DNA from: an uncultured Opitutia bacterium
GTDB taxonomy: Bacteria > Verrucomicrobiota > Verrucomicrobiia > Opitutales > UBA953
Direction: 5' to 3'
Length of the DNA: 64,000 nt
NCBI GenBank assembly: GCA_945957395.1
Contig: CAMFKE010000007.1
Span: forward strand, 124,001-188,000
In this document: positions 1-64,000 of the stretch, piece after piece
How positions within the stretch are numbered: position 1 is the stretch's first letter
Layout of the letters: each line of letters opens with the position of its first letter
Program-made: the position numbers and the translations under genes
The notes under the pieces: generated by a model
Database searches by the model: none
Told to the model about the DNA's origin: nothing
The model's input: only the letters and a program-made list of their open reading frames with translations

Positions 1-2445
1 GCCGTCCTTCTCCCCCTGGTCGCCGCAGCCTTCACACTCCCTTCCGTCGCCTCCGCCGCAGACTACCGCATAGAACCCGCCGAGAGCCGGATTTCCGCCA
101 TGCCCGACCCCGTCGGGCTGGCCGGCATGGCGGCCGCTCCCGTATGGGACAGCCACGGCCACCCCGTGGTGCTCGCCGCCGGCGGCGCCAACTTCCCCGA
201 CGCGCTGCCTTGGGAGGGCGGAGCCAAGAAGTTCCATTCGGCCGTCTACCGCCTGAACGAAGGCAAGTGGACCAAGGTGGGCGACCTGCCCAAGCCCCTC
301 GCCTACGCCGCCTTCGCGCCCACCTCCAAGGGCCTCGTGGTCGCCGGCGGCTGCGACGCCACGCAACATTTCGCCGAGGTGAACCTCGTGGGTCTGGACG
401 GAAAGGTGACCAAGCTGCCCGCCCTGCCCAAGACCGTCGCCTACGCGGCGTGCGCCGTGGAAGGCAACCGCCTCTATGTGATCGGCGGACAGGAAACCCC
501 GACCTCCACCGAGGCGCTCGCCACGGTGTACCGTCTGGACCTCTCCAAGATCGACGCCGACAAGATTTCCGAGGCCGCTTGGGAAAAGCTCCCCGGCGCC
601 CCCTTCGGCGGACGCATCCTGTCCTCCGCCGGCGCGCTCGACGGCAACATCCATGTGTTCGGCGGCTGCTCGCTGAAGGCCGGCGATGACGGCAAGCCCG
701 TGCGCACCTACCATGCCGACGGCGCCACGCTGGTCACCACCGCCTCGGACAAGACCAAGCTGTGGGCCGCCGAAGCGCCCGCGCCCATGCCCACGACCCT
801 GGCCGCCGGCGCCTCCCCGGCCCCCGCGCGCGAAGGCCTGCTCTTCTTCATCGGCGGTGACGACGGCTCGCACTACGGCAAGCCGGCCCAGACCCACCCG
901 GGCCAGTCGAAGACCGTCTACTCCTACGACCCGCGCACCCGCGTCTGGGAAACCGCCACCGAGTGGCCCGAAGGTCTCGCCACCGCGCCCGCCCTCATCG
1001 CCGGCGACAAGCTGATGACCGTTTCCGGCGAAACGAAGCCCGGCGTGCGCACCGCGGCCGTCTCTTCCATGAAGATCGGCTACGCCCTGAAGCTGCACGC
1101 CATCGACTGGGTCGTCTTCGCCCTCGGCGCCATCGGCGTGGGCGCCATCGTCCTGCAGGTGCGTAAGAAGGGCCTCTCGCGCGCCATCGCCGACACCGCT
1201 TCGGCGGCGGACAAGCCCGGCAAGGCCGCCTGGGTGGCCGTCGGCCTGCTCTTCGTGGTGGCGATGCTCAACTACCTCGACCGGCAGCTGCTCACCACCA
1301 TGCAGCCGCCCATCGTGCGCGACATCCCGCAGACCGGCGCCCAGTTCGGCCTGCTCACCGCCATCTTCCTCTTCATCTACTCGGCGCTCAGCCCCGTGGG
1401 CGGCATCCTCGCCGACCGGTTCAGCCGCCGCCTCGTCATCCTCGTGTCGCTCATCGTCTGGTCCGCCGTGACCTGGATGACCGGCCATGTGGAGACCTAC
1501 GGCCAGCTGGTCGTCGCCCGCGCCCTCATGGGCATCAGCGAGGCCTGCTACATCCCCGCCGCCCTCGCGCTGATCACCGACTTCCACCGCGGCAAGACCC
1601 GCTCGCTGGCGACCGGCATCCACATGAGCGGCATTTACCTGGGCCAGGCTCTCGCCGGCGTGGGTGGCGCGGTCGCCCAGACCGTGGGCTGGCGCATGAC
1701 CTTCGGCGTCTTCGGCCTCGTGGGCGTCGCCTACGCGCTGGTGCTCATCCTCTTCCTTAAGGAACCCTCCGGCGAAGCCGCCTCCGCGGCGGTGGCCGAG
1801 AAAGCCGAAGCGCCCGTCGAGCAGGCCAAGCCGACCATCGGCAAGATCCTCTCCACGCTCTTCCGCGTGCCGGCCTTCTGGCTGCTCATGGGCATCATGG
1901 GCTGCGCCAGCATCTCCAACTGGTTCATCCTTTCCTGGCTGCCCCTGCTGCTGAAGGAGAAGTTCAACCTCTCCCTGGCCGCCGCCGGCACCTACGCCAC
2001 CACCCCCTCCTCCATCGCCAAGTACTGCGCCGTCATCCTCGGCGCCCTGCTCGCCGACGCGTGGAGCCGCCGCAACGCCAAGGGCCGCTCGCTGCTCGCC
2101 GGCATCGCCTTCGTGATCGCCGGCCCGATGGTGGCGCTTTGCCTGGGCGTGGAAACCCTCCCGGTGTTCATCGCCTGCGTGGCCTTCCAGGGCATCGCCC
2201 AGGGCGTGCTCGACGCCACCCTCATGCCCATCCTGCGCTCGCAGATCGACGGGCGCATCGCCGCCACCGGCTACGGCTTCCTCAACCTCGTTGGCGCCGG
2301 CCTCGGCGGCCTCTCCGTGGTCTACGGCGGCAAGCTCAAGGACGCCGGCATCCCGCTGTCCACCACCCTCGCCCTCTCCGGCGTCGGTCTCGTGGTGTGC
2401 GGCGTGGCGCTGCTGCTGCTGCCCAAGCCCAAGACCGAAGGTTGA
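1..2445 (+). CDS. NanM-type sialic acid mutarotase fused to an MFS transporter (5' end outside window)
   Basis: The frame is open from base 1, and the first 20 or so codons encode a hydrophobic signal-peptide end (LPSVASAA), so the true start lies upstream. The next ~320 codons form a Kelch-type beta-propeller like N-acetylneuraminate epimerase NanM, with repeated GG motifs such as VIGGQE, VFGGCS and FIGGDD. A single membrane span follows at about 1102-1161, then a basic linker, then a complete MFS domain from about 1231 to the end with the loop motif GGILADRFSRR. The layout puts the propeller in the periplasm and the transporter N-terminus in the cytoplasm. It should convert alpha- to beta-sialic acid forms and import sialic acid. 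It lies 66 bases upstream of nanA. The sialic acid substrate is inferred from the neighbours and from the NanM-like domain. Confidence 0.85.
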   Translation, partial: AVLLPLVAAAFTLPSVASAADYRIEPAESRISAMPDPVGLAGMAAAPVWDSHGHPVVLAAGGANFPDALPWEGGAKKFHSAVYRLNEGKWTKVGDLPKPLAYAAFAPTSKGLVVAGGCDATQHFAEVNLVGLDGKVTKLPALPKTVAYAACAVEGNRLYVIGGQETPTSTEALATVYRLDLSKIDADKISEAAWEKLPGAPFGGRILSSAGALDGNIHVFGGCSLKAGDDGKPVRTYHADGATLVTTASDKTKLWAAEAPAPMPTTLAAGASPAPAREGLLFFIGGDDGSHYGKPAQTHPGQSKTVYSYDPRTRVWETATEWPEGLATAPALIAGDKLMTVSGETKPGVRTAAVSSMKIGYALKLHAIDWVVFALGAIGVGAIVLQVRKKGLSRAIADTASAADKPGKAAWVAVGLLFVVAMLNYLDRQLLTTMQPPIVRDIPQTGAQFGLLTAIFLFIYSALSPVGGILADRFSRRLVILVSLIVWSAVTWMTGHVETYGQLVVARALMGISEACYIPAALALITDFHRGKTRSLATGIHMSGIYLGQALAGVGGAVAQTVGWRMTFGVFGLVGVAYALVLILFLKEPSGEAASAAVAEKAEAPVEQAKPTIGKILSTLFRVPAFWLLMGIMGCASISNWFILSWLPLLLKEKFNLSLAAAGTYATTPSSIAKYCAVILGALLADAWSRRNAKGRSLLAGIAFVIAGPMVALCLGVETLPVFIACVAFQGIAQGVLDATLMPILRSQIDGRIAATGYGFLNLVGAGLGGLSVVYGGKLKDAGIPLSTTLALSGVGLVVCGVALLLLPKPKTEG

Positions 2446-2463
2446 TTTCCTCCCGCACACCCC

Positions 2464-2483
2464 TTTTTTCGCCAACGAAAAAA
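2464..2483. other. Small A/T inverted repeat before nanA
   Basis: Six T plus CG, a CCAA loop, then CG plus six A form a perfect 8-bp stem in the 66-base gap between the transporter and nanA. It could be a weak terminator or processing site that sets the nanA level. No function is shown. Confidence 0.3.
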
Positions 2484-2511
2484 ACAGAAACCGAAAACTT
2501 CCCACCCAAAC

Positions 2512-3432
2512 ATGAGCTCGTTCAAAATCCACGGCCTCTGCGCCGCCACGCACACGCCCTTCGACGCCGAAGGCGAACTGAACCTCGCCGTCGTCGAGAA
2601 GCAGGCGATCCACCTCGCCAAGCGCGGCATCAAGTCCGTCTTCATCGGCGGCACCACCGGCGAAAGCCACTCCACCTCGCTCACCGAGCGCAAGGCGCTG
2701 ACCGAGCGCTGGGTGCAGGTCGTGAAGGCCAACAACCTCGACCTGCCCGTCATCGTGCACGTCGGCTCCAACTGCCTGACCGACGCCGCCGAGCTCGCCG
2801 CGCACGCCCAGAAGGTCGGCGCCGCCGCGACCTCCATGCTGTCGCCCTCGTACTTCAAGCCGGCCAATGTCGACATGCTCGTCGACTGCTGCGCCAAGGT
2901 CGCCAAGGCCGCCCCCGGCCTGCCCTTCTACTACTACGACATCCCGGTGCTCACCGGCGTGAACATGAACATGGAGGAGTTCCTCACCAAGGCTCCCGCC
3001 AAGATCCCGAACCTGCGCGGCATCAAGTTCACCAACCCCGACTACCTCCAGTTCCAGCTCTGCCACCGCTTCGAAGGCGGCAAGTTCGACGTCCCCTACG
3101 GCAACGACGAGTACATGCTCGGCGCCGTCGCCATGGGCGCCAAGGGCGCCGTCGGCTCCACCTTCAACTTCTGCCCCGGCATCTACCAGCGCCTCATGGC
3201 CGCCGCCGCCAAGGGTGACAACGCGACCGCCGCCGACGAACTCTACCGCTCCTGCCAGGTCGTCAAGATCGTGGCCAAGCGCGGCTACATGGGCTGCGCC
3301 AAGGCCCTCATGGGTCACCTCGGCGTGCCCGTGGGCCCCGCCCGCCTGCCCCAGCGCACCCCCACCGCCGAAGAAGTGAAGGCGATGATCGGTGAGCTCG
3401 AAGCCATCGGCTTCTTCCAGTGGCAGTACTAA
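2512..3432 (+). CDS. nanA: N-acetylneuraminate lyase
   Basis: A 306-residue member of the DapA/NanA aldolase family. It should cleave N-acetylneuraminate into N-acetylmannosamine and pyruvate in the cytoplasm. The family motifs are in place: GGTTGE at residues 46-51, YYYDIP with the catalytic tyrosine at about Y142, and the Schiff-base lysine K172 in GIKFTNPDY. The phosphate-binding-type GGTTGE motif is shared with dihydrodipicolinate synthase. The surrounding transporter, sialidase and esterase favour the sialic acid role. A strong terminator follows directly. No clear Shine-Dalgarno precedes the ATG. NanK, NanE and NagAB for the next steps are not in this window. Confidence 0.88.
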   Translation: MSSFKIHGLCAATHTPFDAEGELNLAVVEKQAIHLAKRGIKSVFIGGTTGESHSTSLTERKALTERWVQVVKANNLDLPVIVHVGSNCLTDAAELAAHAQKVGAAATSMLSPSYFKPANVDMLVDCCAKVAKAAPGLPFYYYDIPVLTGVNMNMEEFLTKAPAKIPNLRGIKFTNPDYLQFQLCHRFEGGKFDVPYGNDEYMLGAVAMGAKGAVGSTFNFCPGIYQRLMAAAAKGDNATAADELYRSCQVVKIVAKRGYMGCAKALMGHLGVPVGPARLPQRTPTAEEVKAMIGELEAIGFFQWQY

Positions 3433-3446
3433 GAAATTGACCACTG

Positions 3447-3486
3447 CGCCCGCCGGAACCTTTCAGGTCCGGCGGGCGTTTTTTTA
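3447..3486 (+). terminator. Intrinsic terminator after nanA
   Basis: A GC-rich stem (CGCCCGCCGGA paired with TCCGGCGGGCG) with a short loop is followed by a run of seven T. Confidence 0.88.
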
Positions 3487-3521
3487 TCCGTACCCGTTTC
3501 AAACAGCCCCCTATTCTCCCG

Positions 3522-4733
3522 ATGAAAACACCCTTCGTAGCACTCCTGGCCACCTTCGTCGCCCTCGCCCCGCTCACCCACGCCGCCAAGAAAGCCTCCA
3601 AGGAGGCCCCCGCCGAGGCCGCCGCCGCCGAGAGCACCCCGGCGAGCGAATCCTCCGTCGTCGTCTTCGGCTCCAAGCGTGAAAACCCCTACGGAGGCGT
3701 GCGCATCCCCGCCATCATCACGGGCAAAAACAACCGCCTCCTGGCCTTCGCCGAAGGCCGCGCCTCGGCCGCCGACCAGTCCAACAACGACATCATCCTG
3801 TCGCTCAGCGACGACGACGGCAAAACCTGGTCGAAAACCGACTGCATCGCCGACGCCGGCAAGGACTGCTTCAACAACCCCTGCCCCGTGTACGACGCCA
3901 CCACGGGCTCCATTTTCCTGATTTTCCAGAAGTACCCGGCCGGAGTCAGCGAGCGCAACGGCAAGCTCACCGCCGGCACCTCCGGAGCGACCGTCATCAC
4001 CAACTGGGTGATCGAGAGCAAGGACAACGGCAAGACCTGGTCCAAGCCCGTGGACATCACGGCCACCACCAAGCCGGAAACCGACCGCCTCATCGCGGGC
4101 GGCCCGCACCCGGGCGTCCAGCTCACCCGCGGAGCCAAGAAGGGCCGCCTCATCCTGCCCTTCAACACCGCCGCCAAGTTCGGTTCCTGGTCGGTATACG
4201 CGGTGTACTCCGACGACCACGGAAAAACCTGGTCGATGAGCCCGCCCGCCGAAAACGCCAACGGCTCCCCCAACGAGACCTCCATCGCCGAACTCGAAAA
4301 CGGCTCGGTGATGATCAACGCCCGCAAGTGGAACGGCGGCAACTACCGCAAAATCGCCATCTCCCCCAACGGCGGCACCCGCTTCGACCCCAGCAAAAAC
4401 GACACCTCCCTGCCCTGCGACGGCACCCAGGGCGCCCTGCTCAAATATTCCTTCGCCCAGGACAAGACCGCCGGCGGCAAATCCCGCCTGATCTACTCCG
4501 GCCCCGGCGGCCCCGGCCGGCGTAAGCAAGGCGCCGTTTACCTCAGCTACGACGACGGTAAAACCTGGGCGCACAGGAAAACGACCATCCCCGGCTACTT
4601 CGCCTACTCCGGCCTCGTGCGGCTCTCCAACGGCGACATCGGCCTCATCTACGAAGCCACCGGTCACACCGAAATCCGCTTCGCTCGCCTGACGCTCGAC
4701 TGGCTCACCGACGGCGCCGACAAGGGCAAATAA
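3522..4733 (+). CDS. nanH: Secreted exo-alpha-sialidase (GH33-like)
   Basis: A 403-residue protein with an N-terminal signal peptide ending near LTHAA and an Ala/Glu-rich linker before the catalytic propeller. The arginine of the family RIP motif is R61 (GVRIPAI). Four Asp-boxes of the form SxDxGxTW start near residues 96, 166, 230 and 342. Other active-site candidates are the glutamate in NETSIAELENG, further arginines near NYRK and GRRKQG, and a late tyrosine in YSGLVRLSNGD. It should release terminal sialic acid from glycans in the periplasm or outside the cell. No extra carbohydrate-binding domain is seen. It lies in the nan cluster, 12 bases before the SGNH esterase gene and probably co-transcribed with it. 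Confidence 0.88.
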   Translation: MKTPFVALLATFVALAPLTHAAKKASKEAPAEAAAAESTPASESSVVVFGSKRENPYGGVRIPAIITGKNNRLLAFAEGRASAADQSNNDIILSLSDDDGKTWSKTDCIADAGKDCFNNPCPVYDATTGSIFLIFQKYPAGVSERNGKLTAGTSGATVITNWVIESKDNGKTWSKPVDITATTKPETDRLIAGGPHPGVQLTRGAKKGRLILPFNTAAKFGSWSVYAVYSDDHGKTWSMSPPAENANGSPNETSIAELENGSVMINARKWNGGNYRKIAISPNGGTRFDPSKNDTSLPCDGTQGALLKYSFAQDKTAGGKSRLIYSGPGGPGRRKQGAVYLSYDDGKTWAHRKTTIPGYFAYSGLVRLSNGDIGLIYEATGHTEIRFARLTLDWLTDGADKGK

Positions 4734-4745
4734 AACGCCACCGCC

Positions 4746-5477
4746 ATGAAACTTCCAAAACTTCTTCTGGCCCTCCTCGCCACCGCCGCCTCGGCCTTCG
4801 CCGGCGTGGCCGAGGACAACGCCAAACTGCCCGACTACTCGACCTTCCAAAACCTGCTCAAGAGCAAGAAGGAGGTCACCTGGGTGATCACCGGCGACAG
4901 CATCACGCACGGCGCCAAGCACACCAACGGCTCGCGCTCCTACCCCGAACACTTCAACGAACGCGTGCGCTGGGAGATGGGCCGTAAGAACGATGTGTTC
5001 ATCAACACCGGCGTCTCCGGTGAAATCACCGACGGCCTCCTGAAGGCCTTCGATTTCCGCGTCGCGCGCTTCAAGCCCGACTTCGTGTCCATCAACCTGG
5101 GCATGAACGACTGCGGCAAGCTCACCCCCGACAAGTACCGCGCCAACCTCATCGAACTGGTCAAGCGCGTGCGCGCCCTGGGCGCCGTGCCGGTGCTCCA
5201 GGTGCCCAACACCGTGAAGGCCGGCGACGGCCGCGGCCCCAAGCTGCCCCCCTTCTGCGCCGTCGTGCGCGAAGTGGCGGCGCAGGAGAAGGTGCTGCTC
5301 GTCGACCACCGCGCGGACTGGGAGAAGGCCTCGGGCTCGGAGTCCGCACCCACGAAGTGGCTGAATGACGCCATCCACCCGAACGGCGTGGGCCAGGCCG
5401 AGATGGCCAAAACCATGTTCCGCGACCTGGGCCTGTTCGACCCCAAGTCCCCCACCTGCCGGCTGGGCGACAAGTGA
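4746..5477 (+). CDS. SGNH/GDSL-family esterase, candidate sialate O-acetylesterase
   Basis: A 243-residue protein with a signal peptide (MKLPKLLLALLATAASAFA). The SGNH blocks are complete: GDSITHG with nucleophile S52, the block II glycine in TGVSGE, GMND at 119-122, and DAIHP with D208 and H211. The fold therefore predicts a secreted esterase. Removal of O-acetyl groups from sialic acids, which block sialidase and lyase, is a reasonable inference from its place behind the sialidase. Other acyl esters cannot be excluded. The gene ends just before a bidirectional terminator. Confidence 0.75.
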   Translation: MKLPKLLLALLATAASAFAGVAEDNAKLPDYSTFQNLLKSKKEVTWVITGDSITHGAKHTNGSRSYPEHFNERVRWEMGRKNDVFINTGVSGEITDGLLKAFDFRVARFKPDFVSINLGMNDCGKLTPDKYRANLIELVKRVRALGAVPVLQVPNTVKAGDGRGPKLPPFCAVVREVAAQEKVLLVDHRADWEKASGSESAPTKWLNDAIHPNGVGQAEMAKTMFRDLGLFDPKSPTCRLGDK

Positions 5478-5505
5478 TCGACAGGGGCGTTTCCGCCTCG
5501 CCATG

Positions 5506-5540
5506 CAAAAGGCCGCCGGGAATTCCCGGCGGCCTTTTTG
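5506..5540. terminator. Bidirectional terminator between the nan cluster and ptsI
   Basis: AAAAGGCCGCCGGG, an AATT loop and CCCGGCGGCCTTTTT form a near-perfect hairpin with T runs on both strands. It sits between converging genes. Confidence 0.9.
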
Positions 5541-5542
5541 CG

Positions 5543-7315
5543 TCACTTTTGAACCAGAGGACCCAGTCGCTCGGTAGTGAACCGGCGCAGCCTGGCCTCG
5601 ATCGCCCGCGGGTCGCCCTCCGCCAACACCGCCTCCGCCAGTTCCGCGATTTCAGAAGACTTGGAGTGGCGCAGAAGGAAGCGAAGTTCGGGCAGACAGG
5701 CGGGGGTCATGGACAGCGAATCCACGCCCAAACCGATCAAAAGAGGCGCATACAGGGGGTCGCCGGCCATCTCACCGCAAACGCCCACGGGGATGCCCCG
5801 GCGCTTTCCGGCCGCCACGATGTCGCGGATGAGCCGCGCCACCACCGGCTGGCAGGGGTCGTACAGGTGCGCGATGCGCTCGTTGCCGCGGTCCACGGCC
5901 AGCAGGTACTGAACGAGGTCGTTCGTGCCGATGGAGAAGAAGTCGCAGTGCCTGGCGATTTCGTCCGCCATCAGCGCCGCCGAAGGGATCTCGATCATCA
6001 CGCCGACCCGGATCTCCGCGTCGAAGGGCACGCCTTCCGCAGTCAGTTCGGTCATGACTTCGGAAAGAATGGCGCGCGCCTGCAGAAGCTCGCCGAGCGA
6101 GGCGATCATGGGGAACATGATGGCCGCCTTGCCGTGCGCGCTGGCGCGCAGGATGGCGCGAAGCTGGACCTTGAAGATGTCGCGATGCTCGAGGCAGAAG
6201 CGGATGGCGCGGAAGCCCATGAACGGGTTCTCCTCCCCGCTCGTCTTGGCCGCTGGCATCTGCTTGTCGCCGCCGATATCCAGCGTGCGGATGATCACCT
6301 GGGCGGGCGCCAGTTCGGCCACCACCTGACGATAGGCCTCATACTGGGTCTTCTCATCGGGGAAGCTGCCCCCCTTCAGGAAGATGGATTCGGAGCGGAA
6401 CAGGCCCACTCCCCTTCCGAAAAACTTTTGCACGGCTCCGATGTCCTCGGGGCCGCCCACATTCGTGGCCAACCGGAAGGGCACGCCGTCAGCCATCTCG
6501 TCAGGGCTGTCGAGCTCGGCGTTCACCGTGTCCTCAAAAAGACGCCGCTCCTGCCTGAGCCGACCATAGTGGGCCAGCGTGGCGTCGGACGGGTTCACAT
6601 AAACGATGCCCTCGAAGCCGTCCACCAGCACCAGGTCGCCGTGCCGGATGAGCTTCGTGGCGTCGCGCAGCCCCACCACCGCCGGCACGCGCATGGAGCG
6701 CGCCATGATGACGGCGTGGCTGGTCCGGTTACCGCCGTCGGTGGCCAGAGCCAGCACATGTCCGGCCTCCAGCGTGGCGGTGTCGGAAGGCGTGAGATCC
6801 TCCGAGACGACGATGCGCTGCTCGGTGATTTCCGAAAGCGTCCTGCGACCCAGCCCGAGAAGATTGTGCAGCAGGCGCACGGAGACATCGCGGATATCGG
6901 CCACGCGCTCCTTCAGATACTCGTCCTCCATCTTCGAGAAGAACTCGATGTAGCGCTGGGTGACCGAATGCAGGCAGTGCTCGATGTTTTGCCCGCTGCG
7001 CTCCAGGGCCTTGAGCGTCTCCTCGATGAGCGCCGGATCCTCCAGCACCAGCAGGTGAGCGTCGAAGATGGCCGCTTCGTTTTCTCCCAAACGCGTGCAG
7101 ACATCCTGGCGGAGTCGGGCGATCTGGGCGCGGGTGGCGGCCATGGCCTCCTCGAAGCGCTTTATCTCACGCGGCATGTCGGCCGGCGCGACGGCGTAGC
7201 AGGGGATATCGAGGCTATCCTGAAGGAATACGAACGCGCAACCGTGCGCCACGCCCGGTGCGGCGGGAACGCCCGTCAATTTGACCTCGGATCTTTCGTT
7301 GGGAGAATCGGACAT
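5543..7315 (-). CDS. ptsI: PTS enzyme I (phosphoenolpyruvate-protein phosphotransferase)
   Basis: A 590-residue protein with the full PTS enzyme I layout: an HPr-binding N-terminal domain, the swivelling phosphohistidine domain with GGNRTSHAVIMARS (phosphorylated H200), and a PEP-binding TIM barrel with VCGEMAGDP near the C-terminus. It takes phosphate from PEP and passes it to HPr. I chose the ATG at 7315 (MSDSPNE). An in-frame TTG at 7330 would add five residues but has no better ribosome site. No HPr gene or sugar-specific EII gene is adjacent, while HprK is encoded at 46255-47235. This fits a regulatory rather than a transport PTS, though EII genes may lie elsewhere. Confidence 0.93.
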   Translation of the reverse strand: MSDSPNERSEVKLTGVPAAPGVAHGCAFVFLQDSLDIPCYAVAPADMPREIKRFEEAMAATRAQIARLRQDVCTRLGENEAAIFDAHLLVLEDPALIEETLKALERSGQNIEHCLHSVTQRYIEFFSKMEDEYLKERVADIRDVSVRLLHNLLGLGRRTLSEITEQRIVVSEDLTPSDTATLEAGHVLALATDGGNRTSHAVIMARSMRVPAVVGLRDATKLIRHGDLVLVDGFEGIVYVNPSDATLAHYGRLRQERRLFEDTVNAELDSPDEMADGVPFRLATNVGGPEDIGAVQKFFGRGVGLFRSESIFLKGGSFPDEKTQYEAYRQVVAELAPAQVIIRTLDIGGDKQMPAAKTSGEENPFMGFRAIRFCLEHRDIFKVQLRAILRASAHGKAAIMFPMIASLGELLQARAILSEVMTELTAEGVPFDAEIRVGVMIEIPSAALMADEIARHCDFFSIGTNDLVQYLLAVDRGNERIAHLYDPCQPVVARLIRDIVAAGKRRGIPVGVCGEMAGDPLYAPLLIGLGVDSLSMTPACLPELRFLLRHSKSSEIAELAEAVLAEGDPRAIEARLRRFTTERLGPLVQK

Positions 7316-7422
7316 CGGCGAATTGCACAACGAACATAAGAATCCCTGTTTCGCAACGCGGAATCGGCCGCGAAAACCAATTAAAGAGGGCGTCGCCCCG
7401 CCCTTTCCTCCGGCTTATACCC

Positions 7423-7932
7423 CTACCCCTGAAGCGACTCAAAGGCGCCCTGATCAACCGCACCGGACGCCTCCGCGCTCGAAGCCCCCTCTTGGGAAAC
7501 ACGCTCCGGGGACTTGGCGTCAACTGGCGTCGCCTCCCGATTGGGCGCCGCAGTGACGGAGAATTCACCGCCGGTGAGCGACGGCGTCTCGACCGGCGCC
7601 TCCGATTCGCACTCGGTGACCTCCGAGAGGTCCGTCGGGCGCGAAAGTCTGTCCGGGATGCCGGCCGATGCGTCACGCGCGGCGCGCACGGCTCCCTCGA
7701 AAACCTGCACGGCCGAACCGGCCGCCAACCTGAGGCCGCCGCCGGGGATGCCCAGTGCGACGACCACGGCGATGACATTGGCATAAAGCGCGCAGGACCT
7801 CGTCAGCGAGCGCAGCGAAGGGGTAGCGAAACGCATCCCGACTGCCTTGCGCACAGCGTCATCCAAGCCGGGCTGACGACGGTCGGCCGGTCTGCGGGAG
7901 GAGGAGGATGGGCGGTCGGGGCGTTCAGTCAT
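7423..7932 (-). CDS. Putative membrane partner of the ECF sigma factor
   Basis: A 169-residue protein with a basic, serine-rich N-terminus, one probable membrane span at residues 47-68 (YANVIAVVVALGIPGGG region), and an acidic, low-complexity C-terminal half. Its ATG overlaps the end of the sigma factor gene by 8 bases, so the two are translationally coupled. Location and single-span topology suggest an anti-sigma or signal-sensing partner. No zinc-binding HxxxCxxC anti-sigma motif is present and I do not recognise the family. Confidence 0.6.
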   Translation of the reverse strand: MTERPDRPSSSSRRPADRRQPGLDDAVRKAVGMRFATPSLRSLTRSCALYANVIAVVVALGIPGGGLRLAAGSAVQVFEGAVRAARDASAGIPDRLSRPTDLSEVTECESEAPVETPSLTGGEFSVTAAPNREATPVDAKSPERVSQEGASSAEASGAVDQGAFESLQG

Positions 7933-8506
7933 GGCCGATTTCGGTTCGCAGCGCCTCGCGGGCGCGGGAGATGCGGCTTTTCACCGTGCCGATGGAAAGC
8001 TCCAGCTCTTCGGCGATTTCCTCATAGTCCATGTTGCGCACGATGCGCAACACGAGGATTTCCCGATAGTGGGGCTTGAGCCGTTCGAGCCCTTCGCGGA
8101 CTCGCACGACAAACTCGTTGTTGGCCGCCTCGCGACCGGGGCCGATGGCGTCATCCGGGATGAGGTCGTGCCAGCTGCCGTCGCTCTCCTCGCCCAAGGG
8201 GGCGTCGAGGGAGAAGGAGACTGCCTTGCCGCGCGCACGCCAGTACCAGTACTTGTTATGCGAAAGGTTGGTGGCGATGCGGTAGAGCCAGGCGCCGAAC
8301 GCCGCGCCGCCCTCGAATCCCGGAAGCGCGCGCTGGGCGCGCAGGAAAGTGTCCTGAGCCACCTCCTCGGCGTCCTCGCGATTGCGCAGAAGAGAGAAGG
8401 CCCGGGAGAAAATGCGGTCCCAATGCTCGGTCACCAGCTGATTGAACGCCGAGGCGTCTCCTGCTCTTGCCTTGTCGAGAACCGTCGGATTGGGAGCCGC
8501 ATTCAT
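7925..8506 (-). CDS. ECF-type RNA polymerase sigma factor
   Basis: A 193-residue two-domain sigma factor. Region 2 shows NREDAEEVAQDTFLRA and GAWLYRIATNLSHN. Region 4 shows the helix-turn-helix MDYEEIAEELELSIGTVKSR, with YREILVLR before it. There is no region 1 or 3, as expected for the extracytoplasmic function class. The ATG at 8506 starts close to the conserved domain; longer upstream frames run into a low-complexity, G/C-rich leader and are unlikely. The next gene overlaps its stop and encodes a membrane protein that may regulate it. The target regulon is not visible. Confidence 0.9.
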   Translation of the reverse strand: MNAAPNPTVLDKARAGDASAFNQLVTEHWDRIFSRAFSLLRNREDAEEVAQDTFLRAQRALPGFEGGAAFGAWLYRIATNLSHNKYWYWRARGKAVSFSLDAPLGEESDGSWHDLIPDDAIGPGREAANNEFVVRVREGLERLKPHYREILVLRIVRNMDYEEIAEELELSIGTVKSRISRAREALRTEIGHD

Positions 8507-8875
8507 GGGTGAGTGGTTGTTTGGGGTGGGACGGGGGGTACGGGGTGTGGGGGTGAACCCACATGAATGACTTCCGGCCCGCCAGCACACATTTTTTACC
8601 ATTTCCGCCCCGACATAAGCAATGCTGATTCAAGAAACGCCGCCATTTACTTCATGCCCCGCGCCAAAGCGCCCCCAACCGCGGGTGCGCCTTTCGCCGA
8701 AACGGCACCGATGCATCAAAGAATTTCATGGTGACGCCCCCATGGAATTTGCTGGACTGATAGGGCGACCCGAGGCCGGCTTACCCCGTCGCCTTGTGTC
8801 ACCTTCCTCGGCATAGGCAGCGACCGAAAGACGGCGCCGGCCTTATTTCCCCAAAACACCACAACGCCTCATACC
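8507..8875. other. Divergent intergenic control region (369 bp)
   Basis: This gap separates the sigma gene (-) from the peroxiredoxin gene (+) and must hold both promoters. It contains the G-rich tract at 8523-8553. I see no convincing -35/-10 pair, riboswitch or small gene in the rest. Confidence 0.5.
8523..8553 (+). other. G-quadruplex-type tract in the sigma factor leader
   Basis: Five runs of 4, 3, 6, 4 and 5 G are separated by loops of 1-3 bases. This satisfies the usual pattern for an intramolecular quadruplex on the + strand, which is the template strand for the sigma gene starting 17 bases away. Formation in the cell is not shown. Confidence 0.5.
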
Positions 8876-9361
8876 ATGTCGCTTCCCGCCCTCGGCTCCA
8901 AAGCCCCCTCCATCACCCTGAAAGCCAAGACGGCCGAAGGCCTCGCGGACATCTCGACTTCGCGCAATGTCGGCAAGGGCCCCACCGTCGTCCTGTTCGT
9001 GCCCCTCGCCTTCACCGGCGTTTGCACCCAGGAGCTCTGCTCGGTCTCCCAGGGCATTGAATCTTACAAGAACCTGGGCGCCGATGTCATCGCCATCTCG
9101 GTGGACAGCCCCTTCGCGCAGGAAGCCTGGGCTGCCAAGGAAAAGATCACCGTCACCCTCGCCTCCGACTTCAACCGCGAGGCGGCCAAGGCCTTCGGCG
9201 TGCTCAACGCGAGCTTCCTGCCCGGTCTGCTCGGCTACGCCGGGGTGGCCAACCGCTCCGCTTTCGTCATCGGCAAGGACGGCCTCGTGAAGTTCGCCTG
9301 GACCTCGGAGGACCCCAAGGTCCTGCCCCCGTTCGAGCAGATCCAAGCCGCCCTGCGCTAA
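8876..9361 (+). CDS. Peroxiredoxin (AhpC/TSA superfamily)
   Basis: A 161-residue thioredoxin-fold peroxidase with the active-site motif PLAFTGVCTQELC. C50 is the peroxidatic cysteine of the PxxxTxxC pattern. C55 has the CxxxxC spacing seen in PrxQ/BCP enzymes, so an internal disulphide is possible; an AhpE-like one-cysteine mechanism is the alternative. It should reduce hydrogen peroxide or organic peroxides in the cytoplasm. No signal peptide is present. It stands alone, followed by a bidirectional terminator, and diverges from the ECF sigma gene, which could link it to stress control. Confidence 0.88.
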   Translation: MSLPALGSKAPSITLKAKTAEGLADISTSRNVGKGPTVVLFVPLAFTGVCTQELCSVSQGIESYKNLGADVIAISVDSPFAQEAWAAKEKITVTLASDFNREAAKAFGVLNASFLPGLLGYAGVANRSAFVIGKDGLVKFAWTSEDPKVLPPFEQIQAALR

Positions 9362-9378
9362 GCGCCACGCGCCAAAGC

Positions 9379-9414
9379 AAAAGGCCGCCCGGGAAACCGG
9401 GGCGGCCTTTTTCA
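9379..9414. terminator. Bidirectional terminator after the peroxiredoxin gene
   Basis: AAAGGCCGCCCGG paired with CCGGGGCGGCCTTT, followed by TTC and A-rich/T-rich flanks on each side, lies between converging genes. Confidence 0.85.
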
Positions 9415-9450
9415 TTTTCGACACGCGCAGAAGCGGCGCCGCCGGGGCGA

Positions 9451-9786
9451 TCACTTCGCCTTGGGGAACATCATCTTCAGCGGCGCGAGCGCGAACTGGT
9501 CGGGCATCGACAGGGTGTGCTCGGTCTTCTCGGCGAGCATGGCGAGGATCTCGTTGAGCCAGATCTTGGAGGAGGTGAACTCCTTGAAGTGCAGGTTGAA
9601 CTTACCGTCGGCGACGGAGTAGCGCACATCCGTCATCTTCAATTCCACCGGCACCGTCTCACCCTTGAGGTTGAAGACGACCCGGATGTCGTTGCCGCTC
9701 AGGTCGAAATCGGCGATTTCGCCCACTCGGCTGAGCTTGGAGTTGAAGGCCTTGGTGACCTGGTCGGACAGGAAGTTTTTGATCAT
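9451..9786 (-). CDS. Conserved-looking protein of unknown function
   Basis: A 111-residue protein without signal peptide or membrane span. It begins MIKNFLSDQVTKAF and shows alternating beta-strand-like stretches (DIRVVFNLKGE, DVRYSVADGKFNLHF) followed by an amphipathic helix. The ATG at 9786 was preferred because the longer frame adds only an Arg/Pro-rich, non-protein-like extension. It lies 78 bases downstream of lpxA on the same strand and may be co-transcribed. I do not recognise the family. Confidence 0.65.
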   Translation of the reverse strand: MIKNFLSDQVTKAFNSKLSRVGEIADFDLSGNDIRVVFNLKGETVPVELKMTDVRYSVADGKFNLHFKEFTSSKIWLNEILAMLAEKTEHTLSMPDQFALAPLKMMFPKAK

Positions 9787-9864
9787 GGGAAAGGGTTCTG
9801 AAGGTCGGCGCACAGTGGCGGCGCCGCGCACGCGCTCAAGGCGAAACAGCCGGATTCGGGCGCC

Positions 9865-10683
9865 TCACTCCTCTTCGGTTTCCGCACTCACCCGGCGGGG
9901 ACGCGCGAAGGTGGGTCGCTTGCCGCCGACGGCGAAGAAGTTCAGGAACGCCCGCGCCTCCTCCGAGCGGAAGTCGCCGTTGTTCAGCGCACTCCCGGCG
10001 TTGACGACGGGGTTGAGCCCCTTGCCGGAAAACACCGCCCGGAACGCCAGCTTGAGCTCCGCGATGGTCTCTCGGGACACCCCGCGCCGGCGAAGCCCGA
10101 TGAGGTTGAAGCCCGCCAGACGATTGCGGTCGGCGACCATGCAGAACGGCGGGATGTCCGCGGAAATCGAGGCGTTGCCCCCGCACATGGCCATCGAACC
10201 CACGCGCACATGCTGGTGAAACACGGCCGAGCCGCCCAGGAACGCCTTGTCCCCCACGCGCACATGCCCGCCGAGCAGCACGCAGTTGGCCAGCACCACC
10301 TCGTCGCCCACGACGCAATCGTGCGCCACATGGCTCTGAGCCATGAGCATGCAGCCGCGACCCACCCGGGTGGAGGTCTCCGCCTTGGTCGCCCGGTTCA
10401 CGGTCACGCCTTCGCGCAGGATGGTGCCGTCGCCGATATGCACGCCCGTGCGCACGGAGGGGTTGAAGGAGTAATCCTGCGGCAGGCCCCCGACCACGGC
10501 GCCCGTGTGCACATGCACGCGCTCACCGAGCACCGAACCGGTCTTGATCACCGCGCCGCCCTCGACGCGGCAGCCGTCGCCCAGCACGGCGCCGTCCTCG
10601 ATGATCGCGAAGGGGCCGATGTGGACGCCTTCGCCGAGCACGGCGGCGGGACTCACACTGGCGAGCGGGGAGATGTCATTCAT
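9865..10683 (-). CDS. lpxA: Acyl-ACP--UDP-N-acetylglucosamine O-acyltransferase
   Basis: A 272-residue left-handed beta-helix protein with many hexapeptide repeats (for example AVLGEG, AIIEDGAV, CVVGDEVVL). The catalytic histidine is H121 in SHVAHDC, matching H125 of the E. coli enzyme, and the substrate-loop sequence LPQDYSFN is present. It catalyses the first step of lipid A synthesis, so the cell has a lipopolysaccharide-type outer membrane. The ATG at 10683 (MNDISPLASV) starts right at the first repeat. The usual neighbours lpxD and fabZ are absent. The C-terminal tail after the helical domain is charged and slightly long. Confidence 0.93.
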   Translation of the reverse strand: MNDISPLASVSPAAVLGEGVHIGPFAIIEDGAVLGDGCRVEGGAVIKTGSVLGERVHVHTGAVVGGLPQDYSFNPSVRTGVHIGDGTILREGVTVNRATKAETSTRVGRGCMLMAQSHVAHDCVVGDEVVLANCVLLGGHVRVGDKAFLGGSAVFHQHVRVGSMAMCGGNASISADIPPFCMVADRNRLAGFNLIGLRRRGVSRETIAELKLAFRAVFSGKGLNPVVNAGSALNNGDFRSEEARAFLNFFAVGGKRPTFARPRRVSAETEEE

Positions 10684-10853
10684 GGGGCGAAAGTTTTGAA
10701 GGGCGCACATCCCGACGAATTTCAGCGGCCTGTCCAGCACGCGAAACGACGACCTCTCGACCGAGCCCCCTCGATTCCCCGACTTTCACTCCCGGAAAAA
10801 ACACCGCACAAGGGAACCCCTGCATCGCACTTCCGGTCAGCACCCCGGCGGCG

Positions 10854-13067
10854 ATGAAGCCCTTGTCATTTGACACTTGGAATCATCAAAGCTGCATGAC
10901 GCCGCCGCCGACAACGATGACCTCCCCCACCGACTCCTCGGCCCCCGCGCCCTCTCCGCCCATCGAGCTTTTGCTCAGCCTCGCCGCCCTCTCCGGCGCC
11001 GGTTTCGACGCCGCCCGGGCCCGGGCCGCGGTGCGCGCCGCCGCCCGCCCCGGCGCCAAGCCAATGGAAATGTTCACCGAGGTCGCCCGTGCCCTGTTCA
11101 TGCACGCCGACCCGGAATGGATGCCACTCAAGGACGCCATCTGGCGAGCACGACGCGACACGCCGGTGGTACTCTGGAGCGAATCGACCTCCCGCTGGAT
11201 CGTCATCACCTACGCCGACTGGTATCGCGTCCGCATCGCCGATTCCGCCAACCCCGAGAAACGCCGCACCGTCTCGCGCAGCGAACTCGCCCGGCTCCTT
11301 GGCGTCGACGACCTCTCGCAAACCGTCGAGGCGCTGGTCATCGACCCGGAATACCACTCGGCCAACATCCGCGCCGAATCCCACTCCGCCAACGGGGAGG
11401 CCCACCACACCATCTCCCCCGCAGCCCGCTTCTTCGGCTTCATCCGCTGCGAACGACAGGACATCACCACCTTCGTCATCTACTCGGTCATCGCGGCCAT
11501 CCTCTACCTGGGCGCCCCCTTGGCGGTCGACGCGGTGGTCAGCGGGCTGGTCTTCGGTTCCACCGAGCAGCCGTATGTGCAGGCCATCGTCGTCGTCGGC
11601 CTGGCGCTCGCCGCCACCCTGCTCCTGCACGGGCTGGTCAACGCCTTCCTCTACTACATCTCCGAAATCATCCAGCGGCGCATCTTCGTGCGCACCGCCG
11701 CCGACCTCGCCCACCGCCTGCCCCGCATCGCCACAGCCGAACTCTCGCAGGAGCACCCTCCCGAAGTGGTGAACCGATTCATGGACATCGTGACCCTTCA
11801 AAAGTCGGTCTCCACGCTCCTGCTTGAAGGCGTCAACCTGCTCATCGGCGGCGCCTTCGGCATGCTGCTTCTGGCGCTGTACCACCCCTACCTGATGGTC
11901 TTCACCCTGCTTTTCACGACGGTCACCGCCGCCGTGATCTGGCTGCTCGGCACCGGCGCCGTGAAAACCAGCATCAAGGAATCGCACCGCAAGTACGACC
12001 TGCTGAACTGCTTCGAGGAAATCGCCCACTTCCCCCTCCTCTTCAAAGGCCCGGGCGGTCGCGACTTCGCCATCCAGCGCGCCAACTCGCTCGTCACCGA
12101 CTACATCGGCGCCCGCGAAAAACACTTCCGCATCATCCTGCGTCAGGTGATCGGCCTGCTGGCCGTCCAGGTGGTCGCGGGCGCCGGACTGCTCGTCATC
12201 GGCGGCTACCTCGTGCTCAAGCAGCAGATCACCCTCGGCCAGCTCGTCGCCAGCGAGCTCATCATGAGCACCATCGTCGCCTCGCTCGGCAAACTCGGCA
12301 AGAAGCTCGAGGCCTGGTACGACGCCATGGCGGCCGTCGACAAGCTCGGCCACATCGTCGACCTGCCCGTCGAACGCGAAGCCGGCGAAGGCCCCGGCAA
12401 CGCCTCCCGCCGTCCCGGCGGCTGCACCCTCGAGGTCAGTAAACTCACCTTCGCCTACCACGCCGACCAGCCCCTTTTCCAGGAAATGGATTTCCGGATA
12501 CAGCCCGGCGAACGCGTCGCGCTGGTCGGCCCTCACGGCTCCGGCGCAAGCACCCTGCTGGACCTGCTCTTCGGCCTGCGCGAGCCCGCCGGAGGCTTCA
12601 TCACCGCCGAGGGCCTCGACCTTCGCGACTGGTCCCTGGACGCCTTCCGTCGCGAGGCCCAGCTGCTTCGCCGCAACGAGATCGTCGAAGGCACCGTGGC
12701 CGAAAACCTTCGCCTCGGACGCAGCGACATCGGCGCCGACGAGATCGCCGACGCCCTGGCCAAGGTCGGCCTGCTCGACCCTCTGCGCCGCACCCCCCAG
12801 GGCCTGTCCCTGCACCTCAACATCGGCGGCACCCCGCTCTCCGGCTCCCAGCGCACGCGCCTCCTCCTGGCCCGCGCCATCGTCCAGCGCCCGCGCCTCC
12901 TGCTCATCGACGAGCTCCTCGACGGTCTCGATAAAAAGTCCTTCGAGGAGGTCGTGCCCGCCATCTTCGACAAGAGCCGCCCGTGGACGGTCGTGGTCGC
13001 CTCGCGCGACCCCGCCCTCATCGCCCGCTGCGACCGAGCCATCCGCCTGGCCGCCCCGACGCCCTAA
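10854..13067 (+). CDS. Type I secretion-like ABC transporter subunit with degenerate ATP site
   Basis: A 737-residue protein with a C39-peptidase-like N-terminal region without visible catalytic residues (about 60-170), six hydrophobic spans (about 205-480) and a C-terminal ATPase domain (from about 515). The ATPase is abnormal. The Walker A motif reads GPHGSGAST, with A565 where the ATP-binding lysine belongs. The H-loop histidine is R718 (VVVASRDP), and the signature is LSGSQ (662-666). The Walker B aspartate and glutamate (D686, E687) remain. It heads an operon with HlyD- and TolC-like genes, so the family role is export across both membranes; active ATP hydrolysis is doubtful. Alternative starts at 10896 and 10917 are possible. 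No secreted substrate gene is visible. Confidence 0.82.
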   Translation: MKPLSFDTWNHQSCMTPPPTTMTSPTDSSAPAPSPPIELLLSLAALSGAGFDAARARAAVRAAARPGAKPMEMFTEVARALFMHADPEWMPLKDAIWRARRDTPVVLWSESTSRWIVITYADWYRVRIADSANPEKRRTVSRSELARLLGVDDLSQTVEALVIDPEYHSANIRAESHSANGEAHHTISPAARFFGFIRCERQDITTFVIYSVIAAILYLGAPLAVDAVVSGLVFGSTEQPYVQAIVVVGLALAATLLLHGLVNAFLYYISEIIQRRIFVRTAADLAHRLPRIATAELSQEHPPEVVNRFMDIVTLQKSVSTLLLEGVNLLIGGAFGMLLLALYHPYLMVFTLLFTTVTAAVIWLLGTGAVKTSIKESHRKYDLLNCFEEIAHFPLLFKGPGGRDFAIQRANSLVTDYIGAREKHFRIILRQVIGLLAVQVVAGAGLLVIGGYLVLKQQITLGQLVASELIMSTIVASLGKLGKKLEAWYDAMAAVDKLGHIVDLPVEREAGEGPGNASRRPGGCTLEVSKLTFAYHADQPLFQEMDFRIQPGERVALVGPHGSGASTLLDLLFGLREPAGGFITAEGLDLRDWSLDAFRREAQLLRRNEIVEGTVAENLRLGRSDIGADEIADALAKVGLLDPLRRTPQGLSLHLNIGGTPLSGSQRTRLLLARAIVQRPRLLLIDELLDGLDKKSFEEVVPAIFDKSRPWTVVVASRDPALIARCDRAIRLAAPTP

Positions 13068-13100
13068 GCCTCCCCGGCCAAATCCGAAACCGAACGAACG

Positions 13101-14393
13101 ATGAAATCCCCCGCATCCCCCACGCCGGACTCGCCTCCCCTGCCCGCGCTGGCCCTCGTGCGCTCCACCCGGTTCACCCGCGTCTTCGCCCGCTTCCTCG
13201 TCATCGCCTTCCTCGCCGGCATCGTCGCCCTGCTCATCCTTCCCTGGCGGCAGTTCGTCTCCGGCCACGGACGCGTCATCGCCTACAACCCGCTCGACCG
13301 GCGCATCAACATCGAGGCGCTCGTGCCGGGCCGCGTGAAGACCCTGCATGTGACCGAAGGCCAGCTCGTCAAAAAGGGCCAGGTCATCGCCGAGATCCAG
13401 GACAACGACCCCAACCTGCTCACCAACCTGCTCGCCCAGCGCGACGCCATCGCCAGCCGCCGCGACATCTCGCGCGAGCGCGTTCGCGCCATAGCCGTGC
13501 AGATCGAGCAGCAGGAACTCGCCAAATTGCAGTCCATCGACGCCGCACGCCAGCGCATCGAGGCGGCCAAGGCCACGCTCGACGCCGCCCTGCTCCAGTT
13601 CCGCCGCATCGAGGCTCTCGCAGCCAAAGGCATCTCCTCCACACGCGAACTCGAACTGACCACCCTGCAGCGCGACACCGCCAAGGCCTCCCTGCGCTCC
13701 GCCGAGGCCAACCTCAACGGCACGCTCAACTCCTTCGACGCCACCATCGCCTCCATCCGCGCCCAGCAGGGCTCCGCTCTCGCCGAAATCGCCACCGCCG
13801 AGCGCGAACTCGCCTCCATGGAGGTGCAGATCAACGCCACCCGCCGCCAGACCATCGAGGCTCCCCGCGACGGCGTCGTCTTCCGCATCTCCGCCACCGA
13901 CGGCACCTACCTGCGCCCGGGCAGCCCCATCTGCGTCATCATCCCGGACACCGACAGCCGCTTCGTCGAACTGCGCATCGACGGCAACGACGCCCCCCTC
14001 GTGCAGCCTCGCGTGGAAAAGGACGGACGCGTCGTCACCCCCGGCAGCCCGGTGCGCCTGGCCTTCTCCGGATGGCCCGCCGTGCAGTCCATCGGCTGGC
14101 CCAACCTCGCCGTCGGCACCTTCGGCGGCGAAGTCGTCTTCATGGACCCCACCGACGACGGCACGGGCAAATTCCGCATCGTCGTGGCCGAGAAGCCCGA
14201 CCTCGTGGAGCGCGACGGCGTCATGGTCGAACAGCCCTGGCCCGACCGCGAGCGCTGGCTGCGCCAGGGCGTGCGCGTGAACGGCTGGGTCCTGCTCAAC
14301 GAGGTCCCGCTGTGGTTCGAACTCTGGCGCACGGTCAACGGGTTCCCGCCCACCATCACCGAAAACAACGACAAGGGCGGCTCCGCCTACTGA
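13101..14393 (+). CDS. HlyD-family membrane fusion (periplasmic adaptor) protein
   Basis: A 430-residue protein with one N-terminal membrane span (about 27-50, LVIAFLAGIVALLILPW) and a barrel/lipoyl-like segment (ALVPGRVKTLHVTEGQLVKKG). A long alpha-helical hairpin rich in Gln, Arg and Glu follows (about 110-245), then the second lipoyl half (IEAPRDGVVFRISATDG) and a beta-barrel C-terminus. It should bridge the inner-membrane ABC subunit encoded upstream and the TolC-like channel encoded 5 bases downstream. The gap from the ABC gene is 33 bases, consistent with one transcript. Confidence 0.87.
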   Translation: MKSPASPTPDSPPLPALALVRSTRFTRVFARFLVIAFLAGIVALLILPWRQFVSGHGRVIAYNPLDRRINIEALVPGRVKTLHVTEGQLVKKGQVIAEIQDNDPNLLTNLLAQRDAIASRRDISRERVRAIAVQIEQQELAKLQSIDAARQRIEAAKATLDAALLQFRRIEALAAKGISSTRELELTTLQRDTAKASLRSAEANLNGTLNSFDATIASIRAQQGSALAEIATAERELASMEVQINATRRQTIEAPRDGVVFRISATDGTYLRPGSPICVIIPDTDSRFVELRIDGNDAPLVQPRVEKDGRVVTPGSPVRLAFSGWPAVQSIGWPNLAVGTFGGEVVFMDPTDDGTGKFRIVVAEKPDLVERDGVMVEQPWPDRERWLRQGVRVNGWVLLNEVPLWFELWRTVNGFPPTITENNDKGGSAY

Positions 14394-14398
14394 CCGGC

Positions 14399-15904
14399 AT
14401 GCCCACGCCCCGCCCCCACCTCCTGCCGGCCCTCCTCGCGCTTGCGGCCCTGCCGGCCCTCGCCGACTCGCCCGCCCCTCCCGCCCGGGGCGGCGCCCCC
14501 GCCGCACCGGCATCCGCACCCGCCAAGGCGCCCGCGCTCACCCTCGAGGAGGTCGTCGCCGGCGTGACCTCGCACTACCCGCCCTTCCTCGCCGCCCTCA
14601 TCGAGCAGGACATCACCAACGGACGCGCTCGCCAGGCCCGCGGCGCCTTCGACACCACCCTCAACCTCGGCTCCACCTTCCGCCCCGACGGCTACTACGA
14701 CGGCACCACCTCCGGCGCCTTCCTCGAGCAGCCACTTCCCTTCTGGGGCGGCAGCGTCTACGGCGGCTACCGGCTCAGCTCCGGCTTCCTGCCCAACTAC
14801 AACAAGGAGCGCACCCCCGAGGACGGCCAGTTCGTCGTCGGCATCAAAGTCCCCCTCCTGCGCGACGGCACCATCGACGCGCGCCGCGTCCGACTCCGCC
14901 AGGCCGAGCTCGACGAACAGCTCGCCGACCCGTTCATCCTGCGCCAGCGCCTCGACTATGTCCGCGCCGCCTCCATCGCCTACCAGACCTGGGTCGCCAT
15001 GGGCCAACGCCTTCGGCTCGCCGAGGAACTCCTTCGCCTCGCGATGGAGCGCGACGACGCCATCGCGCGTCAGGTCCGCGAAGGCGCCAGCGCGCCGATC
15101 GTGCGCGTGGACAACGAACGCCTCGTGCTCTCCCGCCGCATCGCCCTCGTGCAAGCCACCCGTCGCTTCGAGGCGGCCGCCATCGAACTCTCCCTCTTCC
15201 TGCGCGACAAGACCACCTGCGAGCCCATCATCGCCTCCCGCGAGCGGCTGCCCGAGGGCACGCCGGAAGTCAGGCCTCCTGCGGAAAGCACCCTCGCCGC
15301 CGACATCGCCCGGGCCATGGAGGCGCGACCGGAAATGCGCCGGTTCGCCCTCACCATCGAGAAGGTGAAGCTCGACGAGCGCCTCGCCGACAACGCGCTT
15401 CTGCCAGACCTCTCCGTAGCCTTCCAGGCCAACCAATCCCCCACCGGCGCGCGCCTCAAGGATGTCGAATCCACCGAGCTGGAAGCCCGCGTGGAACTCA
15501 AAATCCCCCTGGAGCGCAACGAGGCCAAGGGCCGCCTCCAGGCCGCCAAGGCCATGCTGGCGCGCCTCGACACCGAATCGCGCTTCGCCGCCGACCGCAT
15601 CGCGGCCGATGTGCGCGACAGCTTCAGCGCCCTGCGCGGCGCCGCCGGCCAGCTGGAGCAAACCCGGCGCAATGTGGAGCTGGCCGAACAGCTGCGCGAG
15701 GCGGAGGCCGAGAAATTCAGACAGGGCGCCGCCGACCTGCTCGCCCTCCAGATCCGAGAACAGGCCACCTTCGAGGCGCGCACCATGGAGGTCGAGGCTT
15801 TCGCCGAGTACTTCCGCTCCCTCGCCAACTACCGCGCCGCCATCGCCGCCGACTCACCCTCGGCCTCGCGTCCCGAAAAGCACGACTTCCGCCCGGCCAA
15901 CTGA
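14399..15904 (+). CDS. TolC-family outer membrane efflux protein
   Basis: A 501-residue protein with a signal peptide (LLPALLALAALPALA) and an Ala/Pro-rich spacer. Two long heptad-like helical regions rich in Arg, Glu, Gln and Ala follow, typical of outer membrane factors, together with short beta-strand segments such as LNLGSTFRPDGYY and SVYGGYRLSSG. The start is the ATG six bases after the hlyD stop; much longer upstream open frames are only shadows of hlyD. It should form the outer-membrane duct of the tripartite system. It ends 3 bases from the converging tonB-like gene, with no room for a separate terminator. Confidence 0.85.
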   Translation: MPTPRPHLLPALLALAALPALADSPAPPARGGAPAAPASAPAKAPALTLEEVVAGVTSHYPPFLAALIEQDITNGRARQARGAFDTTLNLGSTFRPDGYYDGTTSGAFLEQPLPFWGGSVYGGYRLSSGFLPNYNKERTPEDGQFVVGIKVPLLRDGTIDARRVRLRQAELDEQLADPFILRQRLDYVRAASIAYQTWVAMGQRLRLAEELLRLAMERDDAIARQVREGASAPIVRVDNERLVLSRRIALVQATRRFEAAAIELSLFLRDKTTCEPIIASRERLPEGTPEVRPPAESTLAADIARAMEARPEMRRFALTIEKVKLDERLADNALLPDLSVAFQANQSPTGARLKDVESTELEARVELKIPLERNEAKGRLQAAKAMLARLDTESRFAADRIAADVRDSFSALRGAAGQLEQTRRNVELAEQLREAEAEKFRQGAADLLALQIREQATFEARTMEVEAFAEYFRSLANYRAAIAADSPSASRPEKHDFRPAN

Positions 15905-15907
15905 CCT

Positions 15908-16702
15908 TCAGCCGTCCACCGAGCCGCTCACCGGAATGACGACCACCACGGTCTCGCCCCCCGGAGGCGCCTCCACCGCGCCCATGGCGGACACCGACTC
16001 GCGCACCAGCCGCTGAGTCAACGGCTCCGCCGGCGCCACGGACCAGCCGGCGAAACTCACCGCGCCGTTCGGCGCCACGCGCAGCTTCACCTCGCCGGCA
16101 TCGCGACCGGCCGAAAGCTCGCCCCCCTGCTCGCGAAACAGCGGCACGAAGCGCGCGGCGAAGGCCTCCCGCACCATGGCGGCGAAAACCGCCCCGGTGG
16201 CGCCGTCGCCGGGAGTCGAACCGATGCGGGTCCCGTCGCCGGGCCGCCCCCGGGCGGATGAGGAACCTCCGGAGGGTCCGTCCACCTGAACGCCCACGAT
16301 GCCGGTCGGCCGCGACCGGTCGGAACGGCCCGCCGCGGTTTCCGAGCGTATCGCAGGTTTGGATACGGCAACCGGGCTCGAAGGAACGGGTCGCGCCTGC
16401 GCCGAGTTCGTCGCCTCGCGATCCCGCCTATTGATTTCCTCCAGCAGCCTGTCGGCGTTCAAGCGGGACACGGGCCGCATCGTCACATCGCCCGCGATGC
16501 GCGAAGCGGACGCGGAACCGGATGCGTCGGCGGAGCCGCCGGGATAATCCAGCACGACGGAGACATCGCCGCCGCCGGTGTTTTCCCCGGGCGCCACGGG
16601 CGGTCGGTCCACGGCCACAAGCGCGGAGGCGGCCGCGCAAAGCGCGACAATGGAACCGTGAACGAGGAACGAAGCGAGATAACCGGAATTCTTCGAAAGC
16701 AT
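15908..16702 (-). CDS. TonB-like energy transducer, second copy
   Basis: A 264-residue protein: one N-terminal membrane span (GYLASFLVHGSIVALCAAASALVAV), a Gly/Ser/Arg/Pro-rich linker and a C-terminal TonB-like domain with REQGGELSAG, GEVKLRVAPNGAVSFAGW and a terminal IPVSGSVDG. It is a clear paralogue of the gene just upstream and lies last in the exbB-exbD-tonB operon. The role is to carry proton-motive energy from ExbBD to an outer membrane receptor, or to a gliding or secretion machine. The classic TonB YP motif is not seen, so the partner is uncertain. The ATG at 16702 was chosen over a longer Arg-poor extension. Confidence 0.72.
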   Translation of the reverse strand: MLSKNSGYLASFLVHGSIVALCAAASALVAVDRPPVAPGENTGGGDVSVVLDYPGGSADASGSASASRIAGDVTMRPVSRLNADRLLEEINRRDREATNSAQARPVPSSPVAVSKPAIRSETAAGRSDRSRPTGIVGVQVDGPSGGSSSARGRPGDGTRIGSTPGDGATGAVFAAMVREAFAARFVPLFREQGGELSAGRDAGEVKLRVAPNGAVSFAGWSVAPAEPLTQRLVRESVSAMGAVEAPPGGETVVVVIPVSGSVDG

Positions 16703-16812
16703 GGGGAGCGCCGGCGATTCAATCGCGGCGCGCACCGCCCGCCACCCGATTTTATTCCCGGTCGCCCCTGCCTGGACGCGCAGGGCAAGCGAGGGCGCGG
16801 GCCCCGCCCCCC

Positions 16813-17739
16813 TTACTCGTCGACCGAGCCGGAGACAGGAATGATTACGGTGATTGGCTCACCCCCGGGCGGCGTGCGCACGGGCCGCATCTTCTGAATG
16901 GACTCGACCACGAGCCTTTCGACCAGCGGGTCGGTCGGGCGCACCGCCCAGCCGGCGAACGACACCAACCCGGAGGCCGACACGGCGATCTTCACCTCGC
17001 CCCTGTCACGAGTGCTCTCCAGGTCGCCACCCTGTTCGCGGAACAGCGGAATAAAGATGTCCGCGAACTTCCCGCGCACATCGCCGATGAAAAGCTTCAT
17101 GGCCTCGCCGCTGCCACCGTCGCCGCCGTTCTTGCCCTTCCCGCCGGCGCGTCCGAAGGCGTCGGCGCCCGAGCCCTTGCCGGTACCCGAGCCCACGGAG
17201 GCTCCGGTGATGCCGGCCTTGCCGGAACCGGTCGCCTTCGAGGAGGTGGACGATGTTTTCCCGGGCTTGGCGTTCTTGCCGGTCGCCTTGTTGAAGGCGT
17301 CCAAAGTCTCCGTCTTCGCCGAGGTCTTCGTCATCTTCGCGTCCGGCTTGGCCGATTCAGCCTTCGCCTTGGCCTCGTTCGCGGCCGCTTCCCGGGCGGC
17401 CGCGGCCTCGTTGTCCTTGAGCGTCTTGAGCAGTTTGTCGGCGTTGAGCGAGCGCACGCGTTTCATGCCGCCCGGCGTGGTCTTTGACTTGTCGCCCGTG
17501 ACCACGCCCTCGGCGATGCCGCGGTCGCGTCCGGGTATGCCTGGAGCGCGCTCCGAGCCGTCGCCGGCCCAGACCTCGAGCAGGAGCGGGTCGTGCGCCT
17601 CGACCTCGGGGGGAGCGGGCGTGATACGGGAAAGCAGCAGGGCCACCCCGACGATCGCGAGGTGCACGAGAAACGAGCCGATGTATCCGGTTTCCGAACG
17701 CATCGAGGCCGGCGCGGGATTCTCCGGGGCGGACGACAT
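16813..17739 (-). CDS. TonB-like energy transducer, first copy
   Basis: A 308-residue protein with an N-terminal membrane span (GYIGSFLVHLAIVGVALLL). A long low-complexity Ala/Lys/Gly linker (about 95-210) should span the periplasm. The C-terminal domain (REQGGDLESTRDRGEVKI, SFAGWAVRPTDPLVERL, IPVSGSVDE) resembles TonB C-terminal folds. It shares the domain plan, the LNAD(K/R)LL motif after the span and the last residues with its neighbour, which points to tandem duplication. The start is the ATG at 17739, because AGGAG lies 8 bases before it; a GTG at 17748 overlaps the exbD stop but lacks such a site. Confidence 0.75.
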   Translation of the reverse strand: MSSAPENPAPASMRSETGYIGSFLVHLAIVGVALLLSRITPAPPEVEAHDPLLLEVWAGDGSERAPGIPGRDRGIAEGVVTGDKSKTTPGGMKRVRSLNADKLLKTLKDNEAAAAREAAANEAKAKAESAKPDAKMTKTSAKTETLDAFNKATGKNAKPGKTSSTSSKATGSGKAGITGASVGSGTGKGSGADAFGRAGGKGKNGGDGGSGEAMKLFIGDVRGKFADIFIPLFREQGGDLESTRDRGEVKIAVSASGLVSFAGWAVRPTDPLVERLVVESIQKMRPVRTPPGGEPITVIIPVSGSVDE

Positions 17740-17744
17740 GCGGC

Positions 17745-18167
17745 TCACTCCTGATAGTCCACGCCGAGCTTGGAAAGCTTGGCGCGCGTGAACTCGTCAA
17801 GAATCCGGGCGAACTGCTCGTAGGCGGCCTTGCGGTCCCCGCGGATGCGCACGAGCGGCTGGGACTCCTTGTCCATCGCGCCGATCTCGCGGAACTTCTC
17901 GCGGATGTCCTCGATGGTCGCCGGCTTCGTGCCCAGCTGGAGCCCGTCGGCGGAGAAGGAGACGATGACGGAAACGGGTTTGGGCCCCTTGGGGCCGGCG
18001 CCCTTGTTGTTGGTGGTGGGCAGGTTCACCTGCGAGGTCTGCTCCAGCACGGGCGTGGCGATCATGAAGATGATCAGCAGGCAGAAGCACAGGTCCAGCA
18101 GCGGCGTCACATTCAGCTCGTTGAGCGCGTGAAGCCGGTGCGGGCGGGCGAAGTTGCGTCGGGCCAT
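17745..18167 (-). CDS. exbD: ExbD/TolR-family biopolymer transport protein
   Basis: A 140-residue protein with the family layout: a short cytoplasmic N-terminus, one membrane span with the conserved proton-carrying aspartate (NVTPLLDLCFCLLIIFMI), and a periplasmic domain ending in a small alpha/beta fold (PLVRIRGDRKAAYEQFARILDE). It forms the proton channel and stator with ExbB. The ATG at 18167 (MARRNFARPHR) starts just before the family motif. It overlaps the downstream tonB-like gene region and is separated from exbB by 108 bases holding a structured repeat. Confidence 0.92.
   Translation of the reverse strand: MARRNFARPHRLHALNELNVTPLLDLCFCLLIIFMIATPVLEQTSQVNLPTTNNKGAGPKGPKPVSVIVSFSADGLQLGTKPATIEDIREKFREIGAMDKESQPLVRIRGDRKAAYEQFARILDEFTRAKLSKLGVDYQE
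17748..17752 (-). promoter_or_regulatory. Ribosome binding site of the first tonB-like gene
   Basis: AGGAG on the minus strand, 8 bases before the ATG at 17739 and partly inside the exbD stop region. It favours the ATG over the overlapping GTG. Confidence 0.6.
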
Positions 18168-18195
18168 GGGCGGGAAAAGTAGTGAGTGGAGAGAA

Positions 18196-18268
18196 GCGAG
18201 TGCTGAGTTTTCCGGGGGACCGGGGGTGTTTCGGTGCATCAACCCCCGACTCACCGCTCATGACTCGC
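18196..18268. repeat. Nested inverted repeat inside the exbB-exbD gap
   Basis: Three nested arms pair: GCGAGT with ACTCGC, TGAGT with ACTCA, and CGGGGGT with ACCCCCG. They surround a loop at 18228-18241. The element is non-coding, sits within an operon and lacks a T run, so it is more like a dispersed repeat or mRNA-processing hairpin than a simple terminator. Confidence 0.55.
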
Positions 18269-18275
18269 CACCCCG

Positions 18276-19298
18276 TTATTCCACTTCGTCCCAGCTGCGC
18301 ACATCGCGCAGGCGGGTGCTGCCGGGTCGGGGCGCGGGGTTGTTGTCGCGCCGCGGCGGCGCCACGAAGTCGTCGTCGTAGCCGGAGGCGTCGGGGCCGA
18401 AATCGGCGGAGGTCGGCGCGGGGCGCGGGGCGGGCTCGTCGTCGCGAACACTCACCGGACGCGAGGGGCGCAGGGTGCGCGGGGACTCGAAGAGGGGCTC
18501 GTCGCGGGGGGCGTCGCCCTCGTCGGCGTAATGGCGCTCGGGCGCGGCTTCGGCCGCTGCGCGCGCGTTGCGGTCGCGGTTGCGACGGGCGGATTCCTGA
18601 AGCTCCAGCTCGATGCGGTCGGCGAGGGACGAGGCGAAGTTCTCCAGCTCGGTGGTCATCACCTTGGTGTGCGAGAGCAGGTAGTTGTAGCCGAAGGTGG
18701 CGGGGATGGCGACGAGCAGGCCGAAGGTGGTGGCCACGAGCGCGCCGGACACGCCGGGGGCGAGCTGGGCGATGGAGGCCTTCTCGGAGGTGCCCAGGGC
18801 GCCGAAGGTGAGCATCACGCCCCACACGGTGCCGAGCAGACCGAGGAACGGACCGCCGGAAACGAGCGAGCTGAGCAGGATCATCTTCTCCTCGTACTTC
18901 TGCACATTGCGCGCGATGCCGCGCTGGATGGCGTTCTCCACATGCCCCATGCACAGCGCGATGTCCTCGGCGCTGCGGATGCGCCCGCGGTGCTTCTTGA
19001 ACGCCTGCGTCGCCTCGAAGGTCAGATACTCGTAGGGGGCGAGGTTGGCGGACGACACCGACTCGAGCGAAAGGATGGAGCCCACCTTGCGCAGGCGAAG
19101 TTCGTAGCCGAGGTTGCGTTTGCGCATCGCCGACACGTCGAGGTACTTGCCGATCATGGCGCCCCATCCGATGAACGAGCACACGATCAGGATGCCGACG
19201 ATGATCTTGCCGGGCATGTCCATCTGGTCGAAGAACCACGACATCTCGGGCGTGCCCGCATGTTCGGCGGCCAGGGTAAGGGCGAAGGGAAGTTCCAT
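18276..19298 (-). CDS. exbB: ExbB/TolQ/MotA-family proton channel protein with long C-terminal tail
   Basis: A 340-residue protein. Three membrane spans are visible (IIVGILIVCSFIGWGAMIG, LLGTVWGVMLTFGALG, and GALVATTFGLLVAIPATFG), with the family signature LGLLGTVWGVMLTF. The last ~90 residues are rich in Arg, Asp, Pro and Ala and look disordered. Typical ExbB proteins end near the third span, so this tail is unusual. It should harvest proton flow to power the two TonB-like proteins encoded downstream. The ATG at 19298 (MELPFALTL) was chosen; a longer frame adds a non-hydrophobic leader without support. Confidence 0.88.
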   Translation of the reverse strand: MELPFALTLAAEHAGTPEMSWFFDQMDMPGKIIVGILIVCSFIGWGAMIGKYLDVSAMRKRNLGYELRLRKVGSILSLESVSSANLAPYEYLTFEATQAFKKHRGRIRSAEDIALCMGHVENAIQRGIARNVQKYEEKMILLSSLVSGGPFLGLLGTVWGVMLTFGALGTSEKASIAQLAPGVSGALVATTFGLLVAIPATFGYNYLLSHTKVMTTELENFASSLADRIELELQESARRNRDRNARAAAEAAPERHYADEGDAPRDEPLFESPRTLRPSRPVSVRDDEPAPRPAPTSADFGPDASGYDDDFVAPPRRDNNPAPRPGSTRLRDVRSWDEVE

Positions 19299-19448
19299 GG
19301 GAAAAGTTGCCTTGGGAAAAGTGCGCGTGAGGGAATCCCCGGCCCCGCCGAGGTTCAACCGAAAACCGGCTCCGCTGTAAAAAATCGCGCCCCCGCCGCC
19401 CCCGCCGGCGGGCCGATTCCCCTTGCCCGTGCCGCCGCTCGCACTTTC

Positions 19449-21572
19449 ATGCTCGGCCGTCCCGCCATGCAGCCCTCATCCGCCTTCCCGTTCTCCGAGC
19501 ACGCCCCGGCCTTCCGCGCCTCGGCCGCCGCGCCCCGGCGCGACGATTCCGCCGCTCGCGCCGAACAGGCCGCGCCGCAGGGGCTCTCCCAAGGCATTCA
19601 AAACGCCCTCGACTGGCTCAGCGCCAACCAGCGCGAAGACGGCTACTGGAACGGCATGCTCGAGTCGAACTGCTGCATGGAGGCCCAGTGGGTGCTCGGC
19701 ATGCACTTCCTCGGCCTCATGCACGACCGAAAGATGCCCGGCATCATCCGCGGCATCCTCAACCACCAGCGCAAGGACGGCTCCTGGGAGGTCTACTACG
19801 ACGCCCCCCTGGGCGACATCAACACGACCATCGAGTGCTACGCCGCCCTGCGCGCCTACGGCATGGGCCCCGACGAGGAGCCCGTGCGCCGCGCCCGCGA
19901 ATGGATCCTCTCCCACGGCGGCCTGCGCAAGGCGCGCGTGTTCACCCGCTACTGGCTGGCCCTCATCGGCGAATGGCCCTGGGAAACGCTGCCCGTGCTC
20001 CCGCCGGAGATCATCCACATCCCCAACGGCTGGCCCTTCAACATCTACAAGTTCGCCGCCTGGGCGCGCGCCACGATCGTGCCGCTGTGCATCGTGTCGG
20101 TGCACAGGCCGGTCAACCGCCTCGCCCCCGACCGGCGCCTCGACGAGCTCTTCCCCTCCGGCCGCGAGGACTTCGACTACTCCCTGCCCAAGGTGAAGAC
20201 CGGTCCCTGGGCCGAGTTCTTCCGCGCCGCCGACAAGGTGCTGGGCCTCTATCACAACGCGCCCTTCCACCCCTTCCGATTCAACGCCCGCAAGCGCTGC
20301 ATCGAGTGGATCCTCCAGCACCAGGACGCCGACGGCGCCTGGGGCGGCATCCAGCCCCCCTGGATCTACGGCATCATCGCGCTCACGCTCGAGGGCTACC
20401 CGGTCACCCATCCCGCCACCCACGCCGCACTCGACGCCTGGAACCACCACTGGAGCTATGAGCGCAACGGCGGCATCCACCTGCAGGCCTCCGAATCGCC
20501 CCTGTGGGACACCGTGCTCGCCATGCTCGCCGCCCTCGACTGCGGAGAGACCTTCGAGACCTTCCCCGCCTTCGCGCCCGCCCTGGAGCGCGTGCTCAAG
20601 GAGCAGATCGACGTCCTCGGCGACTGGTCGCAGACCGTGAAGGGCGTGCCCTGCGGCGGCTGGGCCTTCCAGAGCCAGAACGACATGTATCCGGATGTCG
20701 ACGACACGGCGGTCGCCCTCATCGTGCTCGCCCGCATCCGCAAGTTCTCCCCGGAGAAATACCACGCCGGCATCGACGCCGCCATCGCCCGCGCGATCAA
20801 ATGGGTCGAGGCCATGCAGTGCGAAAACGGAGGCTGGGCCGCGTTCGACCGCGACAACACCTCCGCCATCCTCACCAAAATCCCCTTCTGCGACTTCGGC
20901 GAGGTGCTCGACCCGCCCAGTTCCGATGTCACCGCGCATGTGCTGGAGGCGTTCGGCATCCTGGGCATGACCGTCAAAAACTCCGAGGTCGTCCGGCGCG
21001 CCGTCGCCTTCATCGTCCGTGAGCAGGAGTTCGACGGCTCCTGGTTCGGCCGCTGGGGCGTCAACTACATCTACGGTTGCGGCGCCGCCCTCCCCGGACT
21101 CGCCGCCGCCGGCTTCGACATGACCGACGAGCGCATCGCCAGGGCCGCCAAATTCATCACCGACCACCAGAACGCCGACGGCGGCTGGGGCGAGAGCTGC
21201 GGCTCCTACATGGACGACGCGCTGCGCGGCGTGGGCCCCTCCACGGCCTCGCAGACCGGATGGGCGCTCATGGCGCTTCTGGCCACCGGCTCGCACACCC
21301 ACGACGCGGCGATCCGCAAGGGTCTCGGCTGGCTCCTCGCCACGCAGACCGCCGACAAGACCTGGGAGGAGAAGGAGTACACGGGCACCGGCTTCCCCGG
21401 CTACGGACTCGGCGAACGCATCAACCTGAAGGGCGACACCTCCGCGCTCGCCCAGGGCCGCGAACTCGCCCGCGGCTTCATGATCAATTACAACATGTAC
21501 CGGCACTACTTCCCGCTCATGGCCATGGGCCGCGCGCGCGACCACTTCGCCGGACGCAAGCCCGCCCACTGA
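19449..21572 (+). CDS. shc: Squalene-hopene cyclase
   Basis: A 707-residue terpene cyclase. The catalytic DxDD motif is DVDD at residues 416-419. At least five QW-type repeats are visible (REDGYWNG, RKDGSWEVYY, DADGAWGGIQ, ENGGWAAFD, NADGGWGESCGSY), along with SWFGRWGVNYIYG. It folds squalene into hopene or diplopterol at the membrane, giving hopanoids, the bacterial sterol analogues. The ATG at 19449 (MLGRPAMQPSS) or the in-frame ATG at 19467 can serve; longer upstream frames run antisense through exbB and are rejected. tatC begins 7 bases after the stop. Squalene synthesis genes are not in the window. Confidence 0.95.
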   Translation: MLGRPAMQPSSAFPFSEHAPAFRASAAAPRRDDSAARAEQAAPQGLSQGIQNALDWLSANQREDGYWNGMLESNCCMEAQWVLGMHFLGLMHDRKMPGIIRGILNHQRKDGSWEVYYDAPLGDINTTIECYAALRAYGMGPDEEPVRRAREWILSHGGLRKARVFTRYWLALIGEWPWETLPVLPPEIIHIPNGWPFNIYKFAAWARATIVPLCIVSVHRPVNRLAPDRRLDELFPSGREDFDYSLPKVKTGPWAEFFRAADKVLGLYHNAPFHPFRFNARKRCIEWILQHQDADGAWGGIQPPWIYGIIALTLEGYPVTHPATHAALDAWNHHWSYERNGGIHLQASESPLWDTVLAMLAALDCGETFETFPAFAPALERVLKEQIDVLGDWSQTVKGVPCGGWAFQSQNDMYPDVDDTAVALIVLARIRKFSPEKYHAGIDAAIARAIKWVEAMQCENGGWAAFDRDNTSAILTKIPFCDFGEVLDPPSSDVTAHVLEAFGILGMTVKNSEVVRRAVAFIVREQEFDGSWFGRWGVNYIYGCGAALPGLAAAGFDMTDERIARAAKFITDHQNADGGWGESCGSYMDDALRGVGPSTASQTGWALMALLATGSHTHDAAIRKGLGWLLATQTADKTWEEKEYTGTGFPGYGLGERINLKGDTSALAQGRELARGFMINYNMYRHYFPLMAMGRARDHFAGRKPAH

Positions 21573-21579
21573 GCCGCCC

Positions 21580-22566
21580 ATGCTCAGCGCCGCCAAAGTC
21601 GCCCTCGCCAAGCTGTTCCACAGCCGCGCCCGTTCGGAAGACGACAGCGTGGGCATGGGCTTCTTCGAGCACATCGAGGAGCTGCGCAAAACCCTCTTCC
21701 GCTGCTGCGCCGCCTTCGCCCTGTCCGCCGCCGTCTCCCTGTGCTTCTACAAGGAGATCTTCGTCTGGCTTCGCTGGCCCCTCGACAAGGCCCTCGCGCT
21801 GGACGAGTCCCGCCGACTCGCCCACGCCGCCAAGATGGCCGCGCAAAACCCGCCCGACGCGCTGGCGGGCTTGCGCGCCCTGTGGGAGCTGCTCGCAACC
21901 GGCAAGCTGCCGGCCGAAGCGGCGCCGATGGCCTCGACCGCCGTGGACAGCCCGCACTTCCACATGCAGGTGCTCAAGCTCATCGACATCTTTTCCGTGC
22001 TCATGGATGTCGTGCTCTTCGGCGGCATCGCCCTCTCCGGCCCCTTCATCCTGGCCTTCGGCGCCGGCTTCATCGCCCCCGCCCTCACCCCGCGAGAGAA
22101 ACGCCTCATCGCCCCGGTGCTCGCCTCGGCCACCGCACTCTTCTTCGCCGGCGCCGCGCTAAGCTTCTTCTGGCTCACCCCCATTTCCATAAATTTCTCG
22201 CTCGGTCTGGCCCGCGACTTCGGCGTGCAGTTCAACTGGACGGCCACCGACTACTACTCGTTCGTCGTGATGATGACGATGCTCGTGGGCCTGGTGTTCG
22301 AGTTCCCTCTCGTCATCATCGGTCTCCAATATCTGGAAATCACGAGCACGCGATGGCTCTTCTCCATCTGGCGACAGGCGCTCGTGGGCATCCTCGTGGT
22401 GGCCGTCGTGTTCACCCCGCTGGGCGACCCCATCTCCGTGAGCGTGCTCACCGGCGTGCTCTTCGTCCTCTACCTGATATCCGTCCTCGTCGGCGACCGC
22501 CTCGCGCGCATCAAGCGCCGCCGCGCTCTAGCCAGCCTGCCCGAGCCGGTCGATGCCAGCGAATAA
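21580..22566 (+). CDS. tatC: Twin-arginine translocase subunit TatC
   Basis: A 328-residue multi-span protein with the TatC hallmarks: the signal-peptide receptor motif FFEHIEELRK near the N-terminus and FTPLGDPIS in the late periplasmic loop. Six spans can be placed. Between spans one and two lies an expanded, Ala-rich loop of about 80 residues (DKALALDESRR to MQVLKLIDIF), much longer than in E. coli TatC. It recognises twin-arginine signal peptides of folded proteins. TatA and TatB are not in the window. Confidence 0.93.
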   Translation: MLSAAKVALAKLFHSRARSEDDSVGMGFFEHIEELRKTLFRCCAAFALSAAVSLCFYKEIFVWLRWPLDKALALDESRRLAHAAKMAAQNPPDALAGLRALWELLATGKLPAEAAPMASTAVDSPHFHMQVLKLIDIFSVLMDVVLFGGIALSGPFILAFGAGFIAPALTPREKRLIAPVLASATALFFAGAALSFFWLTPISINFSLGLARDFGVQFNWTATDYYSFVVMMTMLVGLVFEFPLVIIGLQYLEITSTRWLFSIWRQALVGILVVAVVFTPLGDPISVSVLTGVLFVLYLISVLVGDRLARIKRRRALASLPEPVDASE

Positions 22567-22629
22567 GGCGCCCCTCGCCCGCGAATCCTCCGTCAAAAAC
22601 GGGTTGCGCCCGACGCGCGGCGGCCCGGA

Positions 22630-23136
22630 ATGACCCGCGACATGACCGAGTGGCAAGTACAACCCATTTCCCGCCGCTGCGCCGTCTCCAACGACGCGCT
22701 GAAGCCCGGGGACTTGGTCGCCTGCGTGGTCGTCAAACCCGTGGGCGCGGAAATCGCCCGCTTTGATGTGCTCGAGAGCCGTCTGGCGGAGTTCAGCCCC
22801 GCCGGCATCGTCCTCGGCCGCTGGTCCCGTCAGGTCAAGGACCGCCAGGACGAAGACCGCGACACGCGCCTGCGACTGCTCGCCACCCGCGAGGAATTCT
22901 TCCTCTCCCTTTTCGCCGACGAATCCGACCCGGAGGGCGACAAGGCGGTGCTCAAGCAGCTGCTCGCCCTCCTGCTGGAGCGCAGGCGCATCCTGCGTCC
23001 GCTGGGCTCGCCCGCCGCCGGATTCCAGCGCTACAGGCACACGCGCACCGGCGACGAATACTCCGTGCCGACGGGCGACATCTCGCCCGAACAGGTGGCG
23101 CGCGTGCAAAACGCGCTGGAGGTGCTCGTCGCCTGA
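22630..23136 (+). CDS. Soluble protein of unknown function
   Basis: A 168-residue protein beginning MTRDMTEWQVQPIS, with a second in-frame ATG at 22642. It has a strand-rich first half (KPGDLVACVVVKPVG, GIVLGRW) and a charged helical second half (REEFFLSLF, LKQLLALLLERRRILRP). There is no signal peptide, membrane span or cysteine cluster. Its place between tatC and a lipoprotein gene on the same strand suggests one transcript but gives no function. I do not recognise the family. Confidence 0.7.
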   Translation: MTRDMTEWQVQPISRRCAVSNDALKPGDLVACVVVKPVGAEIARFDVLESRLAEFSPAGIVLGRWSRQVKDRQDEDRDTRLRLLATREEFFLSLFADESDPEGDKAVLKQLLALLLERRRILRPLGSPAAGFQRYRHTRTGDEYSVPTGDISPEQVARVQNALEVLVA

Positions 23137-23200
23137 CCTGCGCGCGCCCGGCTGCCACTCCCCTTTCAAACATCCAAACGCTCCAACCACGCTTTCGCCC

Positions 23201-23728
23201 ATGCGCCGCCTCCTCACCGCCGCCCTCGCCGCCATTTCCCTCGCCGCCGTCGGCTGCTCCTCCGACGACGAGGAACCCCGTACCAAGCACACGCCGGCCC
23301 TGCACATCGAGGCCGTCGAGGCATCCCGCTGGGGCTCCCGCAGGATCACCATGCCGCAGACCGGCCTTCGCTACGACATCGTCGGCGCGCCCGTCGTGCC
23401 CGAGGGCAACTTCATCGCCACCGGCGTCTATGAGGTCGGCCCCCCCGACATGCGCCGTAACGCTCTGCTCGTGCAGGTCGACAACAAGGGCGCAGGCGAA
23501 ATCTACGCCATGTCCGGCAAGGCCAACGGCAAGCGCCTGTTCCTTCTCGTCGACGACATGCCGGTGGGCGTGCGCCTCATCGACGGCCCCATGCGCGGCG
23601 GCGACATCTTCTTCGATGTCGAAGTGCCCGGCGCCTCGAAGGCCGAACGCGACCAGGCCCTTTTCAAGCTCAGCGACGACCTCAACGAGGCCATCCTGAA
23701 GGTGCGCGAGGAGAAGGAGGCCAAGTAA
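23201..23728 (+). CDS. Putative lipoprotein of unknown function
   Basis: A 175-residue protein with a lipoprotein signal (MRRLLTAALAAISLAAVGC), giving a predicted lipid-modified C19. The rest is a mixed alpha/beta domain with VYEVGPPDMRRNALLVQVDN and a charged C-terminal helix (KLSDDLNEAILKVREEKEAK). It should be anchored to the inner or outer membrane. It lies between an unknown gene and an M23 peptidase gene on the same strand. No catalytic motif is apparent. Confidence 0.72.
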   Translation: MRRLLTAALAAISLAAVGCSSDDEEPRTKHTPALHIEAVEASRWGSRRITMPQTGLRYDIVGAPVVPEGNFIATGVYEVGPPDMRRNALLVQVDNKGAGEIYAMSGKANGKRLFLLVDDMPVGVRLIDGPMRGGDIFFDVEVPGASKAERDQALFKLSDDLNEAILKVREEKEAK

Positions 23729-23801
23729 GGCCCCGAGCGCCCCGCCGCGCCGTAACCCGCGACGACGGCCGCGCCTGCGAGCGCGCCCGCCTTTCCTTCG
23801 C

Positions 23802-24965
23802 ATGAACGGCGCGCCGGGCGCGCCACGACAACCCTCCAGCCAGGACGCACCCACCGGCATGAGCCGAAGCCTCTTCATCTCCGGCGCTCTCGCCTGCCTC
23901 GTCATCGCGGCGGGCTTTTTCATCCTCGAGAACGACTCCAAGCCGGCGAAAAACGCCGTCCCCTCCGGCGCGCCGCCGTCCGGCGCGAAACCCGCCGCGA
24001 CGCCCTCCGGCGTGCGCGTCGTCTGGCCCACGCCGTATCCGTTTTTCGCCAACAAGGCGGCCCCCGACACCGCCTTCCTCCAGCCCACGGTCTCCGGCAA
24101 CCCGACCTCCGCCACCTACGGCATGACGCGCTCCGGCGGCGCCCAGTTTCACGAGGGTGTCGACATCCGCCCCGTCTCCCGCGACCGGCGAGGCGAACCC
24201 ACCGACGCCGTGTATGCGGCCATGGACGGGCGGGTCGCCTATGCCAACGGTTCGGCCAACGGCGCCTACGGACGTTATGTCGTGATCGAGCACGCCGTCG
24301 GCGGCCTCGCCCTTTACACCCTTTACGCCCACCTCGCCTCCGTCGCCCCCGGCCTTCGCGCCGGTGAACGCGTGGAGGCGGGCGCGCCCTTGGGCGTGCT
24401 CGGGCGAAGCGACGCCTCCGGCGGCTTCGCCAAGGATCGCGCGCACCTGCACTTCGAGGTCGGGCTGCGACTCAGCGACGCTTTCCACCTCTGGTACGCC
24501 CCGAGACATCCGAAGGACCCCAACCTGCACGGCAACTTCAACGGGTACAACCTTGCGGGGCTCGACCCGCTCGAGTTTCTCAAACTCGCCCGCGAGCGCT
24601 CCGGCGAACTCACGCCCGAGCGCGTGGAGGACTGGGTGAGAAACACACCCGTGGCCGTCACAGTCGAGACTCCCGCAGTCGGCGTCCCCGGCCTCCTGCG
24701 TCGCTGCCCCGCCCTCATCGTCGGCGGCAAACCCGCGGTTTCCCCGCGCGGATGGCGCATAGGGTTCTCCGCCGCAGGCGTCCCGATCCGCTGGGAGCCA
24801 CTTCAGACCTCGCCCGCCACCACGCGTATCGTCGCCGTGGCCGACGGCGACGCGGGGCGTGATGCGCGCCGCCGCGGGCTGTTTGTCACGCGCTCGGCCA
24901 AACGCGCCCTGTACGCACCGGGAAAGACACTGGAAATTGCGCTGGCCCTGATCCGCGCGGATTGA
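23802..24965 (+). CDS. M23-family (LytM-type) metallopeptidase, membrane-anchored
   Basis: A 387-residue protein with one N-terminal membrane span (SLFISGALACLVIAAGFFIL), a Pro/Ala-rich linker and a LytM domain. The zinc ligands are present: H117 and D121 in HEGVD, and H217 in HLHFE, with H215 as a catalytic histidine. The core sequence YGRYVVIEHAVGG, with the downstream YTLYAHL, is typical. It should cut peptidoglycan cross-links or act as a cell-wall remodelling enzyme in the periplasm. A C-terminal extension of about 130 residues, rich in beta-strand-like segments, follows the catalytic domain and is unassigned. Confidence 0.85.
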   Translation: MNGAPGAPRQPSSQDAPTGMSRSLFISGALACLVIAAGFFILENDSKPAKNAVPSGAPPSGAKPAATPSGVRVVWPTPYPFFANKAAPDTAFLQPTVSGNPTSATYGMTRSGGAQFHEGVDIRPVSRDRRGEPTDAVYAAMDGRVAYANGSANGAYGRYVVIEHAVGGLALYTLYAHLASVAPGLRAGERVEAGAPLGVLGRSDASGGFAKDRAHLHFEVGLRLSDAFHLWYAPRHPKDPNLHGNFNGYNLAGLDPLEFLKLARERSGELTPERVEDWVRNTPVAVTVETPAVGVPGLLRRCPALIVGGKPAVSPRGWRIGFSAAGVPIRWEPLQTSPATTRIVAVADGDAGRDARRRGLFVTRSAKRALYAPGKTLEIALALIRAD

Positions 24966-25042
24966 GACGCGGTGGCTCCTAGCCGCACCTTCGCCTAAAC
25001 ACTTGCCCGGAGGAAGGCGCGCCTCATGGTGCGCGCGACCCC

Positions 25043-25642
25043 ATGCAAAGCGCCCCCATTCGGACAATCATCGCCGGCGCCGGCCTTATCCTGCTCGCCG
25101 GCTGCGAAGACAACCCCCGTGTCGTCGCCTACACCGTGCCCAAGGCCGCACGCCCCGCCTCGCCCGCCACGGGAACCGCCCCGATGGCCGCCTCCCCCGG
25201 CATGACGCAGGCCGTCGCCGAGTTCGACACGCCGACCTGGGTGGCGCCGCAGGGCTGGCGCGCCCAACCGTCTTCGCCGATGCGCAAAGGCGACTGGAAA
25301 ATCGGCCCCGGGGGCGCCGAGGCCCTGATGGCGGTAACCGTGTTCGCCGGCGATGTCGGAGGCCTCCCGGCGAATGTGAACCGTTGGGCGCAACAACTCG
25401 GGATGCCCGCCCTGTCCGCCGAGCAAAGGCAAAAGGCGGTGTCGCCGCGTCCGCTGGAGGGCTCGCCCGACGCCGTCCTCGTCAGACTCTCGCACGACGG
25501 CCGCGCCACCCTGGCGATCTCCGCGCCGCATGGAGGAGCCACCTGGTTCTTCAAACTCTCAGGACCGGCCTCCACGGTGGCCGAGGCGGAGTCCGATTTC
25601 CAAAAATTCGCGGATTCGGTGCGGTTCCCCGCCTCCCGATAG
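25043..25642 (+). CDS. Putative lipoprotein next to the cytochrome c maturation genes
   Basis: A 199-residue protein with a clear lipobox (LILLAGC, lipid-modified C21). A Pro/Ala-rich spacer precedes a compact domain with conserved-looking tryptophans (PTWVAPQGWRAQ, GDWKIG, GATWFFKLSGP). It lies 33 bases before a ResB gene and is likely part of the nrf/ccs operon. Possible roles are assembly or sensing in the periplasm, but nothing proves this and I do not recognise the family by motif. Confidence 0.72.
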   Translation: MQSAPIRTIIAGAGLILLAGCEDNPRVVAYTVPKAARPASPATGTAPMAASPGMTQAVAEFDTPTWVAPQGWRAQPSSPMRKGDWKIGPGGAEALMAVTVFAGDVGGLPANVNRWAQQLGMPALSAEQRQKAVSPRPLEGSPDAVLVRLSHDGRATLAISAPHGGATWFFKLSGPASTVAEAESDFQKFADSVRFPASR

Positions 25643-25675
25643 ACGCAAGCCGGCACACATCGCCCCCCCCTTCCC

Positions 25676-26857
25676 GTGAAAAAGTTTTTCCATCATCTGG
25701 GCTCGATGCGACTCACCGTGGCGCTGCTGCTGGCGGCCATGGCGCTGGTGTTCTTCGGCACGCTGGACCAGACGCGCTACGGCATCCACCTCGTGCAGAA
25801 GTCATACTTCGAAAGCTGGTTGTGCGTCTTCCCGCTCAAGGCCGATGGCTTCCGACTCCCGCTCCCCGGTGGATTCCTCGTCGGCTCGTTGCTCACGCTG
25901 AACCTGCTCGCCGCCCACTTCCGATACTTCCGACCGAGCCTCGCACGCGCGGGCATCGCCGTGACGCACGCGGGCGTGCTGCTGCTCGTCGTATCCGGAT
26001 TCCTCACCGCGGCGCTGCAGCGGGAGACCCTCATGCGCATCGGCGAAGGCGAATCCGCAGGCTGGTCTTCCGACCTGCACGAATCCGAACTGGTCGTCAT
26101 CGACACCTCCGCCCCGGACGAGGACCGCGTCGTCGCGGTACCCGAAGCCCTGCTGCGCCGCGAGAGCGCCGCCGGCCGCATCGAGCTCCCCGGCATGCCT
26201 CTGAAGGCGACGATTCGCGCCTTCCACGCCAACGCTCCGGTGGTCGGCCCGGCCATGGCCGGCTCGCTGCCCGGCGCCCGCCTCGCCGGCGTGGACAACG
26301 GCCTTGGCGCCGGTTCCCGGCTGGCGTTCGCACCGCTGGCGGAGGATTTCTCCCCGAACGCGCGCAACAGCCGCACGGCGCTCGTCGAGCTCTTCGCCGG
26401 CGACACCTCCCTGGGCACTTGGCTGGTGAACACCGACCTCGCCGCCTCGATGCCCGCGCAGACCCTCGAGCACGCCGGGCGCACCTACGAGATCGCGCTG
26501 CGCATGAAGCGCACGCACTTCCCGTTCACGCTGCACCTCACGAAGTTCACCTTCGACAAATACCCGGGCACCGAAATCCCGCGCAACTTCGCCAGCGATG
26601 TCATCATCCGCGACCCGCGCGAAGCGGGTGAGCGCGCCGTGACCATCTCGATGAACAAGCCGCTGCGCCACGGCGGCCACACCTTCTACCAGGCCGCCTT
26701 CAACCAAGGGAGCGAGGGCACCGCCACCACGCTTCAGGTAGTCAGGAACCCCGGATACATCCTGCCCTACCTCGCCGTCGGCCTCGTCGGCCTGGGCATG
26801 ACGATCCATTTCGGCATCGCCCTCGCCAGATTCCTCGCTTCCCGCGCCGGAAAATAA
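25676..26857 (+). CDS. ResB/CcsB-like cytochrome c biogenesis protein, first copy
   Basis: A 393-residue membrane protein starting with GTG. Three N-terminal spans are followed by a periplasmic domain and a final C-terminal span (PYLAVGLVGLGMTIHFGIA). The sequences KPLRHGGHTFYQAAF and the opening SMRLTVALLLAAMALVFFGTLDQ are typical of the ResB family. With the CcsA-like protein encoded 14 bases downstream it should form a system II haem exporter/ligase, attaching haem to CxxCH motifs outside the inner membrane. It lies upstream of nrfHA, and the copy at 31241 lies downstream. Confidence 0.83.
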   Translation: MKKFFHHLGSMRLTVALLLAAMALVFFGTLDQTRYGIHLVQKSYFESWLCVFPLKADGFRLPLPGGFLVGSLLTLNLLAAHFRYFRPSLARAGIAVTHAGVLLLVVSGFLTAALQRETLMRIGEGESAGWSSDLHESELVVIDTSAPDEDRVVAVPEALLRRESAAGRIELPGMPLKATIRAFHANAPVVGPAMAGSLPGARLAGVDNGLGAGSRLAFAPLAEDFSPNARNSRTALVELFAGDTSLGTWLVNTDLAASMPAQTLEHAGRTYEIALRMKRTHFPFTLHLTKFTFDKYPGTEIPRNFASDVIIRDPREAGERAVTISMNKPLRHGGHTFYQAAFNQGSEGTATTLQVVRNPGYILPYLAVGLVGLGMTIHFGIALARFLASRAGK

Positions 26858-26871
26858 GCCGACATAACGCC

Positions 26872-28899
26872 ATGGAATTCGCCCCCATCCGACTCCTGCG
26901 CGCCCTGAGCGCGGGCCTGCTCCTGACCGTCGCCTCCGCGCACGCATCCGAGACCTTCGACACGCGCGCCATGGCCGCCCTGCCCGTGCAGTATGGCGGT
27001 CGCATCCACCCTCTGGACACACTCGCGCGAAACAGCCTGCTGCTGCTGCGCGGCAAACAGACCGTCGCCTTCTCCCGCGCGGAGGCGGAGTTCTTCGCCG
27101 GAAATCCGGCCTCGTGGACCGACGCGCAACGCGAGAGCTTCCGCAAGGCGGGGCTGCCGGTGGACGACAAATCCGTGACCGACGCGCTCGCCGCGCGCCC
27201 CGTGCCGCTCTCTCGCTCGGCCTTCGGCAACAGCCTCGCGGCCGACGCCTGGCTGGCCGAAGTCGCCTTCCGCCCCTGGGTGGCCCGCCACTTCCGCGTC
27301 TTCCGCATCGACAACGAGGAGGTGCAACAGGCTATCGGGCTCAAGGTCGCGGACCGCAACCAGTTCTCCTGGGCCGAGATCGCGCCCGGCATGCCCCGGG
27401 TCGCAGACGCGTCGATGCACGCCTCGGCCAAGCAACCGGGCGAGCGCACCCCGTTTGAGAACGGCGTCATGAAGCTCGCGCGCGCCGCCGAGCGCCATCG
27501 GCGGCTTTCCACGCTCACGCTCGTGCCGGGCGACCTGCCCCCGGGCGTGCCGCCCATCCGCGAGTACTGGACCTGGATGAACACCCTCGCCGCCGCTTCA
27601 GAAAAGCAGTCGGCGAACAAGGCGACGGGCGCCGATGCCGCCCTCGACCCCACTTCCGAAAAGATTCTCAACACGCTCATCGAGCGCTACCGTGACATGG
27701 AGGCCAACGGCGACACCGGCCTCGTGCCCCCACCGGCTTCCGCACCTGAGGCCTCGGGGAAGTGGAGCAACATCGGAGGCGCCCTGCTGGATGTCATGCG
27801 CGGCCGCCCCCTCGGGGATCCCCCCATCCTTCTTCTCTACGCCGAAATCGCCGATGCGTACCGCACGGGCGACAACGCCCTCGCCAACGCCAGACTGGCC
27901 GCCCTCGCCGCCGCATATCCGGAAAACGCCCCCGGGCTTCAGCCCGCCAAGGTGCGCGCCGAACACGCGTTCAACCGACTCGAGCCCTTCTACAAGGGCG
28001 CCTGCCTCTATCTCCTGGCCGGACTGGCGGTGCTCGCCGGATGGATCACCTCCCGCCGCCTCCCTCTGCGCCTGGCCTTCTGGACGCTCGCGACCGGCGC
28101 GCTCATCCACACCGCCGGCATCGTGGCGAGAATGTGGATACAGGACCGCCCCCCGGTGACGAACCTGTACTCCTCGGCCGTGTTCGTCGGCTGGGGCGCC
28201 GCCCTGCTCGGCCTTCTCGTCGAACGCTTCTGGCGCAACGGCGTGGGCACGGCGGTCGCCGCCATGGTCGGCTTCGCCTCGCTGGTCATCGCGCACCAAC
28301 TGGGCGCCACCGGCGACGACAGCCTGGAGGTCATGCGCGCCGTGCTGGATTCCAACTTCTGGTTGGCCACCCATGTGGTGGTCATCACCCTCGGCTACTC
28401 CGCCATGTTCGTGGCCGGCTTCCTCGCCGCCACCTCCCTGGCCCGCCGCGCGCTCGACCGCACCTTCTCCGAGGACACCGCGCGCACCATCGCCCGCGCC
28501 GCCTACGGCGCCCTCGCCTTCGCCGCGATCACGGCGTTCGTCGGCACCATGCTTGGCGGCATCTGGGCCGACCAGAGCTGGGGCAGGTTCTGGGGCTGGG
28601 ACCCCAAGGAGAACGGCGCCCTGCTCATCGTCCTCTGGTGCGCCGTCGTCCTGCACGCCCGCCTCGGCGGCTTGGTCAGCCCGGTCGGATTCCTCCAACT
28701 CCTCGTCGTCGGCAACATCGTCACCGCCTGGTCCTGGTTCGGCACGAACATGCTTGGCGTCGGGCTGCACAGCTACGGATTCACCGACGCCGCCTTCGCC
28801 GGACTCACCGCCTTCGTCGTCTCACAGATCGCTGTCATCGCCCTCGGCTGGCTCTCGCCACGGGCACCGCGCAAGGAAGGCCCGGCAGCCTCCCTTTAA
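26872..28899 (+). CDS. CcsA/ResC-like cytochrome c biogenesis protein, first copy
   Basis: A 675-residue protein with a signal peptide and a long periplasmic N-terminal domain (to about 375), then at least eight membrane spans. The family haem-handling WWD-type motif is WGRFWGWDPKENGALLIVLW, with periplasmic histidines in the spans (for example LIHTAGIV, FWLATHVVV). It works with the ResB-like protein encoded just upstream to deliver and attach haem. The long N-terminal domain is unlike the compact second copy at 32515-33297 and may give substrate specificity. It ends 87 bases before nrfH. Confidence 0.85.
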   Translation: MEFAPIRLLRALSAGLLLTVASAHASETFDTRAMAALPVQYGGRIHPLDTLARNSLLLLRGKQTVAFSRAEAEFFAGNPASWTDAQRESFRKAGLPVDDKSVTDALAARPVPLSRSAFGNSLAADAWLAEVAFRPWVARHFRVFRIDNEEVQQAIGLKVADRNQFSWAEIAPGMPRVADASMHASAKQPGERTPFENGVMKLARAAERHRRLSTLTLVPGDLPPGVPPIREYWTWMNTLAAASEKQSANKATGADAALDPTSEKILNTLIERYRDMEANGDTGLVPPPASAPEASGKWSNIGGALLDVMRGRPLGDPPILLLYAEIADAYRTGDNALANARLAALAAAYPENAPGLQPAKVRAEHAFNRLEPFYKGACLYLLAGLAVLAGWITSRRLPLRLAFWTLATGALIHTAGIVARMWIQDRPPVTNLYSSAVFVGWGAALLGLLVERFWRNGVGTAVAAMVGFASLVIAHQLGATGDDSLEVMRAVLDSNFWLATHVVVITLGYSAMFVAGFLAATSLARRALDRTFSEDTARTIARAAYGALAFAAITAFVGTMLGGIWADQSWGRFWGWDPKENGALLIVLWCAVVLHARLGGLVSPVGFLQLLVVGNIVTAWSWFGTNMLGVGLHSYGFTDAAFAGLTAFVVSQIAVIALGWLSPRAPRKEGPAASL

Positions 28900-28948
28900 A
28901 ATCCCGGTTATTTCCGCGAGCCCTCACTCTGTTCTCGCACGCCGACCG

Positions 28949-28977
28949 AATTAACCACAAATCCTTCCGCAATTAAC
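28949..28977. repeat. Direct repeat before nrfH
   Basis: AATTAAC occurs at 28949-28955 and again at 28971-28977, 22 bases apart, in the A/T-richer gap before nrfH. Spacing of two helical turns could suit a paired regulator site, but the second copy ends only 9 bases before the ATG, so chance is possible. Confidence 0.3.
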
Positions 28978-28986
28978 ATTCACTTC

Positions 28987-29616
28987 ATGTTGCGCACCCT
29001 TGCCGACATCCTACGCGGCCTCATTCGCCTCATTCGCCCGCCCAAACGCTGGCAGACGGCGGTCATCGTGCTTGCCGGCACGCTCGCGGGACTCGCCCTC
29101 GCCACGGCTCACATCTCGCGCGTGACCTCCTATCTCTCGGACGATCCGCGCACCTGCATCAACTGCCACATCATGGACCCGCAGTATGCGACCTGGATGC
29201 ACGGCTCGCACGGACGCGTGGCCACCTGCAACGACTGCCACGTCCCCCACGACAACGTCTTCAACAAGTACTTCTTCAAGGCCAAGGACGGCACCCGCCA
29301 CGCCTCCATGTTCATGCTGCGCATGGAGCCTCAGGTCATCCGCATCCACGAGGCCGGCGCGAACGTGGTTCAAAACAACTGCCTTCGCTGCCACGGCAAT
29401 CTCGTCGGCAACACGCAGGACTACGCCCCGGGCTCGCCCCACGCCGACGCCTCGCGCAAGTGCTGGGATTGCCACCGCGAGACCCCGCACGGACGCGTTA
29501 ACAGCCTGGCCTCCACGCCCAACGCCCGCGTGCCCGGACTCGCCCCCGCCGTGCCCGACTGGCTCGCCGACGCCATCCGCAACGCCTCCGCCCCCGAATC
29601 CACCGACAAGCGCTGA
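28987..29616 (+). CDS. nrfH: NrfH-like tetrahaem c quinol dehydrogenase
   Basis: A 209-residue NapC/NirT-family protein with one N-terminal membrane anchor (TAVIVLAGTLAGLALATAH). Four haem-binding motifs are present: CINCH (57), CNDCH (81), CLRCH (132) and CWDCH (159). It should take electrons from menaquinol and pass them to NrfA. The Met in CHIMD after the first motif matches the unusual axial ligand region of NrfH. It lies 35 bases upstream of nrfA. Confidence 0.93.
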   Translation: MLRTLADILRGLIRLIRPPKRWQTAVIVLAGTLAGLALATAHISRVTSYLSDDPRTCINCHIMDPQYATWMHGSHGRVATCNDCHVPHDNVFNKYFFKAKDGTRHASMFMLRMEPQVIRIHEAGANVVQNNCLRCHGNLVGNTQDYAPGSPHADASRKCWDCHRETPHGRVNSLASTPNARVPGLAPAVPDWLADAIRNASAPESTDKR

Positions 29617-29651
29617 ACCCCTTTTAACAGGACAACCCCACATTCCTCCCC

Positions 29652-31139
29652 ATGAAAACCATCGGAGAAATCATCGAAAAACGCCCCTGGGTCGGCTGGG
29701 CCCTCTTCACCGGCACCCTCGCCGCCGTGTTCACCGCCGGCGTGGTGGGCGCCTCCATCGCCGAACGCCGCGGCGAGGCCGCCCTCTCGCGCGGCCCCAA
29801 GGCCGACATCCGCCCCTTCGAGCCCCGCAACGAGATCTGGGGCAAGGCCTACCCGCGCGAGTTCGAGCGCTACATCAAAACCGCTGAATCCGACAAGAAG
29901 TCGCACCACTGCGGATCCGCCCCCATCGACCACCTCGAGAAGTATCCCGACCTCGTCGTGCTGTGGGCCGGCTACGCCTTCTCTCGCGACTACAACCAGG
30001 GCCGCGGCCACTACCGCGCCATCGAGGACATCCGCAACACCCTGCGCACCGATGTCCCCCAGCCCGGCACCTGCTGGACCTGCAAATCCCCCGATGTACC
30101 CCGCCTCATGAACGAGATGGGAGTGAAGGAGTTTTATAAGGCCAAGTGGAGCGACCTCGGCTCGCAGGTCGTGAACAACATCGGCTGCGCCGACTGTCAC
30201 GACCCCAAGACGATGAACCTCACCATCACCCGACCCGCCCTCGTCGAGGCCTTCGCCCGCCAGGGTAAGGACATCACCAAGGCCACGCACCAGGAGATGC
30301 GCTCTCTCGTGTGCGCCCAGTGCCACGTCGAGTACTACTTCAAGGGCAAGGACGAGAAGTACCTCACCTTCCCCTGGGACAAGGGCATGGGCGTCGAGGC
30401 CATGGAAAAATACTACGACGAGGTCGGCCATGTGGACTTCGTCCACGCGCTCTCCAAGACCCCCATCCTCAAGGCTCAGCACCCCGACTTCGAGATGTTC
30501 TCCTCCGGCATCCACGCCGAGCGCGGCGTCTCCTGCGCGGACTGCCATATGCCCTACCGCAGCGAAGGCGGCGTGAAGTTCACCGACCACCACATCGCCT
30601 CGCCCCTTCAGAACCCGGCCAACTCCTGCGGCGTCTGCCACCGCGAGTCCGAGGCCACGCTCATGAAGAATGTCTACGACCGTCAGAACAAGGTCGCCGA
30701 ACTGCTCCACCTCGCCCAGCGCTCCCTCGCCGCCGCGCATATCGAGGCCAAGGCCGCCTGGGACGCCGGCGCCACCGAGCCCGAGATGAAGTCCGCGCTC
30801 ACGCTCATCCGCCACGCGCAGTGGCGCTGGGACTATGTCGCCGCCGCCAACGGCGTCGGCTTCCACTCCCCGGTCGAGGCCTCGCGCGTCCTGGGCACCT
30901 CCATCGCCAAGTCCGCCGAAGCCCGCGCCGCCATCGCCCGCGTGCTCGTCGCCCACGGCAAGACCGAGGTCGTCCCCGTGCCCGAGTTCAAGACCAAGGC
31001 CGAAGCGCAGAAGTACATCGGCCTGGACATGGACAAGCTGAACGCCGCCAAGAAGGCCTGGGCCGAGAAGACCCTTCCCGAGTGGGACAAGGCCGCCGCC
31101 GAGCGTGAGGCGAAAATGGATACACCCGCCGCCAAGTGA
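29652..31139 (+). CDS. nrfA: NrfA, cytochrome c nitrite reductase (ammonia-forming)
   Basis: A 495-residue periplasmic pentahaem enzyme. Its catalytic haem motif is CWTCK (C141, C144, K145), in which lysine replaces histidine, the hallmark of NrfA. The other four motifs are CADCH (179), CAQCH (221), CADCH (295) and CGVCH (326). Active-site candidates are the Arg before the haem 2 region, Tyr in VEYYFKG and His in KFTDHHIAS. It reduces nitrite to ammonium with six electrons from NrfH. The N-terminal hydrophobic stretch (GWALFTGTLAAVFTAGVVGASI) acts as signal peptide or anchor. The catalytic haem needs a special ligase, which may explain the flanking ResB/CcsA pairs. Confidence 0.96.
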   Translation: MKTIGEIIEKRPWVGWALFTGTLAAVFTAGVVGASIAERRGEAALSRGPKADIRPFEPRNEIWGKAYPREFERYIKTAESDKKSHHCGSAPIDHLEKYPDLVVLWAGYAFSRDYNQGRGHYRAIEDIRNTLRTDVPQPGTCWTCKSPDVPRLMNEMGVKEFYKAKWSDLGSQVVNNIGCADCHDPKTMNLTITRPALVEAFARQGKDITKATHQEMRSLVCAQCHVEYYFKGKDEKYLTFPWDKGMGVEAMEKYYDEVGHVDFVHALSKTPILKAQHPDFEMFSSGIHAERGVSCADCHMPYRSEGGVKFTDHHIASPLQNPANSCGVCHRESEATLMKNVYDRQNKVAELLHLAQRSLAAAHIEAKAAWDAGATEPEMKSALTLIRHAQWRWDYVAAANGVGFHSPVEASRVLGTSIAKSAEARAAIARVLVAHGKTEVVPVPEFKTKAEAQKYIGLDMDKLNAAKKAWAEKTLPEWDKAAAEREAKMDTPAAK

Positions 31140-31170
31140 CACCGGGGGCGCAGCCCCCTTCCCCTCCGAA

Positions 31171-31197
31171 CAAGAGCCCGCCCACCGGCGGGCCTTG
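31171..31197. other. Hairpin between nrfA and the second ResB gene
   Basis: CAAG-A-GCCCGCC, ACC, GGCGGGC-CTTG forms a strong stem without a T run. It may tune expression of the downstream maturation genes or stabilise the nrfA mRNA end. Confidence 0.45.
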
Positions 31198-31240
31198 TCA
31201 TTCCCAGCCCCTTCGGCACCGTGGGCCGCCATATCATCCC

Positions 31241-32518
31241 GTGCACGAATCCATACCCGACATCCCGACCCGAGAGCGCTCAGGCGCATTCTGGGTGAAA
31301 TTCGGCGGCGCTCAGGCCGCCTGCGCCGTAGGCGGCCTCGTCGCCACCGGCGTCGCGCTCCAGCTAGCCCTTGACGGGCGGGGCGTGCCCGCCCCGGCCT
31401 GGCCGTACGGCGGCGCCCTGCTCGCCGCCTTCTGCGCGCTCATCGCGCTCGCCGCGCGCCTCTCGCGCGCGGGGGGCCTGTTGCTCGCGCTCTCCGAGGT
31501 GCCCGTGACGCTGGCGTGCTTCGGCGCCCTCGGCGCGCTGGGCGCGGTGGCGGGCACCCTGCCCCAGCACCCGCCGGCCGAGCCCTCATTGGCGGCGAAG
31601 CTCGGCGCACACGCCGTGACCACCTCGTGGCCCTTCGTGCTCACGCTGCTGCTGCTGCTGACCAACCTCGGCATAGCGCTCCTGCGCCGCATCTTCCCCT
31701 GGCGCGCCGGCAGCGCGCGCTTCGCGCTGGGCCACCTCGGGCTGTGGCTCGCCCTCGCGGCGGGCACCTTCGGTTCCGGCGACATCGAACGCGTCAGGTT
31801 GGAGGTGCGTGAAGGCGCGGCCACCGTGCACGGCGTCGCGCCCGACGGCACTCCGGTCGAAATGCCCTTCGGCCTTCGTCTGCTGGACTTCCGACTGGAG
31901 GAATACCCGCCGGCGCTCACCTACCTCGACACAGAAAACGGCGCCATGCTTTGGCAAAAGGGCGACCCGCGACTCGAGGTCGTCCCCGGCGCCTCCGGGG
32001 CATGGAAGCACCTGCGCGTCGAGGTCGAAGAGGTGGTGCCGCGCGCCGTCGCCACCCCGGAGGGCGGATACGCCGCCGGCGTGAACCCCGACGCCCCGTC
32101 CGCCGCCCGCCTGACCGTCGCCGACACCGTATCCGGAAAAACCGAACGCGGATGGGTCGTGGGAGGAGCCGCCGAGACGCTGCCGAAGTCTCTCGTGGTC
32201 GGCCGGGTGGCCGTCACCCTGGCCAAGCCCCGACCGAAAAGCTTCCTGTCGCAGGTGACGCTCTTCACACCCGACGGAGCGAGCCGCGACGCGACCATCG
32301 AGGTGAACGCCCCCGCAAGCGTGGCCGGCTGGCGCGTGTATCAGCTCGGCTATGACGACAAACGCGGCCCCGGCTCCGACCTTTCCACCTTCGAGGCGGT
32401 GCGCGACCCGTGGCTGCCCGCCGTCTACGCCGGAATATTCCTGCTCATCGCCGGCGCCGCCGGCATGATCCTCGGCGGTTCCAAGGCGCTCTTCGCGGAG
32501 AAGGAGGAGACCCGATGA
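31241..32518 (+). CDS. ResB/CcsB-like cytochrome c biogenesis protein, second copy
   Basis: A 425-residue protein if started at the GTG at 31241 (VHESIPDIPTRERSG). A longer frame from a GTG overlapping the nrfA stop is possible but adds Pro-rich, non-family sequence. It has four N-terminal spans, a periplasmic domain with SVAGWRVYQLGYDDKRGPGSD, and a C-terminal span (AVYAGIFLLIAGAAGMIL). It is only distantly similar to the first ResB copy. It overlaps the next CcsA-like gene by an ATGA, so the two are coupled. It probably serves the special haem of NrfA. Confidence 0.75.
   Translation: MHESIPDIPTRERSGAFWVKFGGAQAACAVGGLVATGVALQLALDGRGVPAPAWPYGGALLAAFCALIALAARLSRAGGLLLALSEVPVTLACFGALGALGAVAGTLPQHPPAEPSLAAKLGAHAVTTSWPFVLTLLLLLTNLGIALLRRIFPWRAGSARFALGHLGLWLALAAGTFGSGDIERVRLEVREGAATVHGVAPDGTPVEMPFGLRLLDFRLEEYPPALTYLDTENGAMLWQKGDPRLEVVPGASGAWKHLRVEVEEVVPRAVATPEGGYAAGVNPDAPSAARLTVADTVSGKTERGWVVGGAAETLPKSLVVGRVAVTLAKPRPKSFLSQVTLFTPDGASRDATIEVNAPASVAGWRVYQLGYDDKRGPGSDLSTFEAVRDPWLPAVYAGIFLLIAGAAGMILGGSKALFAEKEETR
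32501..32508 (+). promoter_or_regulatory. Ribosome binding site of the second CcsA gene
   Basis: AAGGAGGA lies 6 bases before the ATG at 32515. It is one of the few strong sites in the window and supports this start, which overlaps the upstream stop codon. Confidence 0.75.
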
Positions 32519-33297
32519 ACGCCTGGTCCCACCTGCCCGTGTTCGCCGCCACGGCCGGCGCCTGCTGGGCCGCCGCCCTCGCGCTCGACGCGCGCGGCCA
32601 TCGCGCCGCGCCCTGGGTGCACGCCGCCGGAGTGGCCGCCGTGGCCGGATTCGTCGCGCTGCTGGCGTGGTCGCTGGGCCGCCCGCCCCTGCGCACGCTG
32701 GGCGAGACGCGCCTGATGTACGCGCTGTGGCTCTCGCTCGCCGGCGCCGTGGTGGCCGCGCGCTGGCGCATGCCCTGGGTGCGCGCCTACGCCACGGTCA
32801 CCGCCGCCGCCTTCCTCGGTTTCACCGCGATGCATCCGGAAACGCACGACAAGACGCTCATGCCGGCGCTGCGCTCGGCCTGGTTCGTCCCGCATGTGTC
32901 CGTTTACCTGCTCGCCTACGCCCTGCTCTCGGCGGCCTCCCTCGCCGGACTGCGCGGGCTGCTCCGACGCGACGAAGCCGGGGCTCGCGAGGCGCTGCGC
33001 GTGGCGGACAACGCCGTCGTCATCGGTTTCGGCTTCCTTACGCTGGGGCTGAGCTTCGGCGCGTTGTGGGCCAAGGAGGCGTGGGGGCACTACTGGGCGT
33101 GGGACCCGAAGGAGACCTGGGCGCTGCTCACCTGGCTGGGCTACCTGTCGCACCTGCACCTGCGCGCGCTGCGGCGCGACCTCGTGCGCCCGGCGCTCGC
33201 CTACCTCGTGGCCGCGTGGGTCGTCCTGCTGTTGTGCTGGTTCGGCGTGAACTACTTCCCCTCGGCGGAAACCAGCGTGCACACCTACGCGCGCTGA
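32515..33297 (+). CDS. CcsA/ResC-like cytochrome c biogenesis protein, second copy
   Basis: A compact 260-residue membrane protein with about eight spans and the WWD-type motif WGHYWAWDPKETWALLTWL, including the tryptophan-rich haem-handling core. Conserved histidines flank it (WFVPHVSVYLLAY, LSHLHLRAL). The C-terminus LLCWFGVNYFPSAETSVHTYA matches CcsA/ResC proteins. It forms a second system II pair with the upstream ResB. NrfA needs attachment of haem to CxxCK, and in Wolinella a dedicated CcsBA enzyme (NrfI) does this; the same job is inferred here. A bidirectional terminator follows. Confidence 0.86.
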   Translation: MNAWSHLPVFAATAGACWAAALALDARGHRAAPWVHAAGVAAVAGFVALLAWSLGRPPLRTLGETRLMYALWLSLAGAVVAARWRMPWVRAYATVTAAAFLGFTAMHPETHDKTLMPALRSAWFVPHVSVYLLAYALLSAASLAGLRGLLRRDEAGAREALRVADNAVVIGFGFLTLGLSFGALWAKEAWGHYWAWDPKETWALLTWLGYLSHLHLRALRRDLVRPALAYLVAAWVVLLLCWFGVNYFPSAETSVHTYAR

Positions 33298-33324
33298 ACA
33301 GCACCGACGCCGGTTGCCAAAAAC

Positions 33325-33360
33325 AAACAACCCCGCCTCGTCGCCGAGCGGGGTTGTTTC
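33325..33360. terminator. Bidirectional terminator after the nrf/ccs operon
   Basis: AAACAACCCCGC paired with GCGGGGTTGTTT around a short loop, between converging genes. Confidence 0.88.
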
Positions 33361-33394
33361 ATTCACACGGAGCGTGAGCGCGCCGCGACGGGGC

Positions 33395-34411
33395 TTACTT
33401 CCAGGCGGGGCCGCGCAGGAGCACCTTGCCGGAGCGGCCGGATTCGCGCGAGCGCGCCACGGCGGACACGACCTCGCTGACCGGCACGATGCGGTCGGTG
33501 GGCAGCGGCAGGCCGTCGCGGAAGACCTTGTAGACGGCCTCGAAGTGCGCGGCGAGGGTCTCGGGGGAGGCCTCGCGGCCCCACTTGTCCATCCAGTAGC
33601 CCTTCAGGGTGATGTTGTTGAAGATCAGCTCGCGGGTCGGGAAACGCACGAGGTCGCCCACCATGCCGCCGAAGGTCACGACCACCGCGTTGGGGTCGCA
33701 GGCCTTGATGAGGCGCATGACGGACGCTCCGCCCACGCTGTTGAGCGCAAGGCGCACCTTGGACTCGCCCTTGAAGGCAGCGATGGCCTTGGGCGCGTCG
33801 TCGTTGTCCTCCACCACCAGGGCGGCGCCGCCGGCGACGAGTTCGTCGCGCAGCTTGTCGGCGTTGCGCACGAGCGAGACGACCTTCACGCCGAGCTGGC
33901 GGCCGTAGAAGGCGGCGGTGCGGCCCACGGCGGAGTTGCCGGCGTTCTGCACGACGATGTCGCCGGGCTTGAGCGCCACGAAGTCGTTGAGCACGCGGAT
34001 GGCGGTGGGCGGGTTCACCAGGCACTGGGCGGCGGCCTCGGGCGTGAGGTCCGACGGCATCTTGAGGCAGGCGGCCTCGGCGAAAACGCCGCGCTCGCGC
34101 CAGGTGCCCTCGGGCTCGGGCAGACGCACGCGGTCGCCCACGGCGAGATTCTTCACGCCGGAACCGACGGCCTCCACGCGACCCACGCCCTCGCGACCGG
34201 CCACGGCGGGCAGCTCGCGCTTCTTGCCGTAGGTGCCGGTGATCATGCCGAAGTCGGACGGGTGCACCGCTGCGCACTCCAGCGCCACGAGCACCTCGCC
34301 GGGGCCCGGCGCGCGCAGCGGAAGCTCCTTCCAGGCGAGAACTTCGGAAGGCTCGCCGGTCGCGGCGTACACGGCGGCGTAAGTGACTGTGGAGGCGGTT
34401 TGATTGGACAT
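33395..34411 (-). CDS. Zinc-independent MDR reductase, trans-2-enoyl reductase-like
   Basis: A 338-residue medium-chain dehydrogenase/reductase. The Rossmann nucleotide site is VVQNAGNSAVGRTAAFYGRQ, and the upstream VNPPTAIRVLNDF matches the MECR/ETR1 branch that reduces trans-2-enoyl thioesters with NADPH. The N-terminal VALECAAVHPSDFGMI and AGREGVGRVEAVGSGV are family features, and the zinc-ligand cysteines of alcohol dehydrogenases are absent. A role in fatty acid synthesis is possible, but quinone or other enone reduction cannot be ruled out. It diverges from the M3 peptidase gene with only 49 bases between starts. Confidence 0.82.
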   Translation of the reverse strand: MSNQTASTVTYAAVYAATGEPSEVLAWKELPLRAPGPGEVLVALECAAVHPSDFGMITGTYGKKRELPAVAGREGVGRVEAVGSGVKNLAVGDRVRLPEPEGTWRERGVFAEAACLKMPSDLTPEAAAQCLVNPPTAIRVLNDFVALKPGDIVVQNAGNSAVGRTAAFYGRQLGVKVVSLVRNADKLRDELVAGGAALVVEDNDDAPKAIAAFKGESKVRLALNSVGGASVMRLIKACDPNAVVVTFGGMVGDLVRFPTRELIFNNITLKGYWMDKWGREASPETLAAHFEAVYKVFRDGLPLPTDRIVPVSEVVSAVARSRESGRSGKVLLRGPAWK

Positions 34412-34460
34412 GCCCGGGGCTTATGCACAGCTTGCGCGCGCATTTCCAAAAAAAACGCTC

Positions 34461-36587
34461 ATGCCCGGAGAAAATCCCTTCCTCGACCCCGACTTCGCCA
34501 TCCGCTGGAGCCGGCTGACGCCCGACCACATCGTACCCGACCTCACCAAGGCGCTCGCCGACGCCGAGGCCGGCATCGACGCGATCTGCTCGCTGAGCGG
34601 AGACAGCCTGACCTTCGCCAAGGTGATGCTCGGCTATGAGGACGCCCTGCGCATGCTGAACTTCGCATGGGGCAAGGTGTGCCACCTCGACAGCGTGGAG
34701 AACGGCCCCGCCCTGCGCGAGGCGTACAACGCCATGCTGCCCAAGGTCAGCGCCTTCTACACCGGCCTCACGCTCAACGCCCGTCTCTGGGCGGTCATCA
34801 AGGCCTACGCCGCCACGCCCGAGGCGAAATCCCTGCCTCCCGTGCGCCGTCGATTCCTCGACGATGTGGTCGCCGAATTCATGGAAAACGGCGCCGACCT
34901 GGGCGCCGAGTCGAAGTCGCGGCTGGAGGCGGTGAACACGCAGCTGGCCGAGCTCACCCAGAAGTACGCCGAAAATGTCTTGGACAGCACGAACGCCTGG
35001 GAGCTCGTGGTGACCGACGAGGGCGAGCTCGCCGGACTGCCGGAGAGCGCGAAGGCCGCCGCCTTGCAATCCGCCAAGGCCAAGGGCCACGCCTCGGACG
35101 GGAAGCCCGCGTGGCGCTTCACGCTGCACGCGCCCTCGAGCCGCCCCGTCATGCTTTACGCCGAAAGCGAAAAGCTTCGCAAGGCCGTGCGCGACGGCTC
35201 CGCCTCCGTGGGCTCCGCCGGCAAGTACGACAACACCGAGCTCATCCGACGCATCGTCACCCTGCGCGACGAAAAGGCGCGCCTGCTCGGCAAGGCCTGC
35301 TTCGCCGACTACACCACCGCGCGCCGCATGGCCGGCACCGGCGCCAGGGCTCTCGCCTTCATCGAGGACCTGCACGCCAAGTCCAAGTCGGCCTTCGCCC
35401 GCGAGACCGCCGAGCTCGAAGCCTACAAGGCCTCCAAGACCGGCGGCGCCCCCTCCCCGCTCAAGCCCTGGGAGGTCGCCTTCTGGGCCGAGAAGCAGCG
35501 CCGCGAACGCTACGACTTCGATAACGAGGCGCTGCGCCCGTACCTGAGCGTCTCCGGCGTGGAGGCCGGCATGTACCGCATCGCCGAAATCCTCTTCGGC
35601 GTCACCGTGAAGCAGCGCGACACCGTGTTCACCGCCCCGGACAAGGAGCCGCAGCTGCGCCGCGCGCCCGAGTCGCTGCGAGTGGACAAGGACCCGGTCG
35701 AGGTCTGGCATCCGGAAGTCACATACTTTGAAATCTTCGACGGCGCCACGCACCTGGGCTCCTTCTATGTCGACTGGTTCCCCCGCGAATCCAAGCGCGG
35801 CGGCGCCTGGATGAACTTCCTCGTCACCGGCGGCCCGCGCCCCGGCGGCGCGTTCGCCCCTCACCTGGGCCTCATGGTCGGCAACTTCACGCCGCCCGTG
35901 GACGGCAAGGAGGCGCTGCTCAACCACGACGAGGTGACCACCGTCTTCCACGAGTTCGGCCACCTGCTGCACCACCTGCTTTGCACCGTGGAAATCGAGT
36001 CGCTTTGCGGCACCCGCGTGGCGTGGGACTTCGTCGAGCTGCCCTCGCAGCTGTTGGAAAACTGGTGCTGGGAAAAGGAGAGCCTGGACATCTTCGCGCG
36101 CCACCACGAGACGGGCGCACCGCTGCCCGACGACCTGCTCAAAAAGCTCGTCGAAGCCGGCAACTACCGCGCCGCCACCGCCATGATGAACCAGCTCGCC
36201 AACGGCAAACTGGACCTGGACCTGCACACCGGTTCACACGAGGTGGTGCTCGCCAACCTCGACGAGTACTGGAACCGCGTGATAGCCGACTACCAGATCC
36301 CGATGACCGAGGACGGCACGACCATCGCCCGCCGCTTCACGCACATCTTCGGCGACCCCACCGGCTACGCCGCCGGATACTACTCCTACAAGTGGGCCGA
36401 GGCCCTCGACGCCGACGCCTTCACCCGCTTCGAAAAGGAGGGCATCCTCAACCCGAAGACCGGTCGCGACCTGCGCCACCTCATCCTGGCCAAGGGCAAC
36501 AGCGAGCCCGCCGAGAAGCTCTTCCGCGACTTCATGGGCCGCGACCCGGACCCCATGGCGCTCCTGCGCCGCGACGGCCTCGCCTAA
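34461..36587 (+). CDS. M3-family oligopeptidase (oligopeptidase A-like)
   Basis: A 708-residue zinc peptidase. The metal site HEFGH is at residues 497-501, followed by LLHHLL and a downstream glutamate region (WDFVELPSQLLENW). It hydrolyses short peptides in the cytoplasm, including those from protein turnover or released signal peptides. The ATG at 34461 (MPGENPFLDPDFAIRW) gives a natural N-terminus for the family; a longer frame would reach back into the promoter of the divergent gene. It stands alone with its own terminator. Confidence 0.93.
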   Translation: MPGENPFLDPDFAIRWSRLTPDHIVPDLTKALADAEAGIDAICSLSGDSLTFAKVMLGYEDALRMLNFAWGKVCHLDSVENGPALREAYNAMLPKVSAFYTGLTLNARLWAVIKAYAATPEAKSLPPVRRRFLDDVVAEFMENGADLGAESKSRLEAVNTQLAELTQKYAENVLDSTNAWELVVTDEGELAGLPESAKAAALQSAKAKGHASDGKPAWRFTLHAPSSRPVMLYAESEKLRKAVRDGSASVGSAGKYDNTELIRRIVTLRDEKARLLGKACFADYTTARRMAGTGARALAFIEDLHAKSKSAFARETAELEAYKASKTGGAPSPLKPWEVAFWAEKQRRERYDFDNEALRPYLSVSGVEAGMYRIAEILFGVTVKQRDTVFTAPDKEPQLRRAPESLRVDKDPVEVWHPEVTYFEIFDGATHLGSFYVDWFPRESKRGGAWMNFLVTGGPRPGGAFAPHLGLMVGNFTPPVDGKEALLNHDEVTTVFHEFGHLLHHLLCTVEIESLCGTRVAWDFVELPSQLLENWCWEKESLDIFARHHETGAPLPDDLLKKLVEAGNYRAATAMMNQLANGKLDLDLHTGSHEVVLANLDEYWNRVIADYQIPMTEDGTTIARRFTHIFGDPTGYAAGYYSYKWAEALDADAFTRFEKEGILNPKTGRDLRHLILAKGNSEPAEKLFRDFMGRDPDPMALLRRDGLA

Positions 36588-36603
36588 GCCGAGCGCACCC
36601 GCG

Positions 36604-36644
36604 AAAAATCGCCGCCGACACCTTCGCGTGTCGGCGGCTTTTTT
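36604..36644. terminator. Terminator between the M3 peptidase and ymdB-like genes
   Basis: GCCGCCGACA paired with TGTCGGCGGC, then six T; A-rich on the left side, so it can act on both converging genes. Confidence 0.88.
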
Positions 36645-36692
36645 GAGACACGGACCGCCGCACGGAGGCCACGCATCGCCCCCGTCCCGCGC

Positions 36693-37481
36693 TCAGGGGG
36701 CGAAGCGGCGCTCGAAGCGCTCGGCGCTCACGGCGCGGCCGGAGGCGTCAAGGGTGACCAACAGGCCGCTCAGGCGCACATCGTCGGTGGCCACCGGAAA
36801 AGGCCGCGGCATGCCGTCGAGGAACCGAGCGATCACCGGCGCCTTGTCGCGGCCGATGACGCCCCCGTAGGGGCCGCACATACCGGCGTCGGTCTGGTAG
36901 GCCGTGCCGCCCGCGAGGACCGAGGCGTCGGCGGTGGGCACATGCGTGTGCGTGCCCACCACGACCGAGGCCCGCCCGGCGAGGTAATGCCCGAGGGCGA
37001 CCTTCTCGGAAGTCGCCTCGGCGTGCACCTCCACCAGAGCGGCGTCGTACAGTCCGGCCTGCTCGGCGAGAATACGGTCGGCCGTCAGGAAGGGGCAGTC
37101 GGCCTTGGGCCCCATGAAATTGCGGCCCAGCACGGTGAACACGAGGAGCCGGAAACCCGAGGCGTCCGCCAGCGTGAGCCGGTCGCGCCCGGGCTGAGCG
37201 GCGGGCAGGTTGGCCGGTCGGCAGACACGCTCCAGCGTGGGCAGTTCACGCTCAAACTGCTTCTGATCCCACACATGGTCGCCCAGCGTGAGCGCGTCGG
37301 CTCCGGCGCCGAGAAGCTCGAGCGCGAGCGCCTTGGTGAGCCCGGACCCGGCCGCCGCGTTCTCCGCGTTGACCACCAGGAAATCCAGCGCCAGCTCGGC
37401 GCGCAGCGATCCGGCCAAAGCGCGTATGGCGTCGCGCCCGGGGGAACCGACCACATCGCCCAGAAAGAGCAGCTTCTTCAT
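36693..37481 (-). CDS. YmdB-like metallophosphoesterase
   Basis: A 262-residue protein of the YmdB family (TIGR00282-type). Its metal-binding motifs are GDVVGSPGR near the N-terminus, [25 protein letters not shown] and [10 protein letters not shown], ending with [14 protein letters not shown]. Family members hydrolyse 2',3'-cyclic nucleotides or cyclic dinucleotides and affect RNA turnover in Bacillus. The start at 37481 overlaps the stop of the L,D-transpeptidase gene in an ATGA, so both form one transcript. The specific substrate here is not known. Confidence 0.88.
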
Positions 37482-38113
37482 GCCGACTTGCCCCCGGGTT
37501 CGCACGCGACCGACGCGGCATCGGCGACGGCGGAGGCGGTCGAGGCGGGCGACGACCGGTCGTCCTCGATCCACACATACGCGCCCTCGGGCAGCGTGGC
37601 GTACAGGCGGATCATCTCCACATTGCCCAACAGCACGCACCCGTGGCTGTTGGGCGTGCCCAGCTTCGCCTCCTGGTTCGTCCCGTGGATGTACACATAG
37701 CGACCATAGGTGTCGCGGTCACCGCCCCGGTTATGGCCCTCCTGCAGTCCGGTCAGGCGCAGGATGCGCGAAGTGATCAGATTGTCCGTGCGCTGCTCCT
37801 CGGGCATCTCCCAGCAGGTGATGCCGAGCGGTTTGCGCGCCTTGAACACCATGCCGGAGGGCTGGTCGCCCCCGATCCTGTCGGCGATGCGGTGCAGTCC
37901 CGTGGGCGTGCCCAACGAGTTCTCCACGCACGAAGGTTCGGCGCGCGAAGTGGACACGGAATACTCGGCCACGAGCGCCGCCCCCCGGAGATGGGCCAGT
38001 TTTTGCTCGCCAATCGAGACCACGGCACAATCTGTGCGGGCCTCGAGTCCAAGCGCCTCGCGCGCGGCCTCGAGTTTCTTCAACAACTCCAACGCTCTCT
38101 CGGAAAATGGCAT
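37478..38113 (-). CDS. L,D-transpeptidase (YkuD domain)
   Basis: A 211-residue protein with the YkuD catalytic motif: Y-IHGT with H143, then SHGC at 156-159 with nucleophile C159. The family forms 3-3 cross-links in peptidoglycan or attaches lipoproteins to it. No signal peptide or membrane span is visible; the N-terminus [20 protein letters not shown] is an amphipathic helix, which is unusual for a wall enzyme. The start codon overlaps the asd start on the opposite strand (ATGGCAT). The next gene, ymdB-like, overlaps its stop by 4 bases. Confidence 0.85.
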
Positions 38114-39132
38114 ACAAAGTCGGCATCGTGGGCGCCACCGGCGCGGTCGGTCAAGAAATCCTCGCGCTGCTCGCCTCCCGCAACTTCCCGGTCGCTGAAC
38201 TGCGCCCGCTCGCATCCGCCCGCTCGGCCGGCAAAAAGCTGTCCTTCGGCGGCAAGGAATGGACCATCGCCGAAGCCAAACCGGAAGCGTTCGACGACCT
38301 CGACTTCGCCATCTTCTCCGCCGGCGGCGACATCTCGCGCGCCCTCGCCCCCGAGGCCGCCAAGCGCGGCTGCATCGTCATCGACAACTCGTCCGCCTTC
38401 CGCATGCAGGCCGATGTGCCCCTCGTGGTGCCCGAGATCAACGGCGACGCGCTGAAGAAGCACAACAACATCATCGCCAACCCGAACTGCTCCACCGCCA
38501 TCTCGCTCATGGCCATGGCGCCCCTGCACAAGGAGTTCGGCCTCATCCGCTTCTTCGCCTCCACCTACCAGGCCGTCTCCGGCACCGGCGCCGCCGCCAT
38601 GCAGGAGCTGCAGGACCAGCTGCACCAGTGGGCCGAGGGCAAGGAGATCACCAAGTCGGTCTACCCGCACCAGATCGCCTTCAACCTCATCCCGCAGGTC
38701 GATTCCTTCGACGCTTCCGGATACACCAAGGAAGAGCTCAAGATGGTGAACGAGGGCCGCAAGATCCTCAACCACCCGAAGCTCAAGGTCTCCACCACCT
38801 GCGTGCGCGTGCCCGTCCTGCGCGCCCACTCCATCGCCATCTCCGCCGAGTTCGAGAAGCCCGTGTCGGTCGAGCGCGCCCGCGAGGTGATCGCCGCGTT
38901 CCCCGGCGCCGAGGTCATCGACAACCCGGCCAACAAGGAGTACCCGATGCCCTGGTTCCAGTCGGGCAAGGAGAAGTGCGCCGCCGGCCGCATCCGCAAG
39001 GACGACGCCTTCGACAACGGCCTCTCCCTGTGGGTCGTCGGCGACCAGCTCTGGAAGGGCGCCGCCCTCAACGCCATCCAGATCGCCGAGGAGCTCCACA
39101 AGATGGGCACCCTCAAGCGCAAGGCCAAGTAA
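38107..39132 (+). CDS. asd: Aspartate-semialdehyde dehydrogenase
   Basis: A 341-residue enzyme with the NADP-binding GATGAVG (residues 10-15), the catalytic cysteine C128 in NPNCST, and a downstream RVPVLRAHS with the catalytic histidine. It reduces aspartyl phosphate to the semialdehyde, feeding lysine, diaminopimelate, threonine and methionine synthesis. Its ATG shares bases with the start of the divergent L,D-transpeptidase gene, so each promoter must lie inside the other gene, unless one true start is further downstream. The gene ends before a terminator and is monocistronic. Confidence 0.95.
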   Translation: MAYKVGIVGATGAVGQEILALLASRNFPVAELRPLASARSAGKKLSFGGKEWTIAEAKPEAFDDLDFAIFSAGGDISRALAPEAAKRGCIVIDNSSAFRMQADVPLVVPEINGDALKKHNNIIANPNCSTAISLMAMAPLHKEFGLIRFFASTYQAVSGTGAAAMQELQDQLHQWAEGKEITKSVYPHQIAFNLIPQVDSFDASGYTKEELKMVNEGRKILNHPKLKVSTTCVRVPVLRAHSIAISAEFEKPVSVERAREVIAAFPGAEVIDNPANKEYPMPWFQSGKEKCAAGRIRKDDAFDNGLSLWVVGDQLWKGAALNAIQIAEELHKMGTLKRKAK

Positions 39133-39193
39133 GCGCCCCCTTCCGTCGGAGCGCGGGCGTCCCCGCCCGCCGCCTTTGCCGGCAGGACACACC

Positions 39194-39233
39194 AAAAACA
39201 CCCGCATCCGTTTCCGGATGCGGGTGTTTTGTT
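39194..39233. terminator. Bidirectional terminator after asd
   Basis: AAAACACCCGCATCCG, TTTC, CGGATGCGGGTGTTTT: a 16-bp perfect stem with A/T tails, between asd and the converging ABC-F gene. Confidence 0.92.
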
Positions 39234-39247
39234 TACCCGTAGGGGCG

Positions 39248-41221
39248 CTAGGAGGCCGAGGCCTCGAGGCGGGCGATTTCGTCGGTGAGCGAGCTCCACT
39301 CGGCGTAGGCGGACTCGAGCGCGACCTTGGATTCCTCGTAGGCGTCCATGTCGGCCTTCGTATCCGCGCCGCGCTGGAAGAAGGCGGGATCCATCATGGC
39401 CTCCTCGCGCGCGGCGTTGGAGACCTCCAACTCGCCGATGCGCTTCTCCACCGCGGCGGCCTTCTTGCGCAGCGGCGCGATCAGCTTGTTCAGGTCGCCG
39501 CCTCGCGCCTTCGCGGGAGCAGCCGGCACGACCTCGGCGGGAGCGAGCTTGCCGGGCGCGGCGGCGAGCTTGCCGGGCGCGGCCGCCGGGGCGTCGAGCG
39601 CGGCGGCGCGTTCGGCGGCGGTGGCCTCCAGGTAATACGAGACATTGCCGTGGAAGGTGCGGATGCCGCCTTTGCGCACCTCGATCACCTTCGTCACGAT
39701 CGGGTCGAGGAAGTCGCGGTCGTGCGACACGACGACGACGGTGCCGGGGAAGTTCTTGATGGCGTCGGTGAGCACCGCCTTGGACTTCATGTCCAGGTGG
39801 TTGGTGGGCTCGTCGAGGATGAGGCAGTTGAACGGGCGCAGCAGCATGCGCGCCAGCGCGAGTCGGTTGCGCTCGCCGCCGGAGAGCACGCGTACGGGCT
39901 TCTCGGCGTCGGGGCCCTTGAAGAGGAAGGCGCCCAGCAGGGTGCGCAGGCGCGTGTTGCCCTCGCCGGAAGCGACCTCGTTGACCGTCTCATACACGGT
40001 GAGCGTCGGGTCGAGTTCGTTCGCCTGGTGCTGGGCGAAGTAGGAGATGGCGGAGTTGGGCCCCTCGATGCGCTCGCCGCCGGTGAGCGGCTCGCGACCG
40101 GCCAGCATCTTCACGAAGGTGGATTTGCCGGCGCCGTTGACGCCCACGATGGCCACGCGGTCGCCGCGCTCCAGGCGGAAGTCGACCTTCTTGAACACGC
40201 ACAGGTCGTCGTACCACTTCGACATCTCGGCGAACTCCAGCACCACCTGACCGCTGCGCGGGGGGGCGGGGAAGCGGAAGCCGATCTGCGACTTGTCCTC
40301 CTCCTTGTACACCACGCGCTCCAGCTTCTCCAAAAACTTGATGCGGCTCTGCACCTGCGTGGCCTTGTTGGCGCTGGCGCGGAAGCGGTTGATGAAGTCC
40401 ATGTGGTGCTCGATCTCGCGCTGCTGGATTTCCCAGGCCTTGCGCAGCTGCTCGCGGCGCTCGGCGCTGGTGGTCTTGTAGTACGAGTAGTTGCCCTGGT
40501 AGGCCTCGAGTTGCCCGTCGCCCTCGAGAGCGAAGGTGCGCGTGGTCACGCTGTCGAGGAACGCGCGGTCGTGAGACACCAGCATGACGGCGCCGCGGTA
40601 GCGGTTGAGCCAGTTTTCCAGCCAGGCCTGCGACTCGATGTCGAGGTGGTTGGTGGGCTCGTCCATGAGCAGCAGCGACGGTTCGCGCAGCAACAGTTTG
40701 GCGAGCGCGATGCGCATCTGCCAGCCGCCGGAGAACTCGCCGGTGTCGCGGGTCATGTCGGACATGGAGAAGCCCAGGCCGAGCAGCACGCGCTCCACGC
40801 GCGGCCGGATCTTCTGCGGCTCCGCGTCGGCGAGCTGGTCCTCCCACTCGGCGATGATGTCGAGCGTCTCCATGTACTCGTCGGACGACGGGTCCATGGA
40901 GTCCAGCCGGTCGCCGGCGGCGTCGATGGCCGGGCGCAGCGCGAGCACCTCGGCGAACGCGGTCTCCACCTCGTCCACGAGGGTCTTGCCGTGGCACTCC
41001 ACGCCGTCCTGCGGCAGGTAGCCCAACGAGATGCCCTTGGCATTCTTGATTGTGGCGTCGTCCGGCTCGATGAGGCCGGCGAGCATCTTGAGCAGCGTGG
41101 ACTTGCCCGCGCCGTTGGGCCCGACGAGGCCCACGCGGTCGTGCATGGCGACGGTGAACGCGCAGCCCTCGAAAATGATTTTCGGGCCGAACTGGAGTCG
41201 CAGGTTCTCGTAGGAGATCAT
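39248..41221 (-). CDS. ABC-F ATPase (Uup-like)
   Basis: A 657-residue protein with two ATPase domains and no membrane span. Walker A motifs are GPNGAGKSTLL and GVNGAGKSTFV, signatures FSGGWQMR and LSGGERNRL, and Walker B motifs LLLMDEPTNHLD and CLILDEPTNHLD. A linker follows the first domain. The C-terminus is a coiled-coil-like extension (LNKLIAPLRKKAAAVEKRIGEL) preceded by an Ala/Pro-rich stretch, as in Uup. ABC-F proteins act on the ribosome or on nucleic acid structures. The exact subtype (Uup versus EttA or an antibiotic-protection type) is not certain. Confidence 0.9.
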   Translation of the reverse strand: MISYENLRLQFGPKIIFEGCAFTVAMHDRVGLVGPNGAGKSTLLKMLAGLIEPDDATIKNAKGISLGYLPQDGVECHGKTLVDEVETAFAEVLALRPAIDAAGDRLDSMDPSSDEYMETLDIIAEWEDQLADAEPQKIRPRVERVLLGLGFSMSDMTRDTGEFSGGWQMRIALAKLLLREPSLLLMDEPTNHLDIESQAWLENWLNRYRGAVMLVSHDRAFLDSVTTRTFALEGDGQLEAYQGNYSYYKTTSAERREQLRKAWEIQQREIEHHMDFINRFRASANKATQVQSRIKFLEKLERVVYKEEDKSQIGFRFPAPPRSGQVVLEFAEMSKWYDDLCVFKKVDFRLERGDRVAIVGVNGAGKSTFVKMLAGREPLTGGERIEGPNSAISYFAQHQANELDPTLTVYETVNEVASGEGNTRLRTLLGAFLFKGPDAEKPVRVLSGGERNRLALARMLLRPFNCLILDEPTNHLDMKSKAVLTDAIKNFPGTVVVVSHDRDFLDPIVTKVIEVRKGGIRTFHGNVSYYLEATAAERAAALDAPAAAPGKLAAAPGKLAPAEVVPAAPAKARGGDLNKLIAPLRKKAAAVEKRIGELEVSNAAREEAMMDPAFFQRGADTKADMDAYEESKVALESAYAEWSSLTDEIARLEASAS

Positions 41222-41313
41222 GCGCGGGCGGTATGGGCATACGGCGCGGCAGGCCAAGCGATTTCACCCGCCGCGCCCGGAATGCGCCCGGCCGGCGCCG
41301 CCGGAGGAGTCGC

Positions 41314-41348
41314 AAAAAAAGGCCGCCCCGGAAACAGGGCGGCCTTTG
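41314..41348 (-). terminator. Terminator after gcvP
   Basis: On the minus strand AAAGGCCGCCCT pairs with GGGGCGGCCTTT around a short loop and is followed by a run of seven T. It separates gcvP from the ABC-F gene. Confidence 0.85.
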
Positions 41349-41372
41349 TCACGGGAGTGACCCCGTCGAGAC

Positions 41373-44357
41373 TCAGAGGGCGGCGAGGATCTTGGCCTTG
41401 ATCGCGGGCACCGGCAGGTTGGCCAGTTCGGTGGGAGCGAGGCGATTGGGGATGATCGCGGGCAGCTTGGTGAGCTTTTCCGAGAGGATCGGGGCGCGGT
41501 TGGCGGCCACATCGTCCACGCGGTCGATGGGCGTGAAGCGCGGGGCGTTCACCAGCACGCGAGCGTCCTGACGGACGAGCTCGATGATGCCGGCGACCAC
41601 TTCGCCGAAACGGTCGAGCTCGGCCTTGGTGTAGGACTCGGCGGGCTCGATCATGAGGCCGAACACCTCGGGGAAGGCGACGGTCGGGGCGTGGTAGCCG
41701 AAGTCGAGGAACAGCTTGCCGATGCGGCCGATGGCGGCGGACTTGGGCACGCCGGCGGCTTCGATCTTTTTGAAGTCCTCGTCGGTGAGCGTGAGGATGA
41801 ACTCGTGCATGCGCGGCATGGAGTGCGCGGCGGCGGGCAGCGAGGGGTACACGCCGGGAGAGAGCTTCGTGAAGAGGTAGCGCGCGGAGACGACGGCCAC
41901 GGCGGACATGCGCTTCACGCCCTCCTTGCCGAGGCGCTGCAGGTAGGTGTACACGCGCACCTTGTGGGCGAAGTTGCCGTAGTGGCGGTGGAACTCGCCG
42001 CAGCTCTTGGGCGCCTTGAAGGTGACGAACTTGTCGCCTTCCTTGCGGACCTGGATGCCGGGGATGAAGTCCACGAGGAGCTTCGACACGCCGACCATGC
42101 CGTCGCCGGGGCCGCCTCCGCCGTGCGGGACGGACCAGGTCTTGTGAAGGTTGTTGTGCACGGCGTCGACGCCGAGCTTGTCCAGGTCGAGCCAGCCGGC
42201 GATGGCGTTCATGTTGGCGCCGTCCATGTACACGAGGCCGCCTTCGGCGTGAATGCGCTCGGCCATGTGCTTGAAGTTGATCTCGAAGATGCCCGAGGTG
42301 TTCGGGTTGGTGCACATCACGCCGCACACGCGGCCCTTGTACTTGGCCAGGTTTTCCTCGAGGTCGGCGAGGTCCACGGAACCGTCCGGCGCGGCCTTGA
42401 TCACGACGATGCCGTAGTGGACGCCGTCGATCTTGCGCACATCGAGACCGGCGGTGGCGGCGGTGGCGAAGTTGGTGCCGTGCGAGCTGTTGGGGATGAG
42501 GATGATGTTGCGGTTGAAGTCACCGCGGGCGCGGTGGTAGGCTTGGAACATCTTGATGCCGACCAGTTCGCCCTGGGCGCCGGCCACGGGCTGCGTGACC
42601 ACGCCGGCGAGGCCGGTGATGCCCTTGAACCATTCCTGATGCTGGTAGATGACCTCCAGGCAGCCCTGCACGTCCTCGGCGGGGGCCTGCGGGTGCGCGG
42701 CGGTGAAGCCTTCGAGACCGGCGGCCCAGTCGTTGATGTACGGGTTGTACTTCATCGTGCAGGAACCGAGCGGGAAGCATCCGGTATCCGGAGACACATT
42801 CTGCTCGGCGAGGCGCGTGTAGAAGTCCTTCAGCTCGGCGACGGAGAAGGAGGGCAGGTCGACGGCTTCGGAGCGCAGGAGGGCGGCGGGCACTTCGGCC
42901 ACCTTGCCGGCGCCGGAAGACTTGCCGTAGAGGCCCTCGAAGAAGGCGACGAGCTTGGCGCAATCGGCTTCGGACTGGAGGTCGGAGAAGGAGACCTTGA
43001 GCAGGCTGCAACCGCAGGGGGTGCGGCCGGTGATGTCCACGCCCACATGCAGGCCGGCGGCGCGACCCTTCTGGATCACGGCGGAGGCGGGCTCGGGGAG
43101 AATGAGGGAGAACTCGTTCCAGAAGGCCTGGTCGGCGTAGCAGACCTTCAGGCCGGGGATGCCGGCGAGCTTGGCGGCCACGGCGGAGGCGCTCTTGCGG
43201 CCGGCGGTGGCGGAGGCGCTCATGCCGGCCTCGCCGCGCTCGAGGATGGCGGCGCCGGCGATGGTGGCGATGTAGGCCTGGTTGGAGCAGATGTTGGAAG
43301 TGGCCTTGTCGCGGCGGATGTGTTGCTCGCGGGTGCTCAGCACCATCACGAGGCAGTCGCGGCCGGCGGTGTCCTTGGCGCGGCCGACGAATCGGCCGGG
43401 CGTGGCGCGCACATCGTTCTTGGTGGCGTCGTTGTAGCGCACGGCGAAGAAGCCCAGGCCGGGGCCGCCGAAGTTGGCGCCGATGGCGAGGTGCTGGGCT
43501 TCGCCGCAGAGGATGTCGGCGCCCTTCCTGCCGTACTTGGCGGGCTGCTTGAGGCCGCCGGTGGCGAGCAGCATGGGGTCGACGACGGCGACGGACTTGG
43601 CGCCGAGGTCGGCGGCCAGGTCGGTGAGCGCGTCCACATCCTCGAGCAGGCCGAGGTTGTTGACCTGGGGGAAGACGATGCCGCCGAGGCGGGCGCCGAG
43701 CTTGGCGGCTTCGGCGCGGAGGGTTTCCACGGAGAGACGGCCGGTCTTCTCGTCGGGCTTCACGAACACGAGGTTCGTGCGGGTGTCGACGGTGTGGGTC
43801 TTGAGGACCTCGAGATCGTTGGGGAAGAGGTTGGCGGCGACGATGACGGTGTCGGCCTTGTCATTGAGGCGCAGGGCGCAGCAGACGGCCTCGAAGAGCG
43901 CGGTGGAGCGGTCGTAGAGGGAGCAGTTGACGGCCTCGAAGCCGGTGAGGGCGGCCAGGGCGCACTGGTAGATCCAGAGGGTGGCGAGGGTGCCTTGGGA
44001 GCGCTCGGGCTGGTAGGGGGTGTAGGTCGTCGTGAGGTTGCGGATACCGCAGACAAAGGGGACGATGGACTGGGTCTTGTAGACCTGGAGGCCGTCGCCG
44101 AGGAAGGGCGTAAGGTTGTTGTTCTTCTTGGCGAGCGCGGCCATGCGGTCGGCCAGTTCCTGGTAGCCGAGTTCCGCGGGCAGGTTCAGCTCTCCGGAGA
44201 ACTTCACATCGTCGGCGATGTGGCTGTAGAGATCGGCGAACTTGGAGGCGCCCACGGCCTTGAGCATCTCGGCGATGTCCTGTTCGGACGCCGGGATGTA
44301 GTGGCGGGCGAGCTCGCGCGGGAACTTCGCGGGATCATACGGCAGGACTTGAGGCAT
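41373..44357 (-). CDS. gcvP: Glycine decarboxylase P-protein, single chain
   Basis: A 994-residue PLP enzyme with both halves that some bacteria split into GcvPA and GcvPB. The second half holds the PLP lysine K739 in HNNLHKTWSVPHGGGG. The first half carries ADILCGEAQHLAIGANFGGP. It decarboxylates glycine and passes the aminomethyl group to GcvH, feeding one-carbon metabolism. The ATG at 44357 (MPQVLPYDPAKFPREL) starts just before the domain. gcvT, gcvH and lpd are not adjacent. The terminator at 41314 ends it. The 302-base leader shows no recognisable glycine riboswitch. Confidence 0.93.
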   Translation of the reverse strand: MPQVLPYDPAKFPRELARHYIPASEQDIAEMLKAVGASKFADLYSHIADDVKFSGELNLPAELGYQELADRMAALAKKNNNLTPFLGDGLQVYKTQSIVPFVCGIRNLTTTYTPYQPERSQGTLATLWIYQCALAALTGFEAVNCSLYDRSTALFEAVCCALRLNDKADTVIVAANLFPNDLEVLKTHTVDTRTNLVFVKPDEKTGRLSVETLRAEAAKLGARLGGIVFPQVNNLGLLEDVDALTDLAADLGAKSVAVVDPMLLATGGLKQPAKYGRKGADILCGEAQHLAIGANFGGPGLGFFAVRYNDATKNDVRATPGRFVGRAKDTAGRDCLVMVLSTREQHIRRDKATSNICSNQAYIATIAGAAILERGEAGMSASATAGRKSASAVAAKLAGIPGLKVCYADQAFWNEFSLILPEPASAVIQKGRAAGLHVGVDITGRTPCGCSLLKVSFSDLQSEADCAKLVAFFEGLYGKSSGAGKVAEVPAALLRSEAVDLPSFSVAELKDFYTRLAEQNVSPDTGCFPLGSCTMKYNPYINDWAAGLEGFTAAHPQAPAEDVQGCLEVIYQHQEWFKGITGLAGVVTQPVAGAQGELVGIKMFQAYHRARGDFNRNIILIPNSSHGTNFATAATAGLDVRKIDGVHYGIVVIKAAPDGSVDLADLEENLAKYKGRVCGVMCTNPNTSGIFEINFKHMAERIHAEGGLVYMDGANMNAIAGWLDLDKLGVDAVHNNLHKTWSVPHGGGGPGDGMVGVSKLLVDFIPGIQVRKEGDKFVTFKAPKSCGEFHRHYGNFAHKVRVYTYLQRLGKEGVKRMSAVAVVSARYLFTKLSPGVYPSLPAAAHSMPRMHEFILTLTDEDFKKIEAAGVPKSAAIGRIGKLFLDFGYHAPTVAFPEVFGLMIEPAESYTKAELDRFGEVVAGIIELVRQDARVLVNAPRFTPIDRVDDVAANRAPILSEKLTKLPAIIPNRLAPTELANLPVPAIKAKILAAL

Positions 44358-44659
44358 GGTCGGCTGTGGCTGGTGTTTTGGAAAGGAGAAGCCCCCTGCG
44401 GAAGTCGGGGGAAGGCGGGCAATCAAACCGGCGGAACGCGACCGGCAAGGCGTTACCCGTCGAATTCGCGGCGCCCCCTCCGGCCTCGCAAAAAATGGGG
44501 TCAATTCCCCGCAGTCGCGCACGGTGAGAGTGTCGCGTCCTTCAGTTTTGAGTTTCCGCCCCGAGCAAAACCGCAATGCATGCCGGCCCGCCAAGGCGGG
44601 CGCGCCCCGGCGCGACTTTCCTGAAAACCGACTTTCAAACACCCACCACCCTCGTCCCC
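44358..44659. other. Divergent intergenic region gcvP/dapF (302 bp)
   Basis: It holds a palindrome GCCCGCC-AA-GGCGGGC (44586-44601), and GGGGTCAATTCCCC (44497-44510) preceded by six A, which on the gcvP strand would read as a weak hairpin plus T run. No glycine riboswitch core and no promoter pair could be recognised. Confidence 0.45.
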
Positions 44660-45514
44660 ATGCGCTTCCACAAGTACCACGCCCTCGGCAACGACTACCT
44701 GGTCCTCGACCCGGCCGACTGCGCCGGCAAGGTCCCCACCGTCGAGGAGATCGTCAAGATCTGCCACCGCCACTACGGCCTGGGCTCCGACGGCATCCTG
44801 TTCGGCCCCACCCTGCAGCCCGACGGCGCGTTCGGTCTGCGCATCTTCAACCCCGACGGCTCCGAGGCCGAGAAGTCCGGAAACGGCATCCGCATCTTCG
44901 CCCGCTACCTGTGGGACACCAAGAAGGCCGGCGACGCCCCCTTCAAGATCCACACGCCCGGCGGCCTCGTCACCTGCGTGGTGCGCGAAGGCGGCAAGCG
45001 CATCACCGTGGACATGGGCTCGGTCAGCTTCCGCGCCCCCAAGATTCCCGTGACCGGCCCCGACCGCGAGGTCATCGGCGAGAAGATCACCGTGCTCGAC
45101 CGCGAGTTCACCTTCCACGCCGCGACCGTGGGCAACCCGCACTGCGTGATCCCGGTGCCGGAAGCCACGCCCGAGCTGGCGCAGAAGTACGGCCCGCACA
45201 TCGAGCGCCACCCGCTCTTCCCGAACCGCACGAACGTGCAGTTCCTCAGCGCCATCGACCGCAACAACATCCGCATCGAGATCTGGGAGCGCGGCGCCGG
45301 CTACACCTACGCCTCCGGCTCCAGCTCCTCCGCCTCCGCCGCCATCGCGCACAAGATCGGCATGGTGGACCGCGATGTCACCGTGCACATGCCCGGGGGC
45401 GTCATCGAGATCGGCATCGGCGAAGGCTACGCCATCACCATGACCGGCCCCACCACCCCGGTGGGCGTCTACGCCATGAACCCCGAGGTCATCTCGCAGC
45501 AGGTGAAGCTCTGA
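44660..45514 (+). CDS. dapF: Diaminopimelate epimerase homologue lacking both catalytic cysteines
   Basis: A 284-residue protein with the DapF fold in two pseudo-symmetric halves (FHKYHALGNDYLV; FNPDGSEAEKSGNGIRIFA; VGNPHCVI; WERGAGYTYASG). In E. coli, C73 (CGNG) and C217 (ACGTG) carry out racemisation. Here the matching residues are S73 (KSGNGIR) and S219 (YASGSSSS). The fold and substrate motifs remain, so it may be a slow DAP epimerase, an epimerase for another amino acid or a non-enzyme. It is followed by a strong terminator. A true DapF elsewhere in the genome would settle the role. The start at 44660 fits the family N-terminus. Confidence 0.8.
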   Translation: MRFHKYHALGNDYLVLDPADCAGKVPTVEEIVKICHRHYGLGSDGILFGPTLQPDGAFGLRIFNPDGSEAEKSGNGIRIFARYLWDTKKAGDAPFKIHTPGGLVTCVVREGGKRITVDMGSVSFRAPKIPVTGPDREVIGEKITVLDREFTFHAATVGNPHCVIPVPEATPELAQKYGPHIERHPLFPNRTNVQFLSAIDRNNIRIEIWERGAGYTYASGSSSSASAAIAHKIGMVDRDVTVHMPGGVIEIGIGEGYAITMTGPTTPVGVYAMNPEVISQQVKL

Positions 45515-45541
45515 GCGCCCGCCCCGCGGATCCGCTTCGCG

Positions 45542-45577
45542 AAACGGCCCCCGGTCTTCCGGGGGCCGTTTGTTTTT
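45542..45577 (+). terminator. Terminator after dapF
   Basis: AAACGGCCCCCGG, TCTT, CCGGGGGCCGTTT followed by GTTTTT. Confidence 0.88.
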
Positions 45578-45653
45578 CAACGACCCCGGCGCGGGAGACC
45601 GCCCCCGACGGCGCGCTTGCAATTCCGTCGCCGCGGCGCGCAATGCGCGGGCG

Positions 45654-46184
45654 ATGAGCGAGCACCCCTGGTACTGCATACGCGCGCAGCCGAAGCGCGA
45701 GGCGCTCGCCGCCTCGCAACTGGCGACGCTGCCCGGCGTGCGCGTGTTCCACCCGCGCGTGAAGTTCATCCGACGCGGCGCGCAGGGCCTCAAGGCCGCC
45801 CAGGAGCCGCTGTTCCCGGGTTACCTGTTCGCCTCCTTCGACTTCCTCGAGTCCGGAAAACAGGTCGGCTACACGCGCGGCGTCGCCCGCATCGTGCGCC
45901 GCAACAACCTCGAACCGGCCGAGGTGCCTGCCGGCGTGATGGCCGGCCTCTTCGCGCTCGCTCCCGAAGGGCTGGTGCTCGCGGGCGACCCCGAGTTCAA
46001 GGTCGGCGACGCCGTGCGCGTCATCTCGGGCGTGTTCGCCGGCACCGAGACGACCGTGACGCGCCTTCTCCCCGGGGAACGGCGCGTGGCGGTGCTGCTG
46101 CGCCTGCTCGGCGGCGACCGCGAGATCATCCTGGAAAGCGGGCACCTCGACCTGCCCGACGCCGACCCGCGCAAGCGCCTCTGA
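45654..46184 (+). CDS. NusG paralogue (RfaH/LoaP-like antiterminator)
   Basis: A 176-residue protein with an NGN domain ([31 protein letters not shown]) and a KOW domain ([21 protein letters not shown]). It should bind the elongating RNA polymerase and change pausing or termination. It is shorter and more divergent than housekeeping NusG, and it lacks the usual secE/rplK neighbours, which suggests a specialised paralogue that controls selected long operons, such as surface polysaccharides. The ATG at 45654 ([10 protein letters not shown]) fits. The start of hprK lies 70 bases downstream. Confidence 0.82.
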
Positions 46185-46254
46185 ACACGCGCGTTGGCTC
46201 ATTCGCGCATTGCCTCACGCGACCGCCTTTCCACATTGCGGTCGCATTTCCCCC

Positions 46255-47235
46255 ATGAGCGCAGCCACCCACTCCGGTCCGTCCGAAGCCTCCTCCAAGG
46301 TCAACCCCGTCACGGTCCGCCAGTTCTACGAAGACTACAAGGACGCGCTCCAGATGGAGATCCTCGCGGGCGAGGCCGGCCTGGACAACCTGATCGGCGA
46401 GAAGACGCTCAACCGCCCCGCCCTCGCGCTCACCGGATACTTCAAACACTTCGCCAACGAGCGCCTGCAGCTCTTCGGCGCCGGCGAGATGGCCTACCTG
46501 CGCGACCTGCGCGAGGAGACCCAGGCGGTCATCCTGGAGGAGATCCTCTCCAAGCACGTCCCGGGCATCATCATCTCGCGCGGACTCTCCCCCACCAAGT
46601 CCATGCTGCGCGTGGCCGAGGAGTTCAAGACCCCGGTCATCCGCAGCCATTTCAAGTCCAAGGACTTCACCGCCGAAGCCACGCTGCACCTGGAGGAGAA
46701 GTTCGCGCCGCGCGGCTCGCTGCACGCCACCTTCATCGACATCAAGGGCGTGGGCGTGCTCATGCGCGGCGGCTCAGGCGTCGGCAAATCCGAGTGCGCC
46801 CTGGCGCTCATCGAGCGCGGCCACTCCCTCGTGGCCGACGACTATGTGCAGGTGCGCCATGTGGGCGACCGCGAGGTCATCGGCTCCGCCAAGGACCTCA
46901 ACCGCGGCTTCATGGAGTGCCGCGGCATCGGCATCATCAATGTCGCCCAGATGTTCGGCATCCGCTCCGTGCGCCGCGACAAGAGCATCGACCTGGTCAT
47001 CACCTTCAAGCTCTGGCAGCCCGGCATGGAGGAGGAACGCACCGGATTGGACGGCGAAATGTTCAGGATCCTCGACCGCGAGATCCCGCATGTCACGCTG
47101 CCCGTGCGCCCCGGCCGAGACATGGCCCGACTCGTCGAGGTCGCCGCCATGGTGCACTCGCTCAAGGCCATGGGCTACGACCCCGCCAAGGAATTCAACG
47201 ACCGCCTCATGGCGCACCTCGGCGCCGGCGCCTGA
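46255..47235 (+). CDS. hprK: HPr kinase/phosphorylase
   Basis: A 326-residue protein. The P-loop is [15 protein letters not shown] with K178, and the HprK signature [12 protein letters not shown] follows. The N-terminal half carries the DRTGG-like and serine/threonine kinase regions. It phosphorylates and dephosphorylates Ser46 of HPr, linking metabolic state to carbon control. The longer frame from a TTG at 46210 was rejected in favour of the ATG at 46255. HPr is not encoded nearby; ptsI is at 5543. It ends in a hairpin terminator. Confidence 0.92.
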
Positions 47236-47267
47236 CAAAGACCCGCGGGGGGAACGCTCCGTGCGAG

Positions 47268-47300
47268 CCGGCGACGCGCCACGCGCATCGCCGGTTTTTT
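47268..47300 (+). terminator. Terminator after hprK
   Basis: CCGGCGA-CGCG and CGCGCA-TCGCCGG form an imperfect stem with a short bulge, followed by six T. Confidence 0.8.
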
Positions 47301-47309
47301 GCGCCCCGC

Positions 47310-48620
47310 TCACGCCTTCGCCACGGGAATCTCGTCCCAGTTCGTCGTGCTGCGCGGCGTGCGCCGCGTGGAGCGCCCCGCGGATTTCTCGCGCCCCATC
47401 TCGGCGGCCACGCGCAGCCCCGGCCCGCCCGGCACCCGGTTCACCGCGTCCAGCGCGCGCATGAGCGCCGCCGAACGCGCCGCGCGCTCCGTGTCGCCGA
47501 ACAGCGCGAGCTGACGGCCGGCGGACGGGGTGAGTCCGTAGAGCATGACGCCGGCGCGCCGGTAGGCGTGCCCGGGCCGGAACGCCTCGCGCACCGCCGT
47601 CGTGGCGGCCGAGACGAACGCGCGCGTGTCGTCGCCGGGCTCGTCGAACGCGACGCTCACCGACAGCCGGTGCTGCGGGAGCTCCTCGCGAAAACGGTTC
47701 GTGTCGGCGAACACGATGAGGCCGCCGGCGAGCATGCCCTCGGCCCGCGCCGTCTCCGCCGCGCGCGAGGCGAACCCGGCGACCGCCGAGGCCAGGGTGT
47801 CGGCGTCCTCAGCCGGCGTGCCGAAGGAGCGCGAGCACAGCACGCTTTGGCGAGGCGCCGGCGCCTCGTCCCCGCTGGCCAGGCAATCGATGCCGGCGAG
47901 CTCGTCGGCGGTGCGCACGAGCGTCACCCCGCCCAGCGCGCGCAGCCTCTCGCGCGACGCGTCGCGCACATCGGCGGCGGTACGCAGACCGTGGCCGGCC
48001 AGCACCGGGGCGCTGCGGCGCCCGATCCCCCACACGTCGCCGGCGGCGAACTGGCGCAGGAGCGACTCGCGCTCGCGCCCGGGCAGAGCCATCAGCACGC
48101 ACACGCCGGCGCGCGTGAAATCGGGATGTTTCTTGGCCGTGGCGTTGGCGAGCTTCGCAAGGGTCTTGGTGGGCGCCACGCCCACGCCGCAGGGCAGCCC
48201 GAGCAGCCGCAGCACCTGCGAGCGCATGGCGCGCGCCGCCGACTCGGCCTCGGCGAGAGGCAGGGAGGACCAATCCAGAAAACACTCGTCCACCGAGTAC
48301 ACCTCCGAGCGCGGCGCGAAACCCTCCAGCACGCGCATCAGGCGCGCCGACATGTCACCGTACAGCTCGAAATTCGCGGACAGGCCGATGACGCCGTTGC
48401 GCTCCACGATGTCGCGCACCTTGTGCCAGGGCGCGCCCATCGGTATGCCCACCGCCTTGGCCTCGTTCGAGCGCGACACCACGCAGCCGTCGTTGTTCGA
48501 CAACACGACGACGGGCCGCCCGCTCAGGGACGGACGGAACACGCGCTCGCAGGACACGAAGAAATTGTTCCCGTCGACCAGCGCGTACCCGGCGCCGGTC
48601 ACACCTTGTGAACCGCCCAT
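47310..48620 (-). CDS. umuC: Y-family DNA polymerase V subunit UmuC
   Basis: A 436-residue polymerase. Active-site motifs are [16 protein letters not shown] near the N-terminus and [10 protein letters not shown] with the metal-binding D/E. The helix-hairpin-helix [19 protein letters not shown] and the little-finger region follow. It copies damaged DNA as part of UmuD'2C. The ATG at 48620 overlaps the umuD stop by 22 bases; a GTG at 48602 that overlaps umuD by 4 bases is another possible start. The two genes form one SOS-type unit. The C-terminus ([19 protein letters not shown]) matches the beta-clamp-binding end of the family. Confidence 0.9.
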
Positions 48621-49057
48621 TTCACCACGCCCCATACGGATAGTTCGCCCTCCTCGCCCACCGGGATGTCGCGGTACGCCGGATTCGCGGCCCGCAGCAC
48701 GGGGGCGCCCCGCGCGTCGCGCGCCAGGCGCTTCACGGTGAACTCGCCGTCGAGCGCGGCGACCACCACATCGCCCATCGCCGGGCGCACGGAGCGGTCC
48801 ACCACGATGAGGTCGCCGTCGGCGATGCCGGCGTCGCGCATGGAGTTGCCGGATACGCGCATGTAGAAGGTGGCCTCCGGGTGCGTGGCGAGATGGCGCT
48901 CCAGGTTGAGCCGGCGATCCACGCGCCCCTCGGCGGGCGAGGTGAACCCGGCGGGCACGCGGGCCTCCAGCAGCGGGGCCTCCGGGGAGCCGGAAAACGC
49001 GGAGCACGGACCGACGCCGAGGGTGGCCCGGGTGTCGTGTGGGTCGGTGGGGAACAT
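48599..49057 (-). CDS. umuD: UmuD, self-cleaving SOS mutagenesis protein (S24 peptidase)
   Basis: A 152-residue protein. The self-cleavage pair A36-G37 lies in [13 protein letters not shown]. The catalytic serine is S72 in [10 protein letters not shown], and the lysine is K109 in EFTVKRL. RecA-filament-stimulated cleavage yields UmuD', which activates UmuC. No DNA-binding domain is present, so it is not LexA. The ATG at 49057 was chosen; an in-frame ATG at 49093 would add 12 residues, but a TTGACA at 49117-49112 suggests transcription starts inside that extension. Confidence 0.88.
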
Positions 49058-49164
49058 GGGCAAGGGTGACTTGGTGATTTTATGTTCACCCATCTTAACC
49101 GGGGGCGACCTTGTCAAACCTCACCCTGCCGAAAGTTCGGCGCCCTTTCGGAAAGCGCACCGGC

Positions 49165-50178
49165 TCAGGCGCGCACCCCGGAGAGAATCTGGAACTTCGC
49201 GCCGAAATGGGCGGGGTGCAGCAGTTCGCGCACGCGTCCCATCAGGGCCGGCTCGCGCGAGGTCGCCGCACGCGCGAACAGCGTCTCCAGCTCCGCCAGC
49301 GAGTGCTTCATGAAAAACGCCTCCTGACGCTCCAGCGTCACGGACTCGAAACCGGCCTCGCGCATGCGCGCCGCGAGGGCGTCCCACTCGACATGGAAAG
49401 TCAGGTCCTGTTCGCCCGGTCGCGCGAGCAGGTCGTTGGACTGCGTGTGCCGGTGATACGCGCGCGCCGTGCCCGCGGGGCAGTTCTCCAACAGTTCGGC
49501 GAGCGGCTTGCCGTAGTCGGGGAAAATGGCGACACCGCGCCAGCCGCCCGCGAGAAGCGCCGACATCAGGCGCTCCGCCGCCGGCGAGACATCGAGGGTG
49601 AATCCGTCGAGCCACGGAGACGGAATCCCCGCGACCACGCGCACGGCGTCCTCCGTGAGCTCGGGCAGCTCCACCTCGGCGAGCGCACCGCCGGGGCCCA
49701 CCCGCACGCCCAGCTCGCGCCAGGCGCCGTCGCGATGGCGCAGGCGCAGGAAGGGCTGCGCGTCGAACAGCTCGTTGGCGAACACCACGGCGCGATCCGG
49801 GATGTCGAGAGGCTCGCCCACCCGCACGGTGCGGATTCCGGCGAACCGGGCTCGCTCCGGCTCGAAGATGGACGCCCCAGGCTCGGCGCCCACCTCCACC
49901 AGCGTGTGCCGCGCGAGCGCCTCGGCGCCCCCGAGCATCCGCTCCGCCGCCGCGCGCACCAGGGCGGCGAACACGCCGCCTCCCACGCTGGAGGCGGTGT
50001 AAAAGTCCGTGCCGCGCTCGCGTCCCACGCGGCGCCGGTCGCGCCGGTAGTAGCCGAGTTCGGGATGGAACAACGCCGTGTCGGTGAAATCCGCATACGA
50101 CATGACGCCGGACGCGCCGGCGCGTTCACGCAGGGCGTCGAGCATGGCGGGCGTCGGGCGGGTGTCTTCCGGTTGCAT
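49165..50178 (-). CDS. MidA/NDUFAF7-like SAM-dependent methyltransferase
   Basis: A 337-residue protein of the DUF185/SAM-MT family. The N-terminal motif MSYADFTDTALFHPELGYY and the later VFANELFDAQPFLRLRHRDG match MidA/NDUFAF7 proteins. The glycine-rich SAM site is partly LVEVGAEPGASIFE. In mitochondria the family methylates an arginine of complex I subunit NDUFS2. The bacterial role is less clear, so the target here is unknown. It lies downstream of pyrF on the same strand, with a strong hairpin between them. The ATG at 50178 (MQPEDTRPTPAM) was selected. Confidence 0.8.
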   Translation of the reverse strand: MQPEDTRPTPAMLDALRERAGASGVMSYADFTDTALFHPELGYYRRDRRRVGRERGTDFYTASSVGGGVFAALVRAAAERMLGGAEALARHTLVEVGAEPGASIFEPERARFAGIRTVRVGEPLDIPDRAVVFANELFDAQPFLRLRHRDGAWRELGVRVGPGGALAEVELPELTEDAVRVVAGIPSPWLDGFTLDVSPAAERLMSALLAGGWRGVAIFPDYGKPLAELLENCPAGTARAYHRHTQSNDLLARPGEQDLTFHVEWDALAARMREAGFESVTLERQEAFFMKHSLAELETLFARAATSREPALMGRVRELLHPAHFGAKFQILSGVRA

Positions 50179-50229
50179 GGGCGCATGGCTACCCGCGTCC
50201 GCCCCTTTGTCCACGCAACAGAAACGCAG

Positions 50230-50261
50230 GACGCCGGCCGCCGCGAGGGACGGCCGGCGTC
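50230..50261 (-). terminator. Hairpin between pyrF and the MidA-like gene
   Basis: GACGCCGGCCG paired with CGGCCGGCGTC around a 10-base loop. The T run on the minus strand is weak (CTGCGTTTCTGT), so termination may be partial. Confidence 0.6.
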
Positions 50262-50295
50262 AAAGCCGGAAAGGCTCGGGGGGCGACGCGACCGC

Positions 50296-50997
50296 TTACG
50301 CGATCTCGCCGATTTCGCGGCGGATGGCGTCGCAGGCGAGCGCGGGGTTGGCGGCCTTGAGGATGGGGCGGCCCACCACGATGTAGGAGGAGCCAAGACG
50401 CGCGGCCTCGGCGGGCGTGAGCACGCGGTTCTGGTCGTCCAGCGAGGCGTCGGCCGGGCGGATGCCGGGCGTGACGAGGCGGGGGCCGGCGCCGAGGCGG
50501 CGGCGAAGCACGGGCAGTTCCTGCGGGGAGCACACGAGGCCGTTGAGGCCGCTGTTCACCGCGAGGTCGGCGAGCAGTTCCACCTGCGCCTCGGGTTTGC
50601 GCGGCACGCCGATGGCGGCGAGCTGGGCGTCGTCCATGGAGGTGAGCACGGTCACGCCCAGCACGAGGCAGCCGGGGAGCGAGTCGCGCGCGGCGTCGGC
50701 GGCTCGGCGCATCATCTCGGGGCCGCCCAGGGTGTGGATGGTGAGCATGGAGCACGGGCGGCCGCGCAGACTCTTGATGGCCGAGGCGACGGTGTTGGGG
50801 ATGTCGTGCAGCTTCAGGTCCAGGAACACGGAGTAACCCATGTCGGCGAAGGTGTTCACGATGTCCGGGCCGTGCTTGGTGAACAGCTGCAGGCCCACCT
50901 TCACGTGGCGCAGCTTGCCCTGCAGGGGCTTGAGGAAGGCGACGGCTTCGTCGCGCGTTTCGAGGTCGAGGGCGAGGATGAGTTCGCAGTTGGACAT
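50296..50997 (-). CDS. pyrF: Orotidine 5'-phosphate decarboxylase
   Basis: A 233-residue TIM-barrel enzyme with the catalytic DLKLHDIPNT (D60, K62, D65) and the phosphate-binding end (TPGIRPADAS, IVVGRPILKAANP). It makes UMP in pyrimidine synthesis. The ATG at 50997 (MSNCELILALDLETRDE) starts at the family N-terminus. The gene appears to be expressed alone. A repeat with GGCAAAA units lies just upstream. Confidence 0.95.
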   Translation of the reverse strand: MSNCELILALDLETRDEAVAFLKPLQGKLRHVKVGLQLFTKHGPDIVNTFADMGYSVFLDLKLHDIPNTVASAIKSLRGRPCSMLTIHTLGGPEMMRRAADAARDSLPGCLVLGVTVLTSMDDAQLAAIGVPRKPEAQVELLADLAVNSGLNGLVCSPQELPVLRRRLGAGPRLVTPGIRPADASLDDQNRVLTPAEAARLGSSYIVVGRPILKAANPALACDAIRREIGEIA

Positions 50998-51028
50998 GAC
51001 GGGCGGAGTAGCCGCCCGAAGGCATAAG

Positions 51029-51134
51029 GCAAAAGGCAAAATTCAAAAGTACGCCGGTTTCACCGCGCGACCCCGAAGCGTCCTTGAAAACAATCGCACA
51101 CGCGGAGCGCTGCGGAGCTAATTTTGCCTTTTGC
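51029..51134. repeat. Inverted repeat with GGCAAAA units
   Basis: GCAAAAGGCAAAATT at 51029-51043 is repeated in perfect inverse at 51120-51134. A further palindrome CCTTTTGCAAAAGG lies at 51127-51140 and another CCTTTTGCC copy follows. It sits between divergent pyrF (-) and the M14 gene (+). It is far more A/T-rich than its surroundings and looks like a small dispersed element. Confidence 0.65.
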
Positions 51135-51163
51135 AAAAGGCCTTTTGCCTTTGTGTTAAGCGC

Positions 51164-51952
51164 ATGAGCGGACGAGCCGGCGGACTGCCCGACGCGCGCG
51201 AGTTGCTGCACCGATTCGTCGAGGCGGCGCATCGCGCGGGCTTCGGCGTCGAAAGCTTCGGCGCGGCGCCGGACGGCACGCCCCTGCTCGTGGCGCGTCG
51301 CGTACCGAAAGGCGCGCTGATGTCCGTCTATGTCTCTTCGGGCACGCACGGCGACGAGCCGGCCGGGCCGCTCGCGCTGCTGCACTGGATGACGCGCGGC
51401 ATACCGGACCCCGGCGTCGCCTGGACGGTGTTTCCGCTGCTGAACCCGAGCGGATGGGATGCCGGCACGCGGGAAAACGCGGCGGGCGCCGACCTCAACC
51501 GCGACTACCTGACGCTCTCCCAGCCGGAAACCGCGGCGCAGGCGGCGTGGCTGGAGAAGTCCGGCGGAAGCTTCGACTGGGCGGTGTGCCTGCACGAGGA
51601 CTGGGAGGCGTCGGGGTTCTACCTGTACGAACTGGCCCGTCCGGACACGCCGCGCATCGGCCGGCGCATCCTGCAGGAGGTGAGCGTGGTGATGCCGCCG
51701 GACACGGCTCACGAGATAGACGGGATGCCGGCGCGCCACGGGCTCATCACGCCCGACGGCGACCACTCCCTGCGCGGCTCCGCCTGGCCGGAGGCGTTGC
51801 GCCTGATACGCGACCACGCGCCCTTGTGCCACACGCTGGAGACGCCCACCGGCGCGCCGCTGGCCCGGCGCATGGCCGCGCATGTGACGGCCCTTCGCGC
51901 CGGCCTCGCGGAATCGCTGCGCCCCCGCGTGGAGGACGACTTCGTCATCTGA
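51164..51952 (+). CDS. M14-family zinc carboxypeptidase/deacylase-like protein
   Basis: A 262-residue protein. The zinc ligands are H62 and E65 in THGDE and H144 in LHEDWE. The catalytic glutamate candidate is E226 in LETPTG, and GADLNRDYL carries the Asn-Arg substrate-binding pair. Its size and the LNRDY motif recall MpaA-like or succinylglutamate desuccinylase-like members. Likely substrates are peptidoglycan peptides or acylated amino acids, but the sequence alone does not decide. No signal peptide is visible. The start at 51164 follows the repeat element. Confidence 0.82.
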   Translation: MSGRAGGLPDARELLHRFVEAAHRAGFGVESFGAAPDGTPLLVARRVPKGALMSVYVSSGTHGDEPAGPLALLHWMTRGIPDPGVAWTVFPLLNPSGWDAGTRENAAGADLNRDYLTLSQPETAAQAAWLEKSGGSFDWAVCLHEDWEASGFYLYELARPDTPRIGRRILQEVSVVMPPDTAHEIDGMPARHGLITPDGDHSLRGSAWPEALRLIRDHAPLCHTLETPTGAPLARRMAAHVTALRAGLAESLRPRVEDDFVI

Positions 51953-51967
51953 AAGCGCGGCGCGCGC

Positions 51968-52657
51968 TCAGGGCGAGACGGCCTCGAGCACCTCGCAAAG
52001 GTCGCCGACGACGCGAAAGCGGATGTTGAGGCCGGCGAGCATGACGCCGTACACGCGCTCCGGCTCGTCGTGGAAGGCCGGCCGGGGGTCCTGCGAAAGC
52101 GTCTCGCGCACGAGGGCGGGAAGGCGCGCCTCGCGGGCGGCGAGCGCGGCCTCCAAGCCGGGAGCGAACGCCACGGTCAGCCGGGCCTCGGGCGCGGCGA
52201 GCGCGAAGCCGCTGACGGCGTCGGGCAGAGAGTCGGCGTACGCGACATACGGTTTGATGTCGAAGACGGGGGTGTTGTCCACCAGGTCGGCCCCGATCAC
52301 ATGCAGCACGGGAGCCCCGGAGGCGTCGCGCCCGATGCGGTCGAGCCGCACGACGGAGAGCCCGAGCGGGTTGGGCCGGAAGGGGGAACGAGAGGCGAAC
52401 ACGCCGAGGCGCTCGTTGCCGCCCAGGCGCGGCGGGCGCACGGTGGGGCGCCAGCCGTTGGAAAGATGGAAGCCGAAGATGAGCCAGAGGTGGCTGAACC
52501 CTTCGATGCCGCGCAGCATGTCGGGGTTGTCGAACCCGGGGCGGAAAACGATGCGGCCGAGCGCCGACGGCGAGAGCCCCGGCTGGCGCGGCACGCCGAA
52601 CTTCTCCGCATAATCGGTGCGGATGTCGGCGACGGGCGTGAGCGTGAGCGAGTCCAT
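51968..52657 (-). CDS. trmO: TrmO-like tRNA (t6A37) N6-methyltransferase
   Basis: A 229-residue protein of the YaeB/TrmO (UPF0066) family. Its SAM-binding and core motifs are visible: DIRTDYAEKFGVPRQPGL, FSHLWLIFGFHLSNG, and RSPFRPNPLGLSVVRLD. It methylates N6 of threonylcarbamoyladenosine at position 37 of tRNA(Thr), improving decoding. The ATG at 52657 (MDSLTLTPVAD) was chosen; another in-frame ATG is 6 bases upstream. The extended C-terminal domain (DPRPAFHDEPERVYGVMLAGLNIRF) matches the family. It ends 15 bases from the converging M14 gene. Confidence 0.88.
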   Translation of the reverse strand: MDSLTLTPVADIRTDYAEKFGVPRQPGLSPSALGRIVFRPGFDNPDMLRGIEGFSHLWLIFGFHLSNGWRPTVRPPRLGGNERLGVFASRSPFRPNPLGLSVVRLDRIGRDASGAPVLHVIGADLVDNTPVFDIKPYVAYADSLPDAVSGFALAAPEARLTVAFAPGLEAALAAREARLPALVRETLSQDPRPAFHDEPERVYGVMLAGLNIRFRVVGDLCEVLEAVSP

Positions 52658-52730
52658 GGGCATTGGCGCATTCGGATTGGCGGCGACGCCCGCGGGCACA
52701 ACAGCGAAACACGCCGGCGGCCCGGCGCGC

Positions 52731-53933
52731 CTACTGCGTCTCCAGCATGCGCATACGGCGATGTCGCTGCGGGAAACGCAGCGTGACGGTGGTGCCGCGC
52801 CCGGGGGCGCTGTCCACATCGATCAGGGCGCCGTGGGCGCGCATAATGCGCATGACGATCATCATGCCCAGACCGTGGCCGCCCTCCTTGGTCGTGAAGA
52901 ACGGGTCGAAGATGCGCGAAACGGCGTCGCGCTCCATGCCCACGCCGGTGTCGCGCACGCTGACGCACACGTAGGCGTCGTCGGCGGAGGCGGACAGGGT
53001 GATGACGCCGCCGCTGTCCATGGCCTCCATGGCGTTTTTGAGGATGTTGAAGAAGACCTGCTTGAGCTGATTGAAGTCGCCGGAGACCGGAGGGATGTCG
53101 GCGCGCAGGTTCATCTCCACGCGTATGCCCAGTTGCGTAAGCTGCTCGCGCTGGATGGCGAGCACCTCGCCGACCACCTTGAGCAGGTGCACCTCGGCGA
53201 AATCCGGGGTGCGCGGGCGCATGGCGTCGAGGAAGTTCTTGAGGATGTCGTCGAGCCGGCGGATCTCGGAGGCGCACACGGCGACGGAATCCGAGAGTTT
53301 GTCGCGCTCGGCGGAGTCGGCCATCCTGCCCAGACGGCGCTCCAGGAGCTGAAGGTGGATGTTGATGGAGTTGAGCGGGTTGCCGATCTCGTGCGCCACG
53401 CCGGCGGCGAGCATGCGGATGGAATTGAGCCGCTCGTCCTCGATGAGCTCCTCGGTGCTCGCGCGATCCTCGGTCACATCCAGCAGGATGATGACGAAGC
53501 GGCGCCCTCCCCCGGCCTCCTCATCGGCGGCGTCGCCCTCCAGCGGGGTGATCTGCACGCGCAGCAGGCGCTTTTCCGGATAGGCCACCTCGATCTCGCG
53601 GGCCGAGAACACCGCGCCGCCGCTGAGCCCCAGCGGCAGGGTGCGCGCGAGGTCCGGCGCCCACTTCCACAACACGGCCTTGCCGATGTCGGCCGGCTTC
53701 AGGCCGATGAGGGAGGCGCCCGAACGGTTGGCGTACTGTACGACCGCGTCGGAATCGGTCACCAGGACGCCCTCCCTGACCGTGTCGAAAACGGTCTCCA
53801 GCAGGTCGCGCTCACGCGCGAGCCGCTGCACGAGGATGGTGAGGTTGGCCGTGTCGAGGTCGTCGAGCCGGCCGAGGAGGCGGTCGAGCGGGCTGTTTCG
53901 GCGACGGGACTGGCGAGGGCGCTCCGGGGGCAT
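52731..53933 (-). CDS. PAS-containing sensor histidine kinase
   Basis: A 400-residue soluble kinase: a PAS domain ([20 protein letters not shown]), a HisKA region with phosphorylatable H181 in [13 protein letters not shown], and a HATPase domain with the N box [13 protein letters not shown]1 DTGVGM and G2 GGHGLGM. No membrane span is seen, so it senses a cytoplasmic signal or a partner. No response regulator gene is adjacent, so the partner lies elsewhere. The HPE-type H box (HEIGNPLN) resembles NtrB/AtoS-type kinases that activate sigma-54-dependent regulators. Confidence 0.9.
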
Positions 53934-54006
53934 GAGAGGGGAAAGGCGTATTCAGGGCGGGCGACGCGCGCGGGCAAGGAAGACCGCAAAGGAAGAAATG
54001 CGCGGG

Positions 54007-54588
54007 CTACGCGGGGCGGGCGCACAACGGGCGGATGTCCACCGGCAGGTAACGCAGGCCCGCGGGCGTGTCGCGCCCCACGAAGAGCGTGATGCGCGAG
54101 GCGACCCAGGCGTGCGGCGCCGGGGCGAGATCGTGGGAAATCGACACGGGCGAGCGGTCGTGGGTGTAGCCGAGCGTCACATGCGGACGAAACACCTCGT
54201 GATTGGGCCTGTATCCCATCGTGGAATACGCGGCGACCAGGGCCTCACGAAGCGCGGCGAGGCGCCCGTCCGGATCGTCCACCCCGAGCACGAGCACGCG
54301 CGGCTTACCCGTGCCGGGAAACGCTCCGGGCGCGCCCAGCGCCAGACGGGCGGGGGCGAATCGGCGGGCGCATGCGCGCAGGATGTCCTGCGCCCGGGCG
54401 AGCCGCTCCGGCGGCAGGGCGCCAAGGAAGACGAAGGTGATGTGGAAATTGGCCGGATCGGTCCAGCCGACACCCGCCGGCAGACGCTCCTTCCATAACG
54501 CCTGCGTGCGCGCCGCCGCCTCGCGTGCGGCGTCGGGAAGGTCGAGCCCCACAAAGGCTCTCAACGGCGGCGACTCCTCGAAATCCAT
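54007..54588 (-). CDS. thpR: RNA 2',3'-cyclic phosphodiesterase (LigT/ThpR-like)
   Basis: A 193-residue 2H-phosphoesterase. The two HxT motifs are FHITFVFLG (H49) and RPHVTLGYTHD (H136), which together form the active site. The family opens 2',3'-cyclic phosphates on RNA ends, and some members cleave cyclic dinucleotides. It lies between the histidine kinase gene and a DUF2238 gene on the same strand. The start fits the family N-terminus (LRAFVGLDLPDAAREA). Confidence 0.9.
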   Translation of the reverse strand: MDFEESPPLRAFVGLDLPDAAREAAARTQALWKERLPAGVGWTDPANFHITFVFLGALPPERLARAQDILRACARRFAPARLALGAPGAFPGTGKPRVLVLGVDDPDGRLAALREALVAAYSTMGYRPNHEVFRPHVTLGYTHDRSPVSISHDLAPAPHAWVASRITLFVGRDTPAGLRYLPVDIRPLCARPA

Positions 54589-54633
54589 GGGCGGGACGGC
54601 TGTGCCGGTTTGTTTTTCAGAAGCCCTTCCGCC

Positions 54634-55263
54634 TCAGCGCGGCGGAAGGCCGGACGACTCAAGCCGGGCTATCTGCCGGTCGTGCGCACGCCTGAACAGA
54701 AGCAGCGCGGCGGCGGCGCCGATGGCGGCGAACGCCATGTCGGACTGGGTGTCCCACGGGTCGCCCTGCGTGCCCAGGAAGGAGTCGGCGCTCTCGCCCA
54801 ACACAAGGGCGGCCCCCCACTCGCCCAGTTCATAAAGGGCGCTGAAGCCCAGGCAGCAGCCGAGCACGACCGGCTCCAGCCACGCGTCACGGCGCAGCAC
54901 GCCGCGACGCAGGAAAATCTCGCGCAACAACAGGGCGGGCACGAAGCCTTGGGCGAGATGACCGAGCCTGTCGTACGGGTTGCGGGAAAGGTGAAGGGCG
55001 TCGCGCAGCCAGTCGCCTGCGGGCACCGCCGCATAGGTGTACCTGGCGCCGACGCACAGCAGCACGGCGTGCGCCGCCAGCAGCAAATACAACATCGGCG
55101 TCAGCGGGAAACGCCGGCGGCCAAGCCAGACTATGGGCAGGCCTATCATCACCGGAACGGACTCCAGGAACCAAGTCAGACGCTCCCGGGGCGCGATGCC
55201 CGAGACGGCCAGCGCGACCAGCGCGACAAGGACTGCCGAATGAAAGGCGGATAGGCGGGGCAT
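54634..55263 (-). CDS. DUF2238-family inner membrane protein (YjdF-like)
   Basis: A 209-residue protein with about five membrane spans. The family motifs NPYDRLGHLAQGFVPALLLRE and LYELGEWGAALVLGE, and the end GTQGDPWDTQSDMAFAAIG, are clear, with charged residues inside or near the spans. Function is unknown for the family. It starts at 55263 (MPRLSAFHSAVL); a longer frame adds a few residues. It lies after hrpB and before thpR on the same strand. Confidence 0.85.
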   Translation of the reverse strand: MPRLSAFHSAVLVALVALAVSGIAPRERLTWFLESVPVMIGLPIVWLGRRRFPLTPMLYLLLAAHAVLLCVGARYTYAAVPAGDWLRDALHLSRNPYDRLGHLAQGFVPALLLREIFLRRGVLRRDAWLEPVVLGCCLGFSALYELGEWGAALVLGESADSFLGTQGDPWDTQSDMAFAAIGAAAALLLFRRAHDRQIARLESSGLPPR

Positions 55264-55317
55264 GGGAATCGGCTGAAAAATCACCTTCGGGAATTGTCGC
55301 GCCGGAGCGCCCCGCCG

Positions 55318-57855
55318 TCAACGCCACTCGTGGCGCGGGTAGCGACCGCGCAGGTCCTTTTTCACGGCCTCGTAGGAGCCCTTCCAGAACGCGTCCAGGT
55401 CGCGCGTGCGCTGCTGCGTCTTGCGGCCGGGCGACTGGATCTCGATGACCAGAGGCACCTTGCCGTTGAGGATGCGGAAGTGCGAACCGGGCGTGTCGTA
55501 CAGCTCCTGCACGGTCGCCGCGATGACGGCCTCGCCGTCGGCGGTGTACTCGATGGCGGCGGAGCGCTGCTTGTACGGGAGGCTCACGCGCTCGGGCATC
55601 ATGGTGTCCAGCGCCATGAGCTGCTCCTTGGTGAGCCAGGCGCGCAGGGACGGCCACACGTCGCGGTCGCGGATCTGGTGCCAGGCGGAGCTGCCGGCGC
55701 AAAGATCCTCGATGATGAGTTTGCGCGCGTCCTCGTCGATGGGCGCGATCTCGTACTCCGGCAGGTGCTTGGCGGCGAAGTTCACCTTGTTGATCCACGC
55801 CTCCACCTTGTCGTTCCACTTCTCCAACTCCAGACGCCCCGCGATCACCTCGGCGGCCAGCAGCGCGCCGGCCTCGTCGGATTTCACATCCTCGCGCTCC
55901 TTGGCATCCAGCACGAGGTCGCGGAAGCGGCGCTCGAGGCGCGTGAGGCAGCGGCGCATGTGGCCGTCGTAGCGCACGAACTTCTTTTCGGAAAAGTCCC
56001 CGGGGAACAGTTCGCGCAGCCAGTCCTCCTGGACCTCGGTGCACAGCGAGAGGTACACGGTGACATCGCCGCGCGTCTCGATCTCGTCCACCTCGGCGGC
56101 CACGATCAACTTCGCGTGGCGCACGGCGGACTCGCGGCGCAGCTCGCCCTTGCGCCCGTGCACGAGCGCGCAGCGCAGCGTGCCCTGGTCCAGGCGGATC
56201 GCGAGGTGGTCGGAAAAGCCGGTGAGCAGGCAGCGGCGCACCGCGTCGGAGTCGACCGGGCGCACCGTGGTGTCGAGTCCCTGGGCGCGCGCGATGCGCA
56301 GGAACTGTTCCGCGAGGCGGTCGGCCTGGCGAGCGGCCTGAGCGTGGATGCCGTAGCGGCGGCACACATCGAAGTCGAAGTTCTGCTTGCGCGCGATGCC
56401 CAGCAGGGTGAGCCGGTGGAAGAAGTCGCTGTCGGTGTCGCCCAGCAGGTCCTCGCGCTCCTCGGCGCGGCGCTTGTCGTCGAGCTTCAGCAGGATGTCG
56501 CGCCCCTGCGTGAGCGCGGCGATGAGCGCGACGGACGAGACGCAGCCGCGGTCGTGCGCGGCGAGCATCATGCGCGCGTAACGCGGGTGCAGCGGGAACT
56601 GCGCCATGCGCCGGCCCGTCGGGGTGAGCGCGCCGGACGCGTCGAGCGCGCCCAGGTCGGTGAGCAGTTCGAGGCCGCGGGCGAGCGACTTGGGCTCGGG
56701 CCGCTCGAACCACGGGAATTGGTCCAGGTCGCTCACGCCGCCGTTCTTCAGCAGCAGGAGCGTCTCGGCCAGTTCCACGCGCCGGATCTCGGCCAGCTCG
56801 CGCGCGGGCTTCGCGTCGTGGTCGGAGCGCGACCACAGGCGCACGCAACGGCCGGGCGCCGTGCGGCCGGCGCGGCCGGCGCGCTGGTCGGCGGAGGCGC
56901 GGGAGATGGGCTCGATGAGCAGGGTGTTGAAACCGCGGTGCGCGTCCCAGCGCGCCACGCGCGCCAGACCGGCGTCGATGACCACGCGCACGCCGTCGAT
57001 GGTGAGCGAGGTCTCCGCGACGTTCGTGGACACGACGACCTTGCGGCGCCCGTCGGGGTCGCGCTCCACGGCGCGGTCCTGCTCATGCGGAGGCAGCTCG
57101 CCGTGCAGCGGGAGCACCACGCAGTCGCGGCCCTCGGGCGTGCCGGAGATGGCGGCGATGGTCTTGGTGATCTCGTAGGCGCCGGGCATGAACACCAGAA
57201 AATCGCCCTCGGGCTCGGCGTGGTAGGCCTTGCGGAACTGCGCGGCCACATCGTCCCAGGGGCGGTCGCTCGCGCGTCCGGCGTACTCGAACTCGATGGG
57301 GAACAGGCGGCCCTCGACCGAGAGCGTCTCGCACGGGCTGAGCCAGCCGGAGAGCGACTCGGTGTCGAGCGTGGCGGACATGACGACCAGCAGCAGGTCC
57401 GGACGCGTGGTCTCCTGGATGCGGCGCGCCATGGCCAGGGCCAGGTCGCTGTTGATGTTGCGCTCGTGGAACTCGTCGAACACCAGCGCGCCCACGCCCT
57501 TGAGCGTCGGGTCGCCCATCATCTGGCGCAGCAGCAGCCCCTCGGTCACGAACTTGATGCGCGTGGCCTCCGACTCCACCCGGTCGAACCGGATCTGGTA
57601 GCCGACCTCGTCGCCGGGTTTGCCGCCGCGCTCGTGCGCGATGCGCGCGGCGAGCATGCGGGTGGGCAGACGGCGCGGCTGGAGCACCACCACCTGCGAC
57701 CCCGCCGGCACGAGGCCGTCGTCCACCAGCATCTGCGGGATCTGCGTGGACTTGCCGGAGCCGGTGGGCGCCTGGAGCACGATGCGACGCATGCGCGCGC
57801 AGGCCGCCTTCAGCGGCTCGCGGATTTTGAAAATGGGCAGGTCGGCGCTCTTCAC
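55318..57855 (-). CDS. hrpB: DEAH-box ATP-dependent helicase HrpB
   Basis: An 845-residue helicase. Motif I is APTGSGKST (K35), motif II DEFHER, motif III SATLD, and the later motifs TNVAETSLTIDGVRVVIDAG and QRAGRAGR are present. The C-terminal HrpB-specific domain ends with the region FRILNGKVPLVIEIQSPGRK. The family role is RNA or DNA remodelling, though the substrate of bacterial HrpB is not well known. The reading frame is intact and of normal length. A long open frame on the + strand across it is a GC-driven shadow. Confidence 0.95.
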   Translation of the reverse strand: MKSADLPIFKIREPLKAACARMRRIVLQAPTGSGKSTQIPQMLVDDGLVPAGSQVVVLQPRRLPTRMLAARIAHERGGKPGDEVGYQIRFDRVESEATRIKFVTEGLLLRQMMGDPTLKGVGALVFDEFHERNINSDLALAMARRIQETTRPDLLLVVMSATLDTESLSGWLSPCETLSVEGRLFPIEFEYAGRASDRPWDDVAAQFRKAYHAEPEGDFLVFMPGAYEITKTIAAISGTPEGRDCVVLPLHGELPPHEQDRAVERDPDGRRKVVVSTNVAETSLTIDGVRVVIDAGLARVARWDAHRGFNTLLIEPISRASADQRAGRAGRTAPGRCVRLWSRSDHDAKPARELAEIRRVELAETLLLLKNGGVSDLDQFPWFERPEPKSLARGLELLTDLGALDASGALTPTGRRMAQFPLHPRYARMMLAAHDRGCVSSVALIAALTQGRDILLKLDDKRRAEEREDLLGDTDSDFFHRLTLLGIARKQNFDFDVCRRYGIHAQAARQADRLAEQFLRIARAQGLDTTVRPVDSDAVRRCLLTGFSDHLAIRLDQGTLRCALVHGRKGELRRESAVRHAKLIVAAEVDEIETRGDVTVYLSLCTEVQEDWLRELFPGDFSEKKFVRYDGHMRRCLTRLERRFRDLVLDAKEREDVKSDEAGALLAAEVIAGRLELEKWNDKVEAWINKVNFAAKHLPEYEIAPIDEDARKLIIEDLCAGSSAWHQIRDRDVWPSLRAWLTKEQLMALDTMMPERVSLPYKQRSAAIEYTADGEAVIAATVQELYDTPGSHFRILNGKVPLVIEIQSPGRKTQQRTRDLDAFWKGSYEAVKKDLRGRYPRHEWR

Positions 57856-57964
57856 GCGCGGCAGAAAAGCCCGCGCCGCGCGAGAGGCGAGAACCGAGAT
57901 GCGGCGCGGCCCCCGGAAGATCCCCCCGCCGCAGCCCCGCCTCGACCGGCTCTAACGCGCGGCG

Positions 57965-58225
57965 TCAGACGAAACAGGGCGCGAGCACGGCCAGTTCGGA
58001 AAGCAGGGCGGCGCAGGCGATGACCGCGACGACGGTCTGGCTCAGGCGGGGCGGAGAGGTCAGGATGGCGACGAGAGAAACCATGGCCACGAGCGTCCAG
58101 AGAACGAGGTCCGCGAGAACGCCCGGCAGGTAGGCGGACCCGCCCGACGAATCGGAAAGCAAAAGACCCAGGGAAAGCAGGGCCGAGGCGACCGCCAGAA
58201 TGGAAGCGCAGAATACCATTTTCAT
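57965..58225 (-). CDS. Small membrane protein of unknown function
   Basis: An 86-residue protein with three hydrophobic segments (VFCASILAVASALLSLGLLL; VLADLVLWTLVAMVSLVAIL; VVAVIACAALLSELAVLAP) and few charges. The ATG at 58225 (MKMVFCASIL) is preceded by ACCT-like sequence and no clear ribosome site. It lies 109 bases upstream of hrpB and may share its transcript. It looks like a true small inner membrane protein, but no family is recognised. Confidence 0.6.
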   Translation of the reverse strand: MKMVFCASILAVASALLSLGLLLSDSSGGSAYLPGVLADLVLWTLVAMVSLVAILTSPPRLSQTVVAVIACAALLSELAVLAPCFV

Positions 58226-58371
58226 AGGTGGCCGAAGATTCGACCGGCAGGCGGCCGGGATAAATAAAAGAACCGGCACAAAATTGTAAAAATCCGCCCG
58301 CCCTGGAGGCCGAAGGGGAAGTCGCGTGGAGGGCGATTTCGACCTTCCGGGGAGCGGTCATCGGGGCATTG

Positions 58372-58378
58372 AAGGGAG
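58372..58378 (+). promoter_or_regulatory. Ribosome binding site of the VOC gene
   Basis: AAGGGAG, 5 bases before the ATG at 58384; it selects this start over the upstream TTG at 58369. Confidence 0.65.
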
Positions 58379-58383
58379 CCCGC

Positions 58384-58764
58384 ATGATGAGACTCGACCA
58401 CCTCGCGCTGCAACACCCGGAGCCGGAAGCCGTCTCCGCCTGGCTGTGCCTGAACCTCGGACTGACCGTCTACCGGGTGTCCGCCTCCGCCTCGCGCGCC
58501 CGCTTTTTGAAATGCCCGCAAACCGGGGTGATGCTGGAGATCTACCGGCAGCCGGAGGCCCCGGTCCCGGACTATGCGGCCATGCCGCCGGCGGTGCTGC
58601 ACCTGGCGTTCTACGCCGACGACATTGAAAAGGAGGCCGCCGGCCTCGTCGCCGCCGGGGCGACGCGCGCGGGGGAGCCGGGCAAGAACTCCGCCGGGGA
58701 CCGCTTCCTCATGCTGCGCGACCCGTGGGGCGTGCCGATCCAGCTGGTGAGCCGAGGCGCCTGA
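58384..58764 (+). CDS. VOC/glyoxalase-superfamily protein
   Basis: A 126-residue protein of the vicinal oxygen chelate fold. It opens with RLDHLALQHPEPEAVSAWL, in which the histidine is a typical metal ligand, and ends with GDRFLMLRDPWGVPIQLV, the classic VOC C-terminal strand. Members act as lyases, dioxygenases or antibiotic-binding proteins, and this short single-domain form gives no clear substrate. It is followed 117 bases later by coaB on the same strand. Confidence 0.78.
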   Translation: MMRLDHLALQHPEPEAVSAWLCLNLGLTVYRVSASASRARFLKCPQTGVMLEIYRQPEAPVPDYAAMPPAVLHLAFYADDIEKEAAGLVAAGATRAGEPGKNSAGDRFLMLRDPWGVPIQLVSRGA

Positions 58765-58881
58765 GCGCCCGCGACGGGAAGCGCCGGCGGACCGCGCGCG
58801 GCAATTCATGTTTGAGCTTTGGGCGCGCATGACGAGAACGCGCCCCGCCCTCGCCTTCCGCGAATCGGGCACCGCATCACC

Positions 58882-59535
58882 ATGTCCCTCCGCTGCCTCA
58901 TCACCGCCGGCCCCACGCGCGAATTTTTCGACCCCGTCCGGTACATCTCGAACCCGTCCTCCGGCAAGATGGGCTACGCCCTGGCCGCCGCGGCCGGCGA
59001 TGCGGGCTGGTCGGTCGACCTGGTGAGCGGGCCGGTGAGCCTGCGCGAGCCGGAGGGCGTGATCCTGTACCCGGTGGTGACGGGCGAGGACATGTTCAAC
59101 CAGGTGGACGCGCTGTTCGGCCCCTGCGACATTCTCATCAAGACGGCCGCCGTGTGCGACTTCCGCCCCAAGGAGCGCTCTTCGACCAAGGTGAAGAAGA
59201 CCGGGGCGGGCATGACCGTGGAATTCGAGCCCGTGCGCGACATCCTCAAGGCCATGGGCGAGCGCCGGCGCGCCGACCAGACGCTCGTGGGTTTCGCCGC
59301 CGAAACCAACGACATCGAGGCCTACGCGATGCGCAAACTGGAGGAAAAGCACCTCGACCTGGTGGTCGCCAACCGAGTGGGCGGCGGCCGCGGCGCCAAC
59401 GCGTTCGAATCCGACGACAACACGGTCGTGCTGCTGGGCCGCAACGGCTTGCGCAAGGCGTTCGGTCCGGCGCCCAAGACCGAGGTGGCCAAATGGCTCA
59501 TCGGCGAGATCGCCGCCTTCCACGCCGCCAAGTGA
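58882..59535 (+). CDS. coaB: Stand-alone phosphopantothenoylcysteine synthetase (CoaB domain)
   Basis: A 217-residue protein corresponding to the CoaB half of the usual CoaBC (Dfp) fusion. It opens [18 protein letters not shown], with SSGKMG for nucleotide binding, and contains [10 protein letters not shown] and KKTGAG, which handle the substrate and metal. The enzyme joins 4'-phosphopantothenate and cysteine in coenzyme A synthesis. No CoaC decarboxylase domain is fused. A separate coaC gene is expected elsewhere. The ATG at 58882 ([12 protein letters not shown]) matches the family start. Confidence 0.87.
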
Positions 59536-59539
59536 TTGC

Positions 59540-59686
59540 GGATTTCGGAACGCGGATTGAGGAGTGAAGAGCGCCCCGCCCGATTCGCCACCGACGCCAT
59601 AGCCCCCACTTCCGAGTTCCGAGACGCGCCCCCCCCAAAAAAACACCGCGTCCGATCCGCACCCCGCAATCCGCATTCCGAAATCC
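59540..59686. repeat. Intergenic inverted repeat of the GCGGATTG type
   Basis: GGATTTCGGAACGCGGATTG at 59540-59559 pairs with the inverse at 59667-59686, 19 of 20 positions matching. The arms enclose a GC-rich spacer. It lies between coaB and the POT transporter gene and resembles a small dispersed non-coding element. Confidence 0.65.
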
Positions 59687-59695
59687 CCGATTCCC

Positions 59696-61093
59696 ATGAG
59701 TTCCCCATCCCCGCGCATCCCGGCGCGCGCCCTGTTCATCGTCGGCAACGAGGCCTGCGAACGGCTCAGTTACTACGGCATGTCCGCCGTGCTCACCCTG
59801 TACATGGTGAAGGAGCTGGGAATCAACAAGGACTCCGCCACGGCGGTTTCCCACAACTTCAAGGCGGCGGTCTACTTCCTGCCGCTGCTGGGCGCCCTGC
59901 TGGCCGACCGGTGGCTGGGCCGCTTCCGCACCATCCTCACCCTGTCGGTGTTTTACTGCATCGGACACCTGGCGCTGGCCGTGTTCGAAGGCACCACCTG
60001 GGGCCTCTACCTCGGCCTGGGCTTCATCGCGCTGGGCGCCGGCGGCATCAAGCCGTGCGTGTCGGCGTTCATCGGCGACCAGTTCGACGAATCCAACAAG
60101 GCGCTGCTGGCCAAGGCCTACTCGCTCTTCTACTGGGCCATCAACTTCGGCTCCTTCTTCGCCTTCGCCCTCATCCCCTGGGTGCGCGACCGCTGGGGCT
60201 ACTCCTGGGCGTTCGGCATCCCGGGCCTCTTCATGGGGCTGGCCCTGCTCGTGTTCCTCGCCGGCTCGCGCACCTACACCAAGGTGCCCCCGGCCGGCAA
60301 AAAGCCCGGCTTCCTGGCCGTGGCGACCGCCTGCCTCACCGCCCGCGACAAGAGCGCGCCCTTCTGGAGCCGGGCCGAGCGCGTGCTCGACCGGGACGGC
60401 AAGCGCAAGTTCGACGACGAGCTGGTCGACGGATGCCGGCGCACGGCCGGCGTGCTGACCCTGTTTTCCGTCATCCCCATCTTCTGGGCCCTCTTCGACC
60501 AGACCAACACCACCTGGGTGCTTCAGGGCGAAAAGCTGCGCCCGTTGAGCGTGCCGCTGCCCTTCCTCGACACGCCCTGGAAACTCGACGCCGAGTCCAT
60601 CCAGTCGCTCAACCCGGTGCTGGTCATGCTGCTCATCCCGCTGGTATCCTTCGGGCTTTATCCGCTCGCCGAACGCCTCGGGCTGCGCCCGCGCCCGCTG
60701 CGGCGCATGACGCTGGGCATGCTGCTGGCGGCGCTCGCGTTCGTGGCCTGCGCGATGCTTCAGCGCCGCGTGGATGCGGGCGAGCAACTGAGCATCCTGT
60801 GGCAGGGCATCCCGTACCTGCTGCTCACGCTGGGCGAAGTGCTCTTCAGCACCACCGGCCTGGAGTTCGCGTTCACCCAGGCGCCCAAAAGCATGAAGAG
60901 CACGCTCATGAGCTTCTGGCTGCTCACGACGGCCGTGGGCAACCTCCTCGTGGCCGTCATCGCCGGGCTCAACGCGCGGGTCATCGGCGGCTCCGCCACG
61001 GGCTCCTTCCTGTTCTACGCCGCCCTCATGGGCGTCGTCAGCGTGCTCTTCGGCTTCCTCGCCCGCCGCTACGCGCGCAAGCACGGCGCCTGA
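59696..61093 (+). CDS. POT/PTR2-family peptide:proton symporter
   Basis: A 465-residue transporter with about 14 spans. The family proton-coupling motif ExxERxxYY appears as EACERLSYYG (E19, E22, R23, Y26, Y27), and the PTR2 signature GAGGIKPCVSAFIGDQF follows. A later FSVIPIFWALFDQTNTTW contains conserved substrate-side residues. It imports di- and tripeptides with protons. It lies between the repeat element and a terminator and is monocistronic. Confidence 0.9.
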   Translation: MSSPSPRIPARALFIVGNEACERLSYYGMSAVLTLYMVKELGINKDSATAVSHNFKAAVYFLPLLGALLADRWLGRFRTILTLSVFYCIGHLALAVFEGTTWGLYLGLGFIALGAGGIKPCVSAFIGDQFDESNKALLAKAYSLFYWAINFGSFFAFALIPWVRDRWGYSWAFGIPGLFMGLALLVFLAGSRTYTKVPPAGKKPGFLAVATACLTARDKSAPFWSRAERVLDRDGKRKFDDELVDGCRRTAGVLTLFSVIPIFWALFDQTNTTWVLQGEKLRPLSVPLPFLDTPWKLDAESIQSLNPVLVMLLIPLVSFGLYPLAERLGLRPRPLRRMTLGMLLAALAFVACAMLQRRVDAGEQLSILWQGIPYLLLTLGEVLFSTTGLEFAFTQAPKSMKSTLMSFWLLTTAVGNLLVAVIAGLNARVIGGSATGSFLFYAALMGVVSVLFGFLARRYARKHGA

Positions 61094-61117
61094 TCGGACA
61101 CGCCAGCCACGACTTCG

Positions 61118-61155
61118 CAGGCCGCGCCGGAGCCACCTCCGGCGCGGCCTGTAAC
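61118..61155 (+). terminator. Terminator-like hairpin after the POT gene
   Basis: CAGGCCGCGCCGGA paired with TCCGGCGCGGCCTG around GCCACC; the following TAACTTTT gives only a modest T run. Confidence 0.75.
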
Positions 61156-61249
61156 TTTTCCGGGAAACGCGAAGGTGGCCCAATTGCCGCCGGAACACCG
61201 CACGCGCCAAGTTTATCCTCCGAAGTCTCAGGCCAAAATTCCGATCACC

Positions 61250-62095
61250 ATGAGCACACTCCATATCCCCGGCAGCGAATTCAACTGGGCCCACTATGTG
61301 CAAGTGGAGCTGCACCAATTGAAGGTCAAAGAATCCCTGGAGACCACGCTCCGCGACGCCCAAGCCCGGATCACCGCGGCTGAAGCGACCGAGGAAAACC
61401 CGCCCCGGTTCTCCTTCCTGAGCCGTCCGGCCCCCAGGCCGGACACGCACGAGGACGAGCAGATCGTCAGGAATGTCGGCCACCGCCTCGAAGAGGTTCA
61501 AAAATCGCTGGAGGAGAACCATCGCGAACTGCACTCGCGCCTTCACGCCTGGCTCAATGTGCATGACGCCCACTACCGCCTGGCCGCCGAGGTGAAGTCG
61601 CGCTACGACGCGCTCGCCACCGCCATCGCGCCCATGCAGGGCCTGTTCGAGGACATGCGCCGGCGCTACGGCGAAGCCCGCAACGAAATCGGCATCGCCT
61701 ACGACAAGGCCTCCGGCCGGCTATCCGCCGTCGGGCAGGCCTCGGTCGACCGCCTCGTCGCCTCCTACGCCAACCTTATGGAAGGCGAGGAATTCCTCGT
61801 GGCCAAGGTCAACAGCCTCAACTCGCTCGTGAACGGCACCATGTTCGTGCGCATGCGCCTCGCCGAGTTCCAGCGCTGCATCGCCCCGGTGTGCTCCCCG
61901 GGCATGGATTACACCGTCATGCGCGCCAACTTCGAGGCCGGCGCCGAACAGGTGAACGCCGCCATCGACGCGCTCGAGCTCTATGTGGCCAAAATCAAAC
62001 GCGTCGATTACGACCGCGACGAGATCCTGCGCGAATTCCGCGAGGCCGAATGGCGCCGCCGGCTCTTCGCCATGGCCTCCTCCGCCGAACGATGA
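61250..62095 (+). CDS. Coiled-coil protein of unknown function
   Basis: A 281-residue protein without signal peptide or span. Most of it is charged, heptad-like helix (LKVKESLETTLRDAQARI, EEVQKSLEENHRELHSRL, EILREFREAEWRRRL). The N-terminus MSTLHIPGSEFNWAHYV resembles a short ordered cap. Coiled-coil proteins of this type often scaffold the envelope or the division machinery, but no partner is evident. The start at 61250 was chosen over a longer frame rich in Gln and Pro. It ends 107 bases before the tRNA gene. Confidence 0.72.
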   Translation: MSTLHIPGSEFNWAHYVQVELHQLKVKESLETTLRDAQARITAAEATEENPPRFSFLSRPAPRPDTHEDEQIVRNVGHRLEEVQKSLEENHRELHSRLHAWLNVHDAHYRLAAEVKSRYDALATAIAPMQGLFEDMRRRYGEARNEIGIAYDKASGRLSAVGQASVDRLVASYANLMEGEEFLVAKVNSLNSLVNGTMFVRMRLAEFQRCIAPVCSPGMDYTVMRANFEAGAEQVNAAIDALELYVAKIKRVDYDRDEILREFREAEWRRRLFAMASSAER

Positions 62096-62202
62096 ACCGG
62101 GGCGAACCCGCTCCGGCCCTGGACCCCGCGGTGGTTTTAAACTTTTTAAAAATTCGTCTTGCCCAAATCCGGTCCTGTGGCATCAACAGCGACCTCACCT
62201 GA

Positions 62203-62279
<77 letters not shown>

Positions 62280-62282
62280 ATT

Positions 62283-62318
62283 TAAAAAACCTTCGGCAAC
62301 CCCGAAGGTTTTTTTGCG
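62283..62318 (+). terminator. Terminator after the tRNA gene
   Basis: AAAAAACCTTCGG, CAACC, CCGAAGGTTTTTTT: a clear hairpin with a long T run. Confidence 0.92.
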
Positions 62319-62397
62319 TCCGGAAACCGGGCCACCGTCGCCTTCGCCGGCCCCTTGACGCCGCCGCCGGTCGGGCTTTTCTGGGCACGCCCCCACC

Positions 62398-63024
62398 ATG
62401 AATAAGACCATACTTACCGCCGTCGCCACGCTGATTGGCGCGATCTCCCTCTCCGGATGCCAGTCCGCCTGCGAAAAGAACTGCGGCTGCGAGCAGACCT
62501 CGCCGGAGCCCAAGTCCGCCTTCCGCCTCACCAGCCCCGACATCGCCGAGGGCCGCCCGATGACCAAGGCGCAGGAGTTCAACGGCTTTGACGCCGACGG
62601 CCAAAACATCTCCCCCGAACTGCGCTGGACCGGCGCGCCGGCCGGCACCAAGAGCTTCGCCATCACCGTCTACGACCCGGACGCCCCCACCGGCAGCGGC
62701 TGGTGGCACTATGTGCTCGTGAACCTCCCCGCCTCCACCGACTCCCTCGCGCGCTCCGCCGGCACCGACGCCAAGCTGCGCCCCGCCGGCACCCGCCAGG
62801 TGCGCAACGACTACGGCCTGCTCGACTTCGGCGGCGCCTGCCCGCCCAAGGGCGACAAGCCCCACCGCTACATCTTCACCGTCCACGCCCTCAAGGTGGA
62901 CAAGCTCGACCTCCCCGCGGACGCCACCGCCGCGCTGGCCGGCTTCATGATCAACGCCAACTCGCTGGGCAAAGCCACGCTGACGGCGACCTACGCGCGC
63001 CCCGCCGACGCCAAGTCCAAGTAA
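62398..63024 (+). CDS. YbhB/YbcL-family (PEBP-like) lipoprotein
   Basis: A 208-residue protein with a lipoprotein signal (ISLSGC, lipid-modified C21) and a cysteine-rich mature start (CQSACEKNCGCEQ). The PEBP fold follows: YDPDAPTGSGWWHYVLVNLP, then GGACPPKGDKPHRYIFTVHAL with the family HRY segment. PEBP proteins bind phosphate-containing ligands. The function of bacterial YbhB/YbcL proteins is unclear; YbcL of uropathogens dampens host inflammation. Membrane anchoring is not typical of the cytoplasmic YbhB and suggests an envelope role. Confidence 0.86.
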   Translation: MNKTILTAVATLIGAISLSGCQSACEKNCGCEQTSPEPKSAFRLTSPDIAEGRPMTKAQEFNGFDADGQNISPELRWTGAPAGTKSFAITVYDPDAPTGSGWWHYVLVNLPASTDSLARSAGTDAKLRPAGTRQVRNDYGLLDFGGACPPKGDKPHRYIFTVHALKVDKLDLPADATAALAGFMINANSLGKATLTATYARPADAKSK

Positions 63025-63058
63025 AGCGCACGCGAGGCAGCCCGCCCCGCCGAAACGC

Positions 63059-63092
63059 AAGAAGCCGCCGGAACACTCCGGCGGCTTCTTCA
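63059..63092. terminator. Bidirectional terminator between the PEBP gene and hemB
   Basis: AAGAAGCCGCCGGA, ACAC, TCCGGCGGCTTCTT forms a perfect hairpin between converging genes; the T run is short. Confidence 0.85.
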
Positions 63093-63117
63093 TTCGGGCC
63101 CTGAACCCGATTCGCGC

Positions 63118-64000
63118 TCAGCGCGCGTGATAATCGCTCGCCCAGGCTTCGGCGAAGTAAGTGAGGATGAAATCCGCTCCGGCGCGGCGGATGGCCAGCA
63201 GCGACTCGTCGCGCGCCGCGCGCAGGTCGAGCCAGCCCAGCCGGGCGGCGGCCTGCAGTCGCGCATACTCGCCCGACACCTGATAGGCCGCGATGGGCGC
63301 ATCGGTCGCCTCGCGCAGGTCGCGTATGATGTCCAGGTAATCGCCGGCGGGCTTCACCATGAGCATGTCGGCCCCTTCGGCCTCGTCGGCGAGCGCCTCG
63401 CGCAGCGCCTCGCGGCGGTTGCCCGGGTTGAGCTGATAGGTGGCCTTCGACAGCGACTTCTCGCCGGGCTTGCGCGAGGAGCCCACGGCGTCGCGGAAGG
63501 GCCCGTAGGCGGCGGATGCGAACTTGGCGGAATAGGCGAGGATGCCGGTGCGCGTATGCCCGGCTTCGTCGAGCGCCTCGCGGATGACCGCCACGCGTCC
63601 GTCCATCATGTCGGAAGGCGCCACGAAATCGGCGCCGGCGGCGGCGCTGAGCACGGCCATCTTGGCGAGCACCTCGAGCGTGGCGTCGTTGTCCACATCG
63701 GCGCGGTCGCCGGTGAGCACGCCGTCGTGGCCGTGCGTGGTGTACGGGTCCAGGGCGATGTCGGCGAAGATGACGAGGCCGGGCACATCGGCCTTGATGC
63801 GGCGTATGGCGCGCAACGCCAGCGTGTGCGGGTTGAGCGCCTCCTCGCCTCCCGAGCTTTTCTTGTCGTCGGGAATCTTCGCGAACAGCGCCACGCCCTT
63901 CACGCCCAGCTCGTGCAGCCGGCGCGCCTTTTCCACGAGACCGTCCAGCGAGACGCGCTCGACGCCCGGCATGGAGCCCACCGGCTCGGCCTTCGGCGAA
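63118..64000 (-). CDS. hemB: Porphobilinogen synthase (ALA dehydratase), 5' end outside window
   Basis: The visible 293 codons run from SPKAEPVGSMPGVER to the stop; the first ~40 residues lie beyond the window, so the true start is not seen. The two Schiff-base lysines are in AYSAKFASAAYGPF and MVKPAGDYLD. The metal loop DIALDPYTTHGHDG lacks the three zinc cysteines of the mammalian type, indicating a magnesium-type enzyme. It condenses two 5-aminolevulinate molecules for haem synthesis, which fits the demand of the nine c-haems of NrfHA in this window. Confidence 0.95.
   Translation of the reverse strand, partial: SPKAEPVGSMPGVERVSLDGLVEKARRLHELGVKGVALFAKIPDDKKSSGGEEALNPHTLALRAIRRIKADVPGLVIFADIALDPYTTHGHDGVLTGDRADVDNDATLEVLAKMAVLSAAAGADFVAPSDMMDGRVAVIREALDEAGHTRTGILAYSAKFASAAYGPFRDAVGSSRKPGEKSLSKATYQLNPGNRREALREALADEAEGADMLMVKPAGDYLDIIRDLREATDAPIAAYQVSGEYARLQAAARLGWLDLRAARDESLLAIRRAGADFILTYFAEAWASDYHAR

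Follow-up and report, generated by a model that had tools for sequence, protein, structure and literature searches.

Serine at both catalytic cysteine positions in the diaminopimelate epimerase homologues of a verrucomicrobial clade

For cofactor-free racemases it is a standing question by what means a weak base takes off an alpha-proton with a pKa of about 29, and the answer usually given is the special chemistry of a cysteine thiolate pair; the pKa of serine lies far above that of cysteine. In these enzymes cysteine is favoured by desolvation and pKa (PMC8142540), and cysteine-to-serine exchanges have been damaging, with activity greatly reduced in HisR C67S and C209S (PMC11602996) and abolished in PddB C233S (PMC8225329), results which count against catalysis by a pair of serines. 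Serine does occur naturally in the proline racemase superfamily, where the 4-hydroxyproline 2-epimerase B9JQV3 carries a Ser/Cys pair and the trans-3-hydroxyproline dehydratase B9K4G4 a Ser/Thr pair, and where the catalytic serine is held by an asparagine at +3 (PMC4113996). The existence of this epimerase and this dehydratase shows that serine can act in the fold shared with diaminopimelate (DAP) epimerase, DapF. We know of no earlier racemase or epimerase of the DapF fold without any catalytic cysteine, and our search of the open-access literature on serine in DapF and on DapF of the Opitutus group found neither a description of a DapF with two serines (Ser/Ser) nor a text match for C73S/C217S. 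GC/MS has detected DAP itself in Opitutus terrae and in three strains of Lacunisphaera, in roughly one tenth of the amount in E. coli and with no stereochemistry given; TLC revealed no DL-DAP, and the accessible part of that account lists a DapF with no comment on its active site (PMC5303756). The low amount and the TLC result weigh against the reading favoured below.

The gene considered here lies in a stretch of 64,000 nucleotides (the window) from an uncultured Opitutia bacterium of the order Opitutales (GenBank contig CAMFKE010000007.1). It occupies 44660..45514 on the forward strand, the strand of all its codons cited below, and its translation of 284 residues is recognised by the DapF equivalog model TIGR00652 at 223.6 bits (cut-off 114.65) and by PF01678 at 173.4 bits (threshold 34.7). 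The start at 44660 matches that of relatives, whose N-terminus reads MRFxKYHALGNDY. PF01678 alone exceeds its Pfam threshold, and membership of the proline racemase superfamily is not indicated by sequence; structures of the proline racemase fold are about 12-17% identical to the protein in structural alignment. As an earlier note on this DNA had claimed, serine stands in for both catalytic cysteines: in phmmer alignments with DapFs of solved structure, Ser73 (codon TCC, 44876..44878) and Ser219 (codon TCC, 45314..45316) fall opposite the two cysteines, C73 and C217 of the H. influenzae enzyme, and neither the cysteine pair nor the cysteine-containing PROSITE signature of DapF is present.

The DapFs of H. 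influenzae, Anabaena (9mro) and Arabidopsis (3ejx) share with this protein the fold, the DAP-binding residues, the length and the pathway context (DapL, MurE, LysA). The Ser/Ser variant differs from them in having serine for both catalytic cysteines, serine for glycine three residues after the second, lysine for methionine or glutamine just before the first, and tyrosine for glutamate, valine or isoleucine four residues before the second. B9JQV3 and B9K4G4 likewise combine a DapF-like fold with a natural serine for a catalytic cysteine and a polar residue at +3, but they have serine at one site only, the other being cysteine or threonine, their substrates are hydroxyprolines, and they are only about 14-17% identical to the Ser/Ser DapF in structural alignment.

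It is clear that the double replacement is a trait of a whole clade and not an oddity of one genome. A first alignment of 112 locus records, drawn from the window's family and a GTDB-wide scan (a few genomes are in two collections, and 110 records remain without two fragments of the source genome's own gene), had serine at both sites in 112 of 112, under titles that include Opitutus, Lacunisphaera, Didemnitutus, Rariglobus and Puniceicoccales, among others; the best 80 matches of the GTDB-wide contig scan all bore Verrucomicrobia-type titles. After sampling of the order, class and phylum the final alignment comprised 265 proteins, counted as sequences with some genomes in two collections, of which 196 are Ser/Ser, 67 Cys/Cys and two Ser/Cys. 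The 196 Ser/Ser proteins belong, by record titles, to Opitutales and to a number of further families in the phylum, at about 55-75% identity and with the reading frame open in nearly all. They form one clade in the FastTree phylogeny (local support 96) and the Cys/Cys proteins another (97), and the trait has a single origin. Among the sequences read, 120 encode Ser73 by TCN and 75 by AGY, and the tree requires at least four changes of codon class for Ser73 and at least seven for Ser219, with serine retained throughout; because a stepwise switch between TCN and AGY passes through codons for cysteine or threonine, serine appears to be actively kept. Sequencing error in both codons, a caveat raised in the earlier note, is ruled out by the occurrence of Ser/Ser throughout the 196 clade sequences, which together with the codon-class changes also excludes chance and a pseudogene. 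The two Ser/Cys hybrids (S73, C219; loci L238 and L240) come from order-level metagenome-assembled genomes of about 1 Mb (G483 and G548) and sit on a long branch of unsure placement; they may represent an intermediate or a separate change.

The substrate site is as well preserved as the earlier reading of its motifs had indicated. The DAP-binding residues listed for H. influenzae, namely N11, N64, N157, N190, E208, R209, G74, N75, G218 and S/T219 (PMC8225329), are present in 195-196 of the 196 Ser/Ser proteins, with serine or threonine at 219. In the numbering of the variant, N11, N64, N75, N159, H161, N192, E210, R211 and G220 are invariant across all 196, a set that includes every ligand of the distal carboxylate (N64, N159, N192, R211). 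Seven phylum-level genomes (G191, G235, G297, G388, G366, G261, G369) carry second, Cys/Cys paralogues of the DapF fold (L300-L306) in which E-F-G replaces E-R-G and F-[ED]-P-D-G is present; the distal-carboxylate arginine and Asn64 are lost, and these proteins are, to judge from such motifs, probably racemases for another amino acid. Set against the loss of R211 and N64 in the paralogues, the invariance of the distal-carboxylate ligands in the Ser/Ser clade disfavours the suggestion, made when the gene was first noticed, that its substrate may differ.

An AlphaFold model of the protein (pLDDT 89.8) has the two-domain DapF fold, with Anabaena DapF as the closest structure (Z 36.7, rmsd 1.9 over 272 residues). 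The H. influenzae mutants C73S and C217S (PDB 2q9h, 2q9j; Z 31.9 and 31.2), which have one serine each at the same positions, are engineered single mutants meant to hinder catalysis and are without the compensating neighbours of the Ser/Ser clade. Helices begin in the model at 74 (74-86) and 220 (220-232), which would make Ser73 and Ser219 helix N-caps, like the cysteines of DapF. The residues beside them have changed along with them. Lys72 (44873..44875), the basic neighbour of Ser73, is found in 97% of the Ser/Ser proteins, where 99% of the sampled Cys/Cys proteins have methionine; Tyr215 (45302..45304) is found in 99% of the clade, where Cys/Cys proteins have glutamate, valine or isoleucine; Ser222 (45323..45325), three residues after Ser219, is serine in 99% of the clade and glycine in 67 of 67 Cys/Cys proteins; and Ile79 is a further clade-specific, nearly fixed change. 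Anabaena DapF keeps the sulfur of its second cysteine in place through the backbone NH of the glycine at +3, its loop preceding the first cysteine wraps around the substrate, and neither sulfur has a basic residue within 4 A (PMC12039745), so that a lysine at position 72 would be new.

The source genome, 96.1% complete in 14 contigs, encodes DapL, which makes LL-DAP (582.5 bits), a MurE whose DNPR motif is typical of meso-DAP ligases, and a relative of LysA that scores 257.8 bits, under the TIGR01048 cut-off of 297.9, and whose best PDB matches are without exception DAP decarboxylases, among them E. coli LysA at 2.4e-64. Together DapL, the MurE motif and the LysA relative indicate that LL-DAP is made and that meso-DAP is apparently used. 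A search of this genome for a further PF01678 protein found none, a hidden copy being not strictly excluded at 96% completeness, and the protein can stand as the only DapF, the case that the earlier note had considered. A bypass through the meso-DAP dehydrogenase Ddh was rejected, as a search of the same genome found no Ddh. The Ser/Ser protein is the sole known candidate for the step between LL-DAP and meso-DAP in the source genome, and with two serines in the only DapF the proposal that meso-DAP supply works by an unusual mechanism is probably correct.

Relatives without the Ser/Ser protein for the most part have Ddh or an ordinary Cys/Cys DapF in its place, which points to a shared role in meso-DAP supply; the functional case for the Ser/Ser protein rests mainly on this exchangeability. 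Cys/Cys DapF is the only form in 13 genomes of families f85 and f95 and in three of genus g29, and two genomes of the order sample (G416, G539) have Ddh and no DapF. Ddh, which likewise delivers meso-DAP, although by an unrelated, one-step reductive amination, substitutes for DapF in genus g3 of the window's family and in some of g33. Six of the eight g3 genomes have Ddh without DapF, and the same six are without DapL above the cut-off; in these genomes (G011-G015 and G017, with Ddh loci L113-L118) both DapF and DapL have been exchanged for Ddh. The seventh (G010) has DapL with a Cys/Cys DapF, and the eighth (G016, 90% complete) has DapL with no match for DapF or Ddh. Within the same family, genera g4 and g5 have the Ser/Ser DapF with no DapL above the cut-off and no Ddh, and another route to LL-DAP must therefore exist there. 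Several genomes count against the explanation favoured below: a canonical DapF accompanies the Ser/Ser protein in G421 and G503, and Ddh accompanies it in G522 and G549 of the order sample and in G490, whose protein, 56% identical to that of the source genome, is assigned to the Ser/Ser type by identity only, its active site being unread. Other genomes of the order without any match are mostly of about 1 Mb or incomplete. The exception is G514, an order-level genome that is 95% complete, with 2.3 Mb in a single contig; it has a match for neither DapF nor Ddh and also counts against the favoured explanation, and its congeners have DapF, Ddh or both.

Given these data the Ser/Ser protein is probably the enzyme by which this organism and the rest of its clade epimerize LL-DAP to meso-DAP, with a serine pair at the helix N-caps; its putative function as a DAP epimerase is well supported, albeit indirectly, by conservation and gene content. 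LL-DAP from DapL would be converted by the Ser/Ser DapF to meso-DAP for peptidoglycan, through MurE, and for lysine, through LysA. Exchange of cysteine for serine normally cripples such enzymes, and the clade therefore probably powers the same proton-shuffling reaction in another way. On the simplest reading the two serines would serve as acid and base, probably tuned by the nearly fixed second-shell residues Lys72, Ser222 and Tyr215; Ser219 might be positioned and activated via Ser222, and Ser73 perhaps via Lys72. That this essential epimerization without a cofactor proceeds throughout the order by such an alkoxide/alcohol pair, or by a newly recruited Lys/Tyr-assisted serine mechanism, in place of the cysteine thiolate/thiol pair, seems to us a reasonable expectation, if with a little less assurance than the role itself.

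It is also conceivable, although unlikely, that the protein is a true DAP epimerase in which the proton is moved by Lys72, Tyr215, H161, E210 or a bound water, and the serines act as N-caps that bind the carboxylate. Lys72 and Tyr215, nearly fixed among the Ser/Ser proteins, are missing from the sampled Cys/Cys proteins, and a basic residue at 72 has no counterpart near the sulfurs of Anabaena DapF (PMC12039745), as this idea would lead one to expect. In 3% of the Ser/Ser proteins, however, from families with tiny genomes, isoleucine takes the place of Lys72, which is thus not indispensable everywhere and is a weakened candidate for an essential base; H161 and E210 are invariant in Cys/Cys proteins too, and both serines are kept without a single exception.

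A reaction other than epimerization, be it elimination, one-sided exchange or binding only, with meso-DAP coming from another enzyme or a wall built with LL-DAP, is a more doubtful proposition than a change of proton-moving group. Serine and threonine replacements did turn enzymes of the proline racemase fold into dehydratases (PMC8142540, PMC4113996), TLC of Lacunisphaera showed no DL-DAP (PMC5303756), and two genomes hold an extra canonical DapF. A LysA relative beside a DNPR-type MurE nevertheless implies use of meso-DAP, and loss of the gene coincides with the presence of Ddh or a Cys/Cys DapF. Nor do we know of any hydroxylated DAP on which a dehydratase could act. The loss of both canonical catalytic residues might suggest an inactive, degenerate relic, yet conservation already contradicts this, with binding residues invariant in many families over about 55-75% identity, a frame open in nearly all and a sole PF01678 copy in the source genome, and we regard it as very improbable. 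Least probable is a glutamate racemase role of the kind suggested for chlamydial DapF: the Chlamydia enzyme is bifunctional and MurI is often missing from PVC bacteria (PMC5885031), but MurI is present in the source genome (208 bits), the ligands of the DAP distal carboxylate are intact, and the bifunctional model NF038284 gives 51.5 bits against a cut-off of 350, a far poorer fit than TIGR00652.

A natural Ser/Ser enzyme with an intact substrate site, Ser/Cys relatives and few co-fixed neighbours would make the question of proton removal testable by residue swaps. If the serine pair is indeed catalytic, thiol reagents, and probably DapF inhibitors of the aziridine type, should have no effect on the epimerase, which predicts bacteria whose meso-DAP synthesis escapes thiol-directed DapF inhibitors. 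Such an enzyme would also bear on the long dispute over DAP and peptidoglycan in Verrucomicrobia of subdivision 4.

Beside dapF in the source genome lie gcvP, a NusG/RfaH-like gene and hprK, and a reading of the neighbour clusters at 80 related loci recognised no DAP genes. Directly 3' of dapF, at 45651-46184 on the forward strand, is the NusG/RfaH/UpxY-like antiterminator, which scores under every specific cut-off, and an open reading frame at 47310-49007 on the reverse strand was recognised by eye as having the sequence of a Y-family DNA polymerase (UmuC-like). Divergent to dapF, at 41373-44372 on the reverse strand, GcvP is encoded as a single chain of about 1000 residues that scores above the separate cut-offs for GcvPA and GcvPB and below that for full-length gcvP.
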